A stretch of DNA of 64,000 nucleotides from Streptococcus sp. VT 162. GTDB lineage: Bacteria; Bacillota; Bacilli; Lactobacillales; Streptococcaceae. Positions 1 to 64,000 of this stretch are shown in pieces. The stretch spans positions 434,001 to 498,000 of the forward strand of contig CP007628.2 in NCBI GenBank assembly GCA_000688775.2. Reading direction: 5' to 3'. The translations under genes and the position numbers were made by a program. The notes beneath the pieces were generated by a model. The model was not told the DNA's origin and searched no databases. It saw nothing but the letters and a program-made list of their open reading frames with translations. The stretch's first letter is position 1, and each line of letters starts with the position of its first letter.

Positions 1-134
1 TGAAATTGGCCAAAGAACTTGGCCCAGACAAGTCGATGATTGTCTGCCTATCCGGTCGTGGGGACAAGGATGTAGTTCAAGTCAAAGACCGCTTGGAAGC
101 AGACGCAGCAAAGAAGGGAGAAGCTCATGCCTAA
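1..134 (+). CDS. trpB: Tryptophan synthase beta chain, C-terminal end (partial)
   Basis: Only the last 43 codons are in the window. The frame reads ...[20 protein letters not shown]..., which is the conserved C-terminal region of TrpB, the PLP enzyme that condenses indole with serine. It ends with TAA at 132-134 and overlaps the trpA start by 8 bases, so the two are translationally coupled, as in other trp operons. The gene continues off the left edge. Confidence 0.93.
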
Positions 135-903
135 GACACTAACAGAAAAATTAAATGCTATCAAAGCGACTGGAAAGGGAATTTTCGTTCCTTATATCAT
201 GGCTGGGGACCATGAGAAAGGTTTGGATGGTCTCGCTGAAACAATCCACTTTTTAGAAGATTTGGGTGTTTCAGCCATTGAAGTGGGTATTCCCTTTTCA
301 GACCCTGTTGCAGATGGACCTGTGATCGAAGAAGCAGGCTTGCGCAGTCTAGCTCACGGGACGTCTACTCAGGCTTTGGTTGAAACCTTGAAAATCATTC
401 AAACTGAGGTACCACTTGTCATCATGACCTACTTCAACCCCCTTTTTCAGTACGGTGTGAAGAAATTTGTCAAAGATTTGGCAGATACAGCAGTTAAGGG
501 CTTGATTATTCCAGACCTGCCTCATGAACATGCCAATTTTGTAGAGCCATTTTTGGCAGACACAGACATCGCCTTGATTCCCCTAGTTAGTTTGACAACA
601 GGGATTGATCGCCAAAAAGAGTTGATCAAGGGAGCAGAAGGCTTTGTCTATGCCGTTGCCATCAATGGGGTGACAGGGAAATCAGGCAATTACCGAGCAG
701 ACTTGGACAAGCACTTGGCACAATTGCATCAAGTAGCCGACATCCCAGTCTTGACAGGTTTTGGTGTATCTAGTCAAGCCGATGTCGAACGTTTCAATGC
801 GGTGTCAGATGGCGTTATCGTCGGTTCGAAAATTGTAAAAGCTCTCCACCAAGGAGAGCCGATTCAGGACTTTATCAAACAAGCAGTAGCTTACCAAAAA
901 TAA
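127..903 (+). CDS. trpA: Tryptophan synthase alpha chain
   Basis: 258 aa, the usual length for TrpA, which cleaves indole-3-glycerol phosphate and channels indole to TrpB in the cytoplasmic alpha2beta2 complex. The family signature around the catalytic Glu ([17 protein letters not shown]) is present near residue 52, with the second catalytic Asp in the PFSDP motif. A late GFGVSS phosphate-binding motif is also present. A GGGAG-like ribosome site lies inside the end of trpB and the ATG overlaps it. This is the last trp gene here; a terminator hairpin follows at 924-960. Its last codons overlap, on the opposite strand, a relic of the prepilin peptidase 3' end (see findings). Confidence 0.97.
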
Positions 904-911
904 TCACACAA

Positions 912-961
912 GCAGCAAGTAAGAGGAAAGGCACAAAAGGAAGTCTTTCCTTTTTCTTTTG
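912..961. repeat. Direct repeat, left copy, flanking the WYL cassette
   Basis: 50 bases that match 2455-2504 at 48 of 50 positions in the same orientation. The differences are at the 24th and 30th bases. The two copies bracket the WYL regulator/effector-domain gene pair. Confidence 0.9.
924..960 (+). terminator. Rho-independent terminator of the trp operon
   Basis: AGGAAAG (924-930) pairs with CTTTCCT (945-951), followed by TTTTCTTTT. It lies 20 bases past the trpA stop. The hairpin is part of the duplicated 50-bp repeat, so a second copy sits at 2467-2503 inside the 3' end of the prepilin peptidase gene. Confidence 0.75.
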
Positions 962-992
962 AGGGTATAAGTTCATGAATGACAGTTGAATA

Positions 993-1892
993 TTAGTTTG
1001 GGTATTGCTTATGAATGGTATCTATATAGTTGGTGAAATGTTTTAGGAAATGCTTAGGAGATATAACAGTGATGTATTTTCCAAAAGCAAGCAAGGTATT
1101 GTATCCCCAATCATTGTCGTTTAACGGATAAATAATCTCGTAAATATCGCTATTAATAGGTTTTATGGCATTATAGCCTAAGAGTTCCACAAATCGATCA
1201 AGAACAATTTTCTGGACATGCAGGATGACAGGTACTTTGTTTTCATTCATCCATGTACCACCATCATAGGGAAGTGGTGTAAAATGTCTTTTTGAAAAAG
1301 TATCAGAGAGAGTAAGTTCACTAATTCTGGCAACTTTAAAAACAGAAAAACGCGCTTTTTCAGTATCGTAGGCATCCATATACCAACTCCGGTCCTTATA
1401 GACAATACGGTAAGGCTCACAATTTTTTTGACTCACCAGTCCTTGTGAATTAATATAGGAAAATTTTATTTTTACTCTACCTCTGATAGCTTCCAATAAC
1501 TTAAAAATCAAAGTTCGTATTTCCAAGTTCCCTTGAGATAGAGATAAATCAATTTCGAAATCAGAGTATGTATTGGTAGCATTTAATTTCAATATAGCAT
1601 TGAAAGTAGAGGCATCTTCCAATACTTGATAACGGCTTTTTAAACCAGATTCGATTGAAAGCCGTTCGGATTGGGTCAGGGGAGGTTTGTCAGTTTGGAA
1701 GTCTTCCATAAGAAAAATGCCTCCATTTTTTCCTTTCATTACATAGAGAGGAATGCCTGCAAGAGATAAATCATCAATATCTCTCATAATAGTTCGGGTG
1801 CTGACTTTAAAAAGTTCTGATAATTCTTTAGATGTTGTTTTTCGTTTATTTACTAAATGAGAAATAATCCCCATTTGACGGTCAATTTTCAT
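993..1892 (-). CDS. WYL-domain helix-turn-helix transcriptional regulator
   Basis: 299 aa. The N-terminal 60 residues are a DeoR/HTH_11-type winged helix (MGIISHLVNKRKTTSKELSE, then ...STRTIMRDIDDL). A WYL ligand-binding domain follows around residues 135-205 (VYKDRSWYMDAYDTEKARF), and a C-terminal WCX-like extension closes the protein. This family usually represses or activates a divergent neighbour in response to a small ligand. A good Shine-Dalgarno (AAGGAGAAAATT) precedes the ATG. It is divergent from the effector-domain gene at 1971 and shares a 9-bp-arm palindrome with it. The pair looks like an inserted cassette. Confidence 0.88.
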   Translation of the reverse strand: MKIDRQMGIISHLVNKRKTTSKELSELFKVSTRTIMRDIDDLSLAGIPLYVMKGKNGGIFLMEDFQTDKPPLTQSERLSIESGLKSRYQVLEDASTFNAILKLNATNTYSDFEIDLSLSQGNLEIRTLIFKLLEAIRGRVKIKFSYINSQGLVSQKNCEPYRIVYKDRSWYMDAYDTEKARFSVFKVARISELTLSDTFSKRHFTPLPYDGGTWMNENKVPVILHVQKIVLDRFVELLGYNAIKPINSDIYEIIYPLNDNDWGYNTLLAFGKYITVISPKHFLKHFTNYIDTIHKQYPN

Positions 1893-1905
1893 AATTTTCT
1901 CCTTA

Positions 1906-1929
1906 AATATGACAGATAGTTGTCATATT
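1906..1929. promoter_or_regulatory. Palindromic operator in the divergent promoter region
   Basis: Perfect inverted repeat AATATGACA-(6 nt)-TGTCATATT. It sits between the two divergent starts at 1892 and 1971. TTGTCA at 1920-1925 overlaps the right arm and could be a -35, with TTATAC at 1943-1948 (17-bp spacing); an extended -10 TGTTATGAT also lies at 1935-1943. This is the natural binding site for the WYL regulator, by inference. Confidence 0.7.
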
Positions 1930-1970
1930 ACTTTTGTTATGATTATACCATAAAGAAAGGAGTTCATATA

Positions 1971-2426
1971 ATGAAACATCAAACTAAACCATCGTTTACC
2001 TTAGTTGGCAAGAGTATTTTGATAGAAGGAACTACAGTTCATGAACATCACTATTCTAAAGAGAAAACGGCACTCTATACTCAGTTATTTAAAGAAGGAA
2101 TGCTAGGAAAATTGATGCCCCATTCCATAGATAAAAGAGGCTATGCTTTGATAGTTCCTCATAAAGATGGTATACAATACTACGCAGGAGTTGCGGCAAA
2201 TAATGCTGTGGCAGGTTACGAAAGCATTCTTGTCCCAGAGAAAGATTATTTAGTAAGCTCAGCCAGTGGTGATAAATCAAGACTCTTGTTTGATAAATTG
2301 GAGGATAACTTTTTTGAGGGAGAATATAGTTCGCTTTACAATGATGGAATTATCTTAGAAATACTTTTAAACGGTAATCCCATGGATGCAGAAGTTGAGC
2401 TTTGGGTTCCTAATTCAACAAACTAA
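1971..2426 (+). CDS. GyrI-like/AraC effector-binding domain protein
   Basis: 151 aa from the ATG at 1971, chosen because AAAGGAG lies 8 bases upstream; an upstream in-frame start has no ribosome site. The sequence (PSFTLVGKSILIEGTT near the start, VPEKDYLVSSASGD in the middle, ending AEVELWVPN) has the layout of stand-alone SRPBCC-like effector-binding proteins, which bind small amphipathic or cationic molecules. Such proteins are often encoded beside WYL or MerR/AraC regulators. The substrate is unknown. Its 3' end overlaps the prepilin peptidase 3' end by 12 bases, convergently. Confidence 0.72.
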   Translation: MKHQTKPSFTLVGKSILIEGTTVHEHHYSKEKTALYTQLFKEGMLGKLMPHSIDKRGYALIVPHKDGIQYYAGVAANNAVAGYESILVPEKDYLVSSASGDKSRLLFDKLEDNFFEGEYSSLYNDGIILEILLNGNPMDAEVELWVPNSTN

Positions 2427-3077
2427 TAAGAACTGATAGAAAATTATTATAGTCGCAGCAAGTAAGAGGAAAGGCACGAAAGGCAGTCTTTCCTTTTTCT
2501 TTTGCGAAAGAAAGGCTAAAATCCCTGCCACAGAAGCAAACTGGACCAAGATGAGTAATTCTGTCACGCTAAAGACGAGCGCACAAGAAGCCAGAAAGAG
2601 AAAATCCCCTGCGCCCATGCGGATATCAATAAAATGAGCCATGATTCCGAGGACAAGAAAGAAGACCATAACCAGATTCCAACCACAGAAAGCCATGAGG
2701 ATTAGGTGGAAAGTTAGCCAAACCATTAAGGGATATTCCTGATGGCGAAAGTCGTAGATTCCTAGGGTCAAGCCAGCAGTGATTAGGATGACTTGACCAA
2801 AGGAAATCCAACCCAAAGACCAAGTCAGAAAGAGGATTCCTAAGCCGAGTTCAAAGAGGGCATACCAGAATGGATAGCGAATCTTGCAGTAGCGACAGCG
2901 AAAGCGATTGAAGACCTGCGAAAGGATAGGAATCAAATCTAAGGGACGCAAGCGAGTCTGACAGGAATTGCAGTGACTAGCTGGTCGGATAATGGATTGC
3001 TCAGGAAAACGGTCAATGACTAAACCGAGAAAGGAAGCGAGAATGCTCCCGACAAGAAAAAAATAAAGATCAATCAT
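2415..3077 (-). CDS. cclA: Competence prepilin peptidase (type IV leader peptidase)
   Basis: 220 aa integral membrane aspartyl protease that cleaves and may N-methylate prepilins of the competence (ComG) pilus. Visible are the N-terminal DiS_P_DiS domain with two CxxC zinc pairs (CNSCQTRL, CRYCKIRY), the first catalytic Asp in IYDFRHQEYP, and the second in the GxGD motif MGAGDF. About 7 membrane segments are predicted. A SigX box lies only 7 bases before the ATG and no ribosome site is visible, so the mRNA is probably leaderless. The last 11 residues (TIIIFYQFLLVC) differ from the relic tail at 875-911, which fits replacement of the 3' end by the cassette insertion. The catalytic part is intact. 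Confidence 0.9.
   Translation of the reverse strand: MIDLYFFLVGSILASFLGLVIDRFPEQSIIRPASHCNSCQTRLRPLDLIPILSQVFNRFRCRYCKIRYPFWYALFELGLGILFLTWSLGWISFGQVILITAGLTLGIYDFRHQEYPLMVWLTFHLILMAFCGWNLVMVFFLVLGIMAHFIDIRMGAGDFLFLASCALVFSVTELLILVQFASVAGILAFLSQKKKERLPFVPFLLLAATIIIFYQFLLVC
2455..2504. repeat. Direct repeat, right copy, flanking the WYL cassette
   Basis: Matches 912-961 at 48 of 50 bases. Here it is the coding sequence for the KKKERLPFVPFLLLA region of the prepilin peptidase. Confidence 0.9.
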
Positions 3078-3084
3078 ACTTATC

Positions 3085-3092
3085 TATTCGTA
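3085..3092 (-). promoter_or_regulatory. SigX (ComX) cin-box for the prepilin peptidase gene
   Basis: On the minus strand this reads TACGAATA, the exact late-competence promoter core recognised by SigX in streptococci. The ATG of the prepilin peptidase begins 7 bases downstream. Confidence 0.85.
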
Positions 3093-3146
3093 AAAAATAG
3101 AAGAAGTAGTATAATAAAGAAACATTGATAAGATGGTGAGGTCAAG

Positions 3147-3602
3147 ATGATGATTCGTTTTGAAGAAAATGTGAGCATAGAAAATGCTCAGCTCGTATGC
3201 CAATGGTCTAACTCCCTTGGCAAATCCTTTCAAGAACAATGGATGGGAACAATGATTCCTTTTCCCTTAACAATTCAAATCTTGCAAGATTTGGAAGGAA
3301 TCTTTTCAATCTTTGATGGACAAGAGTTTGTGGGGCTTATCCAGAAAATCAGGCTAGAAGACAGGAATCTTCATATCGGGAGATTTTTTATCAATCCCCA
3401 GAAACAGGGGCAGGGCTTAGGTAGCCAAGCTTTAAGGAAATTTGTTAGTTTGGCCTTTGAAAATGAAGACATAGACACTATTTCTCTAAATGTCTACGAG
3501 GCAAATCAAACAGCTTACAAGCTTTACCAAAAAGAAGGATTTGAAACCGTTCAAATGGTTGAAGTACCTATACGAAAATACATCATGAAAAAGGGCAGAT
3601 AA
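3147..3602 (+). CDS. GNAT-family N-acetyltransferase
   Basis: 151 aa, a single GNAT fold. The acetyl-CoA pyrophosphate-binding motif is QKQGQGLGSQAL near residue 90, and the later VYEANQTAYKLYQKEGF is motif B, typical of RimI-like acetyltransferases. The acceptor is unknown. Two tandem ATGs (3147 and 3150) follow a GGTGAGG ribosome site. It stands alone, divergent from the competence peptidase gene. Confidence 0.88.
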   Translation: MMIRFEENVSIENAQLVCQWSNSLGKSFQEQWMGTMIPFPLTIQILQDLEGIFSIFDGQEFVGLIQKIRLEDRNLHIGRFFINPQKQGQGLGSQALRKFVSLAFENEDIDTISLNVYEANQTAYKLYQKEGFETVQMVEVPIRKYIMKKGR

Positions 3603-3705
3603 CAGTCACGGGGGGCTAGAGTCCCAAGGATTTTTAAGGAAAAGGAAGTTCTCTTTCAAAGTTAGAAACAAGACTTCTATGATTTCTTAGATAGAGGAGA
3701 TAAAC

Positions 3706-4230
3706 ACGTCGAGACCTAGAAAAATACGAATCTTGCTCGCTTCTGTACTTGCCTTAGTTGTTGGTATCACTCTTTATTCTCAGTATCAAAGCCACCAAGA
3801 ACGGTTCCAATTAAAGACCTCCTTTGAAGAAAAGGACACTATAGCCGTCTTAAAACATTTAACGGCGTCAGGAAAATATGCGTCTGACATGCGAAAAGCT
3901 GGCTATATTGTTCCTCCCGACGGTGCCATTCGCTTGGATGGAGGAATTGACTCCATAGGGATAAAAGGAGACATCGATTTGAAAATGTCGAATCCTAGAA
4001 GGGATGAAGTCTCGGTTTTATTTGAAACAATGGTAAATGAGGAAAAAATAGATGCCTACTATATTTTAGATCATCAATTTACTCTAAAACGTAGTTACTA
4101 TTCTTATATTAGTAATCAAAATAAAGAAAGTGTGACGATATCTCAAGCCGAAGAAGAACGCTTGTTAAAGATTGTTCAAAAAGAGTTGAAAGCTTTTCTA
4201 GATAAGATGTATCAGACTTTATATGGTTGA
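3706..4230 (+). CDS. Membrane-anchored protein of unknown function, ACG start
   Basis: I do not recognise the family. The best ribosome site (GAGGAGA, 3694-3700) lies 5 bases before an in-frame ACG at 3706, not before any ATG. Starting there gives 174 aa with an N-terminus S-R-P-R-K-I-R-I followed by one hydrophobic segment (LLASVLALVVGITLY), which is a sensible positively charged membrane anchor. The nearest standard start, TTG at 3733, has no ribosome site and would cut off the positive charges. The rest is a hydrophilic outer domain. I infer a mutated ATG with possible weak ACG initiation. Confidence 0.6.
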   Translation, partial: TSRPRKIRILLASVLALVVGITLYSQYQSHQERFQLKTSFEEKDTIAVLKHLTASGKYASDMRKAGYIVPPDGAIRLDGGIDSIGIKGDIDLKMSNPRRDEVSVLFETMVNEEKIDAYYILDHQFTLKRSYYSYISNQNKESVTISQAEEERLLKIVQKELKAFLDKMYQTLYG

Positions 4231-4300
4231 TGGCACTATTGAGAAACTAACACGAGATCTTGTTTAGAATGTCAACGAAGATGAGAAAGGAGGTACAAGA

Positions 4301-4822
4301 ATGTTCACAGAATTACTCTTTATTGTCTCTTTACTGTTACTTTTACGTTTTTTTAAAAGTAGGCGCTCACGAATGATTATTGGAGTCTTGTATAGTTTGC
4401 TATTAGTTTGGTTTGTCTTTTCCGTTTTGAACTATGGCAAATACACTCTTCAACCAGGTCAATCCGTCAATTTAAGAGTAAATCCCAGAACGCAAGATTT
4501 GGAATACTATTCACTCTTCATCTTGAAGAAAAATGATTCAAGTAAAATTAAATTAACTGGCTCTAGTGTTTGGAGTGAGAGTAATGGTGATGTTTACTAT
4601 GAAGTAGAGGGACAAAAAATTATAAAAAGCCATGGTTTCGATGAGGAGGATGAAGAACTTCCAAACAATCAACCAGATATTTATTTAGAAAAAGATGGAG
4701 TTGTTGTGAGTTACCAAGGTGAAAAAGTATTTGACGCCACCAATAACAAGCCCTACACGATAACCATTACCAACGTAGACAAGAAACCAGCCCAATTTGA
4801 AGCACAGGTGGTGGATAAATAA
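4301..4822 (+). CDS. Conserved membrane protein, unknown function
   Basis: 173 aa. Two hydrophobic segments (residues 3-16 and 26-43) are separated by a short Arg/Lys-rich loop. A roughly 125-residue, mostly polar domain with beta-like alternation follows and is likely outside the cell. GAAAGGAGG precedes the ATG. It follows the 3706-4230 gene by 70 bases in the same direction, so both may be co-expressed. No catalytic motif is visible. Confidence 0.7.
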   Translation: MFTELLFIVSLLLLLRFFKSRRSRMIIGVLYSLLLVWFVFSVLNYGKYTLQPGQSVNLRVNPRTQDLEYYSLFILKKNDSSKIKLTGSSVWSESNGDVYYEVEGQKIIKSHGFDEEDEELPNNQPDIYLEKDGVVVSYQGEKVFDATNNKPYTITITNVDKKPAQFEAQVVDK

Positions 4823-4890
4823 GCCAGTCTAGTAGTGTGCAACCTTTTAAATGTTGTATCTTTAAAAGGAGCTATTATTTTAAACAAGCA

Positions 4891-4916
4891 AAAAAGTCTT
4901 GATTCCAAGGCTTTTT
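4891..4916. terminator. Terminator hairpin, AAAAAGNCTTG-type family
   Basis: AAAAAGTCTTG pairs with CAAGGCTTTTT around a 4-nt loop, and TCTGTTGA follows. It is one of at least four related terminators in the window that share this tail. Confidence 0.75.
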
Positions 4917-4973
4917 CTGTTGACAATACCTTTTAGCGAAAATTGGGAAGCGTGTTTAGAATCCGATCTACAA

Positions 4974-5002
4974 AAAAAGAGGACATTTACGGTCCTCTTT
5001 TT
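4974..5002. terminator. Terminator of the stress operon (bidirectional)
   Basis: AAAAAGAGGAC pairs with GTCCTCTTTTT. It has a T-run on both strands and lies 36 bases beyond the csbD-like stop, between convergent units. Confidence 0.8.
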
Positions 5003-5038
5003 GACTACTATAATGAAAAGGTCAATTAACGTTTAGCC

Positions 5039-5242
5039 TTATTTTTCATCTTTGTGAAGCATGTTTTTAACACCTTCAATAGCGCCTTCGACAGCGTCTT
5101 TTGCATCTTCAGCAACTTCTTTTACTTTAGAAACAACTTTTTCAGCTGTTCCTTCTTTTTCCATTTTTTCATCGCCGATCATTTTGCCGACACCTTCTTT
5201 AATGGAACCTTTTGCTTGGTTTAATTTTTCTTCTGTTGACAT
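5039..5242 (-). CDS. CsbD family stress protein
   Basis: 67 aa, small, charged and helical. The N-terminal [20 protein letters not shown] is the CsbD domain signature. The C-terminal part is Ala/Val/Glu-rich with heptad-like [15 protein letters not shown]. CsbD proteins are general-stress proteins of unknown mechanism. It has a strong AAAGGAGG ribosome site. It is the last gene of the glsB-amaP-DUF2273-gls24-csbD operon, 41 bases after gls24. Confidence 0.9.
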
Positions 5243-5283
5243 GATTCTGCCTCCTTTAAATTGATTGATTTTGATTAGATGAA

Positions 5284-5868
5284 TTAGTGTACGCGAGCAT
5301 TTTCCTTTGTTTCGCCTTTAACGGCTTCAACACCTTCGCCTACTTTTTCTTGAACAGCAGCAACACCTGAACCGATACCAGATTTCACTTTTTCAAATTG
5401 TTCTGAAGCAAATTCTCCTGTTGAAGAAGCCACGTCAGTTACTCGGTCTTGGAGGCTTACTGAATCTGCTTCATGCTGTTCCTTCGTTTTGATATCAACA
5501 ACATTCACATTGACTTCAACTACTTCTAGATCAGTCATTTTTGTAACTTGTGATACGACAACATCTTTGATTTCTTTGTACAAAGCAGGGACATTCTTTT
5601 GGTACTCAACAACAATGTTCAAGTCAACTGCAACTTGCTCTTTCCCAACTTCAACATTGACACCATGAGTGACATTATCTGTATTGATAATTTTTTCTGT
5701 TAGATTAGAGAAGAATCCTCCATCCACATCCAAAAGTCCAGGTACTTTTTCAAGTGAAAGACCAATGATTTTTTGGATTACTTTATCCTCATAAGTGAGT
5801 TCCCCTTTAACATCTTGAGAAACAACAGCGACATCTTTTTTTTCTACATTTTTATCTACGTTTGACAT
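5284..5868 (-). CDS. gls24: Asp23/Gls24 family envelope stress protein
   Basis: 194 aa. The Asp23 domain covers about residues 22-135 ([30 protein letters not shown], then [20 protein letters not shown]). A charged C-terminal extension follows ([19 protein letters not shown]) that resembles the neighbouring CsbD-like tail. In staphylococci Asp23 is cytosolic and is held at the membrane by AmaP, whose gene is two positions upstream here. AAAGGAG precedes the ATG. Function is inferred from this pairing. Confidence 0.92.
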
Positions 5869-5879
5869 ACGAGACTCCT

Positions 5880-6050
5880 TTATTTATTTAAATATTTTTC
5901 CTTAACATAGTATCCTGCAAATGCTCCTAAGGCTCCACAAATTAGTACAAATAGTGTTTTGAAAAAGCCAAAGGATAAGATAAAGCAAGCGAGAATGACA
6001 CCTACTAAACCTGCAATAATTGGATACTGATATTTTTTAAACCATTCCAT
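5880..6050 (-). CDS. DUF2273 small membrane protein
   Basis: 56 aa, beginning MEWFKKYQYPIIAGLVGVIL. Two hydrophobic segments (about residues 10-27 and 31-46) end in a basic tail KEKYLNK. DUF2273 proteins are regularly found between amaP and asp23 genes, and the size and position fit. A weak GGAAG ribosome site lies between the amaP stop and the ATG. The gene begins 10 bases after amaP and its stop lies 11 bases before the gls24 start. Confidence 0.85.
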   Translation of the reverse strand: MEWFKKYQYPIIAGLVGVILACFILSFGFFKTLFVLICGALGAFAGYYVKEKYLNK

Positions 6051-6060
6051 TTTTACTTCC

Positions 6061-6624
6061 TTACTTTACACGACTAACAGTCTTTTTGGTCGTTTTTTGA
6101 GGTTCAACTTCTTTTACTTTAACTTCAAGTTTTACCTCACGTTCAATACCAAAGAACTGCTTTAATCCATGAGTTATTTCATTCTGAATGACTAGACATC
6201 GATTTGAGATGTTGTCTGAAGGAAGAATTTTACCTTCTACAGTAACGAAACATTTATTTTTGCGGCTATTTACATGGACCGTTGGTTCTTTCATCAACTG
6301 ATGATCAATAACCAAACATCGAACAAAGCCTTCGATAGCTGAATTTTTTAGTTTTAATGTATCTTCTTGAGTTTCTAATTGGATCTCTAGATATTGTTTA
6401 GGATAAAAGAGTATCACTAAGATTGAAATTAACACTAAAACAGATAGGACAAGTGTCCCCCAAAAGACATATCTAGCAATCAGGAATTCAGCGTAGAGTT
6501 CTCTCCAACTGAATAAGTGGATTCCTAAATCACTGACCTGATGATAATCTATGAGAATAGGAAGGAAAATAGTCAAGATTAAGATACAGAAAATAAGTAA
6601 CAATATTTTCTTTGATTTTGACAT
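6061..6624 (-). CDS. amaP: Alkaline shock response membrane anchor protein AmaP
   Basis: 187 aa from the ATG at 6624, which has GAAAGGA 7 bases upstream; a start five codons earlier lacks a ribosome site. Two transmembrane segments lie near residues 8-26 and 48-72, followed by a cytosolic domain with the alternating pattern CFVTVEGKILPSDNI typical of AmaP. The family anchors Asp23/Gls24 to the membrane. The C-terminus is Lys-rich (PQKTTKKTVSRVK). Confidence 0.87.
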   Translation of the reverse strand: MSKSKKILLLIFCILILTIFLPILIDYHQVSDLGIHLFSWRELYAEFLIARYVFWGTLVLSVLVLISILVILFYPKQYLEIQLETQEDTLKLKNSAIEGFVRCLVIDHQLMKEPTVHVNSRKNKCFVTVEGKILPSDNISNRCLVIQNEITHGLKQFFGIEREVKLEVKVKEVEPQKTTKKTVSRVK

Positions 6625-6722
6625 ATTAAATCCTTTCAAATGAAAAGCTTAAACCATAATTTTACCCGTCTACAGTATTCAAAATTATGGCTTATCACTT
6701 TTAATGTTCTACTAGGTAATGC

Positions 6723-6959
6723 TTATTTTTTACCAAATAGAAATGAAACGACTGCAACAACAATCACTGCACCTACGATTGACGGAATAATAGCCATTCC
6801 AGCCAATGAAGGTCCCCAGCTTCCTAGAAGTGATTGCCCTACAGATGAACCGATAAGACCTGCAAAGATATTTGCAATCAATCCCATTGAACCACCTTTT
6901 TTAGTGATTGCACCTGCGATGAGACCAATAAGACCTCCTACAATAATGGACCACAACAT
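6723..6959 (-). CDS. glsB: GlsB/YeaQ/YmgE family stress membrane protein
   Basis: 78 aa, Gly-rich, with about three short hydrophobic helices. It begins MLWSIIVGGLIGLIAGAITK, which is the transglycosylase-associated (YeaQ/YmgE) family signature, and continues NIFAGLIGSSVGQSLLG. A GAAAGGAGG ribosome site precedes the ATG. It is the first gene of the stress operon. A 98-base gap separates it from amaP, longer than the other gaps in the operon. Confidence 0.9.
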   Translation of the reverse strand: MLWSIIVGGLIGLIAGAITKKGGSMGLIANIFAGLIGSSVGQSLLGSWGPSLAGMAIIPSIVGAVIVVAVVSFLFGKK

Positions 6960-6984
6960 AGTGTATCCTCCTTTTCTATTTCTA

Positions 6985-7009
6985 AATCAAAGAATCAACA
7001 TCTTTGATT
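6985..7009. promoter_or_regulatory. Inverted repeat in the leader of the stress operon
   Basis: AATCAAAGA-(7 nt)-TCTTTGATT, perfect 9-bp arms, 26 bases upstream of the glsB start. It could be an operator or a leader hairpin. It has no T-run, so it is not a terminator. On the minus strand a TATAAT lies 10 bases beyond it at about 7018-7023. The rest of 6960-7255 holds only the mgrA promoter. Confidence 0.55.
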
Positions 7010-7190
7010 GAACTAATTATATACTATCTCAACTTGGAAGCATAATAGTTCGTCTTAAAAACCGTACTGTAAACATGTACTCTAGATACGGATAAATAAG
7101 AAAAGCTTGATGCTACTGAGTTTCTAGGTGATGAAGCGAGTCTTTTCATCGCAAGCAAAAGTCGTTGTAAGAGGATAAATACACTCTATG

Positions 7191-7199
7191 TGGTATAAT
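7191..7199 (+). promoter_or_regulatory. Extended -10 promoter of mgrA
   Basis: TGGTATAAT, a perfect extended -10 element, 57 bases before the mgrA ATG. No good -35 is present at 17 bp. Confidence 0.65.
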
Positions 7200-7255
7200 T
7201 GCATGAAGATTGAAAGACAATCATTTAGTTTATTATAAAGAAAGAAAAGTTATAC

Positions 7256-8737
7256 ATGAGAGATTTATTATCGAAAAAAAGTCATAGACAATTAGAATTA
7301 TTAGAATTACTATTTGAAAACAAACGCTGGTTTCATATTTCAGAACTAGCAGAATTATTGCACTGTACAGAACGTTCCGTAAAAGATGACTTGTCCCAAG
7401 TCAGATCTTCTTTTCCTGACCTGATATTTCATTCCTCAACAAACGGCATCCGTATCATTAACACTGATGATAGTGATATTGAGATGGTCTATCATCATTT
7501 TTTTAAGCATTCAACCCACTTTTCAATTTTAGAATTCGTCTTCTTTAATGAAGGATGTGATACTGATAGTATCTGCAGAGAGTTTTATATCAGTTCTTCC
7601 TCTCTTTATCGTATCATCCGTCACATTAATAAAATTATTAAGAAACAATATCGTTTTGAAATAAGCCTCAATCCAGTTCGAATCACTGGAAATGAGATTG
7701 ATATCCGTTACTTTTTTGCTCAGTATTTTTCAGAGAAATATTATTTCCTTGAATGGCCTTTTGAAGATTTTTCAGTAGAACCCTTGTGTAAGCTGTTGGC
7801 ACTGGTCTATAAAGAAACTGCATTTCCAGTCAATTTCGCAACTCAACGAATGTTAAAGTTACTCCTCGTTACAAATTTATACCGCATTAAGTTTGGTCAT
7901 TTCTTGGAAGTTGAGAAAAATTCTTTTAACAACCAATTGTTGGAATCTTTCATGCAGGCAGAAGGAATTGACGAGATTGTAGCGAGCTTTGACTCTGAAT
8001 ATCATATCTCTCTGAATAAAGAAGTGATCGGTCAATTATTTGTATCCTATTTTCAAAAAATGTTTTTCATAGATGAAGAAGTATTTCTCAACCATGCAAA
8101 AACAGACAGCTATGTGAAAAAATCGTATCAGTTATTGGGAGATCTAGTAGATCAGGTATCAAGAGAGTATAATCTCCAAGTAGACAATAAAGATAATCTG
8201 ATTTGGCATATGCATAATACAGCACATCTGCATCGCCAGGAATTATCGACAGAGTTTATCCTATTTGATCAAAAAGGTAATACAATCAAGAACTTTCAAA
8301 ATATTTTCCCTCGCTTTGTTTCAGAGGTGAAGGAAGGGATTGAACATTATCTAGAGGCTTTGGATATGGATCGTAATTCAATGAAGGTCAATCATTTGTC
8401 TTATACTTTTATCACTCATAGCAAACACTTGGTGCTAAATCTTTTACAAAATCAACCTAAATTAAAGGTTTTGGTCATGAGTAATTTTGATCAGTATCAT
8501 GCAAAATCAGTAGCCGAGACACTTTCTTACTATTGTAGTAACAATTTTGAACTGGAGGTTTGGGGTGAATTAGAGTTATCACTTGATTCTCTAAAAGAAT
8601 CACCATACGACATCATTATTTCTAATTTTATTATTCCTCCTATTGAAAATAAGAGACTGATCTATTCTAATAATGTCAATACAGTTGCTCTCATCTCTTT
8701 GCTTAACGCAATGATGTTTATTCGATTGGACGAGTAA
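7256..8737 (+). CDS. mgrA: Mga-like virulence regulator MgrA
   Basis: 493 aa. The N-terminal Mga HTH region (HISELAELLHCTERSVKDDL, residues 27-46) is followed by a second HTH_Mga helix set (FYISSSSLYRIIRHINKII, near residue 105), then PRD-like segments and a C-terminal EIIB-like portion (LKVLVMSNFDQYHAKS, near residue 403). The pneumococcal orthologue lies beside the gls24 operon and represses the rlrA pilus islet. No rlrA islet is in this window. AAAGAAAAG precedes the ATG. Confidence 0.85.
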   Translation: MRDLLSKKSHRQLELLELLFENKRWFHISELAELLHCTERSVKDDLSQVRSSFPDLIFHSSTNGIRIINTDDSDIEMVYHHFFKHSTHFSILEFVFFNEGCDTDSICREFYISSSSLYRIIRHINKIIKKQYRFEISLNPVRITGNEIDIRYFFAQYFSEKYYFLEWPFEDFSVEPLCKLLALVYKETAFPVNFATQRMLKLLLVTNLYRIKFGHFLEVEKNSFNNQLLESFMQAEGIDEIVASFDSEYHISLNKEVIGQLFVSYFQKMFFIDEEVFLNHAKTDSYVKKSYQLLGDLVDQVSREYNLQVDNKDNLIWHMHNTAHLHRQELSTEFILFDQKGNTIKNFQNIFPRFVSEVKEGIEHYLEALDMDRNSMKVNHLSYTFITHSKHLVLNLLQNQPKLKVLVMSNFDQYHAKSVAETLSYYCSNNFELEVWGELELSLDSLKESPYDIIISNFIIPPIENKRLIYSNNVNTVALISLLNAMMFIRLDE

Positions 8738-8749
8738 CTAAGATTAACA

Positions 8750-8776
8750 AAAAAGCCTTGAAATCAAGGCTTTTTC
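8750..8776. terminator. Terminator after mgrA
   Basis: AAAAAGCCTTGA pairs with TCAAGGCTTTTT, then CTGTTGA follows. It is a strong bidirectional hairpin of the dispersed family also seen at 4891, 15262 and 16646. Confidence 0.85.
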
Positions 8777-8874
8777 TGTTGATGTTTCTTTCCTTACACG
8801 AACTTTTACATTGAGAATCAACTAGTTTTGAAGTACCTTTACTTAGTCATTAAAGGAAAATAGAGTCAGACTAC

Positions 8875-9741
8875 TCACTGTTTGGTTTGAAACAATTTGA
8901 TTTTATCGTCACAGTAAGTGATTAAATCTTGAGCTTTTTCAAAATTATATCCTTTTTCAGAAGCTGACTTCACTTTTTTTTCATCAAAATAGTAGCCAGT
9001 CAAACCTGTAATTTCTTCTGATAAGGTGAGGTAGTAGCCTGTTTTAATTCCCTCGTCTAGATCTTTTGAAAATGACTTCATCAAGCGTCCGAAGAGAGAC
9101 TTTTTCGTCTTTTCATCACAGGAATCATTCCCCAATTTGGTTGAAATTAAACCTGGATGGTAAGAATTGATGGTGATGTTTGAACCTCTTAAGAAGAACT
9201 TTCTGGCTAGATAGCGTGTCATCCAAATAGTGTAAAGTTTAGAATTATTATAGGCCAATCCGGGATTATAATTGTTCTCAAATCCAAAGTCTAAATCCTT
9301 GACCTTGGCAAAATGATGCATATAGGAGGAGGTATTAATGATACGACCGTCAGGCGCTTTTTCTAACAAGGGGCTTAGCTCAGTTGTTAACGTATAGGGA
9401 ATGAGAACGGATAACATAAAAGTCAACTCGACATTTTCAGCACTCGCTTTTCGTTCTTTTCCTGCATACAGTCCTGCATTGTTAAACAAGACATCGATAC
9501 TTTGAAAGTCTCGCTTGATTTCTTCCACAAATCGATAAACATCGTCTAATTTTGAAAAATCTGCAAGGTAACTAGAAACTCTGCCTCTCAAGGAAACTGC
9601 CCGAACCTCTTGAAGCGCCAACTCAAGTTTTTGAGGGTTTCGACCATGGAGGATGATCTGATGACCTTCACTGGCCAGTTTCTTTGCCAAATGTTTCCCA
9701 ATACCGTCAGTAGCACCTGTAATCAGAATCGTTTTGACCAT
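8875..9741 (-). CDS. Short-chain dehydrogenase/reductase
   Basis: 288 aa. It starts at MVKTILITGATDGIG, with TTGGAGG 5 bases before the ATG. The Rossmann glycine motif TGATDGIG is at residues 8-15, NNAG near residue 87, and the catalytic Ser and YxxxK-type pair appear as INTSSYMHH and YNNSKLYT. The long form resembles retinol dehydrogenase-like SDRs. The start codon is one base past the stop of the hydrolase gene, so the two are coupled. It is the last gene of an Rrf2-linked oxidoreductase-hydrolase-SDR operon; the substrate is unknown. Confidence 0.88.
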   Translation of the reverse strand: MVKTILITGATDGIGKHLAKKLASEGHQIILHGRNPQKLELALQEVRAVSLRGRVSSYLADFSKLDDVYRFVEEIKRDFQSIDVLFNNAGLYAGKERKASAENVELTFMLSVLIPYTLTTELSPLLEKAPDGRIINTSSYMHHFAKVKDLDFGFENNYNPGLAYNNSKLYTIWMTRYLARKFFLRGSNITINSYHPGLISTKLGNDSCDEKTKKSLFGRLMKSFSKDLDEGIKTGYYLTLSEEITGLTGYYFDEKKVKSASEKGYNFEKAQDLITYCDDKIKLFQTKQ

Positions 9742-9742
9742 C

Positions 9743-10579
9743 TTAGTCCTCCAAGAAAGTAATGAGTTCTTTTGAAAATTCGTCTGCATATTGGAAGATC
9801 GAACCGTGCCCTGCATTTGGATAGATAATCAGCTTACTATTTTCGATTTTCTCATGCATGTCATAGGAATTTTCCGTTGGAACCTGCATATCCTTGTCCC
9901 CGTTGACGATTAAGGTTGGTTGAGTGATAAATGTTAGATCGTCTTGAGGATCTTTCCCCCAACGTTTAATAGCTTTGAGTTGAGTTAGGAAACCAGGCAC
10001 ACTCATGTCTTTATCCGCAAATTCCTTTGTTCTCATACCCATTCGTCCTAGAACTTTCAAAGCTTCAATTTTCCCTTGTTTATCATGATTATAGAAGATA
10101 TAGCGTTTAGGGTCGATGCGCTCGAGTCCAGCTTTAAACATATACTTAAATGTTTTCCCTGTTACCTTATCGATCTCTTTTCCACCTCGAGGTCCTGTTC
10201 CTGCCAAGATGAGACGGTTGACTAGATTAGGCTTGATTCTGACGATTTCTTGTGCAATCATACCTCCCATTGAAAGACCTAGGAGGTTGATTTTATCGTA
10301 ACCAAGGGCTTGAATAAAGGCAATTGTCTGCTCAGCCATTCCAGGAATCGTCGAAGCAACTTTTCCCTGGCTGGCTCCTACTCCAGGAAGATCGACTACA
10401 ATGACATGGTGCTTTTCAGCAATCAAGTCTAATAGTCTTGGATCCCAGTTATCTAGAGTTGCTGCCAAATGGACCAGCATCAGAAGAGGTAGTTTTGATT
10501 TGCCTTTACTGAGTTCGCGATAGGCAATTTGATTTCCTTGGACAGTGATGTATTGATTTTTAGTTGTAAGATATGACAT
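9743..10579 (-). CDS. Alpha/beta hydrolase
   Basis: 278 aa from the ATG at 10579, which has AAAAGGAAAA upstream. The nucleophile elbow GLSMGG lies near residue 96, the HGS catalytic-His motif (NAGHGSIFQ) is near the end, and an Asp follows VNGDKDMQVP. The oxyanion region is LVHLAATLDNW rather than the usual HG motif. The fold matches small esterase, lyase or haloperoxidase-like hydrolases. It is the middle gene of the operon, 13 bases after the oxidoreductase. Confidence 0.88.
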   Translation of the reverse strand: MSYLTTKNQYITVQGNQIAYRELSKGKSKLPLLMLVHLAATLDNWDPRLLDLIAEKHHVIVVDLPGVGASQGKVASTIPGMAEQTIAFIQALGYDKINLLGLSMGGMIAQEIVRIKPNLVNRLILAGTGPRGGKEIDKVTGKTFKYMFKAGLERIDPKRYIFYNHDKQGKIEALKVLGRMGMRTKEFADKDMSVPGFLTQLKAIKRWGKDPQDDLTFITQPTLIVNGDKDMQVPTENSYDMHEKIENSKLIIYPNAGHGSIFQYADEFSKELITFLED

Positions 10580-10592
10580 TGTGTTTTCCTTT

Positions 10593-11597
10593 TTATTTCT
10601 TAAAGCTGAGGACTGTTTTTCCACGCGAGCGACCATTAGCGACCTTGTCTAAGGCGCTATTCACTTCTTCAAATGGATAAACTGTATCGATAGAGGGTTT
10701 GATTTCTAATTTACTAAAGAGGTCAGCTACCTCTTGTAATTGAGCGCCGTTGCTTTCTACAAAGATAAAATGGTAGTGAACGCCGTATTTGTCAGCCATC
10801 TTATCAAATTTGCGACCAGCTAAGCCAAGAATCATCTGTTTCCATTTTGGCAGATTCATGCGTTTGGCAAAGGCAGCGTTTGGCATGGCACGAAGTGAAA
10901 CAAGATGACCACCTTTTTTCATGATAGACATTTGTTTTTCAGTTTCAGCTCCACCGAGAGTATCGAGGACATAATCAACCTGGCTAACAGTTTTTGTATA
11001 ATCCTCTGTTTTGTAATCGATAAAGCGGTCTGCTCCTAGTTTCAAGACACGCTCTGCACTATCTCCAGAACCGTTGGTAATGACTTTCAAACCTTTTGCT
11101 TTGGCAATCGGAATGGCCATTCCACCAACTCCTCCAGTACCACCAGAAATAAAGATTGTTTTCCCAGCTTGAGCGCCCATGAGGTCAAAAGCCTGTATAA
11201 TGGTTAAGGCAGTAAGAGGAACAGCAGCAGCTTCCTCGTCTGATAGATAGTCTGGAACCTTGGCTAAGGCTTGGCTATCGACAGCTAGGTATTCTGCAAA
11301 GGCGCCGACATGATCAAGTGGCAGACGGCCAAATACACGATCTCCGACCTGAAAGTTGTCAACTTGCTTGCCAATGCTTTCAACGATTCCAACTACTTCG
11401 TTACCTGCAGTTTGAGGAAGTTTGTAAGGAACAATCATCTTGACTTCACCACGAGAGATCATGTTATCGAGAGGATTAACCCCAGCTGCGGTGACTTTGA
11501 TTAAAACTTCTTTGTCTGTGATACTTGGTTTAGCGATTTCTGTTATGTTCAGTGTGATATTATTTTTGTTATAAGTAGTGTGTTGTGCGGCTTTCAT
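10593..11597 (-). CDS. NADP-dependent zinc-free (quinone-type) alcohol dehydrogenase
   Basis: 334 aa MDR-superfamily protein. The N-terminal GroES-like domain has GVNPLDNMISRG and GNEVVGIVESIG, and the Rossmann motif GGTGGVGG lies near residue 155. Zinc-ligand cysteines are absent, as in quinone oxidoreductases. It is the first gene of the operon. The palindrome ATACTTGTAT-CTA-ATACAAGTAT, shared with the Rrf2 gene promoter, lies 33 bases upstream of its ATG, so repression by the neighbouring Rrf2 protein is likely. Confidence 0.9.
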   Translation of the reverse strand: MKAAQHTTYNKNNITLNITEIAKPSITDKEVLIKVTAAGVNPLDNMISRGEVKMIVPYKLPQTAGNEVVGIVESIGKQVDNFQVGDRVFGRLPLDHVGAFAEYLAVDSQALAKVPDYLSDEEAAAVPLTALTIIQAFDLMGAQAGKTIFISGGTGGVGGMAIPIAKAKGLKVITNGSGDSAERVLKLGADRFIDYKTEDYTKTVSQVDYVLDTLGGAETEKQMSIMKKGGHLVSLRAMPNAAFAKRMNLPKWKQMILGLAGRKFDKMADKYGVHYHFIFVESNGAQLQEVADLFSKLEIKPSIDTVYPFEEVNSALDKVANGRSRGKTVLSFKK

Positions 11598-11630
11598 TGT
11601 CTTCTCTTTTCTTTTTTAACGCGACTGAGT

Positions 11631-11653
11631 ATACTTGTATCTAATACAAGTAT
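11631..11653. promoter_or_regulatory. Rrf2-type operator before the oxidoreductase operon
   Basis: Perfect palindrome with 10-bp arms (ATACTTGTAT and ATACAAGTAT) around CTA. On the minus strand TATACT within it could be the -10. The core ACTTGTATCTRATACAAG is shared with 12138-12155. Confidence 0.82.
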
Positions 11654-11669
11654 ATGTTGTTTCAGGTAA

Positions 11670-11695
11670 AAACTGATTTGTTATCAAATCAGTTT
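11670..11695 (-). terminator. Terminator overlapping the end of the Rrf2 gene
   Basis: AAACTGATTTG pairs with CAAATCAGTTT around TTAT, with a T-run on the minus strand. The Rrf2 stop codon (11689-11691) lies inside the hairpin. Confidence 0.8.
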
Positions 11696-12120
11696 CGGAC
11701 TTGTTTGGCTTGTTTATATAGATTGTCAATGACATCTTCTAAAGTTTGATTTGCTAATTCCTTCTCTAATTGAGATTCGGCACTAGCGAAAAGCGGTGAA
11801 ACTGCTCCTTGGATATGTTTTCCAACAGGGCAATCAGGATTGCTATTTTGATGAACAGGGAATAAACTAATGTGATTGATTTCTTGAGTAGCATAGTAGA
11901 TCTCTAGTAAAGTCATTTTCTTTGGAGACTTACTGAGTTGATAACCTGTTTTTCCTTGCTGGGAATGAATCAAATCTGCATTTTTCAATAAGGCAATCAC
12001 CTTTCGAATGTAACTAGCGTTGGTCCCGACGCTCTCAGCCAGTGCTTGTGAACTTAAGGTATCCTTGCTTTCACTAATCATGGTTAGGATGTGCAAGGCT
12101 ACTGAAAATTTCGTATCCAT
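11689..12120 (-). CDS. Rrf2 family transcriptional repressor
   Basis: 143 aa from the ATG at 12120 with TAAAGGAG upstream. The winged helix DTKFSVALHILTMISES and SYIRKVIALLKNADLI are the Rrf2 signature. Only one Cys (PDCPVG) is present where Fe-S members such as IscR and NsrR have three, so it is closer to YwnA-type Rrf2 proteins without a cluster. An 8-bp-arm palindrome upstream (12139-12155) matches the one before the oxidoreductase operon, which points to autoregulation plus control of that operon. The inducer is unknown. Confidence 0.9.
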   Translation of the reverse strand: MDTKFSVALHILTMISESKDTLSSQALAESVGTNASYIRKVIALLKNADLIHSQQGKTGYQLSKSPKKMTLLEIYYATQEINHISLFPVHQNSNPDCPVGKHIQGAVSPLFASAESQLEKELANQTLEDVIDNLYKQAKQVRN

Positions 12121-12138
12121 ATAAACTCCTTTAGATAA

Positions 12139-12155
12139 CTTGTATCTGATACAAG
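12139..12155. promoter_or_regulatory. Rrf2-type operator before its own gene
   Basis: CTTGTATC-T-GATACAAG, perfect 8-bp arms, 18 bases upstream of the Rrf2 start. Confidence 0.82.
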
Positions 12156-12171
12156 AACAAGTATAGCACAA

Positions 12172-12777
12172 ATAAAAAGAAAAGCAAGACTTTTGTTTTA
12201 AATTAAAAAAAATTTTTTGAAGAGTGTCATCAGATTAGAGATGTTTGGTAAGAAAGTTCATAATCAAATGGGAGGATAAACTTGTTTTAAAGAAACAGAA
12301 TCTCCCCTCTCTGCTTGATTAAACATATCTTAGTTTGTGCCTAGTAAACTTTGTTTCATAATCTAATTATATGTTATTTCATTCCGTTTTTTTGTTCTTT
12401 TCAAAGCGTTATGAGGACTTGAAACTTATTTTATAATTTTTAATTAGTAAAATGTTGAATTATAGTGAGTATTGTGTCACAATAGATAGTATATAAATCA
12501 TTAATAGAATAGAAATAATACTTTCTTACCTTTACAAGTAGTATTGGTTACACATTTTTTCGTCTCAATTGTACTTATCTCTCAAGTTTAGTTAATTTTT
12601 ATTAGCTTTGTTTTCGAATCAATAAAACAAATTTTAGAAGGGCATAAGACAAGATGGTGACATTACTACAGTCATTTCTAGTCACCATATGTTGCTGGCA
12701 CAGGCTGTTTGTAGTGTTGGCTATTTACTAGTCAGTTTAATCGGAGTGTTTAATTTTTATTGTTGAAAGGTTTTTAT
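12172..12777. other. Gene-free AT-rich interval with three inverted repeats
   Basis: No ORF is convincing here. It holds: (1) a roughly 92-base imperfect palindrome at 12239-12330, with outer arms AGATGTTT/AAACATATCT, then TAATCAA/TTGATTA, then GGGAG/CTCCC; (2) a perfect palindrome TATTGTG-T-CACAATA at 12470-12484; (3) ATGGTGAC (12654-12661) with GTCACCAT (12681-12688), about 90 bases before the next gene. The first could be a small RNA or a miniature repeat, the second an operator. None is assigned. Confidence 0.5.
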
Positions 12778-14067
12778 ATGGCGAAAATTCTATCTTTAGG
12801 TCTGACAGGTAAGAAATTACTTGCTCAGGGGTTCTTGTTTGTTCTGCTAGGTCTCATCTTGATGGTCACGGGGACTTGGTTGCCAGTAACGGTTATTCGA
12901 CTGGTTCTGTTTTTAGCTTGGATAGCAACGGTCTTAGATTTAGTATTACGTATTTTCAAAAAAAGTCAGTCAACGGACACCTTGGGAGTTGCACTGGTTA
13001 AATTGTTAGTGCTGGGATATTTGCTTGGCTCCAATCTTGCGACGGATGTGCCGATTTATATTTTGGCTCTTGTGATTGGAGTTTATCAGATTTTTCATGC
13101 TAGTATTAACCTTGTCACCTATGTTCTCTACCGCAAAAACAAAATTCGACCTCGTTTTCGTCTCTTACTAGATGGACTCGTACTAGTTTTTCTTGGTGGG
13201 ACTAGTCTTTTGTCCTCTACAGGAAATTCTGTCTTTCAACTCTTTGTATTAGGGGCTTATTTTTTCCTTTATGGTCTGTCCAATATCCGTGATGGTTTCT
13301 TGTTTGAGGAGGAAATTGGGAAAAACCATCTCAAACGTCGCATTAGAATTAGCTTACCTATTGTCCTAGCCGCTCTCATCCCTGCAAGAACTTTAGCAAA
13401 AATCAACAAATTCATGCAGGAAAATGCTGATGAGAGAGAGGATATCCATCTTGGAATGGTGAAGTCTGGTAAGACAGCGGAGCTTGAAATTTTTGTTCAT
13501 ACAGCTGAGACCTCTCTGTTTTCGGCAATTGGTCATGTGGATATCTGCTATCAAGGCCGTGTTATTTCTTATGGCAACTATGATCCGTCTTCTGAGACCT
13601 TATTTGGCATGGTAGGAGATGGTGTCTTATATTTCTGTGATCGTGACAAGTACATTGACCTATGTAAACGTGAGAGTCAAAAAACGCTTTTTGGTTATGG
13701 GATAGATTTGACGCCTGAAATGGAAAAAGCAGTTCAGAAAAAGTTGGCTGAATTGAAACAACTGACGATTCCATGGGAGCCAAGTGCAGATAAAATCATG
13801 ACAGGTGATGGTAAGGAAGACTACACCTACGCTTATAAAATCAGACATGAGACAGATGGGGAACTTTATAAATTTATCAAATCTAAGTTTAAATCCTACT
13901 TTGTCTTATCTACAAACTGTGTGCTCTTGGCTGATACCATAGTCGGTCAGGCTGGCACCGATATCCTCTCACCCAAAGGATTTATCGCTCCAGGAACTTA
14001 CCAAGCCTACCTTAATCGAGAGTTTGAAAAACCAAATAGTATAGTCGTATCTAAACATGTTTATTAA
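12778..14067 (+). CDS. DUF308-like membrane protein fused to a predicted permuted papain-like domain
   Basis: 429 aa from the ATG at 12778 (GAAAGG 8 bases upstream). Residues 10-170 hold about six hydrophobic segments resembling HdeD/DUF308. The cytosolic or outer C-terminal part, about residues 230-429, begins EIFVHTAETSLFSAIGHVDI, then RVISYGNYD, and ends with STNCVLLADTIVGQAG. His then Cys in this order, with GH followed by ISYG, resembles circularly permuted NlpC/P60 enzymes (the DUF4105/YiiX group). Candidate catalytic residues are His253 and Cys381. This domain call is inference. An AI-2E family transporter follows 9 bases later. Confidence 0.65.
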   Translation: MAKILSLGLTGKKLLAQGFLFVLLGLILMVTGTWLPVTVIRLVLFLAWIATVLDLVLRIFKKSQSTDTLGVALVKLLVLGYLLGSNLATDVPIYILALVIGVYQIFHASINLVTYVLYRKNKIRPRFRLLLDGLVLVFLGGTSLLSSTGNSVFQLFVLGAYFFLYGLSNIRDGFLFEEEIGKNHLKRRIRISLPIVLAALIPARTLAKINKFMQENADEREDIHLGMVKSGKTAELEIFVHTAETSLFSAIGHVDICYQGRVISYGNYDPSSETLFGMVGDGVLYFCDRDKYIDLCKRESQKTLFGYGIDLTPEMEKAVQKKLAELKQLTIPWEPSADKIMTGDGKEDYTYAYKIRHETDGELYKFIKSKFKSYFVLSTNCVLLADTIVGQAGTDILSPKGFIAPGTYQAYLNREFEKPNSIVVSKHVY

Positions 14068-14076
14068 GGAGAATTT

Positions 14077-15165
14077 ATGAACTTAGTAAAAAAATACACC
14101 CCGTTAATACTTTTTATAGGGCTGGTTGCTCTTGTAATTCTGAATGCATCGAGCTTTATATCAGGAGCAATCTCTCTCTTTGATGTAATATCAACCTTGA
14201 TTTATGGTGCTGTTATTGCTTTTGTGCTTAATGTTCCTATGAAAAAAATTGAACAGTACTTAGTTAAATTGAAGGTAAAGGCAGAGTTGCGTCGTCCGAT
14301 TGCCATGGTACTTGTTTTCCTAGCTCTTATCTTAATCGTGATTGCTCTTTTGGTTTTGGTGCTGCCAACCCTAGCCCAGACTATTAGTCAGCTGGGAACA
14401 GTCCTTTCAACAGTCCTTACTCAACTTGGGAAATTGCTAGGCAGCTCGGAATTTGTAACCAAAGACATGTTGTCAACTATCGTATCAGGCATACAGGGAC
14501 AATCTAGTTCTATTAGCCAAGCTTTGATAGGTTTTTTATCAGGTCTGACTAGTAATATCGGCAATATTTTTTCAAGTTTGATGAATGCCTTTTTGATTAT
14601 AGTCTTCACCTTTTTATTTTTATCCAGTAAGGAACATTTGGCAGCGATGACGAGTCGACTTCTAAAAGTTTTTCTTCCAGAGAAGGTGGTGATAAAGTTG
14701 ACTTACATTGGACAAGTAGCACTAGAGACTTATGACCAATTTTTGATGAGTCAGCTGATTGAAGCAGTTATCATAGGAGTTATGATAGCGGTTGGTTACA
14801 GCGTGTTTGGGATACCCTATGGAGTAATGACAGGTATCTTTGCAGGAGTGCTATCGTTCATTCCTTATGTAGGGCCTATGATTGCTTGTGTTGTGGGAGC
14901 GATTTTTATCTTCACAGTGAGTCCTACTCAAGCCTTACTTTCTCTTCTTCTATATCAAGTTATACAGCTGATTGAAGGAAACCTTATTTATCCTAGAGTT
15001 GTAGGTCAGTCTATTGGTTTGCCAGCTATTTTCACGCTTGCGGCTGCTAGTATTGGAGGGAATCTTTTCGGACTACTTGGAATGATATTCTTTACCCCCG
15101 TATTTGCTGTTATCTATCGACTGGTTAAAGAATTTGTCGTTGCAAAGGAAAATCAGCTAGATTAA
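14077..15165 (+). CDS. AI-2E family transporter (YdbI/PerM-like)
   Basis: 362 aa polytopic membrane protein with about 7-8 segments. The family signature is seen in SQLIEAVIIGVMIAVG and FIPYVGPMIACVVGAIF, then GNLIYPRVVGQSIGLP near residue 310. Members export AI-2 or, in some bacteria, exchange cations; the role here is not known. It starts 9 bases after the preceding membrane-protein gene with AAGGAGAA, so both form one unit ending at the 15193 terminator. Confidence 0.9.
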   Translation: MNLVKKYTPLILFIGLVALVILNASSFISGAISLFDVISTLIYGAVIAFVLNVPMKKIEQYLVKLKVKAELRRPIAMVLVFLALILIVIALLVLVLPTLAQTISQLGTVLSTVLTQLGKLLGSSEFVTKDMLSTIVSGIQGQSSSISQALIGFLSGLTSNIGNIFSSLMNAFLIIVFTFLFLSSKEHLAAMTSRLLKVFLPEKVVIKLTYIGQVALETYDQFLMSQLIEAVIIGVMIAVGYSVFGIPYGVMTGIFAGVLSFIPYVGPMIACVVGAIFIFTVSPTQALLSLLLYQVIQLIEGNLIYPRVVGQSIGLPAIFTLAAASIGGNLFGLLGMIFFTPVFAVIYRLVKEFVVAKENQLD

Positions 15166-15192
15166 GAAAAACTAAATTTAATAAGATATACT

Positions 15193-15229
15193 GAGAAGAG
15201 AGTGAGAGATTCTCTTCTCTTTTATTTTT
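15193..15229 (+). terminator. Terminator after the AI-2E family gene
   Basis: GAGAAGAGA pairs with TCTCTTCTC, followed by TTTTATTTTT. Confidence 0.8.
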
Positions 15230-15261
15230 AAATACTTTTCTACAAAAAGCTATTAGACGTT

Positions 15262-15290
15262 AAAAAAAGCCTTGGTTTCAAGGCTTATTT
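15262..15290 (-). terminator. Terminator of tRNA-Lys copy 1
   Basis: On the minus strand AGCCTTG pairs with CAAGGCT and a run of seven T follows. It is the same family as 8750 and 16646. Confidence 0.75.
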
Positions 15291-15305
15291 CTGTTGATTT
15301 AGATG

Positions 15306-15378
15306 TGCCCCCTGCAGGGCTCGAACCTGCGCCCCATAGCTTAAGAGTCTACTGCTCTACCAACTGAGCTAAGGAGGC
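15306..15378 (-). tRNA. tRNA-Lys (CTT), diverged copy
   Basis: 73 nt cloverleaf on the minus strand without an encoded CCA. The acceptor GCCTCCT pairs with AGGGGGC, the D arm is GCTC...GAGC, the anticodon loop CTCTTAA has anticodon CTT, and the T arm is GCAGG/CCTGC. It differs from the 16688-16760 copy at two places: position 39 is G instead of T, which breaks the 31-39 pair at the base of the anticodon loop, and one variable-loop base is G instead of T. Confidence 0.9.
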
Positions 15379-15440
15379 AACAGAAAAAGCTGAGAATGTA
15401 ACTTCCCAGCTATTTTAATATGCCCAAAATGGCAGCTAGA

Positions 15441-15956
15441 TTATTTACGAAAGGCATCAAGGATATAGGTGAAACCAACAATTAAAAATGCAAAGGCAAC
15501 GACATAAACGACAAAGACACTTGTAGCTACTGGATTGAACAAAATCACTAGACCTAGTAAAAATGCAAGCAACGCTATCCACATGATATGGTTGCCAATA
15601 ATAGGGAAAATCAATCCCAGACGATTGCCTTTAAAGAAAGCTATAATGGCTTCTACAATTAACCAAATTCCTAAAATAGTTGGAATGACAACTGGCAGCG
15701 TCACAAAGCCATAGGCAACGAGGTAAAGAGCTAAGAGAAGATTAACAATCCCTTGGAAAAGATGAGCTGGTGAGCGAAGCTCTTTTGGTACAGAGAAATA
15801 GCCTAAAATAGCTGCTATAGAAGAAACCAGTAAACCAAATGCAATCCACCAGCTGTAAGCAACAAGATTAGCTACTGGGTTTGTAAATAGGAAAAGTCCT
15901 AAAAGGACAAAAACAACTCCTGCAAGGAATAGCAGTAAACGATTAGAAAATTTCAT
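15441..15956 (-). CDS. DUF308/HdeD family membrane protein
   Basis: 171 aa from the ATG at 15956, which is preceded by AGGGGGT; upstream in-frame codons have no ribosome site. Six hydrophobic segments in three pairs are the HdeD/DUF308 repeat pattern (FLAGVVFVLLGLFLFTNPVA, then IPTILGIWLIVEAIIAFF). The family is linked to acid or envelope stress in enterobacteria; the role in streptococci is unknown. It lies between the two tRNA-Lys genes. Confidence 0.82.
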   Translation of the reverse strand: MKFSNRLLLFLAGVVFVLLGLFLFTNPVANLVAYSWWIAFGLLVSSIAAILGYFSVPKELRSPAHLFQGIVNLLLALYLVAYGFVTLPVVIPTILGIWLIVEAIIAFFKGNRLGLIFPIIGNHIMWIALLAFLLGLVILFNPVATSVFVVYVVAFAFLIVGFTYILDAFRK

Positions 15957-16070
15957 TTCAATACCCCCTATATAGTATAGTCTGATAATAAAACTATTAT
16001 ACTTATTTTTATAGAAAATGTCAATAAAATAAATAAACAATTTGGAAGTTTCAGTCTGACTTACAAAAAG

Positions 16071-16092
16071 AAAAGGAGTTTCCACTCCTTTT
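16071..16092. terminator. Small bidirectional hairpin upstream of the DUF308 gene
   Basis: AAAAGGAGT pairs with ACTCCTTTT around a 4-nt loop. Confidence 0.6.
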
Positions 16093-16095
16093 CAC

Positions 16096-16174
16096 AGATT
16101 GAAGACAAAGTCCTTATAAAAGTGTCTTCTAAAGATTTTAACTTCAATCTGAAGCGAGGTTATCCTCGCTTTTT
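16096..16174 (+). other. Structured intergenic segment ending in a terminator
   Basis: Nested arms AGATTGAAG (16096-16104)/CTTCAATCT (16142-16150) and GAAGACA (16101-16107)/TGTCTTC (16133-16139) are followed by AGCGAGG-TTAT-CCTCGCT-TTTTC at 16153-16174 on the plus strand. The layout fits a short plus-strand RNA, but no promoter is evident. Confidence 0.4.
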
Positions 16175-16645
16175 CTATTTATCAAACAATTCCTTATTTT
16201 CAATTAAGAGTTCTAGTGGAGATTTATCCCTTGCTACAATAAAACCAGGTTCATATTGGTTATGAAGTGTTCTTTTCTGAGAAGTTGGATCAATATACAA
16301 CTCATCTCCATCTTCTGTGTATAGTTGGTTGCCTCTTGTTAAGTAAAGTAAATCCTCTAAGTACTGTCCATCAGTTTCTAGAAAATCTTCGATGTATTTG
16401 ACAGCTTTTAAAATCTCACTTACTTTATCAGAGTATTCATTAGATTCAAGAACACTCTTTTCTAACTCAATCTCTTTACTCGTTCCAAATAGTTGGGTTG
16501 GAGTTGCATTAAAATATTCTGCTATCTTATCCAAATTTGCAAAGGTAGGATAGCTTTTTTGTTTTTCGTAGAGGAGCAAAAGAATTTTTTTACACACAAA
16601 ATATATCTTGAGCATCTGTTGATGGGACATAAGTAGGGAGGACAC
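16175..16645 (-). pseudogene. Truncated XRE-type regulator
   Basis: The open frame (156 codons) contains YEKQKSYPTFANLDKIAEYF then NATPTQLFG, which is the last two helices of a Cro/CI-type HTH domain, followed by a C-terminal region of about 110 residues. The preceding 50 or so residues of the HTH are missing: the frame runs into the terminator of tRNA-Lys copy 2, and the first 28 codons are unrelated and hydrophobic. A GTG or ATG start is possible but no ribosome site is seen. I read it as a regulator gene beheaded at the duplication junction. Confidence 0.65.
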
Positions 16646-16673
16646 AAAAAAAGCCCTGATTCCAAGGCTTTTC
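16646..16673 (-). terminator. Terminator of tRNA-Lys copy 2
   Basis: On the minus strand AAAGCCTTG pairs with CAGGGCTTT (one wobble) and a T-run follows. It is the same family as 15262. Confidence 0.75.
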
Positions 16674-16687
16674 CTGTTGTATTTAGA

Positions 16688-16760
16688 TGCCCCCTGCAGG
16701 GCTCGAACCTGCGACCCATAGATTAAGAGTCTACTGCTCTACCAACTGAGCTAAGGAGGC
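16688..16760 (-). tRNA. tRNA-Lys (CTT)
   Basis: 73 nt, minus strand, CCA not encoded. All four stems are intact, with the anticodon stem GTAGA/TCTAT, loop CTCTTAA and discriminator A. It lies directly downstream of the presumed 6S RNA in the same direction. Confidence 0.95.
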
Positions 16761-16761
16761 A

Positions 16762-16899
16762 AAGAAAAAGCTGTATTGGTGCCGAAACTTCACGGTTTGT
16801 ATTGAACCCGCGCAATTAAGCAGGTGGGCAACTCGCTCTAACTGAAGCTGTTTCCGTGTGAGACGGCCTACATGCTGTTAGAAGACTTTTGTTTCCCTA
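16762..16899 (-). ncRNA. ssrS: Probable 6S RNA
   Basis: There is no ORF between rarA and tRNA-Lys, but the minus strand folds into a long rod with internal bubbles: a closing stem AAACAAAAG/CTTTTTCTTT, then GTA..GG..CCG with CGG..CC..TAC, then GAAA-CAG-CTTCA with TGAAG-TTTC, then a GC-rich tip around CCTGC and GCGCGG. The rod shape and position beside rarA and a tRNA gene match the 6S RNA locus of Firmicutes. Ends are estimated; the transcript may be processed at the 5' end of the tRNA. TTGACC at about 16918-16923 may be part of its promoter. Confidence 0.65.
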
Positions 16900-17023
16900 A
16901 TAATACAAAAAATAGTCGGTCAACACTTAAGTGTGAAGTCGTACACCACAGCGTTTCTATGTTTATATGATACCACTTTTTCAAAAAAAATCAAGAGGAA
17001 AATTTATTTTTTTGAAAAGGATT

Positions 17024-18295
17024 TCACAAGTCCCGTAATTTATCAATGGTTTCCTTGCGTTGCGCCAAGGCCCGTTCGTACTTGCCAGTATCTTCTGGAG
17101 AGAAGTAGTGATGATCTCGAATTTTTTCTGGCAAGTAATCTTGTTTGACCCAGTGTCCAGGATAGTTGTGCGGATAGAGATAGTTTTGCGCATTCCCTAG
17201 TTCCTTGCTTCCACTGTAGTGGCCATCGCGCAGGTGTCGAGGGATAGGCAAATGCCCTGATGTTTTGAGATCAGCAAGGGCCTTGTCCATGGCCACATAG
17301 GCTGAGTTGGATTTTGGAGAGAGGGCCAAATCAATCACGACATTGGCAATGAGAATGCGAGCTTCTGGAAAGCCAATCTTTTGAGCAGCATCTAGAGCAG
17401 TTACGGTATGAATCTGAGCTTCAGGATTGGCCAAACCGATATCTTCATAAGCAATAACAGTCAAGCGACGAGCGAGACTAGGCAGATCCCCAGCCTCAAT
17501 CAAGCGGGCCGCGTAGTGGAGACTGGCATCAACATCCGAGCCACGGATGGACTTTTGCAGTGCTGAAAGGACATCGTAGTGACCGTCCCCATCCTTATCC
17601 ATGGTAATGTAACTCCTCTGCAGGCTGTTTTCCATGATATCAAGAGTGATATGACGGATGCCCTTGTCATTTTCGGGAGTAGAAAGAACAGCCAAGTCAA
17701 GTGAGTTGAAGGCAGAGCGAAGATCTCCGTTTGTAGAAGTTGCGATGAAATCCAGCGCATCCTCATCTAGCTCAACTGGAAAATCAAAACCACGCTCAGG
17801 GTCAGTTAGAGCTATCTGAAGAGCCTCTTTGACGTCTTGGTTAGACAGAGGTTCCAACTCAAAAATTTGAACACGGCTACGGATGGCAGGAGTGACAGAA
17901 AAGAAGGGATTTTCAGTCGTAGCACCAATCATGATGACCAGACCACTTTCTAAGAGTGGTAGAAGAAAGTCTTGCTTAGTCTTGTCAAGACGATGAATCT
18001 CGTCTAGTAGCAGTACAAGGCCACCTGAGAATTTAGCCTCTTCAGCGATTTCTTGCAGTCGCTTTTTACTATCAACAGTCGCATTGAAGGTCCGAAAGGC
18101 ATACTTGGTCGTTCCAGCGATGGCAGAGGCGATACTGGTCTTTCCGATACCCGGAGGTCCGTAGAGAATCATGGAGGACAGGCGGTTGGCCTCCACCATG
18201 CGGCGGATGATTTTTCCTGATCCGACTAGATGCTTCTGACCGATGACCTGGTCGATGGTTTTTGGGCGCATGCGAAGTGCGAGATTGTCAGGCAT
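17024..18295 (-). CDS. rarA: Replication-associated recombination protein A (RarA/MgsA)
   Basis: 423 aa AAA+ ATPase. The ATG at 18295 has GAAAGGA 7 bases upstream; a start six codons earlier is less likely. Walker A GPPGIGKTS is near residue 48, Walker B LLLDEIHR near residue 97, and sensor 1 is IGATTENP. The C-terminal MgsA tetramerisation domain (RGSDVDASLHYAARLIEAGD) follows. It acts at stalled replication forks with SSB. The neighbours (6S RNA, DUF3013) are the usual streptococcal context. Confidence 0.95.
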   Translation of the reverse strand: MPDNLALRMRPKTIDQVIGQKHLVGSGKIIRRMVEANRLSSMILYGPPGIGKTSIASAIAGTTKYAFRTFNATVDSKKRLQEIAEEAKFSGGLVLLLDEIHRLDKTKQDFLLPLLESGLVIMIGATTENPFFSVTPAIRSRVQIFELEPLSNQDVKEALQIALTDPERGFDFPVELDEDALDFIATSTNGDLRSAFNSLDLAVLSTPENDKGIRHITLDIMENSLQRSYITMDKDGDGHYDVLSALQKSIRGSDVDASLHYAARLIEAGDLPSLARRLTVIAYEDIGLANPEAQIHTVTALDAAQKIGFPEARILIANVVIDLALSPKSNSAYVAMDKALADLKTSGHLPIPRHLRDGHYSGSKELGNAQNYLYPHNYPGHWVKQDYLPEKIRDHHYFSPEDTGKYERALAQRKETIDKLRDL

Positions 18296-18410
18296 AGCAG
18301 TCCTTTCTAACATGGATTTTCTGATGTATATGTGGTAAGATGGTAGTATCTATTTTAGCATAATTCCGAGTAATCGGGGCGATTTAAGAGTCGCATAGAA
18401 AGAGGACAAA

Positions 18411-18881
18411 ATGGCAACATACGGATTTTTAGATGTTTTAGAGGAAGAGTTGGACAAGAACTTTCCATTTGACTATGAGATTAGCTGGGACAAGCGCAAT
18501 CATGCAGTTGAAGTGAGTTTTTTATTGGAAGCACAAAATGCTGCTGGAGTGGAGATGCTGGATGAGGATGGAGAGGTCTCATCAGACGACATTCTTTTTG
18601 AAGAAGCGGTACTCTTTTACAATCCTGCCAAGTCAACAGTCAATGAGGAAGACTATTTGACAGTTATCCCTTATCTACCCAAGAAAGGTTTCTCTCGCGA
18701 GTTTTTAGCTTATTTTGCGCTTTTCCTTAAAGATACTGCCGAGGTTGGACTAGATGCTCTCATGGACTTTTTGGAAGACCCAGAAGCAGAAGAATTTGTC
18801 ATGGAATGGAACCAAGAAGTCTTTGAAGAAGGGAAAGCAGGCTTGGAAGAGGGAGAATTTTATCCTTATCCGAGATACTAG
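18411..18881 (+). CDS. DUF3013 family protein
   Basis: 156 aa, acidic, cytosolic, with no signal or membrane segment. It begins MATYGFLDVLEEELDKNFPF. DUF3013 proteins are confined to lactic acid bacteria and have no known role. AGAAAGAGGACAAA precedes the ATG. It heads a run of plus-strand genes ending with the pepF region. Confidence 0.85.
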   Translation: MATYGFLDVLEEELDKNFPFDYEISWDKRNHAVEVSFLLEAQNAAGVEMLDEDGEVSSDDILFEEAVLFYNPAKSTVNEEDYLTVIPYLPKKGFSREFLAYFALFLKDTAEVGLDALMDFLEDPEAEEFVMEWNQEVFEEGKAGLEEGEFYPYPRY

Positions 18882-18899
18882 GAGTTGGTTGGAGGTTTT

Positions 18900-19967
18900 A
18901 TGAAGAAAATTGGGACTTATTTGATCTATGTGCTAGCTTTTGTATTTATTATGCTAGCTTTTGCTTGTGGAACCATCGCATTTGCAGAGTTGGGGTATGC
19001 CGCAGTTTTAGCCTTTACTTTTGGTTATGCCTTCGCTCTTTTAAGTATGTATTTAATCTTTATTCTTCATGAGCTGGGACATGCTTTTTGTGGCTACTTG
19101 ACAGGCTATCGGCTGGTGGCTTTTGGATTAGGACATTTTATTTTGACCAAAAAGTCAGGCAGGTTTCATCTTAGTAGAACAGCCATTCTGAAAAATGTTG
19201 GTGCTCAATACATTGGTTTAAAAGAGGATGAGAGCGATCAAAGAATCATCCTGATGCTTTCAGGAGGCTTGATGGTTCATCTCAGCTTGATGTTATTGGC
19301 GATATTGTTTGGATTTTTGACAAGAAGCTGGTATTTTGCAGGGACTTGGATTTTTCTTAATTTGTCTTTCTTCCTAAATAACATTTTGCCAGTCGACATC
19401 ACCGATGGAGCAAAAATATGGGAATTGCTACAACACCCTGAAAATACGAAATACGCCTACCTGATGTTGAGGCATTCTGCCCAGACCTTGCTAGCTCCTC
19501 AAGAATATGATTTAAAAGACTTTATCATTCCTGTTGCTGAGGATGCGAAAGGGAGTTTTGCAGAAAGTGTTCAGACTCTTCAGGGGTTGGTATTCATATT
19601 GGATGATAATATAGAACTTGCAAAGCAACAGTTGCAGTCTGTGCTAGAGAAAACAGACAATCCGATGTCTCAAACTCTTTCCCAATTATACCTTCTTCAA
19701 ATTGCCTTGCTGGAAGGAGATTATGAGAAAGCAGAGGAATATGCAAGCAATCGAGGGGTCAAATCCTTTCTATCTATAAAAACAGCAGATATGCAGGTCA
19801 TTCAAGCTTGGTACCAATTTAAGGTAAGGAAAGATGTAGTTCAAACTCACAAGGCTATGAAGATTGCTAGACATAAAATGAATAGCAGCCGGATGTTACG
19901 GGATGAGAAAAGCTATTATCAAAACTGGTTAGCCGAGCTGGAAAAGGAATTAACCGAAGGAGTCTAA
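18900..19967 (+). CDS. M50-like membrane metalloprotease (site-2 protease type)
   Basis: 355 aa from the ATG at 18900 (TTGGAGG upstream). The zinc motif HELGH is near residue 59 in a hydrophobic segment, and the third ligand is in NNILPVDITDG near residue 172, similar to the NPxPxxDG motif of S2P proteases. About four membrane segments occupy residues 5-170. The C-terminal 170 residues are soluble and helical, with TPR-like repetition (LAKQQLQSVLEKTDNPM, LLEGDYEKAEEYA). The substrate is unknown. It lies 18 bases past the DUF3013 gene and one base from the Nudix gene. Confidence 0.8.
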   Translation: MKKIGTYLIYVLAFVFIMLAFACGTIAFAELGYAAVLAFTFGYAFALLSMYLIFILHELGHAFCGYLTGYRLVAFGLGHFILTKKSGRFHLSRTAILKNVGAQYIGLKEDESDQRIILMLSGGLMVHLSLMLLAILFGFLTRSWYFAGTWIFLNLSFFLNNILPVDITDGAKIWELLQHPENTKYAYLMLRHSAQTLLAPQEYDLKDFIIPVAEDAKGSFAESVQTLQGLVFILDDNIELAKQQLQSVLEKTDNPMSQTLSQLYLLQIALLEGDYEKAEEYASNRGVKSFLSIKTADMQVIQAWYQFKVRKDVVQTHKAMKIARHKMNSSRMLRDEKSYYQNWLAELEKELTEGV

Positions 19968-19968
19968 T

Positions 19969-20397
19969 ATGGAAATAGAGATTTCTGATTTCACAGGCTG
20001 TAAGATTGCTTTGTTTTGTGGGGATAAGCTCTTGACTATCTTACGCGATGATAAGGCAAGTATTCCCTGGCCCAATATGTGGGAACTACCAGGTGGTGGA
20101 CGAGAGGGGGATGAAAGTCCTTTTGAGTGCGCAGCGCGTGAAGTTTTTGAAGAACTGGGAATTCATCTGACTGAGGATTGTCTGATTTGGAGTAAGGTTT
20201 ATCCAAGTATGCTTTTTGAAGGTCAGCAGTCTGTCTTTATGGTTGGTCAACTAAGTCAAGAACAATTTGACAATATTGTCTTTGGCGACGAAGGACAGGG
20301 CTACAAGTTGATGAGAATTGAGGAATTTCTAAATTCTAAACAGGCAGTACCTCAGTTGCAAGGAAGATTGAGGGAATATTTGGAGGAAGTAAAATGA
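19969..20397 (+). CDS. Nudix hydrolase
   Basis: 142 aa. The Nudix box is complete: GGGREGDESPFECAAREVFE then ELG, matching GX5EX7REUXEEXGU, near residues 43-66. The substrate (an oxidised nucleotide or similar diphosphate) cannot be told. AAGGAGTC precedes the ATG. It overlaps the next gene by 4 bases. Confidence 0.92.
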   Translation: MEIEISDFTGCKIALFCGDKLLTILRDDKASIPWPNMWELPGGGREGDESPFECAAREVFEELGIHLTEDCLIWSKVYPSMLFEGQQSVFMVGQLSQEQFDNIVFGDEGQGYKLMRIEEFLNSKQAVPQLQGRLREYLEEVK

Positions 20398-20795
20398 TTT
20401 TTGCAATTGCAACAACGACGTTAAATAAGGAAGTTAAACGCAAACTAAAAACTGGACAATATTCTAGAGAAGAAGCTACATTCATCTATATGGAATATTT
20501 AAAGTTAAAAAAACAAAGGGAAGGTGGCACTAAAGTAGCAGGGATTTCTATGGCCCTTATCTGGGGGTTGCTGTATGTTCTGTCTTTACAAGTTGAGAAT
20601 ACTCAACCACTTTCATTTTCAGTATATTTTTTATTTTTGATACTGCTTGCAGGAATTGTTCTATTTGTTTATTATCTTACGTTTGGTATTTTTAAACAGC
20701 AGATTCATAGCGCAATGAAAGAACACTATACAGATGTGATTGAAGAATTTAAGAAAAATAAGGAAGATTCAAAATGGAAACATGGCAAGAGTTAA
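20394..20795 (+). CDS. Small membrane protein, unknown function
   Basis: 133 aa. A basic, charged N-terminal 45 residues is followed by two hydrophobic segments (about 48-65 and 74-97) and a charged helical tail (ALA-poor, [18 protein letters not shown]). I do not recognise a family. The ATG overlaps the Nudix stop (ATGA), and its own end overlaps prmA by 22 bases, so it is translated as part of the operon. Confidence 0.72.
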
Positions 20796-21724
20796 AAGTT
20801 ACAGTGAAGCGTGAGGGAGAGGAGCTGGTCTCCAACCTCCTGATTGAGCTGGGGGCGCAAGGTGTTGCGATCGAAGACAGCATGGATTATGTGGGAAATG
20901 TGGATCGTTTTGGTGAAATTTTCCCAGAGGTTGAGCAACAAGAGGAAGTCGTGGTGACAGCCTACTATCCTGAAACGGTTGATGTGGCAGTGGTTGAGGC
21001 AGATTTGCAGGCTCGTCTAGCAGAATTGACAGACTTTATGGATTTGGGTGAGGTCAAGATGGGGACGACTGCCTTGGCTGAGGAAGACTGGGCAGATAAC
21101 TGGAAGAAATACTATGAACCAGCTCGCATTACTCATGATTTGACCATTGTGCCGTCTTGGACGGACTATGAGGCGACTACGGGAGAAAAGATTATCAAGC
21201 TGGATCCTGGTATGGCCTTCGGAACTGGAACCCACCCAACGACTAAGATGAGCCTTTTTGCTTTGGAGCAGGTTCTTCGTGGTGGTGAGACAGTAATCGA
21301 TGTGGGGACAGGTTCAGGTGTTCTCTCTATTGCCAGCTCGCTGCTTGGTGCCAAGGAAATTTTCGCCTATGACCTAGATGATGTGGCAGTTCGTGTGGCT
21401 CAGGAAAATATTGAGCTCAACCCTGGCATGGAAAATATCCATGTTGCTGCTGGAGATTTGCTCAAGGGTGTGGAGATTGAAGCAGATGTCATTGTGGCTA
21501 ATATCTTAGCGGATATTCTCATTCATCTGACAGAGGATGCTTATCGTTTGGTCAAGGATGAAGGCTACCTGATCATGAGTGGGATTATCAAGGACAAGTG
21601 GGACATGGTGCGCGAGTCGGCTGAGTCAGCTGGTTTTTTCCTTGAAACCCACATGATTCAAGGGGAATGGAATGCCTGTGTCTTCAAGAAGACTAAGGAT
21701 ATTTCAGGTGTGATTGGAGGCTAG
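20774..21724 (+). CDS. prmA: Ribosomal protein L11 methyltransferase
   Basis: 316 aa. An N-terminal substrate domain is followed by the SAM-binding Rossmann domain: [20 protein letters not shown] near residue 176, and the post-I acidic loop YDLDDVAV. The conserved [14 protein letters not shown] segment near residue 150 is diagnostic of PrmA, which trimethylates L11. The start lies within the upstream gene after GGAAGATTC. Confidence 0.96.
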
Positions 21725-21725
21725 C

Positions 21726-22469
21726 ATGCAACAGTATTTTGTAAAAGGCAGTGCTATCTCTCCAGTGACTATCGGGGACAAGGAAACCAGCAAGCATATG
21801 TTTCAGGTCATGCGCTTAAAAGAAAATGATGAAGTTACCTTGGTCTTTGATGATGGCGTCAAGCGTTTGGCGCGCGTGATAGATGTGGAAGCGCGTCAGT
21901 TTGAGTTGGTTGAAGAATTAGTTGACAATGTGGAACTGCCAATCCAAGTGACCATCGCATCAGGATTTCCCAAGGGAGACAAGCTAGAGTTCATCACTCA
22001 AAAAGTGACGGAGCTGGGAGCCAGTCAAATCTGGGCCTTCCCTGCCGACTGGTCCGTTGCCAAGTGGGATGGCAAGAAACTAGGCAAGAAAGTCGAAAAA
22101 CTAGAAAAAATCGCCCTTGGAGCAGCCGAACAAAGCAAGCGTAATATCGTTCCAAGTATTCAGCTTTTCGAGAAAAAAGCAGATTTTCTAGCTCAGTTTG
22201 ACCAGTTTGACTCTATTGTAGTGGCCTATGAAGAATCAGCAAAAGAGGGAGAAGCCGCTGCGCTCTTACAAGCAGTCACTGGCCTTGAAAAAGGAGCTAA
22301 ATTGCTCTTTATCTTTGGTCCAGAAGGCGGTCTCTCACCAGTAGAAATTGAAAGTTTTGAAGCTAAAGGAGCAGTCTTGGCAGGGCTTGGTCCTCGCATC
22401 TTGCGAGCTGAAACAGCACCACTTTACGCCTTATCAGCCCTTAGTGTTTTAGTAGAATTAGAGAAATAA
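21726..22469 (+). CDS. rsmE: 16S rRNA m3U1498 methyltransferase
   Basis: 247 aa SPOUT enzyme. The ATG at 21726 is preceded by GGAGG, which lies inside the prmA stop region. The trefoil-knot SAM motif FIFGPEGGLSPVEIE is near residue 195, and LGPRILRAETAPLYAL closes the knot, as in RsmE. prmA-rsmE adjacency is typical of Firmicutes. Confidence 0.96.
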   Translation: MQQYFVKGSAISPVTIGDKETSKHMFQVMRLKENDEVTLVFDDGVKRLARVIDVEARQFELVEELVDNVELPIQVTIASGFPKGDKLEFITQKVTELGASQIWAFPADWSVAKWDGKKLGKKVEKLEKIALGAAEQSKRNIVPSIQLFEKKADFLAQFDQFDSIVVAYEESAKEGEAAALLQAVTGLEKGAKLLFIFGPEGGLSPVEIESFEAKGAVLAGLGPRILRAETAPLYALSALSVLVELEK

Positions 22470-22479
22470 GAGGAAGAAA

Positions 22480-24276
22480 ATGGAACAAAAACACCGTTCA
22501 GAATTTCCAGAAAAGGAACTTTGGGACTTAACAGCCCTATACCAAGACCGTGAGGATTTCTTGCGTGCAATCGAGAAAACGCGCGAAGACATCAATCAAT
22601 TTAGCCGTGATTACAAGGGCAATCTTCATACTTTTGAGGATTTTGAGAAGGCCTTTACGGAATTGGAACAAATCTATATCCAGATGAGCCATATCGGCAA
22701 TTACGCCTTTATGCCTCAGACGACAGATTATAGCAATGAAGAATTTGCCAATATTGCCCAGGCTGGGATGGAATTTGAAACTGATGCCAGCGTAGCCTTG
22801 ACCTTCTTTGACGACGCCTTGGTGGCTGCAGACGACGAGGTATTGGACCGTTTGGGTAAATTGCCTCACTTGACGGCAGCCATTCGTCAGGCCAAAATCA
22901 AAAAAGCCCACTACCTAGGGGCTGATGTGGAGAAAGCTTTGACAAATCTGGGAGAAGTTTTCTACAGTCCACAGGACATTTACACTAAGATGCGAGCTGG
23001 GGACTTTGAAATGGCTGACTTTGAAGCCCATGGCAAGACCTATAAAAACAGCTTTGTTACCTATGAGAATTTCTACCAAAACCACGAGGACGCTGAGGTT
23101 CGTGAGAAATCTTTCCGCTCCTTCTCAGAGGGACTCCGTAAGCATCAAAATACGGCAGCTGCAGCCTATTTAGCCCAAGTTAAGTCTGAAAAACTATTGG
23201 CTGATATGAAGGGCTATGACTCAGTCTTTGATTATCTCCTAGCTGAGCAAGAAGTTGACCGTGCCATGTTTGACCGCCAGATTGACCTCATCATGAAGGA
23301 TTTTGCGCCAGTTGCTCAGAGATACCTCAAGCATGTTGCCAAGGTGAATGGTCTTGAAAAGATGACCTTTGCAGACTGGAAATTGGACTTGGACAGCGCC
23401 CTGAATCCTGAAGTGACTATTGATGACGCCTATGATTTGGTCATGAAGTCAGTAGAACCTTTGGGACAAGAATATTGTCAGGAAGTTGCGCGCTATCAAG
23501 AAGAACGCTGGGTGGACTTCGCTGCTAATAGTGGCAAGGATTCTGGCGGGTATGCGGCGGATCCATATCGCGTGCACCCTTATGTCCTCATGAGCTGGAC
23601 TGGTCGTTTGAGCGATGTTTATACCTTGATTCATGAAATCGGGCATTCTGGTCAATTCATCTTTTCAGATAATCACCAAAGCTACTTCAATGCCCACATG
23701 TCTACTTACTATGTCGAAGCGCCATCAACCTTCAATGAATTGCTTCTCAGTGACTACTTGGAGCACCAGTCTGATGATCCACGTCAAAAACGCTTCGCTC
23801 TTGCTCATCGCTTGACAGACACCTACTTCCATAATTTCATCACCCACCTCTTGGAAGCAGCCTTCCAGCGTAAGGTTTATACATTGATTGAAGAAGGGGA
23901 GACCTTTGGAGCAAACAAGCTCAACAGCATTATGAAGGAAGTCTTGACGGATTTCTGGGGAGATGCCATTGAGATTGATGATGATGCAGCTCTGACTTGG
24001 ATGCGCCAAGCTCACTATTACATGGGATTGTATAGTTACACCTACTCAGCTGGACTTGTTATCTCGACTGCGGGGTACCTTCATTTGAAACATTCAGAAA
24101 CTGGAGCTGAAGATTGGCTCAATCTCCTTAAATCAGGTGGTAGCAAGACACCACTTGAGTCAGCCATGATTATCGGAGCGGATATTTCAACAGATAAACC
24201 ACTCCGTGATACGATTCAGTTTCTGTCTGATACAGTTGACCAGATTATCGCCTACAGTGCGGAGTTGGGGGAGTAA
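22480..24276 (+). CDS. pepF: Oligoendopeptidase F
   Basis: 598 aa cytosolic M3B metallopeptidase that cuts peptides of about 7-17 residues. The zinc site HEIGHSG lies near residue 386, with the downstream Glu in EAPSTFNELLLSDY. The length fits the family. AAGAGGAAG precedes the ATG, 10 bases after rsmE. Confidence 0.95.
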   Translation: MEQKHRSEFPEKELWDLTALYQDREDFLRAIEKTREDINQFSRDYKGNLHTFEDFEKAFTELEQIYIQMSHIGNYAFMPQTTDYSNEEFANIAQAGMEFETDASVALTFFDDALVAADDEVLDRLGKLPHLTAAIRQAKIKKAHYLGADVEKALTNLGEVFYSPQDIYTKMRAGDFEMADFEAHGKTYKNSFVTYENFYQNHEDAEVREKSFRSFSEGLRKHQNTAAAAYLAQVKSEKLLADMKGYDSVFDYLLAEQEVDRAMFDRQIDLIMKDFAPVAQRYLKHVAKVNGLEKMTFADWKLDLDSALNPEVTIDDAYDLVMKSVEPLGQEYCQEVARYQEERWVDFAANSGKDSGGYAADPYRVHPYVLMSWTGRLSDVYTLIHEIGHSGQFIFSDNHQSYFNAHMSTYYVEAPSTFNELLLSDYLEHQSDDPRQKRFALAHRLTDTYFHNFITHLLEAAFQRKVYTLIEEGETFGANKLNSIMKEVLTDFWGDAIEIDDDAALTWMRQAHYYMGLYSYTYSAGLVISTAGYLHLKHSETGAEDWLNLLKSGGSKTPLESAMIIGADISTDKPLRDTIQFLSDTVDQIIAYSAELGE

Positions 24277-24349
24277 AGAGGATTTAGGATAAGGATATGA
24301 ACAGAGAATGGCTTTTTGATAAGTTACTAGAAATGTAGAGGTATTGACC

Positions 24350-25141
24350 ATGTATCAAGAGTTACTTAGAAAAATAGCAGAAGAAAAACCGAGCTATCGT
24401 CAAGAAGAACTCCAGTGGTTACTTGATCACATAGGGGATCCCAATCCAGAGATTCGTGATGAATTGGTTTTTACTAGTTTGGCTAGAGGGATTCAGGAAG
24501 AGCTATTTACACAGGATCAATTTCATTTCATTGCTGAGGTGGTCTCATCTGATGGAGGACTAGATAAAGAGATTGATAAGATAGGCCTGTCAACACTTGA
24601 ACGTTCTTTTAGGGCGCTAATTTATGCCAATCTCTTGTCTGCGGATGGTAACGAACACTCTCTTTTCTATAAAGGTTTAAAAACTGATATAAGAAATGCT
24701 ATGCTATCTCAAGGTTTGTATTACCTTAAAAAAGAAAAGGATACGACAGGTTTTTCAAGTCAGTATGGTTGGGTTCACGCTTTTGCGCATGGAGCGGATC
24801 TCTTGACTGAAGTCGTTTGTCATCCAGATTTTCCTAGTAACAGAGTTTCTGAAGTATTTGATGTACTGGGTCAACTATTTAAAAGAATTACCATTCGTTT
24901 TACAAATGATGAGGATTGGCGGTTAGCGAGAGTACTTTATGAACCCATTTTGCAAGGGAAATTAGGGCAACAACAAGTAGCTTCTTGGATAAAAACGGTT
25001 GATTTTCCAATAGAAGAGAGGGAAGATTTTTATAAATTTTCCAACTTCAGATCCTGTTTGTTGGAAGTCTATGTTCAACTTGACCAGAGAAATAGTTTAC
25101 AAGATGACTTGAAAGAAGCAATCCAGTCTTTTCAATACTAG
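24350..25141 (+). CDS. DUF2785 domain protein
   Basis: 263 aa, mostly helical and cytosolic. The motif YGWVHAFAHGADLLTEV near residue 143 is the DUF2785 core. Its biochemical role is not known. The ATG at 24350 follows AGAGG; a TTG two codons earlier is less likely. No operon partner. Confidence 0.82.
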   Translation: MYQELLRKIAEEKPSYRQEELQWLLDHIGDPNPEIRDELVFTSLARGIQEELFTQDQFHFIAEVVSSDGGLDKEIDKIGLSTLERSFRALIYANLLSADGNEHSLFYKGLKTDIRNAMLSQGLYYLKKEKDTTGFSSQYGWVHAFAHGADLLTEVVCHPDFPSNRVSEVFDVLGQLFKRITIRFTNDEDWRLARVLYEPILQGKLGQQQVASWIKTVDFPIEEREDFYKFSNFRSCLLEVYVQLDQRNSLQDDLKEAIQSFQY

Positions 25142-25251
25142 AAAATAGCGAATAGTTCTATGAATTTCAATAAAATTTTCCAGTCAATTTTCTTGAAACC
25201 CTTTCCTTCTTTTGATAGACTAATACATAGTTTGAAAAAAGGAGACTTATC

Positions 25252-25920
25252 ATGAAAAAATTTGTTGCTGAATTAATCGGTACATTTATGCTTGTGTTCA
25301 TTGGAACAGGAGCTGTTGTTTTTGGAAATGGTCTTAATGGCCTTGGACACCTTGGAATTGCTTTTGCCTTTGGTTTGGCAATTGTAGTTGCAGCTTACTC
25401 AATCGGAACTGTTTCAGGTGCTCACTTGAACCCAGCGGTTTCGATCGCTATGTTTGTAAACAAACGTTTGTCATCTTCAGAACTTGTAAACTACATCCTT
25501 GGACAAGTAGTTGGAGCTTTCCTTGCGTCAGCTGCAGTATTCTTCCTCTTGTCTAACTCAGGCATGTCAACTGCAAGTCTTGGTGAAAATGCCTTGGCAA
25601 ACGGTGTCACTGTCTTTGGTGGTTTCTTGTTTGAAGTTATCGCAACTTTCTTGTTTGTCCTAGTTATCATGACTGTAACATCAGCAAGCAAAGGCAATGG
25701 CGCAATCGCTGGTTTGGTGATTGGTTTGTCATTAACAGCCTTGATCCTTGTAGGCTTGAACATCACTGGACTTTCAGTAAACCCAGCTCGTAGCTTGGCA
25801 CCTGCTGTCTTGGTAGGTGGCGCAGCCCTTCAACAAGTATGGATTTTCATCCTTGCCCCAATCGTTGGTGGCGTTCTTGCAGCACTTGTTGCGAAAAATT
25901 TCCTTGGAACAGAAGAATAA
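25252..25920 (+). CDS. aqpZ: Aquaporin family channel
   Basis: 222 aa, six membrane helices. Both pore motifs are standard: GAHLNPAVSIAM near residue 63 and LSVNPARSLAPA near residue 178. The Arg after the second NPA and the short length (no glycerol-facilitator insert loops) favour a water channel over a glycerol facilitator, but specificity is inferred. AAAGGAG precedes the ATG. It stands alone with a terminator downstream. Confidence 0.88.
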   Translation: MKKFVAELIGTFMLVFIGTGAVVFGNGLNGLGHLGIAFAFGLAIVVAAYSIGTVSGAHLNPAVSIAMFVNKRLSSSELVNYILGQVVGAFLASAAVFFLLSNSGMSTASLGENALANGVTVFGGFLFEVIATFLFVLVIMTVTSASKGNGAIAGLVIGLSLTALILVGLNITGLSVNPARSLAPAVLVGGAALQQVWIFILAPIVGGVLAALVAKNFLGTEE

Positions 25921-25929
25921 TTGAAACTC

Positions 25930-25968
25930 AAAAAGCCTTGCTCCTCAGTTTGAGGAACAGGGCTTTTT
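25930..25968. terminator. Bidirectional terminator between aquaporin and queF
   Basis: AAAAAGCC pairs with GGCTTTTT outside, and TCCTCA pairs with TGAGGA inside. It serves both converging genes. Confidence 0.85.
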
Positions 25969-25977
25969 CGTATATGT

Positions 25978-26469
25978 TTAACGGTTGTCAATTTTCTCTG
26001 GATAAAGGTCGTGCTGGAAGAGGCGTTGTTCTGCCAAACCTTCATACTTGCTTCCAGGTCTACCGTAGTTGTAGTAGGGGTCGATTGAGATGCCACCGCG
26101 CGGAGTGAATTTTCCCCATACCTCCAAATAGCGAGGGTTTAGTAGATTGACCAAGTCTTTCCCGATGGTGTTGATACAGTTTTCGTGAAAATCCCCATGG
26201 TTTCGATAGCTAAAGAGGTAGAGTTTGAGGGATTTTGACTCGACGCAGAGCTTGTCAGGAATGTAGGAAATATAAATCGTCGCAAAGTCTGGCTGAGCAG
26301 TGATTGGGCAAAGGGAGGTAAATTCAGGACAGTTGAATTTGATGAAATAATCATTTTCCACATGACGATTGTCAAAAGATTCGAGAACTTCTGGTTGATA
26401 GTCAAAAATGTAGTTGGTTTCTTTGTTGCCGAGGAGGCTAAGGTTTTTCATTTCTTCTTGTTGTGACAT
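25978..26469 (-). CDS. queF: NADPH-dependent 7-cyano-7-deazaguanine (preQ0) reductase
   Basis: 163 aa, T-fold enzyme reducing preQ0 to preQ1 in queuosine synthesis. The catalytic Cys lies in [16 protein letters not shown], with the QueF motif [16 protein letters not shown] after it. Last gene of the que operon, 18 bases after queE. Confidence 0.96.
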
Positions 26470-26487
26470 GTTTTTTTCTTTCTAATC

Positions 26488-27204
26488 TTAAACACCACGT
26501 TGGTTATCGTAGAGGAGGGTATGAAGTTGGGGAAGGACGCGGACATTGCCCCAGCTGTCGTCAGCAGCGACACGTTCCCAGAGTTCTTTGAGACGGTCTA
26601 GTTGGTCTTGGACAATATTGCCTGTAGCCTTGGGCTCAGGATTTCCAGCCGATAAGAAGAGGACATCTGGTTGATAGCGTTCTTGAATGCCTTTGGCAAA
26701 GGCTAGATCTGCATCATCAAAGACAGGAATTTTAAAGGTGACCTTGTCTGGATCCAGTTGGGAAACGATAAAGTCCAAGGTCTCGAAGTTGACTTCCATC
26801 TTGGATGAAGGAGGTTTGGGACTCAGAGTGACCTGGTCAATATCTTTTAACCAATTTTGCCAGCGGGAGCCTTGGGTCTCAACAGCCAGAGTGACACCAC
26901 GTTCCTTGAGCTTGGTGACGAGTTGAGCCATGTTGGCTGCTAGGATAGCAGGATTTCCGCCAGATAGGGTTACATAGTCGTAGCTTCCTAGCTTATCTAA
27001 GGCAGCAATGACTTCATCAGCGGTCATGCGAGTTGGCTTTTCAGAACCATCCCAAGTAAAGTCAGAGTCGCACCAGTCGCAATGGTAGTCGCAACCAGCA
27101 GTACGGACAAACATGGTTTTCTGCCCGATGGCACGACCTTCACCTTGAAAGGTTGGGCCAAAGATTTCCAGAACTGGTAGTTTGAGGACACGTTCCCTAG
27201 TCAT
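26488..27204 (-). CDS. queE: 7-carboxy-7-deazaguanine synthase
   Basis: 238 aa radical SAM enzyme that turns CPH4 into CDG. The CxxxCxxC cluster motif is CDYHCDWCDSDFTW near residue 34. TLSGGNPAI provides the GGE-like SAM motif. It overlaps queD by 8 bases. Confidence 0.96.
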   Translation of the reverse strand: MTRERVLKLPVLEIFGPTFQGEGRAIGQKTMFVRTAGCDYHCDWCDSDFTWDGSEKPTRMTADEVIAALDKLGSYDYVTLSGGNPAILAANMAQLVTKLKERGVTLAVETQGSRWQNWLKDIDQVTLSPKPPSSKMEVNFETLDFIVSQLDPDKVTFKIPVFDDADLAFAKGIQERYQPDVLFLSAGNPEPKATGNIVQDQLDRLKELWERVAADDSWGNVRVLPQLHTLLYDNQRGV

Positions 27205-27640
27205 CTAACCACTCCCGTCTAAACTCTGCAAAGGCAGTCGGAGTCTCATAGAGACGAACGTATTCCATACGGAGACCGCGTTCGTCTGGCAACTCTTGAC
27301 TCATGGTTTGGAAAATCCAGTAAACCATGTTTTCAGCGGTTGTATTCATATAAGGCAGGGTTTCATTGAGATAGCGATGATCCAAATGGGGCTCTAAGTA
27401 GTCCTTGTAGATAGCTTTGATATCTCCAAAATCGTAGGTCATACCCCGTTCATCTAAAAATCCACTGACAGCAATCTGCAGATGATAAGTGTGGCCGTGC
27501 AGGGATTTGCATTTTCCCTCATAGTGAAAGAGGTGGTGGGCAGCGTCGAAAGTAAACTCTTTTGATACCAAGGTTCTGTGAGGATTGTAGACAAGAGACT
27601 CCCCAGTTTCCTGTTTGATTTCTTTGGGTGCAAAAAACAT
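27197..27640 (-). CDS. queD: 6-carboxy-5,6,7,8-tetrahydropterin synthase
   Basis: 147 aa. The zinc His residues are in DAAHHLFHYEGKCKSLHGHT, and a late DHRYLN motif is present. It makes CPH4 from dihydroneopterin triphosphate, feeding QueE. The start overlaps the queC stop by one base. Confidence 0.96.
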   Translation of the reverse strand: MFFAPKEIKQETGESLVYNPHRTLVSKEFTFDAAHHLFHYEGKCKSLHGHTYHLQIAVSGFLDERGMTYDFGDIKAIYKDYLEPHLDHRYLNETLPYMNTTAENMVYWIFQTMSQELPDERGLRMEYVRLYETPTAFAEFRREWLDD

Positions 27641-28293
27641 TAGCCCACTCCTTTCTGTGAGAGATAAACATCAAGGCCATGCTGACGTAGATGGCAGGCT
27701 GGGCAATCTCCGCAGCCACTACCGATAATCCCATTGTAGCAGGTTAAGGTCTTCTCACGAACGTAGTCAAAGGCACCAAGTTGGTCGGCTAACTCCCAAG
27801 TTTCAGCCTTGTCTAGCCACATGAGAGGTGTTTGGATAACAAAGTCATAATCCATGGCAAGGTTGAGAGTAACATTAAGGGATTTGATAAAGACATCACG
27901 GCAGTCAGGGTAGCCTGAGAAGTCTGTCTCGCAGACACCTGTCACGATATCATTAATACCTCGTTGCTTGGCAAGAACTGCTGCAAAGGATAGAAAGAGG
28001 TGGTTGCGACCGTCAACAAAAGTATTGGGAACCTCTCCCTCTTTTTGCTCAATCTCCAGATCAGAGGTCAAGGCATTTTCAGTGATTTGTCCCAGCAGAG
28101 ACATATCTAAGATGTGATGACGAATGCCCTGTTCCTTAGCGATTTCTCTAGCAACTTGAATTTCGAGATGATGGCGTTGGCCGTAGGCAAAGGTGACGGC
28201 TTCGACTGTTTCATAGTGTTCTTTAGCCCAAAAGAGGCAGGTTGTGGAATCTTGACCGCCACTAAAGACGACCAAGGCTGATTGACGTTTCAT
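27640..28293 (-). CDS. queC: 7-cyano-7-deazaguanine synthase
   Basis: 217 aa from the ATG at 28293 with GGAAGGAG upstream. The PP-loop motif [10 protein letters not shown] is near residue 8 and the zinc cysteines are in [10 protein letters not shown] near the end. First gene of queCDEF. A preQ1-I riboswitch and terminator lie in its leader, so the operon is shut down by its own product. Confidence 0.97.
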
Positions 28294-28330
28294 AGTACTC
28301 CTTCCAAAGTGGAAAATGTTCAGAGCACGC

Positions 28331-28353
28331 AAAAAGCTCCCTTTAGGGGAGCT
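28331..28353 (-). terminator. Riboswitch expression-platform terminator
   Basis: On the minus strand AGCTCCC-(5 nt)-GGGAGCT is followed by TTTTT. It lies 16 bases after the aptamer and 38 bases before queC. Confidence 0.85.
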
Positions 28354-28368
28354 AAAAAATACCAAGTA

Positions 28369-28404
28369 GAGGTTTTTTTTAGCGATGGCATGTCCCAAAC
28401 ATCG
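28369..28404 (-). promoter_or_regulatory. PreQ1-I riboswitch aptamer
   Basis: On the minus strand: stem CGATG/CATCG, a 12-nt loop TTTGGGACATGC, then the A-rich tail CTAAAAAAAACCTC. The 5-bp stem, 12-nt loop and A-rich tail match the H-type pseudoknot of preQ1-I aptamers; GGG in the loop can pair with CCT in the tail. The downstream terminator and queCDEF support the call. A -10-like TAGAAT lies at 28409-28414. Confidence 0.88.
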
Positions 28405-28454
28405 TAATATTCTACCTACAGTCTAGCATATTTTTTGAAAAATGGCAAAGGGCA

Positions 28455-28488
28455 AGAAAAAAGAGACCAAATAAAGTACTTGGTCTCT
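28455..28488 (-). terminator. Terminator of the DUF4649-trxA unit
   Basis: On the minus strand AGAGACCAA pairs with TTGGTCTCT, followed by TTTTTT. It lies just past the trxA stop. Confidence 0.85.
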
Positions 28489-28495
28489 AGTATGA

Positions 28496-28810
28496 TTAGC
28501 TCAATTCAGCAACGATGGCCTTGATTTGTTCTGCTGTGTGAACACCAGCAACTTGTTTCACCACTTGGCCGTCTTTTTTGAAGAGAAGGGTTGGGATAGA
28601 CATGATTCCAAAGGCACGAGCCGTGTTTGGATTTTCATCCACGTCCATTTTAACGATTTTCAAGACATCTTCTGAAAGTTCTTCAGACAATTTGTCCAAG
28701 ATTGGACCTTGCATACGACATGGACCACACCAAGTTGCCCAGAAGTCTACCAAGACCAAACCGTCTTTTGTTTCTTGTTCAAATGTTGCATCTGTAATTG
28801 CTTTTGCCAT
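28496..28810 (-). CDS. trxA: Thioredoxin
   Basis: 104 aa, classic thioredoxin with FWATWCGPCRMQGPIL (active site CGPC near residue 28) and cis-Pro in MSIPTLLFKK. It reduces cytosolic disulfides with thioredoxin reductase. AAGGAGAAATAC precedes the ATG. It is 14 bases downstream of the DUF4649 gene and co-transcribed with it. Confidence 0.97.
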   Translation of the reverse strand: MAKAITDATFEQETKDGLVLVDFWATWCGPCRMQGPILDKLSEELSEDVLKIVKMDVDENPNTARAFGIMSIPTLLFKKDGQVVKQVAGVHTAEQIKAIVAELS

Positions 28811-28824
28811 TGTATTTCTCCTTT

Positions 28825-29046
28825 TTAATTATATTGGCTTAAATCTTGTTTCATGAGATAGAAGAAGACATCTCCATAAGTCCCATGGTAGTCCAAATCA
28901 TGACCATTGTAGGTTAATTTTTGGACAGTGTAGTAATCTGCGACGCCGATAAGGCAGGCATGTTGAGAACGTTCAAAGTCTTGGTAAGACTCGAAAGTCA
29001 TGGTTCTCTCTTGCTTGCTGGCGTCTAGATAAGTAATTTCGATCAT
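28825..29046 (-). CDS. DUF4649 family protein
   Basis: 73 aa, small, soluble, beginning MIEITYLDASKQERTMTFES. The family is found in streptococci beside trxA and has no known role. AAAGGAG precedes the ATG. A strong promoter (TTGACA-17-TACAAT) and a MarR-type palindrome lie upstream. Confidence 0.82.
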   Translation of the reverse strand: MIEITYLDASKQERTMTFESYQDFERSQHACLIGVADYYTVQKLTYNGHDLDYHGTYGDVFFYLMKQDLSQYN

Positions 29047-29075
29047 ATAAAACTCCTTTGTTCGATCTTGACTTT

Positions 29076-29104
29076 ATTGTACTCCTTGAAAAGAGGAATG
29101 TCAA
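29076..29104 (-). promoter_or_regulatory. Promoter of the DUF4649-trxA unit
   Basis: On the minus strand TTGACA (29099-29104) is 17 bp from TACAAT (29076-29081), close to consensus. Confidence 0.8.
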
Positions 29105-29110
29105 GAAAAA

Positions 29111-29126
29111 TGATTGCGCACGCAAC
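29111..29126. promoter_or_regulatory. MarR-type operator, site 1
   Basis: TGATTGCGCACGCAAC. It matches site 2 (29591-29606) at 14 of 16 bases and lies 6 bases upstream of the -35 of the DUF4649-trxA promoter. Confidence 0.65.
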
Positions 29127-29143
29127 TTTTTTAGGAAATCTGA

Positions 29144-29524
29144 TTATGAAATGAAATCAAGACTCGTCTCCAGCCTTTCTTCGACAGCCTTTTGCAGGTA
29201 AGCTAGAGTTGTCTGTCCCTCGTCAGTCAGGCAGATAAAGCTAGCCCGTCTATCCTGATCGCAACACCGGCGACTAAGCAAACCACAGTTTTTCTCTTCT
29301 AGTCGAGCCACCATTCGAGAAACTGCGCTTGGACTGAGATGAAGCTTATCAGGTAAATCAATCTGGCGTAGAGATTTTTCTTGGGCCAAATCCAGATAGT
29401 AGAGCAGGTAAAACTCTTTCAAGGTCAACCTTTGTTCACTCTGCTGGGCAATAGTTTCTTCCAACAAGGCTTCCATTTCCTTTTGACGGCGGTTGTAGTC
29501 AAACCACTTTTCCAAATAGGTCAT
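29144..29524 (-). CDS. MarR family transcriptional regulator
   Basis: 126 aa from the ATG at 29524 (GAAAGGAG upstream). The winged HTH is visible as LRQIDLPDKLHLSPSAVSRM near residue 62, followed by the wing LSRRCCDQDRRASFICLT. The CC pair in the wing could sense oxidants, by inference. It is divergent from lrgA. Its own promoter (TTGCAA-17-TATAAT, minus strand) has the palindrome 29591-29606 directly after the -10, so it probably represses itself. Confidence 0.9.
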   Translation of the reverse strand: MTYLEKWFDYNRRQKEMEALLEETIAQQSEQRLTLKEFYLLYYLDLAQEKSLRQIDLPDKLHLSPSAVSRMVARLEEKNCGLLSRRCCDQDRRASFICLTDEGQTTLAYLQKAVEERLETSLDFIS

Positions 29525-29590
29525 TGCTTTCTCCTTTCTTTTCAAAGTAAAAATCACAAAGTCATTACTGATTATCTTTGTAACACAAGA

Positions 29591-29606
29591 TGATTGCGCA
29601 TGCAAT
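29591..29606. promoter_or_regulatory. MarR-type operator, site 2
   Basis: TGATTGCGCATGCAAT with arms ATTGC/GCAAT. It lies one base past the -10 of the marR promoter (29608-29613 on the minus strand). Confidence 0.75.
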
Positions 29607-29607
29607 G

Positions 29608-29636
29608 ATTATACTACTTTTAACTAATCCTTGCAA
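29608..29636 (-). promoter_or_regulatory. Promoter of the marR gene
   Basis: On the minus strand TTGCAA (29631-29636), 17 bp, TATAAT (29608-29613). Confidence 0.8.
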
Positions 29637-29659
29637 GAAAGAAGAATTTCAATATTTCC

Positions 29660-29687
29660 TTGAAATTTTCTGAAAAAAGAGTAAACT
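29660..29687 (+). promoter_or_regulatory. Promoter of lrgAB
   Basis: TTGAAA (29660-29665), 16 bp, TAAACT (29682-29687), 33 bases before the lrgA ATG. Confidence 0.6.
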
Positions 29688-29720
29688 GGTATGCAAGAAG
29701 TTTATTTCATGGAGTTTAGG

Positions 29721-30095
29721 ATGAAATTATATGTTCAATTGATGATTCTCTTTGTGATTTCTCTAATCGGTGAGGGAATCTCCAGTTTCTTTCATTTGCC
29801 CATCCCAGGCAGTATTATCGGCTTGATTATTCTCTTTCTAGCCCTACAGTTCAAGTGGCTAAGGACCAGACATGTCAACATGGTCGGGAATTTCTTGCTG
29901 GCCAACATGACTATTCTCTTTTTGCCACCAGCAGTAGGTATCATGGAAAAGTTTGATGTGATTGCTCCTTATCTTTTGCCTATCGTCTTGATTGTCTTTT
30001 TTGCGGCTGTCATCAACATTATTCTTATTGCCCTAGTGGTTCAGTTTATCAAGAGACGATTTGAGGGAGATTATGAGAAAGGAGATGCCAAATGA
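29721..30095 (+). CDS. lrgA: CidA/LrgA family holin-like protein
   Basis: 124 aa from the ATG at 29721, which has GGAG 6 bases upstream; earlier in-frame codons lack a site. About four membrane segments. The family motif HLPIPGSIIGLIILFLAL is near residue 25 and LANMTILFLPPAVGIM follows. LrgA/CidA proteins act with LrgB/CidB in autolysis control and, in several Firmicutes, pyruvate uptake. It overlaps lrgB by 4 bases. Confidence 0.9.
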   Translation: MKLYVQLMILFVISLIGEGISSFFHLPIPGSIIGLIILFLALQFKWLRTRHVNMVGNFLLANMTILFLPPAVGIMEKFDVIAPYLLPIVLIVFFAAVINIILIALVVQFIKRRFEGDYEKGDAK

Positions 30096-30787
30096 GTGAA
30101 TTTGTATCCAATCCTCTGTTTGGGATTGCATTATCTATCCTAGCTTATCTAGTGGGGATGTTGATTTACAGACGTTTCCCCCATCCATTGACAACGCCCC
30201 TGCTTTTGTCAGCCATTTTTATCATTATTTTCCTTAAGGCGACGGGTATTTCTTATCAAGATTATTACCAAGGTGGGGTTTATCTGAACAACTTGATTGT
30301 CCCATCGACCGTGGCTCTAGGGATTCCGCTTTATAAGAGTTTTCACCTGATGAAGCATCATGCTCGCAGTATTCTCTTTGGTAGTCTGTTAGCAGTAGTT
30401 GTCAATACTTGTTTCACTGCCATAGTAGCGAAAATATTTGGTATGGACTTTTTCCTAGCCATTTCTCTCTTTCCCAAGTCAGTGACAACCGCCATGGCAG
30501 TGGGGATCACAGAAAAATTGCAAGGTTTGACGACTGTGACCTTGGTCGTCGTAGTGGCGACTGGGATTTTGACCAGTGTTATCGGACCAACCCTTTTGAA
30601 GTGGTTGAAAATTGATGATCCAGTAGCAGTTGGGCTTTCCCTTGGGGGAACAGGTCATGCTGTCGGAACAGGAACAGCCTTCCGATACGGCTCTGTAGCA
30701 GGAGCCATGGGTGGCTTGGCTATCGGTATTACTGGTATTCTCTACGTATTTGTAAGCCCCATCGTAGCTAGTTTGATATTGAGTTAA
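30092..30787 (+). CDS. lrgB: LrgB/CidB family protein
   Basis: 231 aa, polytopic with about six segments. The conserved KSVTTAMAVGITEKL and GTGHAVGTGTAFRYG motifs are typical of LrgB. It partners with the LrgA-like protein encoded just upstream; the pair is divergent from a MarR gene, its probable regulator. Confidence 0.93.
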   Translation: MSEFVSNPLFGIALSILAYLVGMLIYRRFPHPLTTPLLLSAIFIIIFLKATGISYQDYYQGGVYLNNLIVPSTVALGIPLYKSFHLMKHHARSILFGSLLAVVVNTCFTAIVAKIFGMDFFLAISLFPKSVTTAMAVGITEKLQGLTTVTLVVVVATGILTSVIGPTLLKWLKIDDPVAVGLSLGGTGHAVGTGTAFRYGSVAGAMGGLAIGITGILYVFVSPIVASLILS

Positions 30788-30818
30788 AAAGCAAGGAAGC
30801 TGAGTTCCTTGCTTTTTT
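30786..30818. terminator. Terminator between lrgB and the ABC exporter gene
   Basis: AAAAAGCAAGGAA pairs with TTCCTTGCTTTTT. Serves both converging genes. Confidence 0.85.
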
Positions 30819-30839
30819 CCAATTTTATTTTGTAAGGAT

Positions 30840-32387
30840 TTACTTTTCTTTGCTTAAATGAATGACTTGGTCGTAGCGTTTTAAGTCCTCGTCTGTATAA
30901 TGGTGAATGACTTCAATGACTGTCTGAGGTAGCGAGAAGAGGAGGTCGCTAATCTTTTTGCTATTCTCTAAGTCAAGATTGGCCTTAATCTCATCAGCCA
31001 AGATGAGTTGGCTGTCGTGATAGAGCGCGCGAGCGATTTCGAGTCGTTGTTTCTCGCCACCAGACAGGCTATCGTTGCTAAGAGTTCGATTTTTCAAATG
31101 TTCTAAACCAGTTGTCTTGAGGATATGATTCAACCTTTCTTGCTTTTTAGTCATTCCTAGAAGGATATTGTCTTCCAGAGACAGCGTGTCAAAGTAATGG
31201 CTATCTTGGAGGATATAGGAGCTAACGCTCGTGATTTCTTGGCGTGATAGGCTTTGGCCAGCAAATGCAATCCGTCCACTGGTCGCAGCCAACTCTCCAT
31301 GAATGATATTGAGTAAAGTCGTTTTTCCAGAGCCACTTTCACCGATAATGGCAATCTTTTCTCCTTTCTTGATGTGCATGGAAAGAGGGGATAAAAGGAC
31401 CTGTCCCTCTTTTTCTAGAGAGATATTCTCTAGTTGGACGGGATAAATGTTTTGGAAGGTGCTAGTAGAAATAGGACTAGAATTTGTGAAAAGTACTTGG
31501 TACTTTTCACAGAGGTATTGAGTTGCTTTTCGGGTGTTAGTAAAGTAGGCTAATTCTTGGAATTGATAGCCAATATTATGAGAAACGAGATAAATGGCTA
31601 CAAAACTAGCTGCGTTTAAATAACCATAATAGGTCATAAAACCGCCAATGACAATAGGGGCAACGGAGCAAAAGGCATCGATGCTATTGATAAAGAGACT
31701 GTTTAGGGTACGTTGTTTCTCATATCGTATTTCCGCATCCAAACTAGTCTGTAACTGATTTTGATAGCGAGCAAAAAAGAAGTCCTGTCCCTGATAATGA
31801 CGAATCTGTTGGCTACCGCCAATAAAATTTGTCAAGCTTGATAAGTAGCTCTGGTTAATAGTGGACCGCTTTTCAGAAAGTGAATCTAAACGCTTAGATC
31901 CGATGGCGCTACAGAGGACAGGGACGGAGTAGAAGAGAATAAAAATCAAGCCTAGGTAAAAATTAGTCCACAGGGCATATAGAATGGAGACGGTTGTGAA
32001 ACCAAGAGAAGAAATAATGATAACGGTTGGCTCAATATAGCTCTTTTCTAACTGGTTGACGTCGTTTTCTAAATCAGACAAAATATCCTTTTCATCAATA
32101 TCATAACCGCTGAGGAATCGCTTGAAAATAGCGCTTTTAATTCCATATCTGAAATCAGTAATCAAACGAGCGTAGTAATAGCGTTTTCCAGCTAGCCCCA
32201 GTAAGAGGATGAGGTTTCCAAGGATTCCCAGAATCAACACTTTCCAAAGAAGTTCCAGTTCTTGATTGGTAAAACTAGCAACGATACTCTGAATGAGCGC
32301 TGGCGTAATAATCGCTTCCAGCCATGTGATTGCAATCGAAAAGAAGTAAAGTGTTAAGTGTTTCTTTGCAACAAACGTTCTAAGCAT
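30840..32387 (-). CDS. ABC transporter, fused permease and ATPase (exporter type)
   Basis: 515 aa from the ATG at 32387 (GGAGGGAG upstream). The N-terminal six-helix ABC_membrane domain occupies about residues 1-290. The ATPase has Walker A GESGSGKTTL near residue 340, signature LSGGEKQRLEIARAL, and Walker B LILADEI in place of the usual LxLDEP. The segment that follows is KANLDLENS, which retains the D-loop. It is a half transporter and probably a homodimer. The substrate is unknown; no peptide or immunity gene is adjacent. Confidence 0.88.
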   Translation of the reverse strand: MLRTFVAKKHLTLYFFSIAITWLEAIITPALIQSIVASFTNQELELLWKVLILGILGNLILLLGLAGKRYYYARLITDFRYGIKSAIFKRFLSGYDIDEKDILSDLENDVNQLEKSYIEPTVIIISSLGFTTVSILYALWTNFYLGLIFILFYSVPVLCSAIGSKRLDSLSEKRSTINQSYLSSLTNFIGGSQQIRHYQGQDFFFARYQNQLQTSLDAEIRYEKQRTLNSLFINSIDAFCSVAPIVIGGFMTYYGYLNAASFVAIYLVSHNIGYQFQELAYFTNTRKATQYLCEKYQVLFTNSSPISTSTFQNIYPVQLENISLEKEGQVLLSPLSMHIKKGEKIAIIGESGSGKTTLLNIIHGELAATSGRIAFAGQSLSRQEITSVSSYILQDSHYFDTLSLEDNILLGMTKKQERLNHILKTTGLEHLKNRTLSNDSLSGGEKQRLEIARALYHDSQLILADEIKANLDLENSKKISDLLFSLPQTVIEVIHHYTDEDLKRYDQVIHLSKEK

Positions 32388-32474
32388 AAAGAGCTCCCTC
32401 CTTATCAATATACAGTAATCACTTTTAAAATTATTATACTCCTTTTTATCCACATTTTCATACAATATATCTAA

Positions 32475-32510
32475 AAGAAAAGATCTAGCGATACAGAGTC
32501 GCTAGACCTT
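32475..32510 (-). terminator. Terminator of the GntR-linked ABC operon
   Basis: On the minus strand AGGTCTAGCGA pairs with TCGCTAGATCT, followed by TTTTCTTTT. Confidence 0.8.
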
Positions 32511-32514
32511 TAAC

Positions 32515-33243
32515 TTATTGCAAGTTAACCTTGTTTTTCAAGATATAGTAGGTACCGAGATAGTAGATAGCTGATAAAAAGAGATCGCGCAGAATTTCTG
32601 TACCAATCATCATGTTAAAGTCATTTTCAATTCGGAAAAAGAGAGAAACATAACCAATGACGATGGCAATGACGATATAGGCTAGAATCCCCATAGCTGT
32701 TCGATACTCATTAAAGAGTTGTCCGATAGAGATGGAGAGGTAGATGGATAAAATCCATGCGATCGAACCTACAAACAGTGATAGCGCATACAGCCAGCCG
32801 TAGCTGAGGTAAGGGGAAATGAAGTTATAGAGGGCAGTGAAGTCTTTTTCTATTGGTGTTAAGAAGAAGATAATCAATATACTCAAGATAAAGACGATAT
32901 AGCTTAAGATGGACCAGACAAGACCACCTAAAAGTTTTGCGATGATGATTTGGTGCTCAGAGACAGGCAAGGTCAGGGTCAAGTACCCTTGGCGGTCATA
33001 AACACTGCCCTTGAATCTTCGGATGATTAAAAAGATTGTTGCAATCCAAAGAGTGACGCTGAGTCCTCCAAAGACTAGTACTAAAAAGAAGATGAAATAA
33101 GCAGCATTGTTAGGATTGTAACTCTGGCTAAGGCTGCTAATAAAAGCTCCAATCAAAACTGAAATTGCAAGCACAGCACCGTAGAGTGCCAGATACCATT
33201 TATTGACATTTTTAAATTCATAACGAACTAGATTCCAAAACAT
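32515..33243 (-). CDS. ABC transporter permease
   Basis: 242 aa with six hydrophobic segments and no ATPase. The cytosolic loop YDRQGYLTLTLPVSEHQIII is typical of ABC2-type permeases paired with YtrB-like ATPases. It follows the ATPase gene by 15 bases. The operon order gntR-ATPase-permease is that of the Bacillus ytr-type cell-envelope systems; the substrate is not known. Confidence 0.85.
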   Translation of the reverse strand: MFWNLVRYEFKNVNKWYLALYGAVLAISVLIGAFISSLSQSYNPNNAAYFIFFLVLVFGGLSVTLWIATIFLIIRRFKGSVYDRQGYLTLTLPVSEHQIIIAKLLGGLVWSILSYIVFILSILIIFFLTPIEKDFTALYNFISPYLSYGWLYALSLFVGSIAWILSIYLSISIGQLFNEYRTAMGILAYIVIAIVIGYVSLFFRIENDFNMMIGTEILRDLFLSAIYYLGTYYILKNKVNLQ

Positions 33244-33258
33244 AATAATCTCCTTTGC

Positions 33259-33954
33259 TTAGGCTTTAAATTCCTGGCGGAAGAGCTGGTCAATTGATTC
33301 ACCTGACTCGTAACGAATATCATCAACATTTCCTTGGCGGACGACTTTTCCGTCTTTGAGGAAGATAATCTCATCCAAGATTGGCTCAATATCTGAAATC
33401 AAGTGGGTTGAAATTAGCACCGTAGAAGTTGGGGAATAGTTGTTGATGATGGTATTGAGGATATAATCACGGGCAGCTGGATCCACGCCTCCGATTGGTT
33501 CGTCCAGAACGTAGAGGCGGGCTTCACGGCTCATAACCAAGATGAGTTGGACCTTTTCCTTGTTCCCTTTTGATAGTTTCTTGAGGCGACTGTTTTCATC
33601 AATACCGAGATCGGCTAAAAGGTGTTGGGCTCTTTCGAGATTGAAATCCTGGTAGAAGGTTTTAAAATAGGTTAGAGCATCCTTAACCTTCATCTCTTCA
33701 TTGAGGTAGGTTGTATCTGGTAGGTAGGAGACGATCGCCTTGGTAGCAGGACTTGGATCCTGTCCGTTAATGAGGACACGTCCTTTATTTGGTTGAAGGA
33801 GACCATTGATCAGTTTGATCAAGGTTGTTTTTCCGGATCCGTTTGGTCCAAGGAGCCCGACAATCTTTCCGGCTGAGATCTCTAGTGAGATATTGTCAAG
33901 TGCCGCGGTTGCTCCATATGATTTTGTTACATTTTCAAGTGCTAGTAGTGTCAT
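33259..33954 (-). CDS. ABC transporter ATP-binding protein
   Basis: 231 aa. Walker A LLGPNGSGKTTLIK near residue 34, signature LSKGNKEKVQLIL with LSKG in place of LSGG, Walker B LYVLDEPIGGVD, and H-loop ISTHLISD. This signature variant is common in YtrB/EcsA-like ATPases. It is 4 bases after the gntR stop. Confidence 0.93.
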   Translation of the reverse strand: MTLLALENVTKSYGATAALDNISLEISAGKIVGLLGPNGSGKTTLIKLINGLLQPNKGRVLINGQDPSPATKAIVSYLPDTTYLNEEMKVKDALTYFKTFYQDFNLERAQHLLADLGIDENSRLKKLSKGNKEKVQLILVMSREARLYVLDEPIGGVDPAARDYILNTIINNYSPTSTVLISTHLISDIEPILDEIIFLKDGKVVRQGNVDDIRYESGESIDQLFRQEFKA

Positions 33955-33958
33955 AGTC

Positions 33959-34324
33959 TTAAACTCCTTTAATATAGTCGCTTAATACATTTGGCAGTTC
34001 TTCTTTTTTGTAGCCAAATTGAAGCATGCAAGAGACGAATTGTTGCAGTTGCTCCTCGGAAAGTTGTTTGCGGGACTGAAGGATGAGGTCCAAATCCTCG
34101 GTGACAAAACGACCAGTTGTCCGCTTGCTGTATACAAATCCTTCACGTTCAAGGTCAGACAAGGCGCGCTGAATGGTATTAGGATTGACCCCAGCCTCGC
34201 TCGCCAAATCTCTCACGGTAGGGAGCTGTTGGTTGGGTTCCAGTTCATGGGAAACAATCTGTAATTTGATTTTTTCCATAATCTGTAAATAAATCGGTTT
34301 TGTATTATCAAATGACCAGGACAT
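33959..34324 (-). CDS. GntR family regulator (YtrA subfamily)
   Basis: 121 aa from the second of two tandem ATGs, which has the better spacing from AAAGGAG. The winged HTH DLASEAGVNPNTIQRALSDL is near residue 36, with a short C-terminal helical region and no large effector domain, as in YtrA. It is the first gene of the operon and likely represses the ABC genes. Confidence 0.92.
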   Translation of the reverse strand: MSWSFDNTKPIYLQIMEKIKLQIVSHELEPNQQLPTVRDLASEAGVNPNTIQRALSDLEREGFVYSKRTTGRFVTEDLDLILQSRKQLSEEQLQQFVSCMLQFGYKKEELPNVLSDYIKGV

Positions 34325-34430
34325 CATAGTCTCCTTTCTTTGTCTTTGTTGTTCTAATTAAATAATACAATAAAACAAAAAACTTGTCAAGTAAAAATAA
34401 GAATTGTTTTGGGAATTGCTCAAAAAATGG

Positions 34431-34436
34431 TATAAT
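34431..34436 (+). promoter_or_regulatory. Extended -10 promoter of nrdR-dnaB-dnaI
   Basis: TGGTATAAT spans 34428-34436, 28 bases before the nrdR ATG. Confidence 0.7.
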
Positions 34437-34464
34437 GAAAAGAAAACGACAAGGAGGGAAATGC

Positions 34465-34938
34465 ATGCGTTGTCCAAAATGTGGGGCTACCAAGTCTAGT
34501 GTTGTTGATAGTCGACAAGCCGAAGAAGGAAATACCATCCGTCGAAGACGTGAGTGCGACGAGTGTCAGCATCGTTTTACAACCTATGAACGAGTAGAAG
34601 AAAGAACGCTGGTTGTTGTCAAAAAAGACGGTACGCGAGAACAATTTTCGAGAGATAAAATCTTTAATGGGATTATCCGCTCAGCCCAGAAGCGTCCTGT
34701 GTCAAGTGATGAAATCAACATGGTGGTCAATCGCATCGAGCAAAAACTCCGTAGTCGCAGTGAGAATGAGATCCAAAGTGAATATATTGGTTCTTTAGTC
34801 ATGGAAGAATTGGCGGAGCTGGATGAGATTACCTATGTTCGTTTTGCCAGTGTTTATCGTAGCTTTAAGGATGTGAGTGAGTTGGAGAGTCTGCTCCAGC
34901 AAATCACCCAGTCCTCTAAGAAGAAAAAGGAAAAATAG
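34465..34938 (+). CDS. nrdR: Transcriptional repressor NrdR
   Basis: 157 aa. The zinc ribbon [15 protein letters not shown] and [13 protein letters not shown] is at the N-terminus, followed by the ATP-cone domain [20 protein letters not shown]. It represses ribonucleotide reductase genes according to ATP/dATP. The ATG at 34465 follows AAGGAGGGAAATGC. The stop lies next to the dnaB start. Confidence 0.97.
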
Positions 34939-36102
34939 ATGAAACCAAATGACCGTTTTTCTTTTCTAAAGAATAATCGGGTGTCGCAAGATACCTCTTC
35001 TCTGGTGCAGTGCTACCTCCCGATTATCGGTCAGGAGGCGCTGAGCCTCTATCTATATGCCATTACCTTTTGGGATGGTGGACAAAAGGAACACCTCTTT
35101 TCCCACATCCTCAACCACTTAAACTTTGGCATGCCGACCTTGCTCCAATCCTTCAAAGTCTTATCTGCCTTAGATCTGTTGACCCTTTATCAAAGGGGAG
35201 AAACTTATGAATTACAGCTTCATTCTCCCCTCTCCAGTCAAGAATTTCTAAGCCATTCTGTCTATAGCAGATTATTAGAGAAAAAGATTGGGGATACAGC
35301 TGTTTCTGCTATGAAGCAGGCTCCAAGTGAGGGAGAAGCACTCTCTGTTTCTTTGAGTCAAGTCTTTCCAACCCTGACTGAAGAAGTGACACCAAGCGAG
35401 TCTAAAAGCAAGTTAAAAAATGATTTTGACTTGGAACATTTCCAGCAGCTGATGGCTCGAGATGGCTTGCGTTTTGAAGACGAGCAGGCGGATGTTTTGG
35501 AATTGTTTGCCATCGCAGATGAAAAAAAGTGGACCTGGTTTGAAACCTATCAATTAGCTAAGGCGACAGCTGTAGCTCAGGTTATTTCTGTCAAACGCAT
35601 GCGTGAAAAGATAGCACAAAAACCAGCTACTTCTGACTTTAGCCCCAAAGAAATGACCATTATCAGGGAAGCCAAAAATAAAACTCCCCTACAATTTTTA
35701 GCGGAAATCAAGCAAACGCGTAAGGGGAACATCACCCAGAGTGAGCGAGAACTCCTTCACCAGATGGCGTCTTTAAGCTTGCTGGACGAAGTCATCAATA
35801 TCGTCTTGCTTCTAACCTTTAACAAGGTTGATTCGGCTAATGTCAATGAAAAATATGCCATGAAGGTCGCAAATGACTATGCTTACCAAAAAATTCGGAC
35901 AGCAGAAGAAGCTGTGCTTCGGATTCGAGAGCGTCAGCAAAGAGGGCAGGAAGACCAGAAATCGAAAACTAGCTCGACTAAGACCAATGTTCCCAAGTGG
36001 AGCAATCCAGAATACAAGAATCAAACCAGTGAGGAAACTCGTCTGGAACTAGAACGTAAAAAACAAGAAATGTTAGCCCGATTAGAAGAAGGAGGAGACT
36101 AG
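34939..36102 (+). CDS. dnaB: Replication initiation and membrane attachment protein DnaB
   Basis: 387 aa. It is the Gram-positive DnaB (helicase loading with DnaI and DnaD), not the helicase. N-terminal DDBH1-like winged helix (LVQCYLPIIGQEALSLYLYA, near residue 23) and a C-terminal DnaB_2 region (TPLQFLAEIKQTRKGNITQS near residue 250). The ATG directly follows the nrdR stop, with AAGGAAAAA upstream. Confidence 0.94.
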   Translation: MKPNDRFSFLKNNRVSQDTSSLVQCYLPIIGQEALSLYLYAITFWDGGQKEHLFSHILNHLNFGMPTLLQSFKVLSALDLLTLYQRGETYELQLHSPLSSQEFLSHSVYSRLLEKKIGDTAVSAMKQAPSEGEALSVSLSQVFPTLTEEVTPSESKSKLKNDFDLEHFQQLMARDGLRFEDEQADVLELFAIADEKKWTWFETYQLAKATAVAQVISVKRMREKIAQKPATSDFSPKEMTIIREAKNKTPLQFLAEIKQTRKGNITQSERELLHQMASLSLLDEVINIVLLLTFNKVDSANVNEKYAMKVANDYAYQKIRTAEEAVLRIRERQQRGQEDQKSKTSSTKTNVPKWSNPEYKNQTSEETRLELERKKQEMLARLEEGGD

Positions 36103-36999
36103 ATGGAAAGTGTGGGTGACGTTATCAAACGTCAGACAAGTCGTTTTCAGTATCAGGACCTAGTCCAGCAGATTATGAAAGACCCAGATGTAGCGGCTTT
36201 TATCCAGAAAGAATCCCTCAGTCCAGAGGAGTTGAATCGTAGCATCTCCAAGTTCAACCAATATATCACAGAACGGGACAAGTTTCTTCGTGGGGATGCG
36301 GACTATATAGCGCGTGGCTACAAGCCCATCTTGGTTATGAATCACGGATATGCGGATGTGTCTTATGAAGAAACACCAGAACTAATCGCGGCAGAAAAAG
36401 AGGCTGCAATTAAGAATCGTCTTAAGTTGATCAATCTACCAGCAAGTCTCAAGAAAGCGAAATTGGCTCAGATTGACCTGGATGATCTAGGACGGTTACC
36501 GATTTTTGAGAGACTCTATTCCTTTGTTGACCTTTACCCAAGCATCCGAAAGGGCCTCTATCTTTACGGAGATTTTGGTGTCGGTAAGAGTTTCATGATG
36601 GCAGCTCTGGCTCACGACCTATCTGAAAAACGTGGGGCCTCAACAACTATTCTCCACTATCCAAGCTTTGTCATTGATGTGAAAAATGCCATCGGTGAAG
36701 GATCTGTGAAAACTTTGGTGGATGACATCAAGTTAGCAGAAGTCTTGGTCTTGGATGATATTGGTGCAGAGCAGTCAACACCTTGGGTGCGTGATGAGAT
36801 TCTCCAAGTTATTCTCCAGTATCGTATGCAGGAAGATTTGCCGACCTTCTTTACTTCCAACTTTAATTTCCAAGATTTGGAAAAACATTTTGCCAAAGGA
36901 AAGAATGGAAATGACGAGACTTGGGAAGCTAGACGGGTCATGGAACGAATCCGTTATTTAGCAGAGGAAACGAGACTAGAAGGAGAAAATCGCCGATGA
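36103..36999 (+). CDS. dnaI: Primosomal helicase loader DnaI
   Basis: 298 aa AAA+ ATPase. The N-terminal DnaI domain precedes Walker A YGDFGVGKSFMMAAL near residue 161 and Walker B VLVLDDIGAEQ near residue 217. Sensor 1 appears as FFTSNFN. It loads the replicative helicase with DnaB. No gap to dnaB; it overlaps the following gene by 4 bases. Confidence 0.96.
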   Translation: MESVGDVIKRQTSRFQYQDLVQQIMKDPDVAAFIQKESLSPEELNRSISKFNQYITERDKFLRGDADYIARGYKPILVMNHGYADVSYEETPELIAAEKEAAIKNRLKLINLPASLKKAKLAQIDLDDLGRLPIFERLYSFVDLYPSIRKGLYLYGDFGVGKSFMMAALAHDLSEKRGASTTILHYPSFVIDVKNAIGEGSVKTLVDDIKLAEVLVLDDIGAEQSTPWVRDEILQVILQYRMQEDLPTFFTSNFNFQDLEKHFAKGKNGNDETWEARRVMERIRYLAEETRLEGENRR

Positions 37000-37709
37000 C
37001 AGAAACCATTAAACTGATGAAAGCTCATACTTCAGTTCGTCGCTTTAAGGAGCAAGATATTCCTCAAACAGACTTGGACGAGATTCTGACTGCTGCTCAA
37101 ATGGCGTCATCTTGGAAAAATTTCCAATCTTACTCTGTGATTCGTGTACGCAGCCAAGAGAAGAAAGATGCCTTATATGAATTGGTTCCCCAGGAAGCCA
37201 TTCGCCAGTCAGCAGCCTTTTTGCTTTTTGTCGGTGACTTGAACCGAGCTGAAAAGGGAGCAAGCCTTCATACGGACAGTTTCCAACCTCAAGGAGTGGA
37301 AGGTCTCCTTATCACGTCTGTGGACGCTGCGCTTGCAGGGCAAAATACCTTGCTTGCAGCAGAGAGTCTGGGATATGGTGGTGTTATCATCGGTTTGGTC
37401 CGTTACAAGTCAGAAGAAGTGGCAGAGCTTTTTAACCTTCCTGACTATACCTACCCTGTTTTTGGGATTGCCCTTGGCGTGCCAGATCAACAACACGATG
37501 TCAAACCAAGACTGCCTTTGAACCAAGTGGTATTTGAAGAAGAATACCAAGAACAGCCAGTAGCGGCGATTTTGGACTATGACAAAGTACAGGCAGACTA
37601 TGCTGGTGCGCGTGCGACGACCTCTTGGAGTCAGCGTTTGGCAGAGCAGTTTGGTCAAGCCGAACCTAGTTCAACTCGAAGAAATCTAGAACAGAAAAAG
37701 TTATTGTAG
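36996..37709 (+). CDS. NADPH-dependent nitroreductase family oxidoreductase
   Basis: 237 aa. The FMN-binding pattern AHTSVRRFKEQDIPQTDLDE at the N-terminus and AAESLGYGGVIIGLVR near residue 125 are typical of NfrA/NfsA-type flavin reductases. It probably reduces nitro compounds or flavins. The ATGA overlap with dnaI puts it in the same operon, 13 bases before der. Confidence 0.92.
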   Translation: MTETIKLMKAHTSVRRFKEQDIPQTDLDEILTAAQMASSWKNFQSYSVIRVRSQEKKDALYELVPQEAIRQSAAFLLFVGDLNRAEKGASLHTDSFQPQGVEGLLITSVDAALAGQNTLLAAESLGYGGVIIGLVRYKSEEVAELFNLPDYTYPVFGIALGVPDQQHDVKPRLPLNQVVFEEEYQEQPVAAILDYDKVQADYAGARATTSWSQRLAEQFGQAEPSSTRRNLEQKKLL

Positions 37710-37722
37710 AAAGTGAGAAAAC

Positions 37723-39033
37723 ATGGCCTTACCAACTGTTGCCATTGTAGGGCGTCCCAATGTTGGGAAATCGACCCTCTTTAACCGAATCGCTGGTGAG
37801 CGAATCTCAATCGTAGAAGATGTCGAGGGTGTGACACGTGACCGTATCTATGCAACGGGTGAGTGGCTCAACCGTTCTTTCAGTATGATTGATACGGGAG
37901 GGATTGACGACGTCGATGCTCCCTTCATGGAGCAAATCAAACACCAGGCAGAAATTGCCATGGAAGAAGCGGATGTCATCGTCTTTGTAGTTTCTGGGAA
38001 AGAAGGAATCACAGATGCAGATGAGTACGTAGCTCGTAAACTTTATAAGACCCATAAACCTGTTATACTTGCGGTTAACAAGGTTGACAACCCTGAGATG
38101 CGAAATGATATCTTTGATTTCTATGCGCTAGGATTGGGTGAACCACTGCCAATTTCGTCTGTCCATGGTATCGGTACGGGTGATGTGCTGGATGCCATTG
38201 TGGAAAATCTACCACACGAAGTCGAAGAAGAAAATCCAGATGTCATCAAATTCAGCTTGATTGGCCGTCCTAACGTTGGAAAGTCAAGTTTAATCAACGC
38301 TATTTTGGGAGAAGACCGTGTGATTGCCAGCCCAGTAGCTGGAACAACGCGTGATGCCATTGATACCCACTTTACAGATACGGATGGACAAGAGTTTACC
38401 ATGATTGATACAGCTGGTATGCGTAAGTCTGGTAAAGTCTATGAAAATACGGAGAAATACTCTGTCATGCGTGCCATGCGTGCCATTGACCGTTCTGACG
38501 TGGTCTTGATGGTCCTCAATGCCGAAGAAGGTATCCGTGAGTACGACAAGCGTATCGCAGGTTTTGCCCACGAAGCCGGTAAAGGGATGATCATCGTGGT
38601 CAATAAGTGGGATACCCTTGAGAAAGATAACCACACCATGAAAAAATGGGAAGAAGATATCCGTGAGCAGTTCCAATACCTGCCTTACGCACCGATTGTC
38701 TTCGTGTCTGCTCTGACCAAGCAACGTCTCCACAAACTGCCTGAGATGATCAAGCAAATCAGCGAAAGTCAAAACACACGTATCCCATCAGCTGTCTTAA
38801 ACGATGTCATCATGGATGCCATTGCCATCAATCCAACACCGACAGACAAAGGGAAACGCCTCAAGATTTTCTACGCAACCCAAGTGGCAACCAAGCCACC
38901 AACCTTTGTCATCTTTGTTAACGAAGAAGAACTCATGCACTTCTCTTACCTGCGTTTCTTGGAAAATCAAATTCGCAAGGCCTTTGTCTTTGAAGGAACC
39001 CCGATTCATTTGATCGCAAGAAAACGAAAATAA
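37723..39033 (+). CDS. der: Ribosome biogenesis GTPase Der
   Basis: 436 aa with two tandem GTPase domains: [12 protein letters not shown] near residue 9 and [12 protein letters not shown] near residue 183, each followed by DTGG/DTAG and NKVD/NKWD. A KH-like C-terminal domain follows. It is needed for 50S assembly. AAAGTGAGAAA precedes the ATG. Confidence 0.98.
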
Positions 39034-39070
39034 AATGATAAAAAGGATTAAGTCCTAGTAATCAGTGATG

Positions 39071-39101
39071 AAAGAGTAATTGTATATGATTGCTCTTTTT
39101 T
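39071..39101 (+). terminator. Terminator after der
   Basis: AAAGAGTAAT pairs with ATTGCTCTTT (one wobble) and TTTTTA follows. Confidence 0.75.
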
Positions 39102-39159
39102 ACTAAACAATATTGAGTATTTAAACAATTTTTAAATTTTTATAGAGGTGGTGACTTTA

Positions 39160-40200
39160 TTGAAAATCATTCTAAAAGAAGATATTGAACTATATCGTTA
39201 TTTGATTGCAAAGGTAACATTCTTACAGACGCATAAAGAATACCATTTGGTGGAGTCCTATCTCGATAGTAATTGTTTTTTAATTGCCAACCGAGCAACA
39301 GAAGAGAAAGTGTTTGTGGCGCTCTTTAAACAACCGACTAGGAAAACGGTAGAGGTAGAGTGTAAGAAGGTTATGTTTATTCAAACCAGGAATACTAGGA
39401 TTCCTGAAGGCTTTGAAATAGAGAAGGCGGAGAAAGATTTTAATGACCGGCTGTCAGAGAATATCAGACTGGGATTTTTAGAGCCAGATCGGTTAGTTGA
39501 GCAGTTTCAAGGGATGTTTAAAGAAGATCTTGAGACGTATTTTAAAAAGGCAGAAGCAACGATTCAAGCTGAGCGACAATATTTTGTGAAGTACTATGCC
39601 AAGGAAACGATTGAGAAGAATCCTTATCAGGTAGTTGAAGGGAATGTGTCGTTTAGCCATCCGAAGCATTTCAACGACCCGTTTGACTGTAATTGCTACT
39701 ATGCGAACGGTCATTCAATGATGGATTTCTTCCGAGTCTTCTGCCTTACACACGCTACAGATAATATTTTAATGTGGTCTTATTACGCCAATAGTCACAC
39801 AGGCTATGCGCTCAAGTATTCGTATGCGAGTCTGTTAGATAAAATTTATTCCTTAAGGGTAGATGGACTTTGTGTATACGGAGCAGTGGAGTATATTGAT
39901 AAACGACCTAATACGAGAAGCAATAGCAATCAATTTTCTTATTCGAATCTAAACTTCTATATTAAAGCGACCTTTGCAAAATTTAAAGAGTGGCAACACG
40001 AGAGAGAATACCGCTTCGTGTGCATTTTGGATCAAAACAAAGAAGGCGCGCACGAAGTTCTTGGAGACTGGGTGGTCATTCCGCAAGTGGATATCGTGCA
40101 AGGATACGCTGGATGTAACAATGAAATAATTAAAGTAAGTGGGTATTACCCAATCAAAAAATTAGAAAAAGATATTTTAAATTACCAGTTAAAATCTTAA
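39160..40200 (+). CDS. DUF2971 domain protein
   Basis: 346 aa. I prefer the TTG at 39160 because AGAGGTGG lies 8 bases upstream; GTG codons at 39148 and 39151 would sit inside that ribosome site. The C-terminal part has the DUF2971 pattern: FSHPKHFNDPFDC near residue 168, ILMWSYYANSHTGYALKYSY near residue 205, then EWQHEREYRFV near residue 280. The N-terminal 140 residues are a separate helical region. The family is scattered across bacteria and often lies in accessory DNA; its activity is unknown. It stands alone between the der terminator and the TPM gene. Confidence 0.78.
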   Translation: MKIILKEDIELYRYLIAKVTFLQTHKEYHLVESYLDSNCFLIANRATEEKVFVALFKQPTRKTVEVECKKVMFIQTRNTRIPEGFEIEKAEKDFNDRLSENIRLGFLEPDRLVEQFQGMFKEDLETYFKKAEATIQAERQYFVKYYAKETIEKNPYQVVEGNVSFSHPKHFNDPFDCNCYYANGHSMMDFFRVFCLTHATDNILMWSYYANSHTGYALKYSYASLLDKIYSLRVDGLCVYGAVEYIDKRPNTRSNSNQFSYSNLNFYIKATFAKFKEWQHEREYRFVCILDQNKEGAHEVLGDWVVIPQVDIVQGYAGCNNEIIKVSGYYPIKKLEKDILNYQLKS

Positions 40201-40354
40201 TAGAAAAGTAAGTTCAATAAGAAAAAGAAAACACAAGGTCTTCTTTTTCTTATTAGGGTCGAGTTTTGGAAGACTTGTCATCAAATTAACATCAATTTCA
40301 GGATTGCTGTCACAGTTTTGTAATGAAAATGCACTTTCTTTGTAAAAATCAAAA

Positions 40355-40363
40355 TGCTATAAT
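40355..40363 (+). promoter_or_regulatory. Extended -10 promoter of the TPM-lemA unit
   Basis: TGCTATAAT, 36 bases before the ATG of the TPM-domain gene. TTTCTT at 40335-40340 is 17 bp upstream as a weak -35. Confidence 0.65.
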
Positions 40364-40399
40364 TCCTTAAATCAATTTTCCTTTATCAGGGAGGTTATT

Positions 40400-41251
40400 A
40401 TGAAAAAAAGCAGATTATTTAAACATAGTTTGTTGGTTCGCTTGCTTGGGTTGCTGATGGTCTTTCTCTTCTTGTCAGCATTCACAGCACCTGAAAAACC
40501 TGAGTACGGGATCTATGACCCGGATCACTATCTAACGGATGATACTATTCGTCTGATTCGGGGATTGAACAATGTCAATAGTAAAAAATCAGAAAAATTC
40601 CAGATGGGTGTTTACGTTGTGAAAAGCCTAGATGGAGAAACAATTGAAACTGTAGCCAATGAAACAGCTAGAGCTTGGAAGATTGGCTACTTGGGAGACA
40701 ACAACGGCGCCTTGATTGTGGTCGCTGTTGAGGATAGAAAATCACGGATTGAAACCAGCAATAATGTGGCAAGTAAGATCACAGACTATCAGACCAATAG
40801 ATTTTTGAAAACAGCACGACCTTACTTTCAAAAGGGAGACTACAGCAATGGAGTTCTTTCTATAGCAAACAATCTCAACTACATGTTTTATAGTGGATCG
40901 AGTACATCTGCTTCAAGTTCCAAAAGTAGTTACGGCTATACTACCAACTCTAGTCGCTTAAGGGAACTTGAAAGGTATGCTGGTGAGAGCAGTTCTTCGA
41001 GACGGCATCGAAAAAGCAGTTCGAGCGACGGAGTTATCGGATTTGGAGTTCTCATTTACTTCATCGTGATGATTATCGGATTTCTATTTGGTGGTCGTGG
41101 TGGCGGTTCCCGTGGAGATGATTCTGGCGGTGGCTGGTGGGGTAGTGACTCATCAGATTCAGGATCTTCTTGGTCTGACTCAGGCTCCGACTCATCTGGA
41201 GGCTGGGACGGCGGTGGCTTTGATGGCGGTGGTTCGTCTGATGACTGGTGA
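40400..41251 (+). CDS. TPM domain-containing membrane protein
   Basis: 283 aa. Signal peptide or N-terminal anchor (residues 10-29), TPM domain (residues 35-160: YGIYDPDHYLTDDTIRLIRG, then DNNGALIVVAVEDRKSRIET), a Ser-rich linker, one hydrophobic segment near residue 220, and a Gly/Ser/Asp/Trp-rich tail (GGWDGGGFDGGGSSDDW). TPM proteins of this layout (YgcG type) pair with LemA, which lies 160 bases downstream. AGGGAGG precedes the ATG. Confidence 0.88.
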   Translation: MKKSRLFKHSLLVRLLGLLMVFLFLSAFTAPEKPEYGIYDPDHYLTDDTIRLIRGLNNVNSKKSEKFQMGVYVVKSLDGETIETVANETARAWKIGYLGDNNGALIVVAVEDRKSRIETSNNVASKITDYQTNRFLKTARPYFQKGDYSNGVLSIANNLNYMFYSGSSTSASSSKSSYGYTTNSSRLRELERYAGESSSSRRHRKSSSSDGVIGFGVLIYFIVMIIGFLFGGRGGGSRGDDSGGGWWGSDSSDSGSSWSDSGSDSSGGWDGGGFDGGGSSDDW

Positions 41252-41411
41252 GTAATCATATATAGCTCAAACCGATTTCTCCATGCAGTAAGGTGACTCC
41301 TTTGCAAGAGTTCACTCCTTAATTAAAAATAAAAGCAAAGTTTGGGAAATTGATTTAAAATCTGAGTATTTTCTCAGAAAAGTTGATAAAAGAAAGTGTT
41401 AAGGTTTTGAT

Positions 41412-42008
41412 ATGAAACAAAATAAAGTAATTCTCTCAATAGTAGCGATTTTCTTTGGACTATTAGTTCTGGGAAGTTGTTCCGCAGTGACGACCTATAA
41501 TGGTCTGGTTGGTGAACAGACTAAAGTGGAGCAGGCTCAGGCCGATGTCTCGACAGCCCTCCAACGTCGTTCGGACTTGATTGGTAACTTGGTGGAGTCC
41601 GTTAAAGGACAAATGAATCATGAAACCGAAGTCTTTACCAAGATTGCGGATGCTAGAGCTAAAATCGGTAGTAGCTCAGTGACATCGGAAGAAAACCAAA
41701 AGGCTCAGGGAGAGTTGAGTTCTGCTCTTTCCCGCTTGATTTCCTTGACGGAGAATTATCCAGAACTCAAGAGCAATCAAAATGTTGAGCAACTAATGGT
41801 CGAACTTTCAGGCAGTGAAAATCGTATCTTTGTAGCACGCAAGGATTATAATAAGGTCGCAGCTGAGTACAATCAAAAGTTGAGAAGTTTTCCAACCGTG
41901 CTTTTTGCGAATATGATGAACTTTAAAGAAGCTGAAACCTTTAAAGAAACAGAAGAAGCCAAGACAGTTCCTAAGGTTGATTTTGGAACCTCTTCATCAA
42001 GTCAATAA
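41412..42008 (+). CDS. lemA: LemA family protein
   Basis: 198 aa. An N-terminal membrane helix (LSIVAIFFGLLVLGSCS) is followed by the LemA helical domain (YNGLVGEQTKVEQAQADVST, ALQRRSDLIGNLVESVKGQM). LGSC could serve as a lipobox, so it may be a lipoprotein. The role of LemA is not well known; its pairing with a TPM protein is common. Confidence 0.9.
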   Translation: MKQNKVILSIVAIFFGLLVLGSCSAVTTYNGLVGEQTKVEQAQADVSTALQRRSDLIGNLVESVKGQMNHETEVFTKIADARAKIGSSSVTSEENQKAQGELSSALSRLISLTENYPELKSNQNVEQLMVELSGSENRIFVARKDYNKVAAEYNQKLRSFPTVLFANMMNFKEAETFKETEEAKTVPKVDFGTSSSSQ

Positions 42009-42066
42009 AGTGAATCAGCCTGTGAATAAAGGAATTTCTCTAGTATGACTAGTGATTTCAAACTCA

Positions 42067-42095
42067 AACCTGGAAAGCTTTTTCCAGGTTTTTTT
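42067..42095 (+). terminator. Terminator after lemA
   Basis: AACCTGGAAA pairs with TTTCCAGGTT, then TTTTT. Confidence 0.85.
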
Positions 42096-42140
42096 GGTAT
42101 AATAAAAGGGAAGAGACAGTGACTGAAATGGAGGTTGGCT

Positions 42141-42431
42141 ATGGAGAAAACAAAAGCCTTTCTTGAAGCGCACTACAAGAGATATATTCTTACGATTTGC
42201 CTTCTCTGGTTCCTCATGTTTTTTCTTCCTTGGGATTGGCATATAGGAGGAGTTTCAATTTATTATTTCGTTATGAAAAAACTCTTTGTGGTTTTTGGCG
42301 TTTTATCTATCCTATACTCCGTGCTGATTAAAAAATTCAGTCTTCTCATCTTTGGAATTATCTTTTGCTTGGCCTTCTGGATCAATCTCTTTTGGTATTT
42401 TGGGATATTGCCTGTATTCTTGGGAAATTAA
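42141..42431 (+). CDS. Small membrane protein, unknown function
   Basis: 96 aa from the ATG at 42141, with GGAGG 8 bases upstream. Three hydrophobic segments (about residues 16-32, 40-58, 65-92) with Trp/Phe-rich character (LLWFLMFFLPWDWHIGG). TATAAT at 42098-42103 gives it its own promoter. I do not recognise the family. A terminator follows at once. Confidence 0.68.
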   Translation: MEKTKAFLEAHYKRYILTICLLWFLMFFLPWDWHIGGVSIYYFVMKKLFVVFGVLSILYSVLIKKFSLLIFGIIFCLAFWINLFWYFGILPVFLGN

Positions 42432-42451
42432 ACATTAAAAAATGAAGGACT

Positions 42452-42478
42452 AGACTAGTTTCTAGTCTTTTTTCTTTC
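42452..42478 (+). terminator. Terminator after the small membrane protein gene
   Basis: AGACTAG-TTT-CTAGTCT followed by TTTTTCTTTC. Confidence 0.78.
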
Positions 42479-42510
42479 TTGTTAAAATAGTTGGAGATAT
42501 AAAAATAATT

Positions 42511-42539
42511 TTGTTGACGGGCTGTCTGTATGATATAAT
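42511..42539 (+). promoter_or_regulatory. Promoter of the AlkD-like gene
   Basis: TTGTTG (42511-42516), 17 bp, TATAAT (42534-42539). Confidence 0.65.
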
Positions 42540-42574
42540 AAGTCCTGTAAAATGAAGATTAAGGGATTTGAAAA

Positions 42575-43330
42575 ATGGCTAAAAAAGTAAAAGATTATTA
42601 TGACTTGGCTTATGCTAGGGATTTGAGTCGACGGTTGAAAGAAGCGTCCCCTGCATTTGATGAGCGAAAGTTTAGGTTGTTGGTAGAAAAAGACTTGGAA
42701 GAGTTGGAGTTTAGCCAGCGTCAAGAACTCTTGGCTAAAAGTATCAAAGATTGCCTTCCCCTATCTTATGAGGACTCTCTCAAGGTTTTTGAGAAAATTT
42801 TGGGTCCTGAGTTAGAGGGTGGTTTAGGTATGTTCTCAGAAGGATATTGGCTTTGGCCAATCGGAAAATATGTAGAGCTATATGGGGACAAGGAATTTGA
42901 ATTGAGCGCGGCCTTTAGTAAGGAACTAACCAAGCGATTTACTGGAGAATTTTCTATGAGACCTTTGCTGGCTCGCTATCCTAAGGCTACAATGGCTTTG
43001 CTGTTAGAATGGAGTCGGGATGAAAATTTGCGCGTTCGCAGACTTGCCAGCGAATGTATGCGTATCCGTCTGCCTTGGGCTAAGAGACAAACCGTGGTAT
43101 TGGATTATTTTGAGGATTTCACCACTATTTTGACCAATCTAAAAGATGATAGAGATAAGTCTATTCAAAAAAGTGTAGCCAATAATTTAAATGATTTGTA
43201 CAAGGAAGATCCTGATAAGTTTGAAAGGATTCTTCAAACTTGGCAGAAAGGGGAGCTAAGTCCAAGTTGTGCTTGGATCATCAAGCATGCATCTCGGACA
43301 AAAAACAAAAAGGTAGCCACAGAAGATTGA
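42575..43330 (+). CDS. AlkD-like HEAT-repeat DNA alkylation repair protein
   Basis: 251 aa, all-helical. Tandem HEAT-like repeats are seen, e.g. TMALLLEWSRDENLRVRRLA near residue 140 and DDRDKSIQKSVANNLNDLYK near residue 188, the latter pattern being common in AlkC/AlkD glycosylases that excise bulky or methylated bases. The catalytic Asp cannot be assigned by eye. Single-gene unit. Confidence 0.8.
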   Translation: MAKKVKDYYDLAYARDLSRRLKEASPAFDERKFRLLVEKDLEELEFSQRQELLAKSIKDCLPLSYEDSLKVFEKILGPELEGGLGMFSEGYWLWPIGKYVELYGDKEFELSAAFSKELTKRFTGEFSMRPLLARYPKATMALLLEWSRDENLRVRRLASECMRIRLPWAKRQTVVLDYFEDFTTILTNLKDDRDKSIQKSVANNLNDLYKEDPDKFERILQTWQKGELSPSCAWIIKHASRTKNKKVATED

Positions 43331-43339
43331 TGCAAAAAA

Positions 43340-43364
43340 AGCTGAATTTCAGCTGGCCTTTTCC
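43340..43364 (+). terminator. Terminator after the AlkD-like gene
   Basis: AGCTGA-ATT-TCAGCT flanked by A-runs, then CCTTTTCCGTTGTA, a tail similar to the dispersed terminator family. Confidence 0.6.
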
Positions 43365-43386
43365 GTTGTAAATTAAGGATTCTTTC

Positions 43387-43415
43387 TTGAAAAATAATGG
43401 TAAATATGCTAAAAT
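43387..43415 (+). promoter_or_regulatory. Promoter of secA
   Basis: TTGAAA (43387-43392), 17 bp, TAAAAT (43410-43415) with TGC just before the -10. Confidence 0.75.
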
Positions 43416-43460
43416 TAAAAGAACATTCTAAAATATTCAGAATAAAAAGTAAGGAAAATC

Positions 43461-45974
43461 ATGGCTAATATTTTAAAAACGATTATTGAAAATGATAAAG
43501 GAGAACTTCGTCGTCTGGAAAAGATGGCTGATAAGGTTCTTAACTATGAGAGCCAAATGGCTGCAATGTCAGACGAAGAACTAAAAGCGAAAACTGACGA
43601 ATTTAAAGAACGATACAACAAGGGTGAATCACTTGATTCATTGCTATATGAGGCTTTTGCGGTAGTTCGTGAAGCTGCAAAACGTGTCCTTGGACTTTTC
43701 CCTTATAAGGTTCAGGTCATGGGTGGGATTGTTCTTCACCATGGTGACGTTCCAGAGATGCGTACCGGTGAAGGGAAGACCTTGACAGCGACCATGCCAG
43801 TGTACCTCAATGCCCTTGCAGGTAAAGGGGTTCACGTAGTTACAGTCAACGAATACCTAACAGAACGTGACGCGACTGAAATGGGTGAATTGTACTCATG
43901 GCTCGGTCTGTCAGTAGGGATTAACTTGGCAGCTAAATCTCCAATGGAGAAAAAAGAGGCTTACCTTTGTGATATTACCTACTCAACCAACTCAGAGATT
44001 GGTTTCGACTACCTTCGTGACAACATGGTCGTTCGTGCAGAAAACATGGTGCAACGTCCACTCAATTATGCCTTGGTCGATGAGGTTGACTCAATTTTGA
44101 TCGACGAAGCTCGTACACCATTGATTGTTTCAGGTGCCAACGCAGTTGAAACAAGCCAACTCTACCATATGGCGGATCACTTCGTGAAATCCTTGGACAA
44201 GGACGACTATATTATTGACGTTCAGTCTAAGACAATCGGTTTGTCAGACTCTGGTATTGACAAGGCTGAAAGCTACTTCAAACTTGATAATCTCTACGAT
44301 ATCGAAAACGTAGCTCTTACACACTTTGTTGACAATGCCCTTCGTGCCAACTATATCATGATCCTTGATATCGACTATGTGGTTAGTGAAGAGCAGGAAA
44401 TCCTAATCGTCGACCAATTTACAGGTCGTACCATGGAAGGTCGCCGTTACTCTGATGGCTTGCACCAAGCGATTGAAGCAAAAGAAGGTGTGCCAATCCA
44501 AGACGAGACCAAGACTTCAGCTTCTATTACCTACCAAAACCTCTTCCGTATGTATAAGAAATTGGCGGGGATGACAGGTACTGGTAAAACAGAAGAAGAA
44601 GAATTCCGTGAAATCTATAACATTCGTGTTATCCCAATCCCTACTAACCGTCCAATCCAACGTATTGACCACTCAGACCTTCTCTATGCAAGTATCGATG
44701 CCAAATTCAAGGCTGTTATTGAGGATGTGAAGGCGCGTTACCAAAAAGGTCAACCTGTCTTGGTTGGTACTGTTGCCGTTGAAACCAGTGATTATATTTC
44801 TAAGAAATTGGTCGCAGCAGGTGTTCCTCACGAAGTCTTGAATGCGAAAAACCACTATAGAGAAGCTCAAATTATCATGAACGCTGGTCAACGTGGTGCG
44901 GTTACTATTGCAACCAACATGGCCGGTCGTGGTACCGACATTAAGCTTGGTGAAGGGGTTCGCGAACTTGGTGGACTCTGTGTCATTGGTACAGAGCGCC
45001 ACGAAAGTCGCCGTATTGATAACCAGCTTCGTGGACGTTCAGGACGTCAAGGAGACCCAGGTGAGTCACAATTTTACTTGTCTCTTGAAGATGATTTGAT
45101 GAAACGTTTCGGTTCAGAACGTTTGAAAGGTGTCTTTGAACGCCTCAACATGTCTGACGAAGCTATCGAATCTCGCATGTTGACGCGTCAGGTTGAAGCA
45201 GCTCAAAAACGTGTCGAAGGAAACAACTACGACACTCGTAAACAAGTCCTTCAATACGATGACGTCATGCGTGAACAACGTGAGATCATCTATGCACAAC
45301 GTTATGATGTCATTACTGCAGATCGTGACTTGGCACCTGAAATCCATGCTATGATCCGTCGTACCATTGGCCGTATCGTGGATGCACATGCTCGTTCGAA
45401 AGAAGACGAAAAATTGGAAGCAATCTTGAACTTTGCTAAGTATAACTTGCTTCCAGAAGATTCAATCAACCGTTCAGATCTTGCAGGTTTGTCAGACCAA
45501 GCTATCAAGGATGAACTTTACCAACGTGCCTTGAAAGTCTATGACAGCCAAGTTGCTAAGCTTCGTGACGAAGATGCAGTGAAAGAATTCCAAAAAGTCT
45601 TGATTCTACGTGTTGTAGACAACAAGTGGACAGACCATATCGATGCTCTTGACCAGTTGCGAAATGCTGTTGGTCTTCGTGGATATGCTCAAAACAACCC
45701 AGTTGTAGAATATCAAGCAGAAGGTTTCCGCATGTTTAACGACATGATTGGATCGATTGAATTCGATGTGACCCGTTTGATGATGAAAGCACAAATCCAT
45801 GAACAAGAACGTCCGCAAACTGAACACAATATCAGTACAACTGCGACTCGTAATATCGCAGCGCAGCAGGCAAATCTTCCAGAAGATTTGGACTTGAGCC
45901 AAATCGGACGAAACGACCAATGCCCATGTGGATCAGGTAAGAAATTCAAGAACTGTCATGGTAAGAGACAATAA
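43461..45974 (+). CDS. secA: Preprotein translocase ATPase SecA
   Basis: 837 aa, full length. Walker [12 protein letters not shown] near residue 99, DEAD-like [14 protein letters not shown] near residue 206, second ATPase motif [14 protein letters not shown] near residue 490 and [15 protein letters not shown]. The C-terminal zinc motif [14 protein letters not shown] is present. It drives Sec export at the membrane. AGTAAGGAAA precedes the ATG. Confidence 0.98.
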
Positions 45975-45992
45975 TATGAGATAAGATACAGG

Positions 45993-46029
45993 CGGATACC
46001 TGGTAAAAGTCATTTTTGCTTGGTGTCCG
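45993..46029 (+). promoter_or_regulatory. Hairpin between secA and the first DAHP synthase gene
   Basis: CGGATACC (45993-46000) pairs with GGTGTCCG (46022-46029), followed by TTTGCTTTATAAGGAG, which contains the next gene's ribosome site. It may terminate secA transcription or affect aro gene expression. Confidence 0.5.
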
Positions 46030-46052
46030 TTTGCTTTATAAGGAGATGAATC

Positions 46053-47084
46053 ATGGTATTTACAGCTAAAAGTCCTAAAATTAACATTGAAGAAGTTCGC
46101 GCCTTGTCTAAATTAGAGGGGGCGGCTCTTGCGAGAAAAAAACAACGTGATCAGGAATTGGAAGCCATCATTCGTGGGGAAGACCAGCGTATTCTCTTGG
46201 TGATAGGACCATGTTCATCTGATAATGAAGAGGCGGTTCTCGAGTATGCCAAGCGTCTATCTGCTTTGCAAGAAGAGGTCAAAGACCGCATTTTTATGGT
46301 CATGCGAGTCTATACGGCTAAACCTCGTACCAATGGAGATGGCTATAAGGGCTTGATTCATCAACCAAATGCTAAAGAAGCACCTAGCTTGATCAATGGA
46401 ATCAAGGCTGTTCGTCATTTACATTACCGCGTTATTTCTGAAACGGGGATGACAACAGCTGATGAGATGCTTTATCCTGAAAATCTTCCGCTGGTGGATG
46501 ATTTGATTTCTTATATGGCTGTCGGAGCTCGTTCTGTAGAGGATCAACAGCATCGTTTTGTAGCGAGTGGAGCAGATTTCTCAACAGGATTTAAAAATCC
46601 AACATCTGGAAATCTTAATGTTATGTTTAATGGGATTTACGCAGCGCAAAATAAACAGAGTTTCCTCTTCCTTGGTAAAGAGGTGGAAACAACAGGGAAT
46701 CCATTGTCCCACGCCATTCTTCGCGGTGCCTTGAATGAATATGGTAAGAATATTCCTAACTACTACTATGACAATTTGATAGATACCATTGCCCAGTATG
46801 AAAAGATGGGCTTGGAAAATCCCTTTATCATCATCGATACTAACCATGACAATTCAGGCAAGCAGTACATGGAGCAAATCCGTATCGTTCGTCAGACCTT
46901 GATCAACCGTGATTGGAATGAGAAAATCAAGAAATACGTTCGTGGTTTTATGATTGAGTCCTATCTAGAAGATGGACGTCAAAATGAGCCAGAAGTTTTT
47001 GGTAAGTCCATTACAGATCCGTGTCTAGGATGGGACAACACAGAAGCACTTGTTCGCGAAATTTACCAAACGCTAGGAGAATAA
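46053..47084 (+). CDS. aroF: 3-deoxy-7-phosphoheptulonate (DAHP) synthase, copy 1
   Basis: 343 aa class I DAHP synthase, the first step of the shikimate pathway (PEP plus erythrose 4-phosphate). Seen are [14 protein letters not shown] near residue 48, [16 protein letters not shown] near residue 88, [34 protein letters not shown] and the late metal site ITDPCLGW. One base separates it from a paralogue. Which copy answers to which aromatic amino acid cannot be read. Confidence 0.94.
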   Translation: MVFTAKSPKINIEEVRALSKLEGAALARKKQRDQELEAIIRGEDQRILLVIGPCSSDNEEAVLEYAKRLSALQEEVKDRIFMVMRVYTAKPRTNGDGYKGLIHQPNAKEAPSLINGIKAVRHLHYRVISETGMTTADEMLYPENLPLVDDLISYMAVGARSVEDQQHRFVASGADFSTGFKNPTSGNLNVMFNGIYAAQNKQSFLFLGKEVETTGNPLSHAILRGALNEYGKNIPNYYYDNLIDTIAQYEKMGLENPFIIIDTNHDNSGKQYMEQIRIVRQTLINRDWNEKIKKYVRGFMIESYLEDGRQNEPEVFGKSITDPCLGWDNTEALVREIYQTLGE

Positions 47085-47085
47085 G

Positions 47086-48117
47086 ATGGCATTTATCGAA
47101 AAAGGTCAAGAAATTGATATTGAAGCAATCAAGGCTGCGACCCAGCTGTCAGCTGAAGCCTTGCGAAAAAAAGAAGCCCGTGATAGAGAGTTGGCAGCCA
47201 TCATCTCAGGTGAGGACGACCGAATCCTTTTGGTGATGGGGCCTTGCTCTTCGGACAATGAAGAAGCTGTGCTCGAATATGCTCATCGCTTAGCAGACTT
47301 GCAGAAAAAAGTTGCGGATAAAATCTTTATCGTGATGCGTGTCTATACGGCTAAACCTCGTACCAATGGAGATGGCTATAAGGGTATGATTCATCAACCA
47401 AATACTAGCGAAGCGCCTAGTCTCATCAATGGTTTGCAGGCTGTTCGTCAGCTGCACTACCGTGTGATTACCGAAACTGGATTGACAACAGCTGATGAGA
47501 TGCTTTATCCGTCAAATCTCGTTTTGGTTGATGATCTGGTCAGCTACCATGCTGTAGGGGCTCGCTCAGTGGAAGATCAAGAACACCGCTTTGTAGCCTC
47601 TGGGATTGATGCTCCAGTTGGGATGAAAAATCCAACATCTGGGAACCTCGGGGTTATGTTTAATGCCATCTATGCGGCTCAAAACAAGCAAACCTTCCTT
47701 TACCATGGCCAAGAAGTGGAAACTTCAGGAAATCCTTTGGCCCACGTTATCCTTCGTGGTGCCATGAACGAATATGGTAAAAATGAACCCAATTTCTACT
47801 ATGAAACCCTCTTAAATGCCATCAATCACTATGAGTCTATGGGACTTGAAAATCCCTTCATTATCATCGATACCAATCATGACAATTCTGGCAAGCAGTA
47901 TATGGAACAAATTCGCATTGTTCGTCAAGCCTTGCTGAATCGTGATTGGAATGAAAAGATTAAAAAGACGGTTCGAGGCTTTATGATCGAATCTTACCTA
48001 GCTGATGGTCGTCAAAACCAACCAGAGGTCTTTGGTTGCTCCATAACTGACCCTTGTCTAGGTTGGGAAAATACAGTAGCCTTGGTAGAAGAAATTTATA
48101 CCACCTTAACAAAATAA
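47086..48117 (+). CDS. aroG: 3-deoxy-7-phosphoheptulonate (DAHP) synthase, copy 2
   Basis: 343 aa, same length and motifs as the preceding gene ([52 protein letters not shown]). A block of 44 bases around the KPRTNGDG codons is the same in both, as is a stretch near 46450/47487, while other parts differ clearly. The pair probably has different feedback inhibitors, as in other bacteria. The aroF/aroG labels are interchangeable. Confidence 0.93.
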
Positions 48118-48161
48118 GTGAAAAGGATGGAGTTGGGGGAATCTCAGCTCCTTTTATGAGT

Positions 48162-48524
48162 ATGATAGTTGGACACGGAATTGACATCGAAGAATTGGCT
48201 TCGATAGAAAACGCAGTTACACGACGTGAGGGCTTTGCTAAGCGCGTGCTGACCCCTAAAGAAATGGAGCGTTTTGCCAGTCTCAAAGGGCGCAGGCAGA
48301 TCGAATACTTGGCAGGCCGCTGGTCGGCTAAGGAGGCCTTTTCCAAGGCTATGGGGACAGGAATTGGCAAACTGACCTTTCAGGATTTGGAAGTTTTGAA
48401 CAATGAACGAGGCGCGCCTTATTTTAGTCAGGCACCATTTTCAGGAAAGATTTGGCTATCTATCAGCCATACAGATCAGTTTGTGACAGCCAGTGTCATT
48501 TTGGAGGAAAATCATGAAAGCTAG
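48162..48524 (+). CDS. acpS: Holo-[acyl-carrier-protein] synthase
   Basis: 120 aa, the usual length, starting at [16 protein letters not shown]; an ATG two codons upstream is possible. The catalytic Asp is in GHGIDI and the Mg-binding Glu in [11 protein letters not shown] near residue 58. It transfers phosphopantetheine to ACP. It overlaps alr by 11 bases. Confidence 0.95.
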
Positions 48525-49617
48525 TCCACATAGACCAACCAAGGCTCTGATTCATCTGGGAGCTATTCGACAAAATATTCAGCAAATGGGGGCTCATATC
48601 CCTGAAGGAACGCTCAAGTGGGCAGTGATCAAGGCTAATGCCTATGGTCATGGGGCTGTTGCCGTTGCCAAGGCTATTCAAAATGATGTTGATGGATTTT
48701 GTGTTTCCAATATTGATGAAGCTATTGAACTTCGTCAGGCTGGCCTCAGCAAGAAAATCCTCATTCTAGGTGTATCTGAGTTAGAAGCTATTGGCCTAGC
48801 TAAAGAATACGACATCACTTTGACGATGGCTGGACTGGAGTGGATTCGAGCGTTGGTTGCCACTGGGGCTGATTTATCTGGCTTATCGCTTCACCTCAAG
48901 ATTGACTCAGGAATGGGACGGATTGGTTTCCGAGATTCCAGTGAGGCAGAGCAGGCTCAAGCCTTGCTCCAACAACACGGTGCTCGTGTTGAGGGGATTT
49001 TTACCCACTTTGCTACTGCAGATGAAGAATCAGATGCCTATTTTAATACCCAGTTAGAATGCTTTAAAGCTATTTTGGCAAGTATGAAGGAAGTCCCAGA
49101 GCTGGTTCATGCCAGCAACTCGGCAACGACCCTCTGGCATGCAGAGACTATTTTCAATGCAGTCCGTATGGGAGATGCCATGTATGGTCTCAATCCTAGT
49201 GGAGAGGTCTTGGACTTGCCCTATGATTTGACACCAGCCTTGAGTTTGGAGTCTGCCCTGGTTCATGTCAAGACAGTTCCAGCTGGAGCTTGCATGGGCT
49301 ATGGAGCAACTTATCAGGCGGATAGCGAGCAAGTCATTGCGACGGTGCCAATTGGCTATGCAGATGGTTGGACACGAGACATGCAGAATTTCTCTGTCTT
49401 GGTAGATGGCCAAGCTTGCCCAATCGTCGGACGAGTATCTATGGACCAAATTACCATTCGTTTGCCTAAGGTTTACCCGCTAGGAACAAAAGTAACCCTG
49501 ATCGGCACAAACGGTGACAAGGAAATCACAGCAACTCAGGTAGCGACCCACCGTGGAACCATTAATTATGAGGTGGTTTGCCTCCTCAGCGACCGCATTC
49601 CGAGAGAATATTATTAA
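48514..49617 (+). CDS. alr: Alanine racemase
   Basis: 367 aa, fold-type III PLP enzyme making D-alanine for peptidoglycan. The PLP Lys is in [13 protein letters not shown] near residue 40, and the catalytic Tyr in [10 protein letters not shown] near residue 264. The ATG at 48514 is preceded by TGGAGGAAAATC, inside acpS, so translation is coupled. Confidence 0.96.
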
Positions 49618-49635
49618 AAAAGAAAGGAGTGGAGC

Positions 49636-51651
49636 ATGAATCTACATAAACCCTTGCATGTCTTGCCTGGTGTGGGGCCAAAGTCAGCAGAGAAATACGC
49701 CAAACTAGGAATTGAAAACTTGCAAGACCTTTTGCTCTACTTTCCTTTCCGTTATGAAGATTTCAAAACCAAGCAGGTGATGGAGCTGGAAGACGGAGAA
49801 AAGGCTGTTCTGTCTGGTCAGGTCGTGACTCCTGCTAGTGTCCAGTATTATGGTTTCAAGCGCAATCGCCTGCGTTTTAGCCTCAAGCAGGGAGAAGTCG
49901 TTTTTGCGGTGAATTTTTTTAACCAGCCCTATCTGGCTGATAAGATAGAGTTGGGAGCAACTCTTGCTGTCTTTGGGAAATGGGACCGTGCCAAGGCCAG
50001 TCTGACTGGGATGAAGGTTCTGGTTCAGGTGGAAGATGACCTCCAACCTGTCTATCGTCTGGCTCAGGGAATCAGTCAGGCCAGTCTGGTCAAGGTTATC
50101 AAGACAGCTTTTGATCAGGGGTTGGACCTCTTGATTGAAGAAAATCTTCCCCAGTCTTTACTTGATAAATACAAACTCATGTCCCGTTGCCAGGCTGTTC
50201 GCGCTATGCATTTTCCCAAGGATTTGGCAGAATACAAGCAGGCCCTTCGCCGTATCAAGTTTGAGGAACTCTTTTATTTCCAAATGCAATTGCAGACGCT
50301 CAAGTCTGAAAATAGAGTTCAGGGAAGCGGTCTGGTTCTGAATTGGTCTCAGGAAAAAGTGACAGCCGTTAAAGAAAATCTGCCTTTCGCCCTGACCCAA
50401 GCTCAGGAAAAGAGTTTGCGGGAAATTTTGGCTGACATGAAGTCGGACCATCACATGAATCGTCTCTTGCAAGGGGATGTGGGGAGCGGAAAAACAGTGG
50501 TCGCTGGCCTGGCCATGTTTGCGGCGGTGACGGCTGGCTATCAGGCAGCTCTCATGGTGCCAACAGAAATCCTAGCAGAGCAACACTTTGAGAGTTTACA
50601 GAACCTTTTTCCAGACTTGAAACTCGCTCTCTTGACAGGTTCCTTAAAAGCTGCAGAAAAAAGAGAAGTTTTAGAGACCATTGCCAAGGGTGAGGCTGAT
50701 TTGATTATCGGAACCCACGCTCTGATACAAGATGGGGTGGATTATGCTCGTCTTGGCTTGATTATCATCGATGAGCAGCACCGTTTTGGTGTGGGGCAAA
50801 GGCGTATTTTACGGGAAAAAGGGGACAACCCTGACGTTCTCATGATGACGGCGACACCCATTCCACGAACCTTGGCTATCACAGCCTTTGGAGATATGGA
50901 TGTTTCTATTATTGACCAGATGCCAGCAGGGCGGAAGCCTATTGTGACGCGCTGGATTAAGCATGAACAGTTGCCTCAGGTCTTGACTTGGTTAGAGGGA
51001 GAAATTCAAAAGAGTTCGCAAGCCTATGTTATCTCCCCTTTGATTGAAGAATCTGAAGCTCTGGATCTGAAAAATGCCATTGCCTTATCAGAAGAGTTGA
51101 CAGCTCATTTTGCCGGCAAGGCTGAAGTAGCTCTTCTACATGGTAAGATGAAGAGTGACGAAAAAGACCAGATCATGCAGGATTTCAAAGAGCGAAAAAC
51201 GGATATTCTGGTTTCGACAACGGTTATTGAGGTTGGGGTTAATGTTCCCAATGCTACCGTCATGATTATCATGGATGCCGATCGGTTCGGTCTCAGTCAG
51301 CTTCACCAGCTCAGGGGTCGTGTCGGTCGGGGTGACAAGCAGTCATATGCTGTTCTTGTAGCTAATCCCAAGACGGAGTCTGGGAAAGACCGCATGCGCA
51401 TCATGACAGAAACCACCAATGGATTTGTCCTTGCTGAGGAGGATTTGAAAATGCGTGGCTCTGGTGAGATTTTTGGAACCAGACAGTCAGGACTTCCAGA
51501 GTTTCAAGTGGCTGATATTATCGAAGATTTTCCGATTTTAGAAGAAGCCAGAAAGGTTGCCAGCTACATTAGTTCGATAGAAGACTGGCAAGAGGATCCA
51601 GAATGGCGCATGATTGCTCTCCATCTGGAAAAGAAAGAACATCTAGATTAA
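49636..51651 (+). CDS. recG: ATP-dependent DNA helicase RecG
   Basis: 671 aa. The N-terminal wedge/OB domain (HKPLHVLPGVGPKSAEKYAK; SGQVVTPASVQYYG) is followed by Walker A LLQGDVGSGKTVVAG near residue 282, DEQH box IIIDEQHRFGVGQRR near residue 377, and QLRGRVGRGDKQSY in the second helicase domain. It remodels stalled forks. The stop TAA is directly followed by a BOX element. Confidence 0.97.
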   Translation: MNLHKPLHVLPGVGPKSAEKYAKLGIENLQDLLLYFPFRYEDFKTKQVMELEDGEKAVLSGQVVTPASVQYYGFKRNRLRFSLKQGEVVFAVNFFNQPYLADKIELGATLAVFGKWDRAKASLTGMKVLVQVEDDLQPVYRLAQGISQASLVKVIKTAFDQGLDLLIEENLPQSLLDKYKLMSRCQAVRAMHFPKDLAEYKQALRRIKFEELFYFQMQLQTLKSENRVQGSGLVLNWSQEKVTAVKENLPFALTQAQEKSLREILADMKSDHHMNRLLQGDVGSGKTVVAGLAMFAAVTAGYQAALMVPTEILAEQHFESLQNLFPDLKLALLTGSLKAAEKREVLETIAKGEADLIIGTHALIQDGVDYARLGLIIIDEQHRFGVGQRRILREKGDNPDVLMMTATPIPRTLAITAFGDMDVSIIDQMPAGRKPIVTRWIKHEQLPQVLTWLEGEIQKSSQAYVISPLIEESEALDLKNAIALSEELTAHFAGKAEVALLHGKMKSDEKDQIMQDFKERKTDILVSTTVIEVGVNVPNATVMIIMDADRFGLSQLHQLRGRVGRGDKQSYAVLVANPKTESGKDRMRIMTETTNGFVLAEEDLKMRGSGEIFGTRQSGLPEFQVADIIEDFPILEEARKVASYISSIEDWQEDPEWRMIALHLEKKEHLD

Positions 51652-51837
51652 TACTCTTCGAAAATCTCTTCAAACCACGTCAACGTCGCCTTGGATTATA
51701 TATGTAACTGACTTCGTCAGTCTTATCTACAACCTCAAAGCAGTGCTTTGAGCAACCTGCGGCCTACAACCTCAAAGCAGTGCTTTGAGCAACCTGCGGC
51801 TAGTTTCCTTGTTTGCTCTTTGATTTTCATTGAGTAT
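51651..51837. repeat. BOX element with a duplicated internal module
   Basis: It begins ATACTCTTCGAAAATCTCTT and ends with TTGATTTTCATTGAGTAT, the boxA and boxC ends of the pneumococcal BOX repeat. Inside, a 37-bp unit (CTACAACCTCAAAGCAGTGC...) is present twice in perfect tandem at 51727-51763 and 51764-51800. The element starts at the last base of recG. Confidence 0.9.
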
Positions 51838-51920
51838 AAGCTTTCTCTAAGGAAAACTTAAGCTAGCTTTTAGGTTTGGGCCTTATACTAGAGTCATCAA
51901 AAAGAAACGAGGACTCTCAC

Positions 51921-51992
51921 ATGACTATTAAAGTAACCTACCAAAAAAAATTCCAAACCGTCAAACTAGAGAAAGGAGCTAGCACCTATTGA
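51921..51992 (+). CDS. Possible 23-residue small ORF
   Basis: Encodes MTIKVTYQKKFQTVKLEKG then ASTY. GAGG lies 8 bases before the ATG, TATACT at about 51884-51889 could be a -10, and a clean terminator follows 7 bases after the stop. It has no signal peptide or membrane segment. It looks like the N-terminal stub of a longer beta-type domain, so it may be a gene remnant, or a small expressed peptide. Confidence 0.4.
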   Translation: MTIKVTYQKKFQTVKLEKGASTY

Positions 51993-51998
51993 TACATG

Positions 51999-52025
51999 AA
52001 GAGCGGAAACGCTCTTTTTATTTTT
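51999..52025 (+). terminator. Terminator after the small ORF
   Basis: AAGAGCG-GAAA-CGCTCTT followed by TTTATTTTT. Confidence 0.8.
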
Positions 52026-52122
52026 AAAACTACTTTCAGACGATAGGTTTGAGGAAAGAGAATCTAAAATCACTTTCTATTTAGCATTCTTTCTTGCATT
52101 GCTTTCTTAGATATGCTAGAGT
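52024..52122 (+). promoter_or_regulatory. Esterase promoter with Nan-type operator
   Basis: AAACTACTTTCAG (from 52027) matches the CTGAAACTACTTTCA box of the nan promoters. CTATTTA lies at the same +53 offset (52077) as in those promoters. TTGCAT (52094-52099), 17 bp, TAGAGT (52117-52122) falls one base short of the nan promoter spacing. ATGATAGCGATTACA at 52124-52138 resembles a cre site. Confidence 0.55.
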
Positions 52123-52156
52123 TATGATAGCGATTACAAAACAAAAGGAGCATGCT

Positions 52157-53137
52157 ATGAAAAATCCAGCTTTGTTAGAAGAAATCAAGACCTATCTAGG
52201 ACGGGATGAGGTTCCAGAAGATTTTGATGCTTTCTGGGATGAAGCGGTCAAAAAAGTTTCATCTCTTCCAGCCTACCAGTTGGAGGAAAGAGATTTCCAT
52301 ATTCCTCAAGTCAAGTGCTATGAACTTACTTTTGAAGGAACCAATGAAGGCAAGGTCTATGCACGTGTCGTCCTTCCAAAGAGTGAGGAGAAGGTTCCGC
52401 TAATCTTCCATTTCCATGGGTACATGGGCCGTGGTTGGGATTGGGCTGACATGCTAGCCTATACTGTGGCTGGTTACGGTGTTGTTTCCATGGATGTGCG
52501 GGGCCAGTCGGGCTATTCGCAAGACGGCTTGCGCTCTCCACTAGGAAATACGGTGAAGGGGCATATCATCCGTGGTGCTGTGGAAGGTCGTGAGGATCTC
52601 TTTTATAAGGATGTTTATCTGGATATTTACCAGTTGATTGAAATTGTTGCCAGTCTGCCTCAGGTGGATGAAAAGCGACTTTCTAGCTATGGTGCCTCAC
52701 AAGGCGGTGCTTTAGCCCTGGTTGCAGCAGCGCTCAATCCTCGGATTCAGAAAACAGTTGCTATCTATCCCTTCTTGTCAGACTTTAGACGAGTGCTTGA
52801 GATTGGCAATACCAGTGAGGCCTATGATGAACTCTTCCGTTATTTCAAGTTCCACGATCCTTTCCATGAAACAGAGGAGGAAATCATGGCAACCCTTGCC
52901 TATATCGATGTGAAAAATCTTGCCCATCGCATTCAAGGTGAGGTCAAGATGATTACGGGCTTGGACGACGATGTTTGCTATCCTATTACCCAGTTTGCGA
53001 TTTACAACCGCCTAACTTGCGACAAGGCCTATCGCATCATGCCAGAGTATGCTCACGAAGCCATGAATGTTTTTGTCAATGACCAAGTCTATAACTGGCT
53101 CTGTGGCAGTGAGATTCCTTTTAAGTACGTAAGATAA
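52157..53137 (+). CDS. Acetyl xylan esterase/cephalosporin C deacetylase family (CE7)
   Basis: 326 aa from the ATG at 52157 (AAAGGAG upstream). The CE7 motifs are all seen: MDVRGQSG near residue 120, GASQGG nucleophile elbow near residue 185, and HE near residue 305 (YAHEAMN). It removes acetyl groups from sugars or antibiotics in the cytoplasm; there is no signal peptide. Its place beside the sialidase locus and the shared operator suggest action on O-acetylated sugars taken up with sialic acid. That link is inference. Confidence 0.88.
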   Translation: MKNPALLEEIKTYLGRDEVPEDFDAFWDEAVKKVSSLPAYQLEERDFHIPQVKCYELTFEGTNEGKVYARVVLPKSEEKVPLIFHFHGYMGRGWDWADMLAYTVAGYGVVSMDVRGQSGYSQDGLRSPLGNTVKGHIIRGAVEGREDLFYKDVYLDIYQLIEIVASLPQVDEKRLSSYGASQGGALALVAAALNPRIQKTVAIYPFLSDFRRVLEIGNTSEAYDELFRYFKFHDPFHETEEEIMATLAYIDVKNLAHRIQGEVKMITGLDDDVCYPITQFAIYNRLTCDKAYRIMPEYAHEAMNVFVNDQVYNWLCGSEIPFKYVR

Positions 53138-53143
53138 TGAATG

Positions 53144-53169
53144 AGAGAGCCCAGGAGCTCTCTTTTTTA
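53144..53169 (+). terminator. Terminator after the esterase gene
   Basis: AGAGAGC pairs with GCTCTCT, followed by TTTTT. Confidence 0.8.
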
Positions 53170-53179
53170 TGTCCAAAAC

Positions 53180-53279
53180 CTGAAAGTACTTTTAAAAAAT
53201 TTAAAATATTAAAATATTCTTAAAAGTAAAATCTATTCTGTAGGAACACAGATATAAATATAAGACTTTATTGTATAAT
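53180..53279 (+). promoter_or_regulatory. Promoter region of the sialidase gene
   Basis: CTGAAAGTACTTTTAA starts at 53180, CTATTCT at 53233 (+53) and TATAAT at 53274 (+94). The hexamer at the -35 position (GATATA) is poor, which fits a need for an activator. The leader 53280-53474 also holds TGTCTC-TTGA-GAGACA (53401-53416) and a cre-like GAAAGCGCTTTAT (53439-53451). Confidence 0.7.
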
Positions 53280-53420
53280 AAAGGAAAAGTCACTTGTGAA
53301 AGGAGGAAAAAGGCTGCCGGGTGGTTAAAAACTCGGGCTCAGCAGAAAATGGGAGAGGATTGGGAGCTCTCATTAAGTTGGATACTTTCTTGGTAAAACT
53401 TGTCTCTTGAGAGACAATAA

Positions 53421-56867
<3,447 letters not shown>

Positions 56868-56900
56868 TAAGTAAAAGCTTTTTGAGTAGGTCTCGGAAGA

Positions 56901-56932
56901 GGTAGCAGGTTTTCAAGCCTGCTATCTTTTTT
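56901..56932 (+). terminator. Terminator after nanA
   Basis: GGTAGCAGG pairs with CCTGCTATC, followed by TTTTTT. Confidence 0.85.
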
Positions 56933-56967
56933 GACGACATTCAGGTTGATTCAAAATCATAAGAAGT

Positions 56968-57067
56968 CTGAAACTACTTTCAGGATAGTCTGTTCTATAA
57001 AATAGTTTTGAAACTGAAATCTATTCTACTACAAGCTATTGAAAGCGCTTAACAAATGATATATAAT
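56968..57067 (+). promoter_or_regulatory. Promoter of nanE with operator and cre
   Basis: Perfect palindrome CTGAAA-CTAC-TTTCAG at 56968-56983, CTATTCT at 57021 (+53), TTGAAA (57039-57044), 17 bp, TATAAT (57062-57067, +94). A cre-like TTGAAAGCGCTTAACA overlaps the -35, so CcpA repression is likely. Confidence 0.82.
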
Positions 57068-57100
57068 AAGCCCATAAGAACAAGAAAGGGAGGAAAGAGG

Positions 57101-57799
57101 ATGCCACAGATCAGCAAAGAAGCCTTGATTGAACAAATCAAAGATGGAATCATTGTCTCTTGCCAGGCACTTCCTCACGAACCGCTTTATACAGAAGCGG
57201 GAGGAGTCATTCCCTTGCTAGTCAAAGCGGCTGAGCAAGGTGGAGCAGTCGGTATCCGAGCAAACAGTGTTCGTGATATCAAGGAGATCAAGGAGGTTAC
57301 GAAACTCCCGATTATCGGGATTATCAAACGTGACTATCCGCCACAGGAGCCATTCATTACAGCTACTATGAAAGAAGTGGATGAGTTGGCTGAACTAGAC
57401 ATTGAGGTCATTGCTCTGGATTGCACCAAACGTGAACGTTATGACGGTTTGGAAATCCAAGACTTTATCCGACAAGTCAAAGAAAAGTATCCACATCAAC
57501 TCTTAATGGCTGATACCAGTACCTTTGAAGAGGGTATAGCAGCAGTCGAAGCAGGGATTGATTTTGTTGGAACAACCCTATCAGGTTACACTTCTTATAG
57601 TCCAAAAGTAGATGGTCCAGACTTTGAACTGATCAAAAAACTGTGTGAAGCAGGTGTGGATGTCATCGCTGAAGGGAAAATTCATACACCAGAACAAGCC
57701 AAACAAATTCTGGAGTATGGGGTGCGAGGCATCGTTGTTGGTGGAGCGATTACTAGACCAAAAGAGATTACGGAGCGCTTTGTTGCCGGTCTTAAATAA
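57101..57799 (+). CDS. nanE: N-acetylmannosamine-6-phosphate 2-epimerase
   Basis: 232 aa TIM barrel from the ATG at 57101 (GGGAGGAAAGAGG upstream). Typical motifs are [15 protein letters not shown] near residue 12, IGIIKRDY near residue 76, ALDCTKRER near residue 106 and ADTSTFEEG near residue 137. It makes GlcNAc-6-P from ManNAc-6-P, the last special step of sialic acid breakdown. Confidence 0.96.
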
Positions 57800-57829
57800 C
57801 ACAATCTCAAAACAGAGGAGAGTGGTTGA

Positions 57830-59242
<1,413 letters not shown>

Positions 59243-59262
59243 GCACTAAGTCAGATTGATTC

Positions 59263-59301
59263 CCCCCTTTTCCCTGTGCACTACGGTGTAAGAAAAGGGG
59301 G
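59263..59301 (+). terminator. Hairpin between binding-protein and permease genes
   Basis: CCCCCTTTTC (59263-59272) pairs with GAAAAGGGGG (59292-59301), then ACTTTTGTTTG. The T-run is imperfect, so it may be a partial terminator or mRNA-stabilising end that gives more binding protein than permease. Confidence 0.65.
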
Positions 59302-59440
59302 ACTTTTGTTTGAAATGGTAGGAACTGTCACGAAATTAAAATGAAGTTCTTACATAAGCGAATCTTAAAAAATTTCATTTTGGTTTTAAAACAGTTCAAG
59401 AAAATCAAAAACTATTCTATTTGAAAGAGAGGTGCCGACT

Positions 59441-60328
59441 GTGAAAGTCAATAAAATTCGTATGCGGGAAACAGTGATTTCCTACGCTTTCCTAGCACCA
59501 GTGTTATTCTTCTTTGTGATCTTTGTCTTGGCTCCTATGATTATGGGATTCATTACAAGTTTCTTTAACTACTCCATGACTAAATTTGAGTTTGTAGGCT
59601 TTGACAACTACATTCGCATGTTTAAAGACCCTGTCTTTGTGAAGTCTTTGATCAATACCGTTATCCTGGTTATTGGATCTGTTCCGATTGTGGTTCTCTT
59701 CTCGCTCTTTGTAGCATCTCAAACCTATCATCAAAATGCCATTGCCCGTTCTTTCTATCGTTTCGTCTTCTTCCTTCCTGTAGTTACAGGTAGTGTTGCC
59801 GTAACGGTTGTATGGAAATGGATCTATGACCCCCTATCAGGGATTCTAAACTTTGTCCTTAAGTCAAGCCACATCATCAGCCAAAACATTTCTTGGCTGG
59901 GTGACAAAAACTGGGCTTTGCTAGCGATTATGATTATCCTTTTGACAACATCTGTTGGTCAACCGATTATCCTTTATATCGCTGCTATGGGGAATATTGA
60001 TAACTCACTTGTTGAAGCGGCGCGTGTTGACGGTGCGACTGAGTTTCAAGTCTTCTGGAAGATCAAATGGCCTAGCCTTCTTCCAACAACTCTTTACATC
60101 GCGATTATTACGACTATCAACTCATTCCAATGTTTCGCCTTGATTCAGTTGTTGACTTCTGGTGGTCCAAACTACTCAACAAGTACCTTGATGTACTACC
60201 TTTACGAAAAAGCCTTCCAATTGACAGAATACGGCTATGCAAATACCATCGGTGTCTTCTTGGCAGTGATGATTGCCATTGTCAGCTTTGCTCAATTCAA
60301 GATCCTCGGAAACGACGTAGAATACTAA
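59441..60328 (+). CDS. ABC sugar transporter permease 1
   Basis: 295 aa with six membrane helices. I prefer the GTG at 59441, which has AGAGAGG 8 bases upstream, over the GTG at 59432, which lies next to that site. The EAA loop is EAARVDGATEFQVFWKIKWP near residue 190. MsmF/UgpA-type permease paired with the next gene. Confidence 0.92.
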   Translation: MKVNKIRMRETVISYAFLAPVLFFFVIFVLAPMIMGFITSFFNYSMTKFEFVGFDNYIRMFKDPVFVKSLINTVILVIGSVPIVVLFSLFVASQTYHQNAIARSFYRFVFFLPVVTGSVAVTVVWKWIYDPLSGILNFVLKSSHIISQNISWLGDKNWALLAIMIILLTTSVGQPIILYIAAMGNIDNSLVEAARVDGATEFQVFWKIKWPSLLPTTLYIAIITTINSFQCFALIQLLTSGGPNYSTSTLMYYLYEKAFQLTEYGYANTIGVFLAVMIAIVSFAQFKILGNDVEY

Positions 60329-60343
60329 AGAAAGGAGACAGTT

Positions 60344-61183
60344 ATGCAACCTACACAAAAGAAACCCTTAACAGCTTTTACTGTTATCTCAACGATTATC
60401 TTGCTCTTGTTGACCGTACTGTTCATCTTTCCATTCTACTGGATCTTGACAGGGGCCTTCAAATCACAACCTGATACCATTATGATTCCACCACAGTGGT
60501 TCCCTAAAATGCCAACCATGGAGAACTTCCAACAACTCATGGTGCAAAACCCTGCTATGCAGTGGATGTGGAACTCTGTATTTATCTCACTGGTAACCAT
60601 GTTCTTAGTCTGTGCAACCTCTTCTCTAGCAGGTTATGTCTTGGCTAAAAAACGTTTCTATGGTCAGCGCATTCTCTTTGCAGTCTTTATCGCTGCCATG
60701 GCTCTTCCAAAACAAGTTGTCCTTGTACCATTGGTACGTATCGTCAACTTCATGGGAATTCACGATACTCTTTGGGCAGTTATCTTGCCTTTGATTGGAT
60801 GGCCATTTGGGGTCTTCCTTATGAAACAGTTCAGCGAAAACATCCCTACAGAATTGCTTGAATCAGCTAAAATCGACGGTTGTGGTGAGATTCGTACCTT
60901 CTGGAGCGTAGCCTTCCCTATCGTGAAACCAGGATTTGCAGCCCTTGCAATCTTTACCTTCATCAATACTTGGAACGACTACTTCATGCAGTTGGTTATG
61001 TTGACTTCACGTCAAAACTTGACTATCTCACTCGGGGTTGCGACCATGCAGGCCGAAATGGCAACCAACTATGGTTTGATCATGGCGGGTGCAGCTCTTG
61101 CAGCCGTGCCAATCGTAACGGTCTTCCTTGTCTTCCAAAAATCCTTCACTCAGGGTATTACTATGGGAGCGGTCAAAGGTTAA
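60344..61183 (+). CDS. ABC sugar transporter permease 2
   Basis: 279 aa with six helices. The EAA loop is ESAKIDGCGEIRTFWSVAFP near residue 172. MsmG/UgpE type. AAAGGAG precedes the ATG, 15 bases after permease 1. Confidence 0.93.
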   Translation: MQPTQKKPLTAFTVISTIILLLLTVLFIFPFYWILTGAFKSQPDTIMIPPQWFPKMPTMENFQQLMVQNPAMQWMWNSVFISLVTMFLVCATSSLAGYVLAKKRFYGQRILFAVFIAAMALPKQVVLVPLVRIVNFMGIHDTLWAVILPLIGWPFGVFLMKQFSENIPTELLESAKIDGCGEIRTFWSVAFPIVKPGFAALAIFTFINTWNDYFMQLVMLTSRQNLTISLGVATMQAEMATNYGLIMAGAALAAVPIVTVFLVFQKSFTQGITMGAVKG

Positions 61184-61572
61184 GAAAAGTAAATTAGTGT
61201 ATCAAGATTGCAGAAGTGGTCTTGACATGCCATGGAAATATAGAGTTATAAGTGTCTACAAAATGGAGAGTATGCAGTTACTTCGTGAAGTTTTGTCAGA
61301 CACTTATAAACTTAAGAATGAACTCTTTTCATGATACTAGTTAGAGTAGGTTCGTTTTATGGTAGCTATTTCCCGCTTTAGTGGTATCTAAGACAAGTAT
61401 CTTACGCTTATCTTAGACGGAATTTTTGAGACTGACGATGAAGGAGTGAAAGGCTCAAAAATTAGGAATGAAATTCCGAAGGAATTTGCTTCCGTCCGCA
61501 CTATTACAGGGAAATAGAGAAAGGATAATTCGAAACTGAAAAATAGTAACTATCAGAAACGAAGGAAACAGT
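61184..61572. other. Structured gene-free interval with a long palindromic element
   Basis: No ORF is convincing. Two structures are seen: a hairpin with arms of about 19 bases at 61245-61263 and 61291-61311 (GTTATAAGTGTCTACAAAA against TTTTGTCAGACACTTATAA), and an imperfect 152-bp palindrome at 61366-61517 with ends CTATTTCCC and GGGAAATAG, inner pairs TAGTG/CACTA, TCTAAGA/TCTTAGA and AATTTTTGAG/CTCAAAAATT. It may be an intergenic repeat of the RUP/SPRITE kind, but I cannot assign it to a known family. The YhcH gene's ribosome site is at its end. Confidence 0.6.
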
Positions 61573-62025
61573 ATGATTTTTGACGATTTGAAAAACATCG
61601 CCTTTTACAAGGGAATCCATCCCAATCTAGACAAGGCTATCGACTATCTCTATCAGCACCGTAAGGATTCTTTTGAACTCGGTAAGTATGAGATTGACGG
61701 GGACAAGGTCTTTCTAGTTGTTCAGGAAAATGTCCTCAACCAAGCTGAAAATGATCAATTTGAGCATCATAAGAACTATGCAGACTTGCATTTGCTGGTA
61801 GAAGGACATGAATATTCGAGCTACGGTTCACGTATCAAAGACGAAGCGGTAGCATTCGATGAAGCGAGTGACATTGGCTTTGTCCATTGTCATGAACGCT
61901 ACCCACTCTTGTTGGGTTATCACAATTTTGCGATTTTCTTCCCAGGAGAACCGCACCAGCCAAATGGCTATGCAGGTATGGAAGAGAAGGTTCGCAAATA
62001 TCTCTTTAAAATTTTGATTGATTAA
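61573..62025 (+). CDS. YhcH/YjgK/YiaL family protein
   Basis: 150 aa, cupin-like DUF386 domain. FEHHKNYADLHLLVEGHEYS near residue 57 carries the His/Glu metal ligands, and PGEPHQPNG is near residue 124. In enterobacteria YhcH (NanQ) is linked to handling of sialic acid anomers, and it lies in nan loci. Its place here fits. Confidence 0.9.
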   Translation: MIFDDLKNIAFYKGIHPNLDKAIDYLYQHRKDSFELGKYEIDGDKVFLVVQENVLNQAENDQFEHHKNYADLHLLVEGHEYSSYGSRIKDEAVAFDEASDIGFVHCHERYPLLLGYHNFAIFFPGEPHQPNGYAGMEEKVRKYLFKILID

Positions 62026-62045
62026 AAGAATCAGGAGGAGCAAAC

Positions 62046-62690
62046 ATGGCACAAAAAGGAGTAAGCCTTATTAAGGCAGCATTTGACACAGATAACTTTC
62101 TCATGCGTTTCAGTGAGAAGGTCTTGGATATCGTCACAGTCAATCTTCTTTTTGTCGTCTCTTGTTTGCCCATTGTGACGATTGGAGTGGCGAAAATCAG
62201 CCTTTACGAGACCATGTTTGAGATTAAGAGAAGCAGACGAGTTCCAGTTTTCAGAACCTATCTAAGAGCTTTCAAGCAAAATCTGAAACTGGGGCTTCAG
62301 TTAGGTTTGCTAGAGTTGGGCATTGTGTCATTAAGCCTTCTAGACCTCTATCTCTTCTGGGGCCAGACAGCTTTACCTTTCCAGATTGTGAAAGCAATTT
62401 GTTTGGGGATTCTCATCTTCCTCACTCTCGTGATGTTGGCTAGTTATCCCATCGCTGCGCGCTATGATTTATCTTGGAAAGAAGTGCTGCAAAAAGGGCT
62501 TATCTTGGCAAGTTTTAACTTTCCATGGTTCTTCCTCATGTTAGCTATTCTCTTTCTCATAGTGATGGTTCTTTATCTATCCGCCTTCACTCTCCTTTTG
62601 GGTGGGTCAGCCTTTATCCTCTTTGGTTTTGGTTTGCTGGTCTTTCTCCAAGCAGGATTGATGGAGAAAATTTTCGCCAAATACCAGTAG
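62046..62690 (+). CDS. DUF624/YesL family membrane protein
   Basis: 214 aa, about five membrane helices. The N-terminal FLMRFSEKVLDIVTVNLLFV is the DUF624 signature. The family is found next to sugar ABC transporters (YesL type) and its role is unknown. AGGAGGAG precedes the ATG, 20 bases after the YhcH gene. Confidence 0.87.
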   Translation: MAQKGVSLIKAAFDTDNFLMRFSEKVLDIVTVNLLFVVSCLPIVTIGVAKISLYETMFEIKRSRRVPVFRTYLRAFKQNLKLGLQLGLLELGIVSLSLLDLYLFWGQTALPFQIVKAICLGILIFLTLVMLASYPIAARYDLSWKEVLQKGLILASFNFPWFFLMLAILFLIVMVLYLSAFTLLLGGSAFILFGFGLLVFLQAGLMEKIFAKYQ

Positions 62691-62702
62691 GATGACTAGT
62701 TT

Positions 62703-62802
62703 CTGAAACTACTTTCAATCGTTACAGTTTCTAAAATACAAGTAGAAACTAAAATCTAAGTGTATACAAGATATTGAAAGCGATTTTCACAAGGTGTATA
62801 CT
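62703..62802 (+). promoter_or_regulatory. Promoter of the sialic acid lyase gene
   Basis: CTGAAACTACTTTCAA at 62703, CTAAGTG at 62756 (+53), TTGAAA (62774-62779), 17 bp, TATACT (62797-62802, +94). A cre-like TTGAAAGCGATTTTCA overlaps the -35. Layout the same as the nanE promoter. Confidence 0.82.
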
Positions 62803-62860
62803 AAACTTGTAAAAATAGAACTGCTCTCAGCAGAAAAAAAGAAATCTTAGGAGAAAATCT

Positions 62861-63778
62861 ATGTCAGATTTGAAAAAATACGAAGGTGTCATTCCAGCCT
62901 TCTACGCATGTTATGATGATCAAGGAGAAGTCAGTCCAGAGCGTACGCGCGACTTGGTCCAATACTTCATTGATAAGGGTGTTCAAGGTCTCTATGTCAA
63001 TGGTTCTTCTGGTGAATGTATCTACCAAAGTGTGGCAGATCGCAAGTTGATTTTGGAAGAAGTCATGGCAGTTGCCAAGGGCAAATTGACTATCATCGCT
63101 CACGTAGCTTGCAACAATACCAAAGATAGTATGGAACTTGCTCGCCACGCAGAAAGCTTGGGAGTAGATGCCATTGCAACGATTCCACCGATTTACTTCC
63201 GTTTGCCAGAATACTCAGTTGCTAAATACTGGAACGATATCAGTTCTGCAGCTCCAAACACAGACTACGTTATCTACAACATTCCTCAATTAGCAGGTGT
63301 TGCTTTGACTCCAAGTCTCTACACTGAAATGTTGAAGAATCCACGTGTTATCGGTGTTAAGAACTCTTCTATGCCAGTTCAAGATATCCAAACCTTTGTC
63401 AGCCTTGGTGGAGAAGACCACATCGTCTTTAATGGTCCAGATGAACAGTTCCTAGGTGGACGGCTCATGGGTGCTAAAGCTGGTATCGGTGGTACTTACG
63501 GTGCGATGCCAGAACTCTTCTTGAAACTCAATGAGTTGATTGCTGAGAAAGACTTGGAAACAGCGCGTGAATTGCAATACGCTATCAACGCAATCATTGG
63601 TAAATTGACTGCTGCACATGGAAATATGTACGGTGTCATCAAAGAAGTCTTGAAAATCAATGAAGGCTTGAACATTGGTTCAGTTCGTTCACCATTGACG
63701 CCAGTGACTGAAGAAGATCGACCAGTTGTAGAAGCAGCAGCGCAATTGATTCGTGAAACCAAGGAGCGCTTCCTCTAA
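62861..63778 (+). CDS. N-acetylneuraminate lyase
   Basis: 305 aa DapA-superfamily TIM barrel that splits sialic acid into ManNAc and pyruvate. YVNGSSGECIYQS near residue 46 carries the GSSGE pyruvate-binding motif. The catalytic Tyr is in DYVIYNIPQLAGV near residue 137 and the Schiff-base Lys in VIGVKNSS near residue 165. AGGAGAAAATCT precedes the ATG. Usually also called nanA, a symbol I leave to the sialidase here. Confidence 0.95.
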   Translation: MSDLKKYEGVIPAFYACYDDQGEVSPERTRDLVQYFIDKGVQGLYVNGSSGECIYQSVADRKLILEEVMAVAKGKLTIIAHVACNNTKDSMELARHAESLGVDAIATIPPIYFRLPEYSVAKYWNDISSAAPNTDYVIYNIPQLAGVALTPSLYTEMLKNPRVIGVKNSSMPVQDIQTFVSLGGEDHIVFNGPDEQFLGGRLMGAKAGIGGTYGAMPELFLKLNELIAEKDLETARELQYAINAIIGKLTAAHGNMYGVIKEVLKINEGLNIGSVRSPLTPVTEEDRPVVEAAAQLIRETKERFL

Positions 63779-63795
63779 TCCATAAGGAGGTATTT

Positions 63796-64000
63796 ATGAC
63801 ACACTACGTTGCAATTGATATCGGTGGAACCAATATCAAATATGGTTTGATTGACCAAGAAGGCCAACTTGTTGAATCGCATGAAATGCCAACCGAGGCG
63901 CATAAGGGTGGACCTCATATCTTACAAAAGACAAAAGATATCGTAGCCAGCTATTTAGAAAAAGGCCCAGTAGCAGGTGTTGCCATTTCTTCTGCTGGGA
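63796..64000 (+). CDS. nanK: ROK family kinase, N-terminal part (probable ManNAc kinase)
   Basis: 68 codons before the right edge. It starts MTHYVAIDIGGTNIKYGLID, with the ATP-binding DIGGTNIK of ROK sugar kinases. AAGGAGG precedes the ATG, 17 bases after the lyase gene. It should phosphorylate ManNAc to feed NanE; the substrate is inferred from context. Confidence 0.88.
   Translation, partial: MTHYVAIDIGGTNIKYGLIDQEGQLVESHEMPTEAHKGGPHILQKTKDIVASYLEKGPVAGVAISSAG

Follow-up and report, generated by a model that had tools for sequence, protein, structure and literature searches.

Four promoters on the + strand of a 64,000-nucleotide stretch of the Streptococcus sp. VT 162 genome (the window) most probably share one design and are activated by the regulator NanR, so that the acetyl esterase Axe is made together with the enzymes of sialic acid use. 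Upstream of axe and of the sialidase, nanE and lyase genes lies a common 16-bp near-palindrome (block 1), at 52024..52039 (TTAAAACTACTTTCAG), 53180..53195, 56968..56983 and 62703..62718, respectively; it was recognized in the sequence and supported by a core scan (axe, nanE, lyase) or by orthologous loci (sialidase). A weaker copy (block 2) starts exactly 40 bp downstream in all four promoters, at 52064..52079 (CTAAAATCACTTTCTA), 53220..53235, 57008..57023 and 62743..62758, as judged from sequence and a joint half-site score, and in axe and sialidase also from conservation. An earlier note, made from the letters of the window, had placed the first boxes at these same starts, and had described a second block at +53, which re-reading of the sequence also finds (52077, 53233, 57021 and 62756). 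A second block at fixed spacing is thus real, but the +53 motif is the 3' end of the 16-mer that begins at +40, which is the proper unit.

The -10 hexamers of the sialidase (TATAAT, 53274..53279), nanE (TATAAT, 57062..57067) and lyase (TATACT, 62797..62802) promoters each stand exactly 94 bp from the start of block 1. The axe -10 is one base nearer, as had been proposed: TAGAGT (52117-52122, +93) belongs to an extended -10, TGCTAGAGT (52114..52122), which is conserved across orthologues and lies 17 bp beyond a -35 TTGCAT (52094..52099) present in many of them. TATGCT (52112) and TATGAT (52123) look better as -10 hexamers, and were dropped because the orthologues conserve the extended -10 at +93. 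The -35 elements of nanE and lyase, TTGAAA, lie within cre-like sites (57039..57054 and 62774..62789), while the sialidase promoter has, by eye, no cre at -35 and has no consensus -35. In axe, a cre-like CcpA site, TGATAGCGATTACA (52125..52138, identified by eye against the consensus), covers the predicted start site. The genes themselves were assigned from translations and Pfam: axe (52157..53137), the LPXTG sialidase (53454..56867), the nanE epimerase (57101..57799) and an N-acetylneuraminate lyase of the DHDPS family (62861..63778). An Rfam search of 51600-64000 gave two matches, both under gathering scores.

The regulator is almost certainly the RpiR-type NanR that the earlier note had suggested, to judge from sequence. 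As that note supposed, its gene lies outside the window; it is found 1.9 kb past the window end (L009:15911-16762). The protein is identical to the solved pneumococcal NanR at 250 of 283 residues and, over residues 30-70, at 40 of 41, with the DNA-contacting Arg56 and Arg67 kept. Block 1 matches the published 18-bp pneumococcal NanR consensus, TCTGAAACTACTTTCAAA. The neighboring gene and the consensus match both back the proposal, although its second block had to be redefined to +40.

The signal of block 2 comes from the four promoters taken together. Their joint half-site score peaks at +40 with 27.1, the next best offset reaching 4.1, and none of 5000 dinucleotide shuffles attained the observed value (null maximum 18.4). 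In the 2.04-Mb genome, the 14-bp core TGAAACTACTTTCA occurs at six places with at most one mismatch, against three for a reversed-pattern control. These are nanE, lyase and axe (0, 0 and 1 mismatches) and three places inside reading frames, which score 15.3-18.6 with the block 1 matrix, as compared with 22.7-25.5 for the promoters, and have nothing resembling block 2 at +40. At the level of the sialidase promoter (two mismatches), the core has 42 genome matches, no more than the control (50), so that single sites of this quality mean little without a second block.

These observations make axe a likely member of the NanR regulon: its block 1 fits the consensus, a nearly identical NanR is encoded 1.9 kb away, and the joint signal stands at +40. 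NanR control of axe is favored also by the terminator-like hairpins that flank the gene, one directly upstream of the operator (51998..52017) and one between axe and the sialidase promoter (53143..53164), both from a consensus scan that found three such hairpins in 51600-53500 against 1.7 +/- 1.4 in shuffles.

We compared 80 orthologous axe loci. Operator and spacing are kept in 46; seven have a decayed block 1, and in ten a BOX-like insertion separates block 2 from the -35, one of these genomes being labelled S. pneumoniae (L011; the other axe locus with this label, L034, is intact). The operator is missing from all 17 loci of the S. parasanguinis/australis type, in which no neighbor of axe was matched as sialidase, nanE or lyase; this absence in loci without matched nan neighbors likewise argues for NanR control where the operator exists. 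All 17 genomes have a NanR homolog. Outside this group, the 7 decayed and 10 interrupted operators among 63 loci indicate that the link between operator and axe is not essential, and in some lineages axe has apparently been uncoupled from it, as far as sequence can tell. Block 1 decay is found in 5 of 10 loci with the insertion and in 7 of 53 without it (Fisher p 0.016), a figure on which we do not lean because the losses cannot be counted as independent, the same upstream replacement being found in L013, L029 and L035 as in L015, L017, L018 and L025. In a genus-wide search for the BOX junction, allowing 3 mismatches, 80 of 284 genomes matched, many copies having other flanks, and insertions were therefore counted in the 80 axe loci only. 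It is possible, if rather doubtful, that in commensal mitis-group streptococci NanR has the esterase among its core targets, that BOX repeats inserted between operator and promoter have disconnected it in some lineages (at least one pneumococcus-type genome among them), and that the weak axe phenotype of the pneumococcal model strain would then reflect rewiring by a mobile repeat rather than irrelevance of the enzyme.

Across loci, the distance from block 1 to block 2 is 40-41 bp, and from block 2 to the -10 usually 53-54 bp. Block 2 offsets were sought between +34 and +47, rows with a best upstream site below 15 were left out (sialidase 4 of 37: L019, L034, L037 and L061; nanE 0 of 42; lyase 4 of 16: L047 and L087-L089), axe rows come from loci classed as intact, and loci whose gene match began away from the first residue gave no row. 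By the loose pattern used for axe -10 offsets, 44 of the 47 axe promoters whose operator is intact, window included, have an extended -10 at +93 or +94. In sixteen axe promoters with distinct spacers, block 1 carries 1.74 bits of information per base, block 2 carries 1.27, and the spacer has 0.46. Conservation of axe block 2 resides in its right half.

The following course of events would best account for the four promoters. A NanR dimer would occupy block 1, which spans roughly -107 to -92 relative to the predicted start. Catabolism of sialic acid would supply ManNAc-6-phosphate, on which NanR would form tetramers, and a second DNA-binding unit of the tetramer would settle 40 bp farther downstream, at block 2 (some -67 to -52), where it would adjoin the site of the polymerase alpha-subunit and recruit polymerase. 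CcpA would repress nanE and lyase through the cre sites over their -35 elements, and axe through the cre-like site at its start. NanR binding, the role of ManNAc-6P, the tetramer, and activation of nanE and siaA are in print for pneumococcus, and the two-block activation model was proposed for these two promoters in a preprint of December 2025 (PMC12713135). Bridging to the second block is there one hypothesis, the half-site being called degenerate and looping being considered as well.

There is a real, if minor, chance that block 2 is not bound by NanR and is a UP-element-like or other promoter feature resembling a half-site, with activation from block 1 alone or by operator looping. Besides the caution of the preprint, two observations lean that way. 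In sialidase, nanE and lyase, block 2 ends in a common AAATCTA, which a NanR half-site would not need, and against the whole block 1 matrix block 2 scores poorly (axe 5.4, sialidase -1.5, nanE -5.6, lyase -5.6; block 1 22.7-25.5); in nanE and lyase, the cre at +71 scores higher with the full matrix than the block at +40. The left half of axe block 2 is weak (3.7, versus 7.7-8.0 in the other promoters), and if the left half alone is scored, the favored offset is +34 rather than +40/+41 in 19 of the 47 axe promoters. NanR binding at block 2 is favored, on the other hand, by the recurrence of a block 1-like half-site at +40/+41 in the sialidase, nanE and lyase classes across loci, by the resemblance of the right half of axe block 2 to that of block 1, and by the lack of block 2 in S. 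parasanguinis-type axe promoters, which lack block 1 too.

Axe (326 aa) is a CE7/AXE1 esterase: domain PF05448 covers residues 1-316 (E 5e-145), the GxSxG nucleophile motif reads GASQG, and the best-scoring solved relative is 3fcy. With its ortholog from the 19F-labelled genome it shares 97% identity. Produced in the cytoplasm together with sialidase, epimerase and lyase, Axe would most likely strip O-acetyl groups from imported sialic acids (e.g. Neu5,9Ac2) ahead of the lyase; Neu5,9Ac2 esterase activity of streptococcal homologs figures as unpublished data in a review. The earlier suggestion that the esterase deacetylates O-acetyl sugars is partly borne out by work in print. Pneumococcal Axe (SPD_1506) liberates acetate from bovine mucin in vitro and raises the yield of sialidase NanA (Kahya et al. 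2017, PMC5352144), but the enzyme was found intracellular and its deletion in D39 had no measurable effect. An extracellular role, in which Axe trims mucin O-acetyl groups so that sialidase can cut, seems improbable to us: it agrees with the mucin result and with the esterase activity in culture supernatant (PMC5352144), while Axe has no apparent signal peptide, sialic acid release was unchanged by the deletion, and in L030, L047 and L087-L089 axe adjoins nanE with no sialidase matched in between.

It is quite unlikely that axe has inherited its operator as a relic and is in practice under CcpA alone: the decayed or cut-off operators (17 of 63), the persistence of a similar cre-like sequence in S. 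parasanguinis-group promoters that have no NanR site, and a mere 2-fold rise of axe on mucin versus glucose in D39, which could be CcpA alone (PMC5352144), would agree with it, but block 1 is held in place in 46 of 80 loci and the two blocks have stayed conserved around a diverged spacer, and a relic would drift like the spacer.

With axe as a NanR target, the regulon whose defining trait is the use of sialic acid gains a deacetylating enzyme, which suggests that these bacteria are prepared to receive O-acetylated sialic acids from mucus. The activation model, based on two promoters of pneumococcus, extends to four promoter classes in many species; its tight spacing rule is open to phase-shift tests, and BOX-like insertions provide natural separations of operator from promoter.

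E. coli NanR is a repressor from a family different from that of the NanR discussed here, and E. coli NanS belongs to an esterase family other than AXE1/CE7. NanS offers a parallel to the role proposed for Axe, since it acts as a sialate O-acetylesterase and is regulated jointly with the catabolism of sialic acid (Vimr 2013, PMC3658417); the term 'homologous' in that review is doubtful in view of these family assignments. A close counterpart of the window esterase is its ortholog SPD_1506, a CE7 enzyme whose expression in mouse nasopharynx exceeds that in blood 6.5-fold (PMC5352144). NanR regulation is not considered in that study, the main text of which lacks the word 'NanR', and we found no publication that places axe under NanR; the main text of PMC12713135 has no word beginning with 'esterase', 'axe1' or 'cah', so axe is absent from it under those names. 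The axe operator might be the 'cryptic site 4' of the preprint, though a further site downstream of siaA in the 19F-labelled genome (C1:206351) fits better, the preprint describing its site as 'downstream of the siaA operon'. The S. pneumoniae promoters of nan operon-I and siaA (PMC12713135) share with the window the regulator, the 18-bp near-palindrome, a degenerate half-site about 23 bp downstream, comparable to block 2 and likewise upstream of the -35, a cre over the -35 of nanE, and an activator model built on a tetramer stabilized by ManNAc-6P. They differ at the lyase promoter, which is said there to be without a half-site, whereas one stands at +40 in the window and at +41 in the 19F-labelled S. 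pneumoniae genome.

The four promoters compared in the window, those of the sialidase, nanE, the lyase and the CE7/AXE1 acetyl esterase gene (axe), share one layout when aligned on the upstream box: a 16-bp near-palindrome (block 1), a 24-bp spacer, and a second 16-mer (block 2) at +40, counted from the start of block 1. Blocks 1 and 2 are, respectively, TTAAAACTACTTTCAG and CTAAAATCACTTTCTA in axe, CTGAAAGTACTTTTAA and TTAAAAGTAAAATCTA in the sialidase, CTGAAACTACTTTCAG and TTGAAACTGAAATCTA in nanE, and CTGAAACTACTTTCAA and TAGAAACTAAAATCTA in the lyase promoter. Scored jointly for half-sites, the four promoters peak at +40 with 27.1, against 4.1 at the next best offset, a peak equalled by none of 5000 shuffles. 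Against the whole matrix, block 2 has low scores (5.4 to -5.6): it amounts to one half-site rather than another complete operator. An earlier note had put the second block at +53, as CTATTCT/CTAAGTG; these bases are present, and are the final three bases of block 2 with their neighbours. The -10 lies, as claimed there, at +94 in the sialidase, nanE and lyase promoters and one base nearer, at +93, in axe, where it is TAGAGT, extended by TG and 17 bp 3' of TTGCAT. The sialidase promoter (window 53236-53279), unlike those of nanE and the lyase, has neither a consensus -35 nor a CcpA site (cre) there, and may lean more fully on an activator.

A genome-wide scan for the 14-bp core, allowing up to one mismatch, gives six places, against three for the reversed pattern: nanE, the lyase, axe, and three places within reading frames, where the 16-mer matrix scores 16.1, 18.6 and 15.3 (22.7-25.5 for the four promoters) and a search for block 2 found none. 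Once two mismatches are tolerated, the core occurs no more often than its control (42 versus 50), so that the case for the operator rests on the pairing of blocks, their promoter positions and their conservation.

The window is G000:C1:434001-498000 of a 2.04-Mb Streptococcus genome; of the esterases in the fetched loci, the one from S. oralis subsp. tigurinus is closest, at 98%. From position 51998, a terminator-like hairpin is followed by the axe promoter, axe, another such hairpin, the sialidase promoter, the sialidase, the nanE promoter, nanE, ABC transporter genes, yhcH, DUF624, the lyase promoter and the lyase. Past the window end come nanK, a methyltransferase-like ORF, and an RpiR-type gene for the sialic acid regulator NanR (L009:15911-16762 in a fetched locus), on the strand opposite to the nan genes and 1.9 kb beyond the end; the transporter genes and nanK were named from translations and published gene order, the methyltransferase-like ORF from its translation. 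The Rfam family Streptococcus sRNA 8 (RF02616) matches in part between the permease and yhcH genes (61415-61495), at 35 bits where the gathering score is 72.

The NanR encoded beside the window matches, over its full length, solved chains 8v4v, 8tx9 and 8txl, which are named phosphosugar-binding or MurR/RpiR regulators in a table that gives no species, and which we infer from names, length and similarity to be SpNanR, the pneumococcal NanR of a preprint (PMC12713135). It is identical to the 8v4v chain at 250 of 283 residues, and at 40 of 41 in residues 30-70; it has Arg56 and Arg67, DNA contacts according to PMC12713135, where the pneumococcal consensus is given as TCTGAAACTACTTTCAAA.

Judged from sequence, axe very likely belongs to the NanR regulon in the window species and many relatives. 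From 161 confirmed axe loci we took the best 80, each with a Streptococcus label, and called block 1 intact at a matrix score of 15 or more. It is intact in 46, 129-141 bp 5' of the axe start codon; in ten loci an insertion separates block 2 from the -35, five of them with block 1 intact and five with it decayed, and seven have a decayed block 1 without insertion. In a set of 16 axe promoters with distinct spacers, which could draw on the window and on the five insertion-class loci whose block 1 is intact, information averages 1.74 bits for block 1 and 1.27 for block 2, against 0.46 for the spacer. The remaining 17 loci, S. parasanguinis/australis-type, have no site upstream of axe (best score 2.3) and no sialidase, nanE or lyase match, two of them ending within 2.1 kb of the axe start; a NanR homologue, 58-61% identical, is encoded in all 17 genomes, one reading through a stop. 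Such a match is found in 56 of the other 63 loci; six of the seven exceptions stop early at a contig end, and the seventh, L024, shows no match in its 11 kb of flank. Downstream of axe, some S. parasanguinis-type genomes carry a NanR-like operator accompanied by TATAAT (L083:11288, L082:11297, L080:11274, L078:11274); in L083 the first ORF of at least 120 aa begins about 470 bp further on and is recombinase-like, so this operator may be left over from a gene since lost. In five loci (L030, L047, L087, L088, L089) axe adjoins nanE with no sialidase match between, an adjacency that favours a role on imported sugars.

Spacing was counted in promoters with intact block 1, window included, with block 2 sought from +34 to +47. 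It lies at +40 or +41 in 33/33 sialidase, 41/42 nanE and 12/12 lyase promoters, and 54 bp from the -10 in 30/33, 38/42 and 12/12, respectively. Where block 2 is at +41 (eight promoters), the -10 shifts along to +95 in six, so the distance from block 2 to the promoter looks the more rigid one. Of 47 axe promoters, 44 have the -10 at +93 or +94. Against the simple reading, the left half of block 2 alone falls at +40 or +41 in 28 of 47 axe promoters and at +34 in 19, a division due to axe keeping the right half (CTTTCTA). Scored with the full matrix, axe (z 4.6) and the sialidase (z 3.5) have their best offset at +40; for nanE and the lyase the cre at +71 scores higher, again against the simple reading.

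In L011, an axe locus labelled S. pneumoniae 19F, an insert of about 150 bp separates CTTTCTATT from the -35 region; in inverted orientation it matches a repeat of the window (51649-51838), at 98% over 115 bases and 97% over 75. That BOX-like repeat, located between recG and axe, has the opposite orientation to the copies dividing the axe promoter in other species. The insert is about 150 bp in four of the ten loci and about 105 bp in six. A difference of 45 bp, together with the ends ATACTC...GAGTAT, is consistent with a BOX element that has boxB in one form and lacks it in the other. With the insertion, about 106 or 152 bp separate the operator and the axe core promoter, and an activator dependent on fixed spacing would be expected to lose its coupling to the promoter. 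PMC3049150 describes BOX as modular, with boxB in varying number and effects on nearby genes.

Gualdi 2012 (PMC3509027) includes an acetyl xylan esterase in the nanAB locus, marks a promoter upstream of it and finds genes of the locus induced by ManNAc, and Vimr 2013 (PMC3658417) draws Axe within streptococcal nan clusters, with Neu5,9Ac2 esterase activity of streptococcal homologues stated as unpublished. Kahya 2017 (PMC5352144) describes an intracellular Axe that deacetylates mucin and boosts NanA; it rises 2-fold on mucin relative to glucose, is 6.5-fold higher in the nasopharynx than in blood, and could be deleted with no measurable phenotype. Among the matches listed for the esterase with NanR, with sialic acid, or by locus tag, the portions available did not place axe under NanR. 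A table in PMC6722419 gives SP_1694, acetyl xylan esterase, two zeros among four frequency columns; if these columns stand for S. mitis and S. oralis, the table would conflict with the closely similar orthologues seen here, and locus tags may account for the difference.

The two-block promoter is of a known kind. PMC12713135 proposes that, at nanE and siaA, a NanR tetramer stabilised by ManNAc-6P reaches from block 1 to a degenerate half-site some 23 bp further downstream, adjoining the polymerase alpha-subunit site, so the promoter design in the window was already known in outline. The same text describes the lyase promoter as lacking the half-site and the operon-II site as divergent. Contrary to that statement on the lyase promoter, the lyase operator of the 19F-labelled genome compared here carries AAGAAACTAAAATCTA at +41; in the same genome an operator downstream of siaA (C1:206351) carries TTGAAACTAAATTCCA at +40. 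Each of the two (L090 7412 and L091 10150, reverse strand) has a -10.
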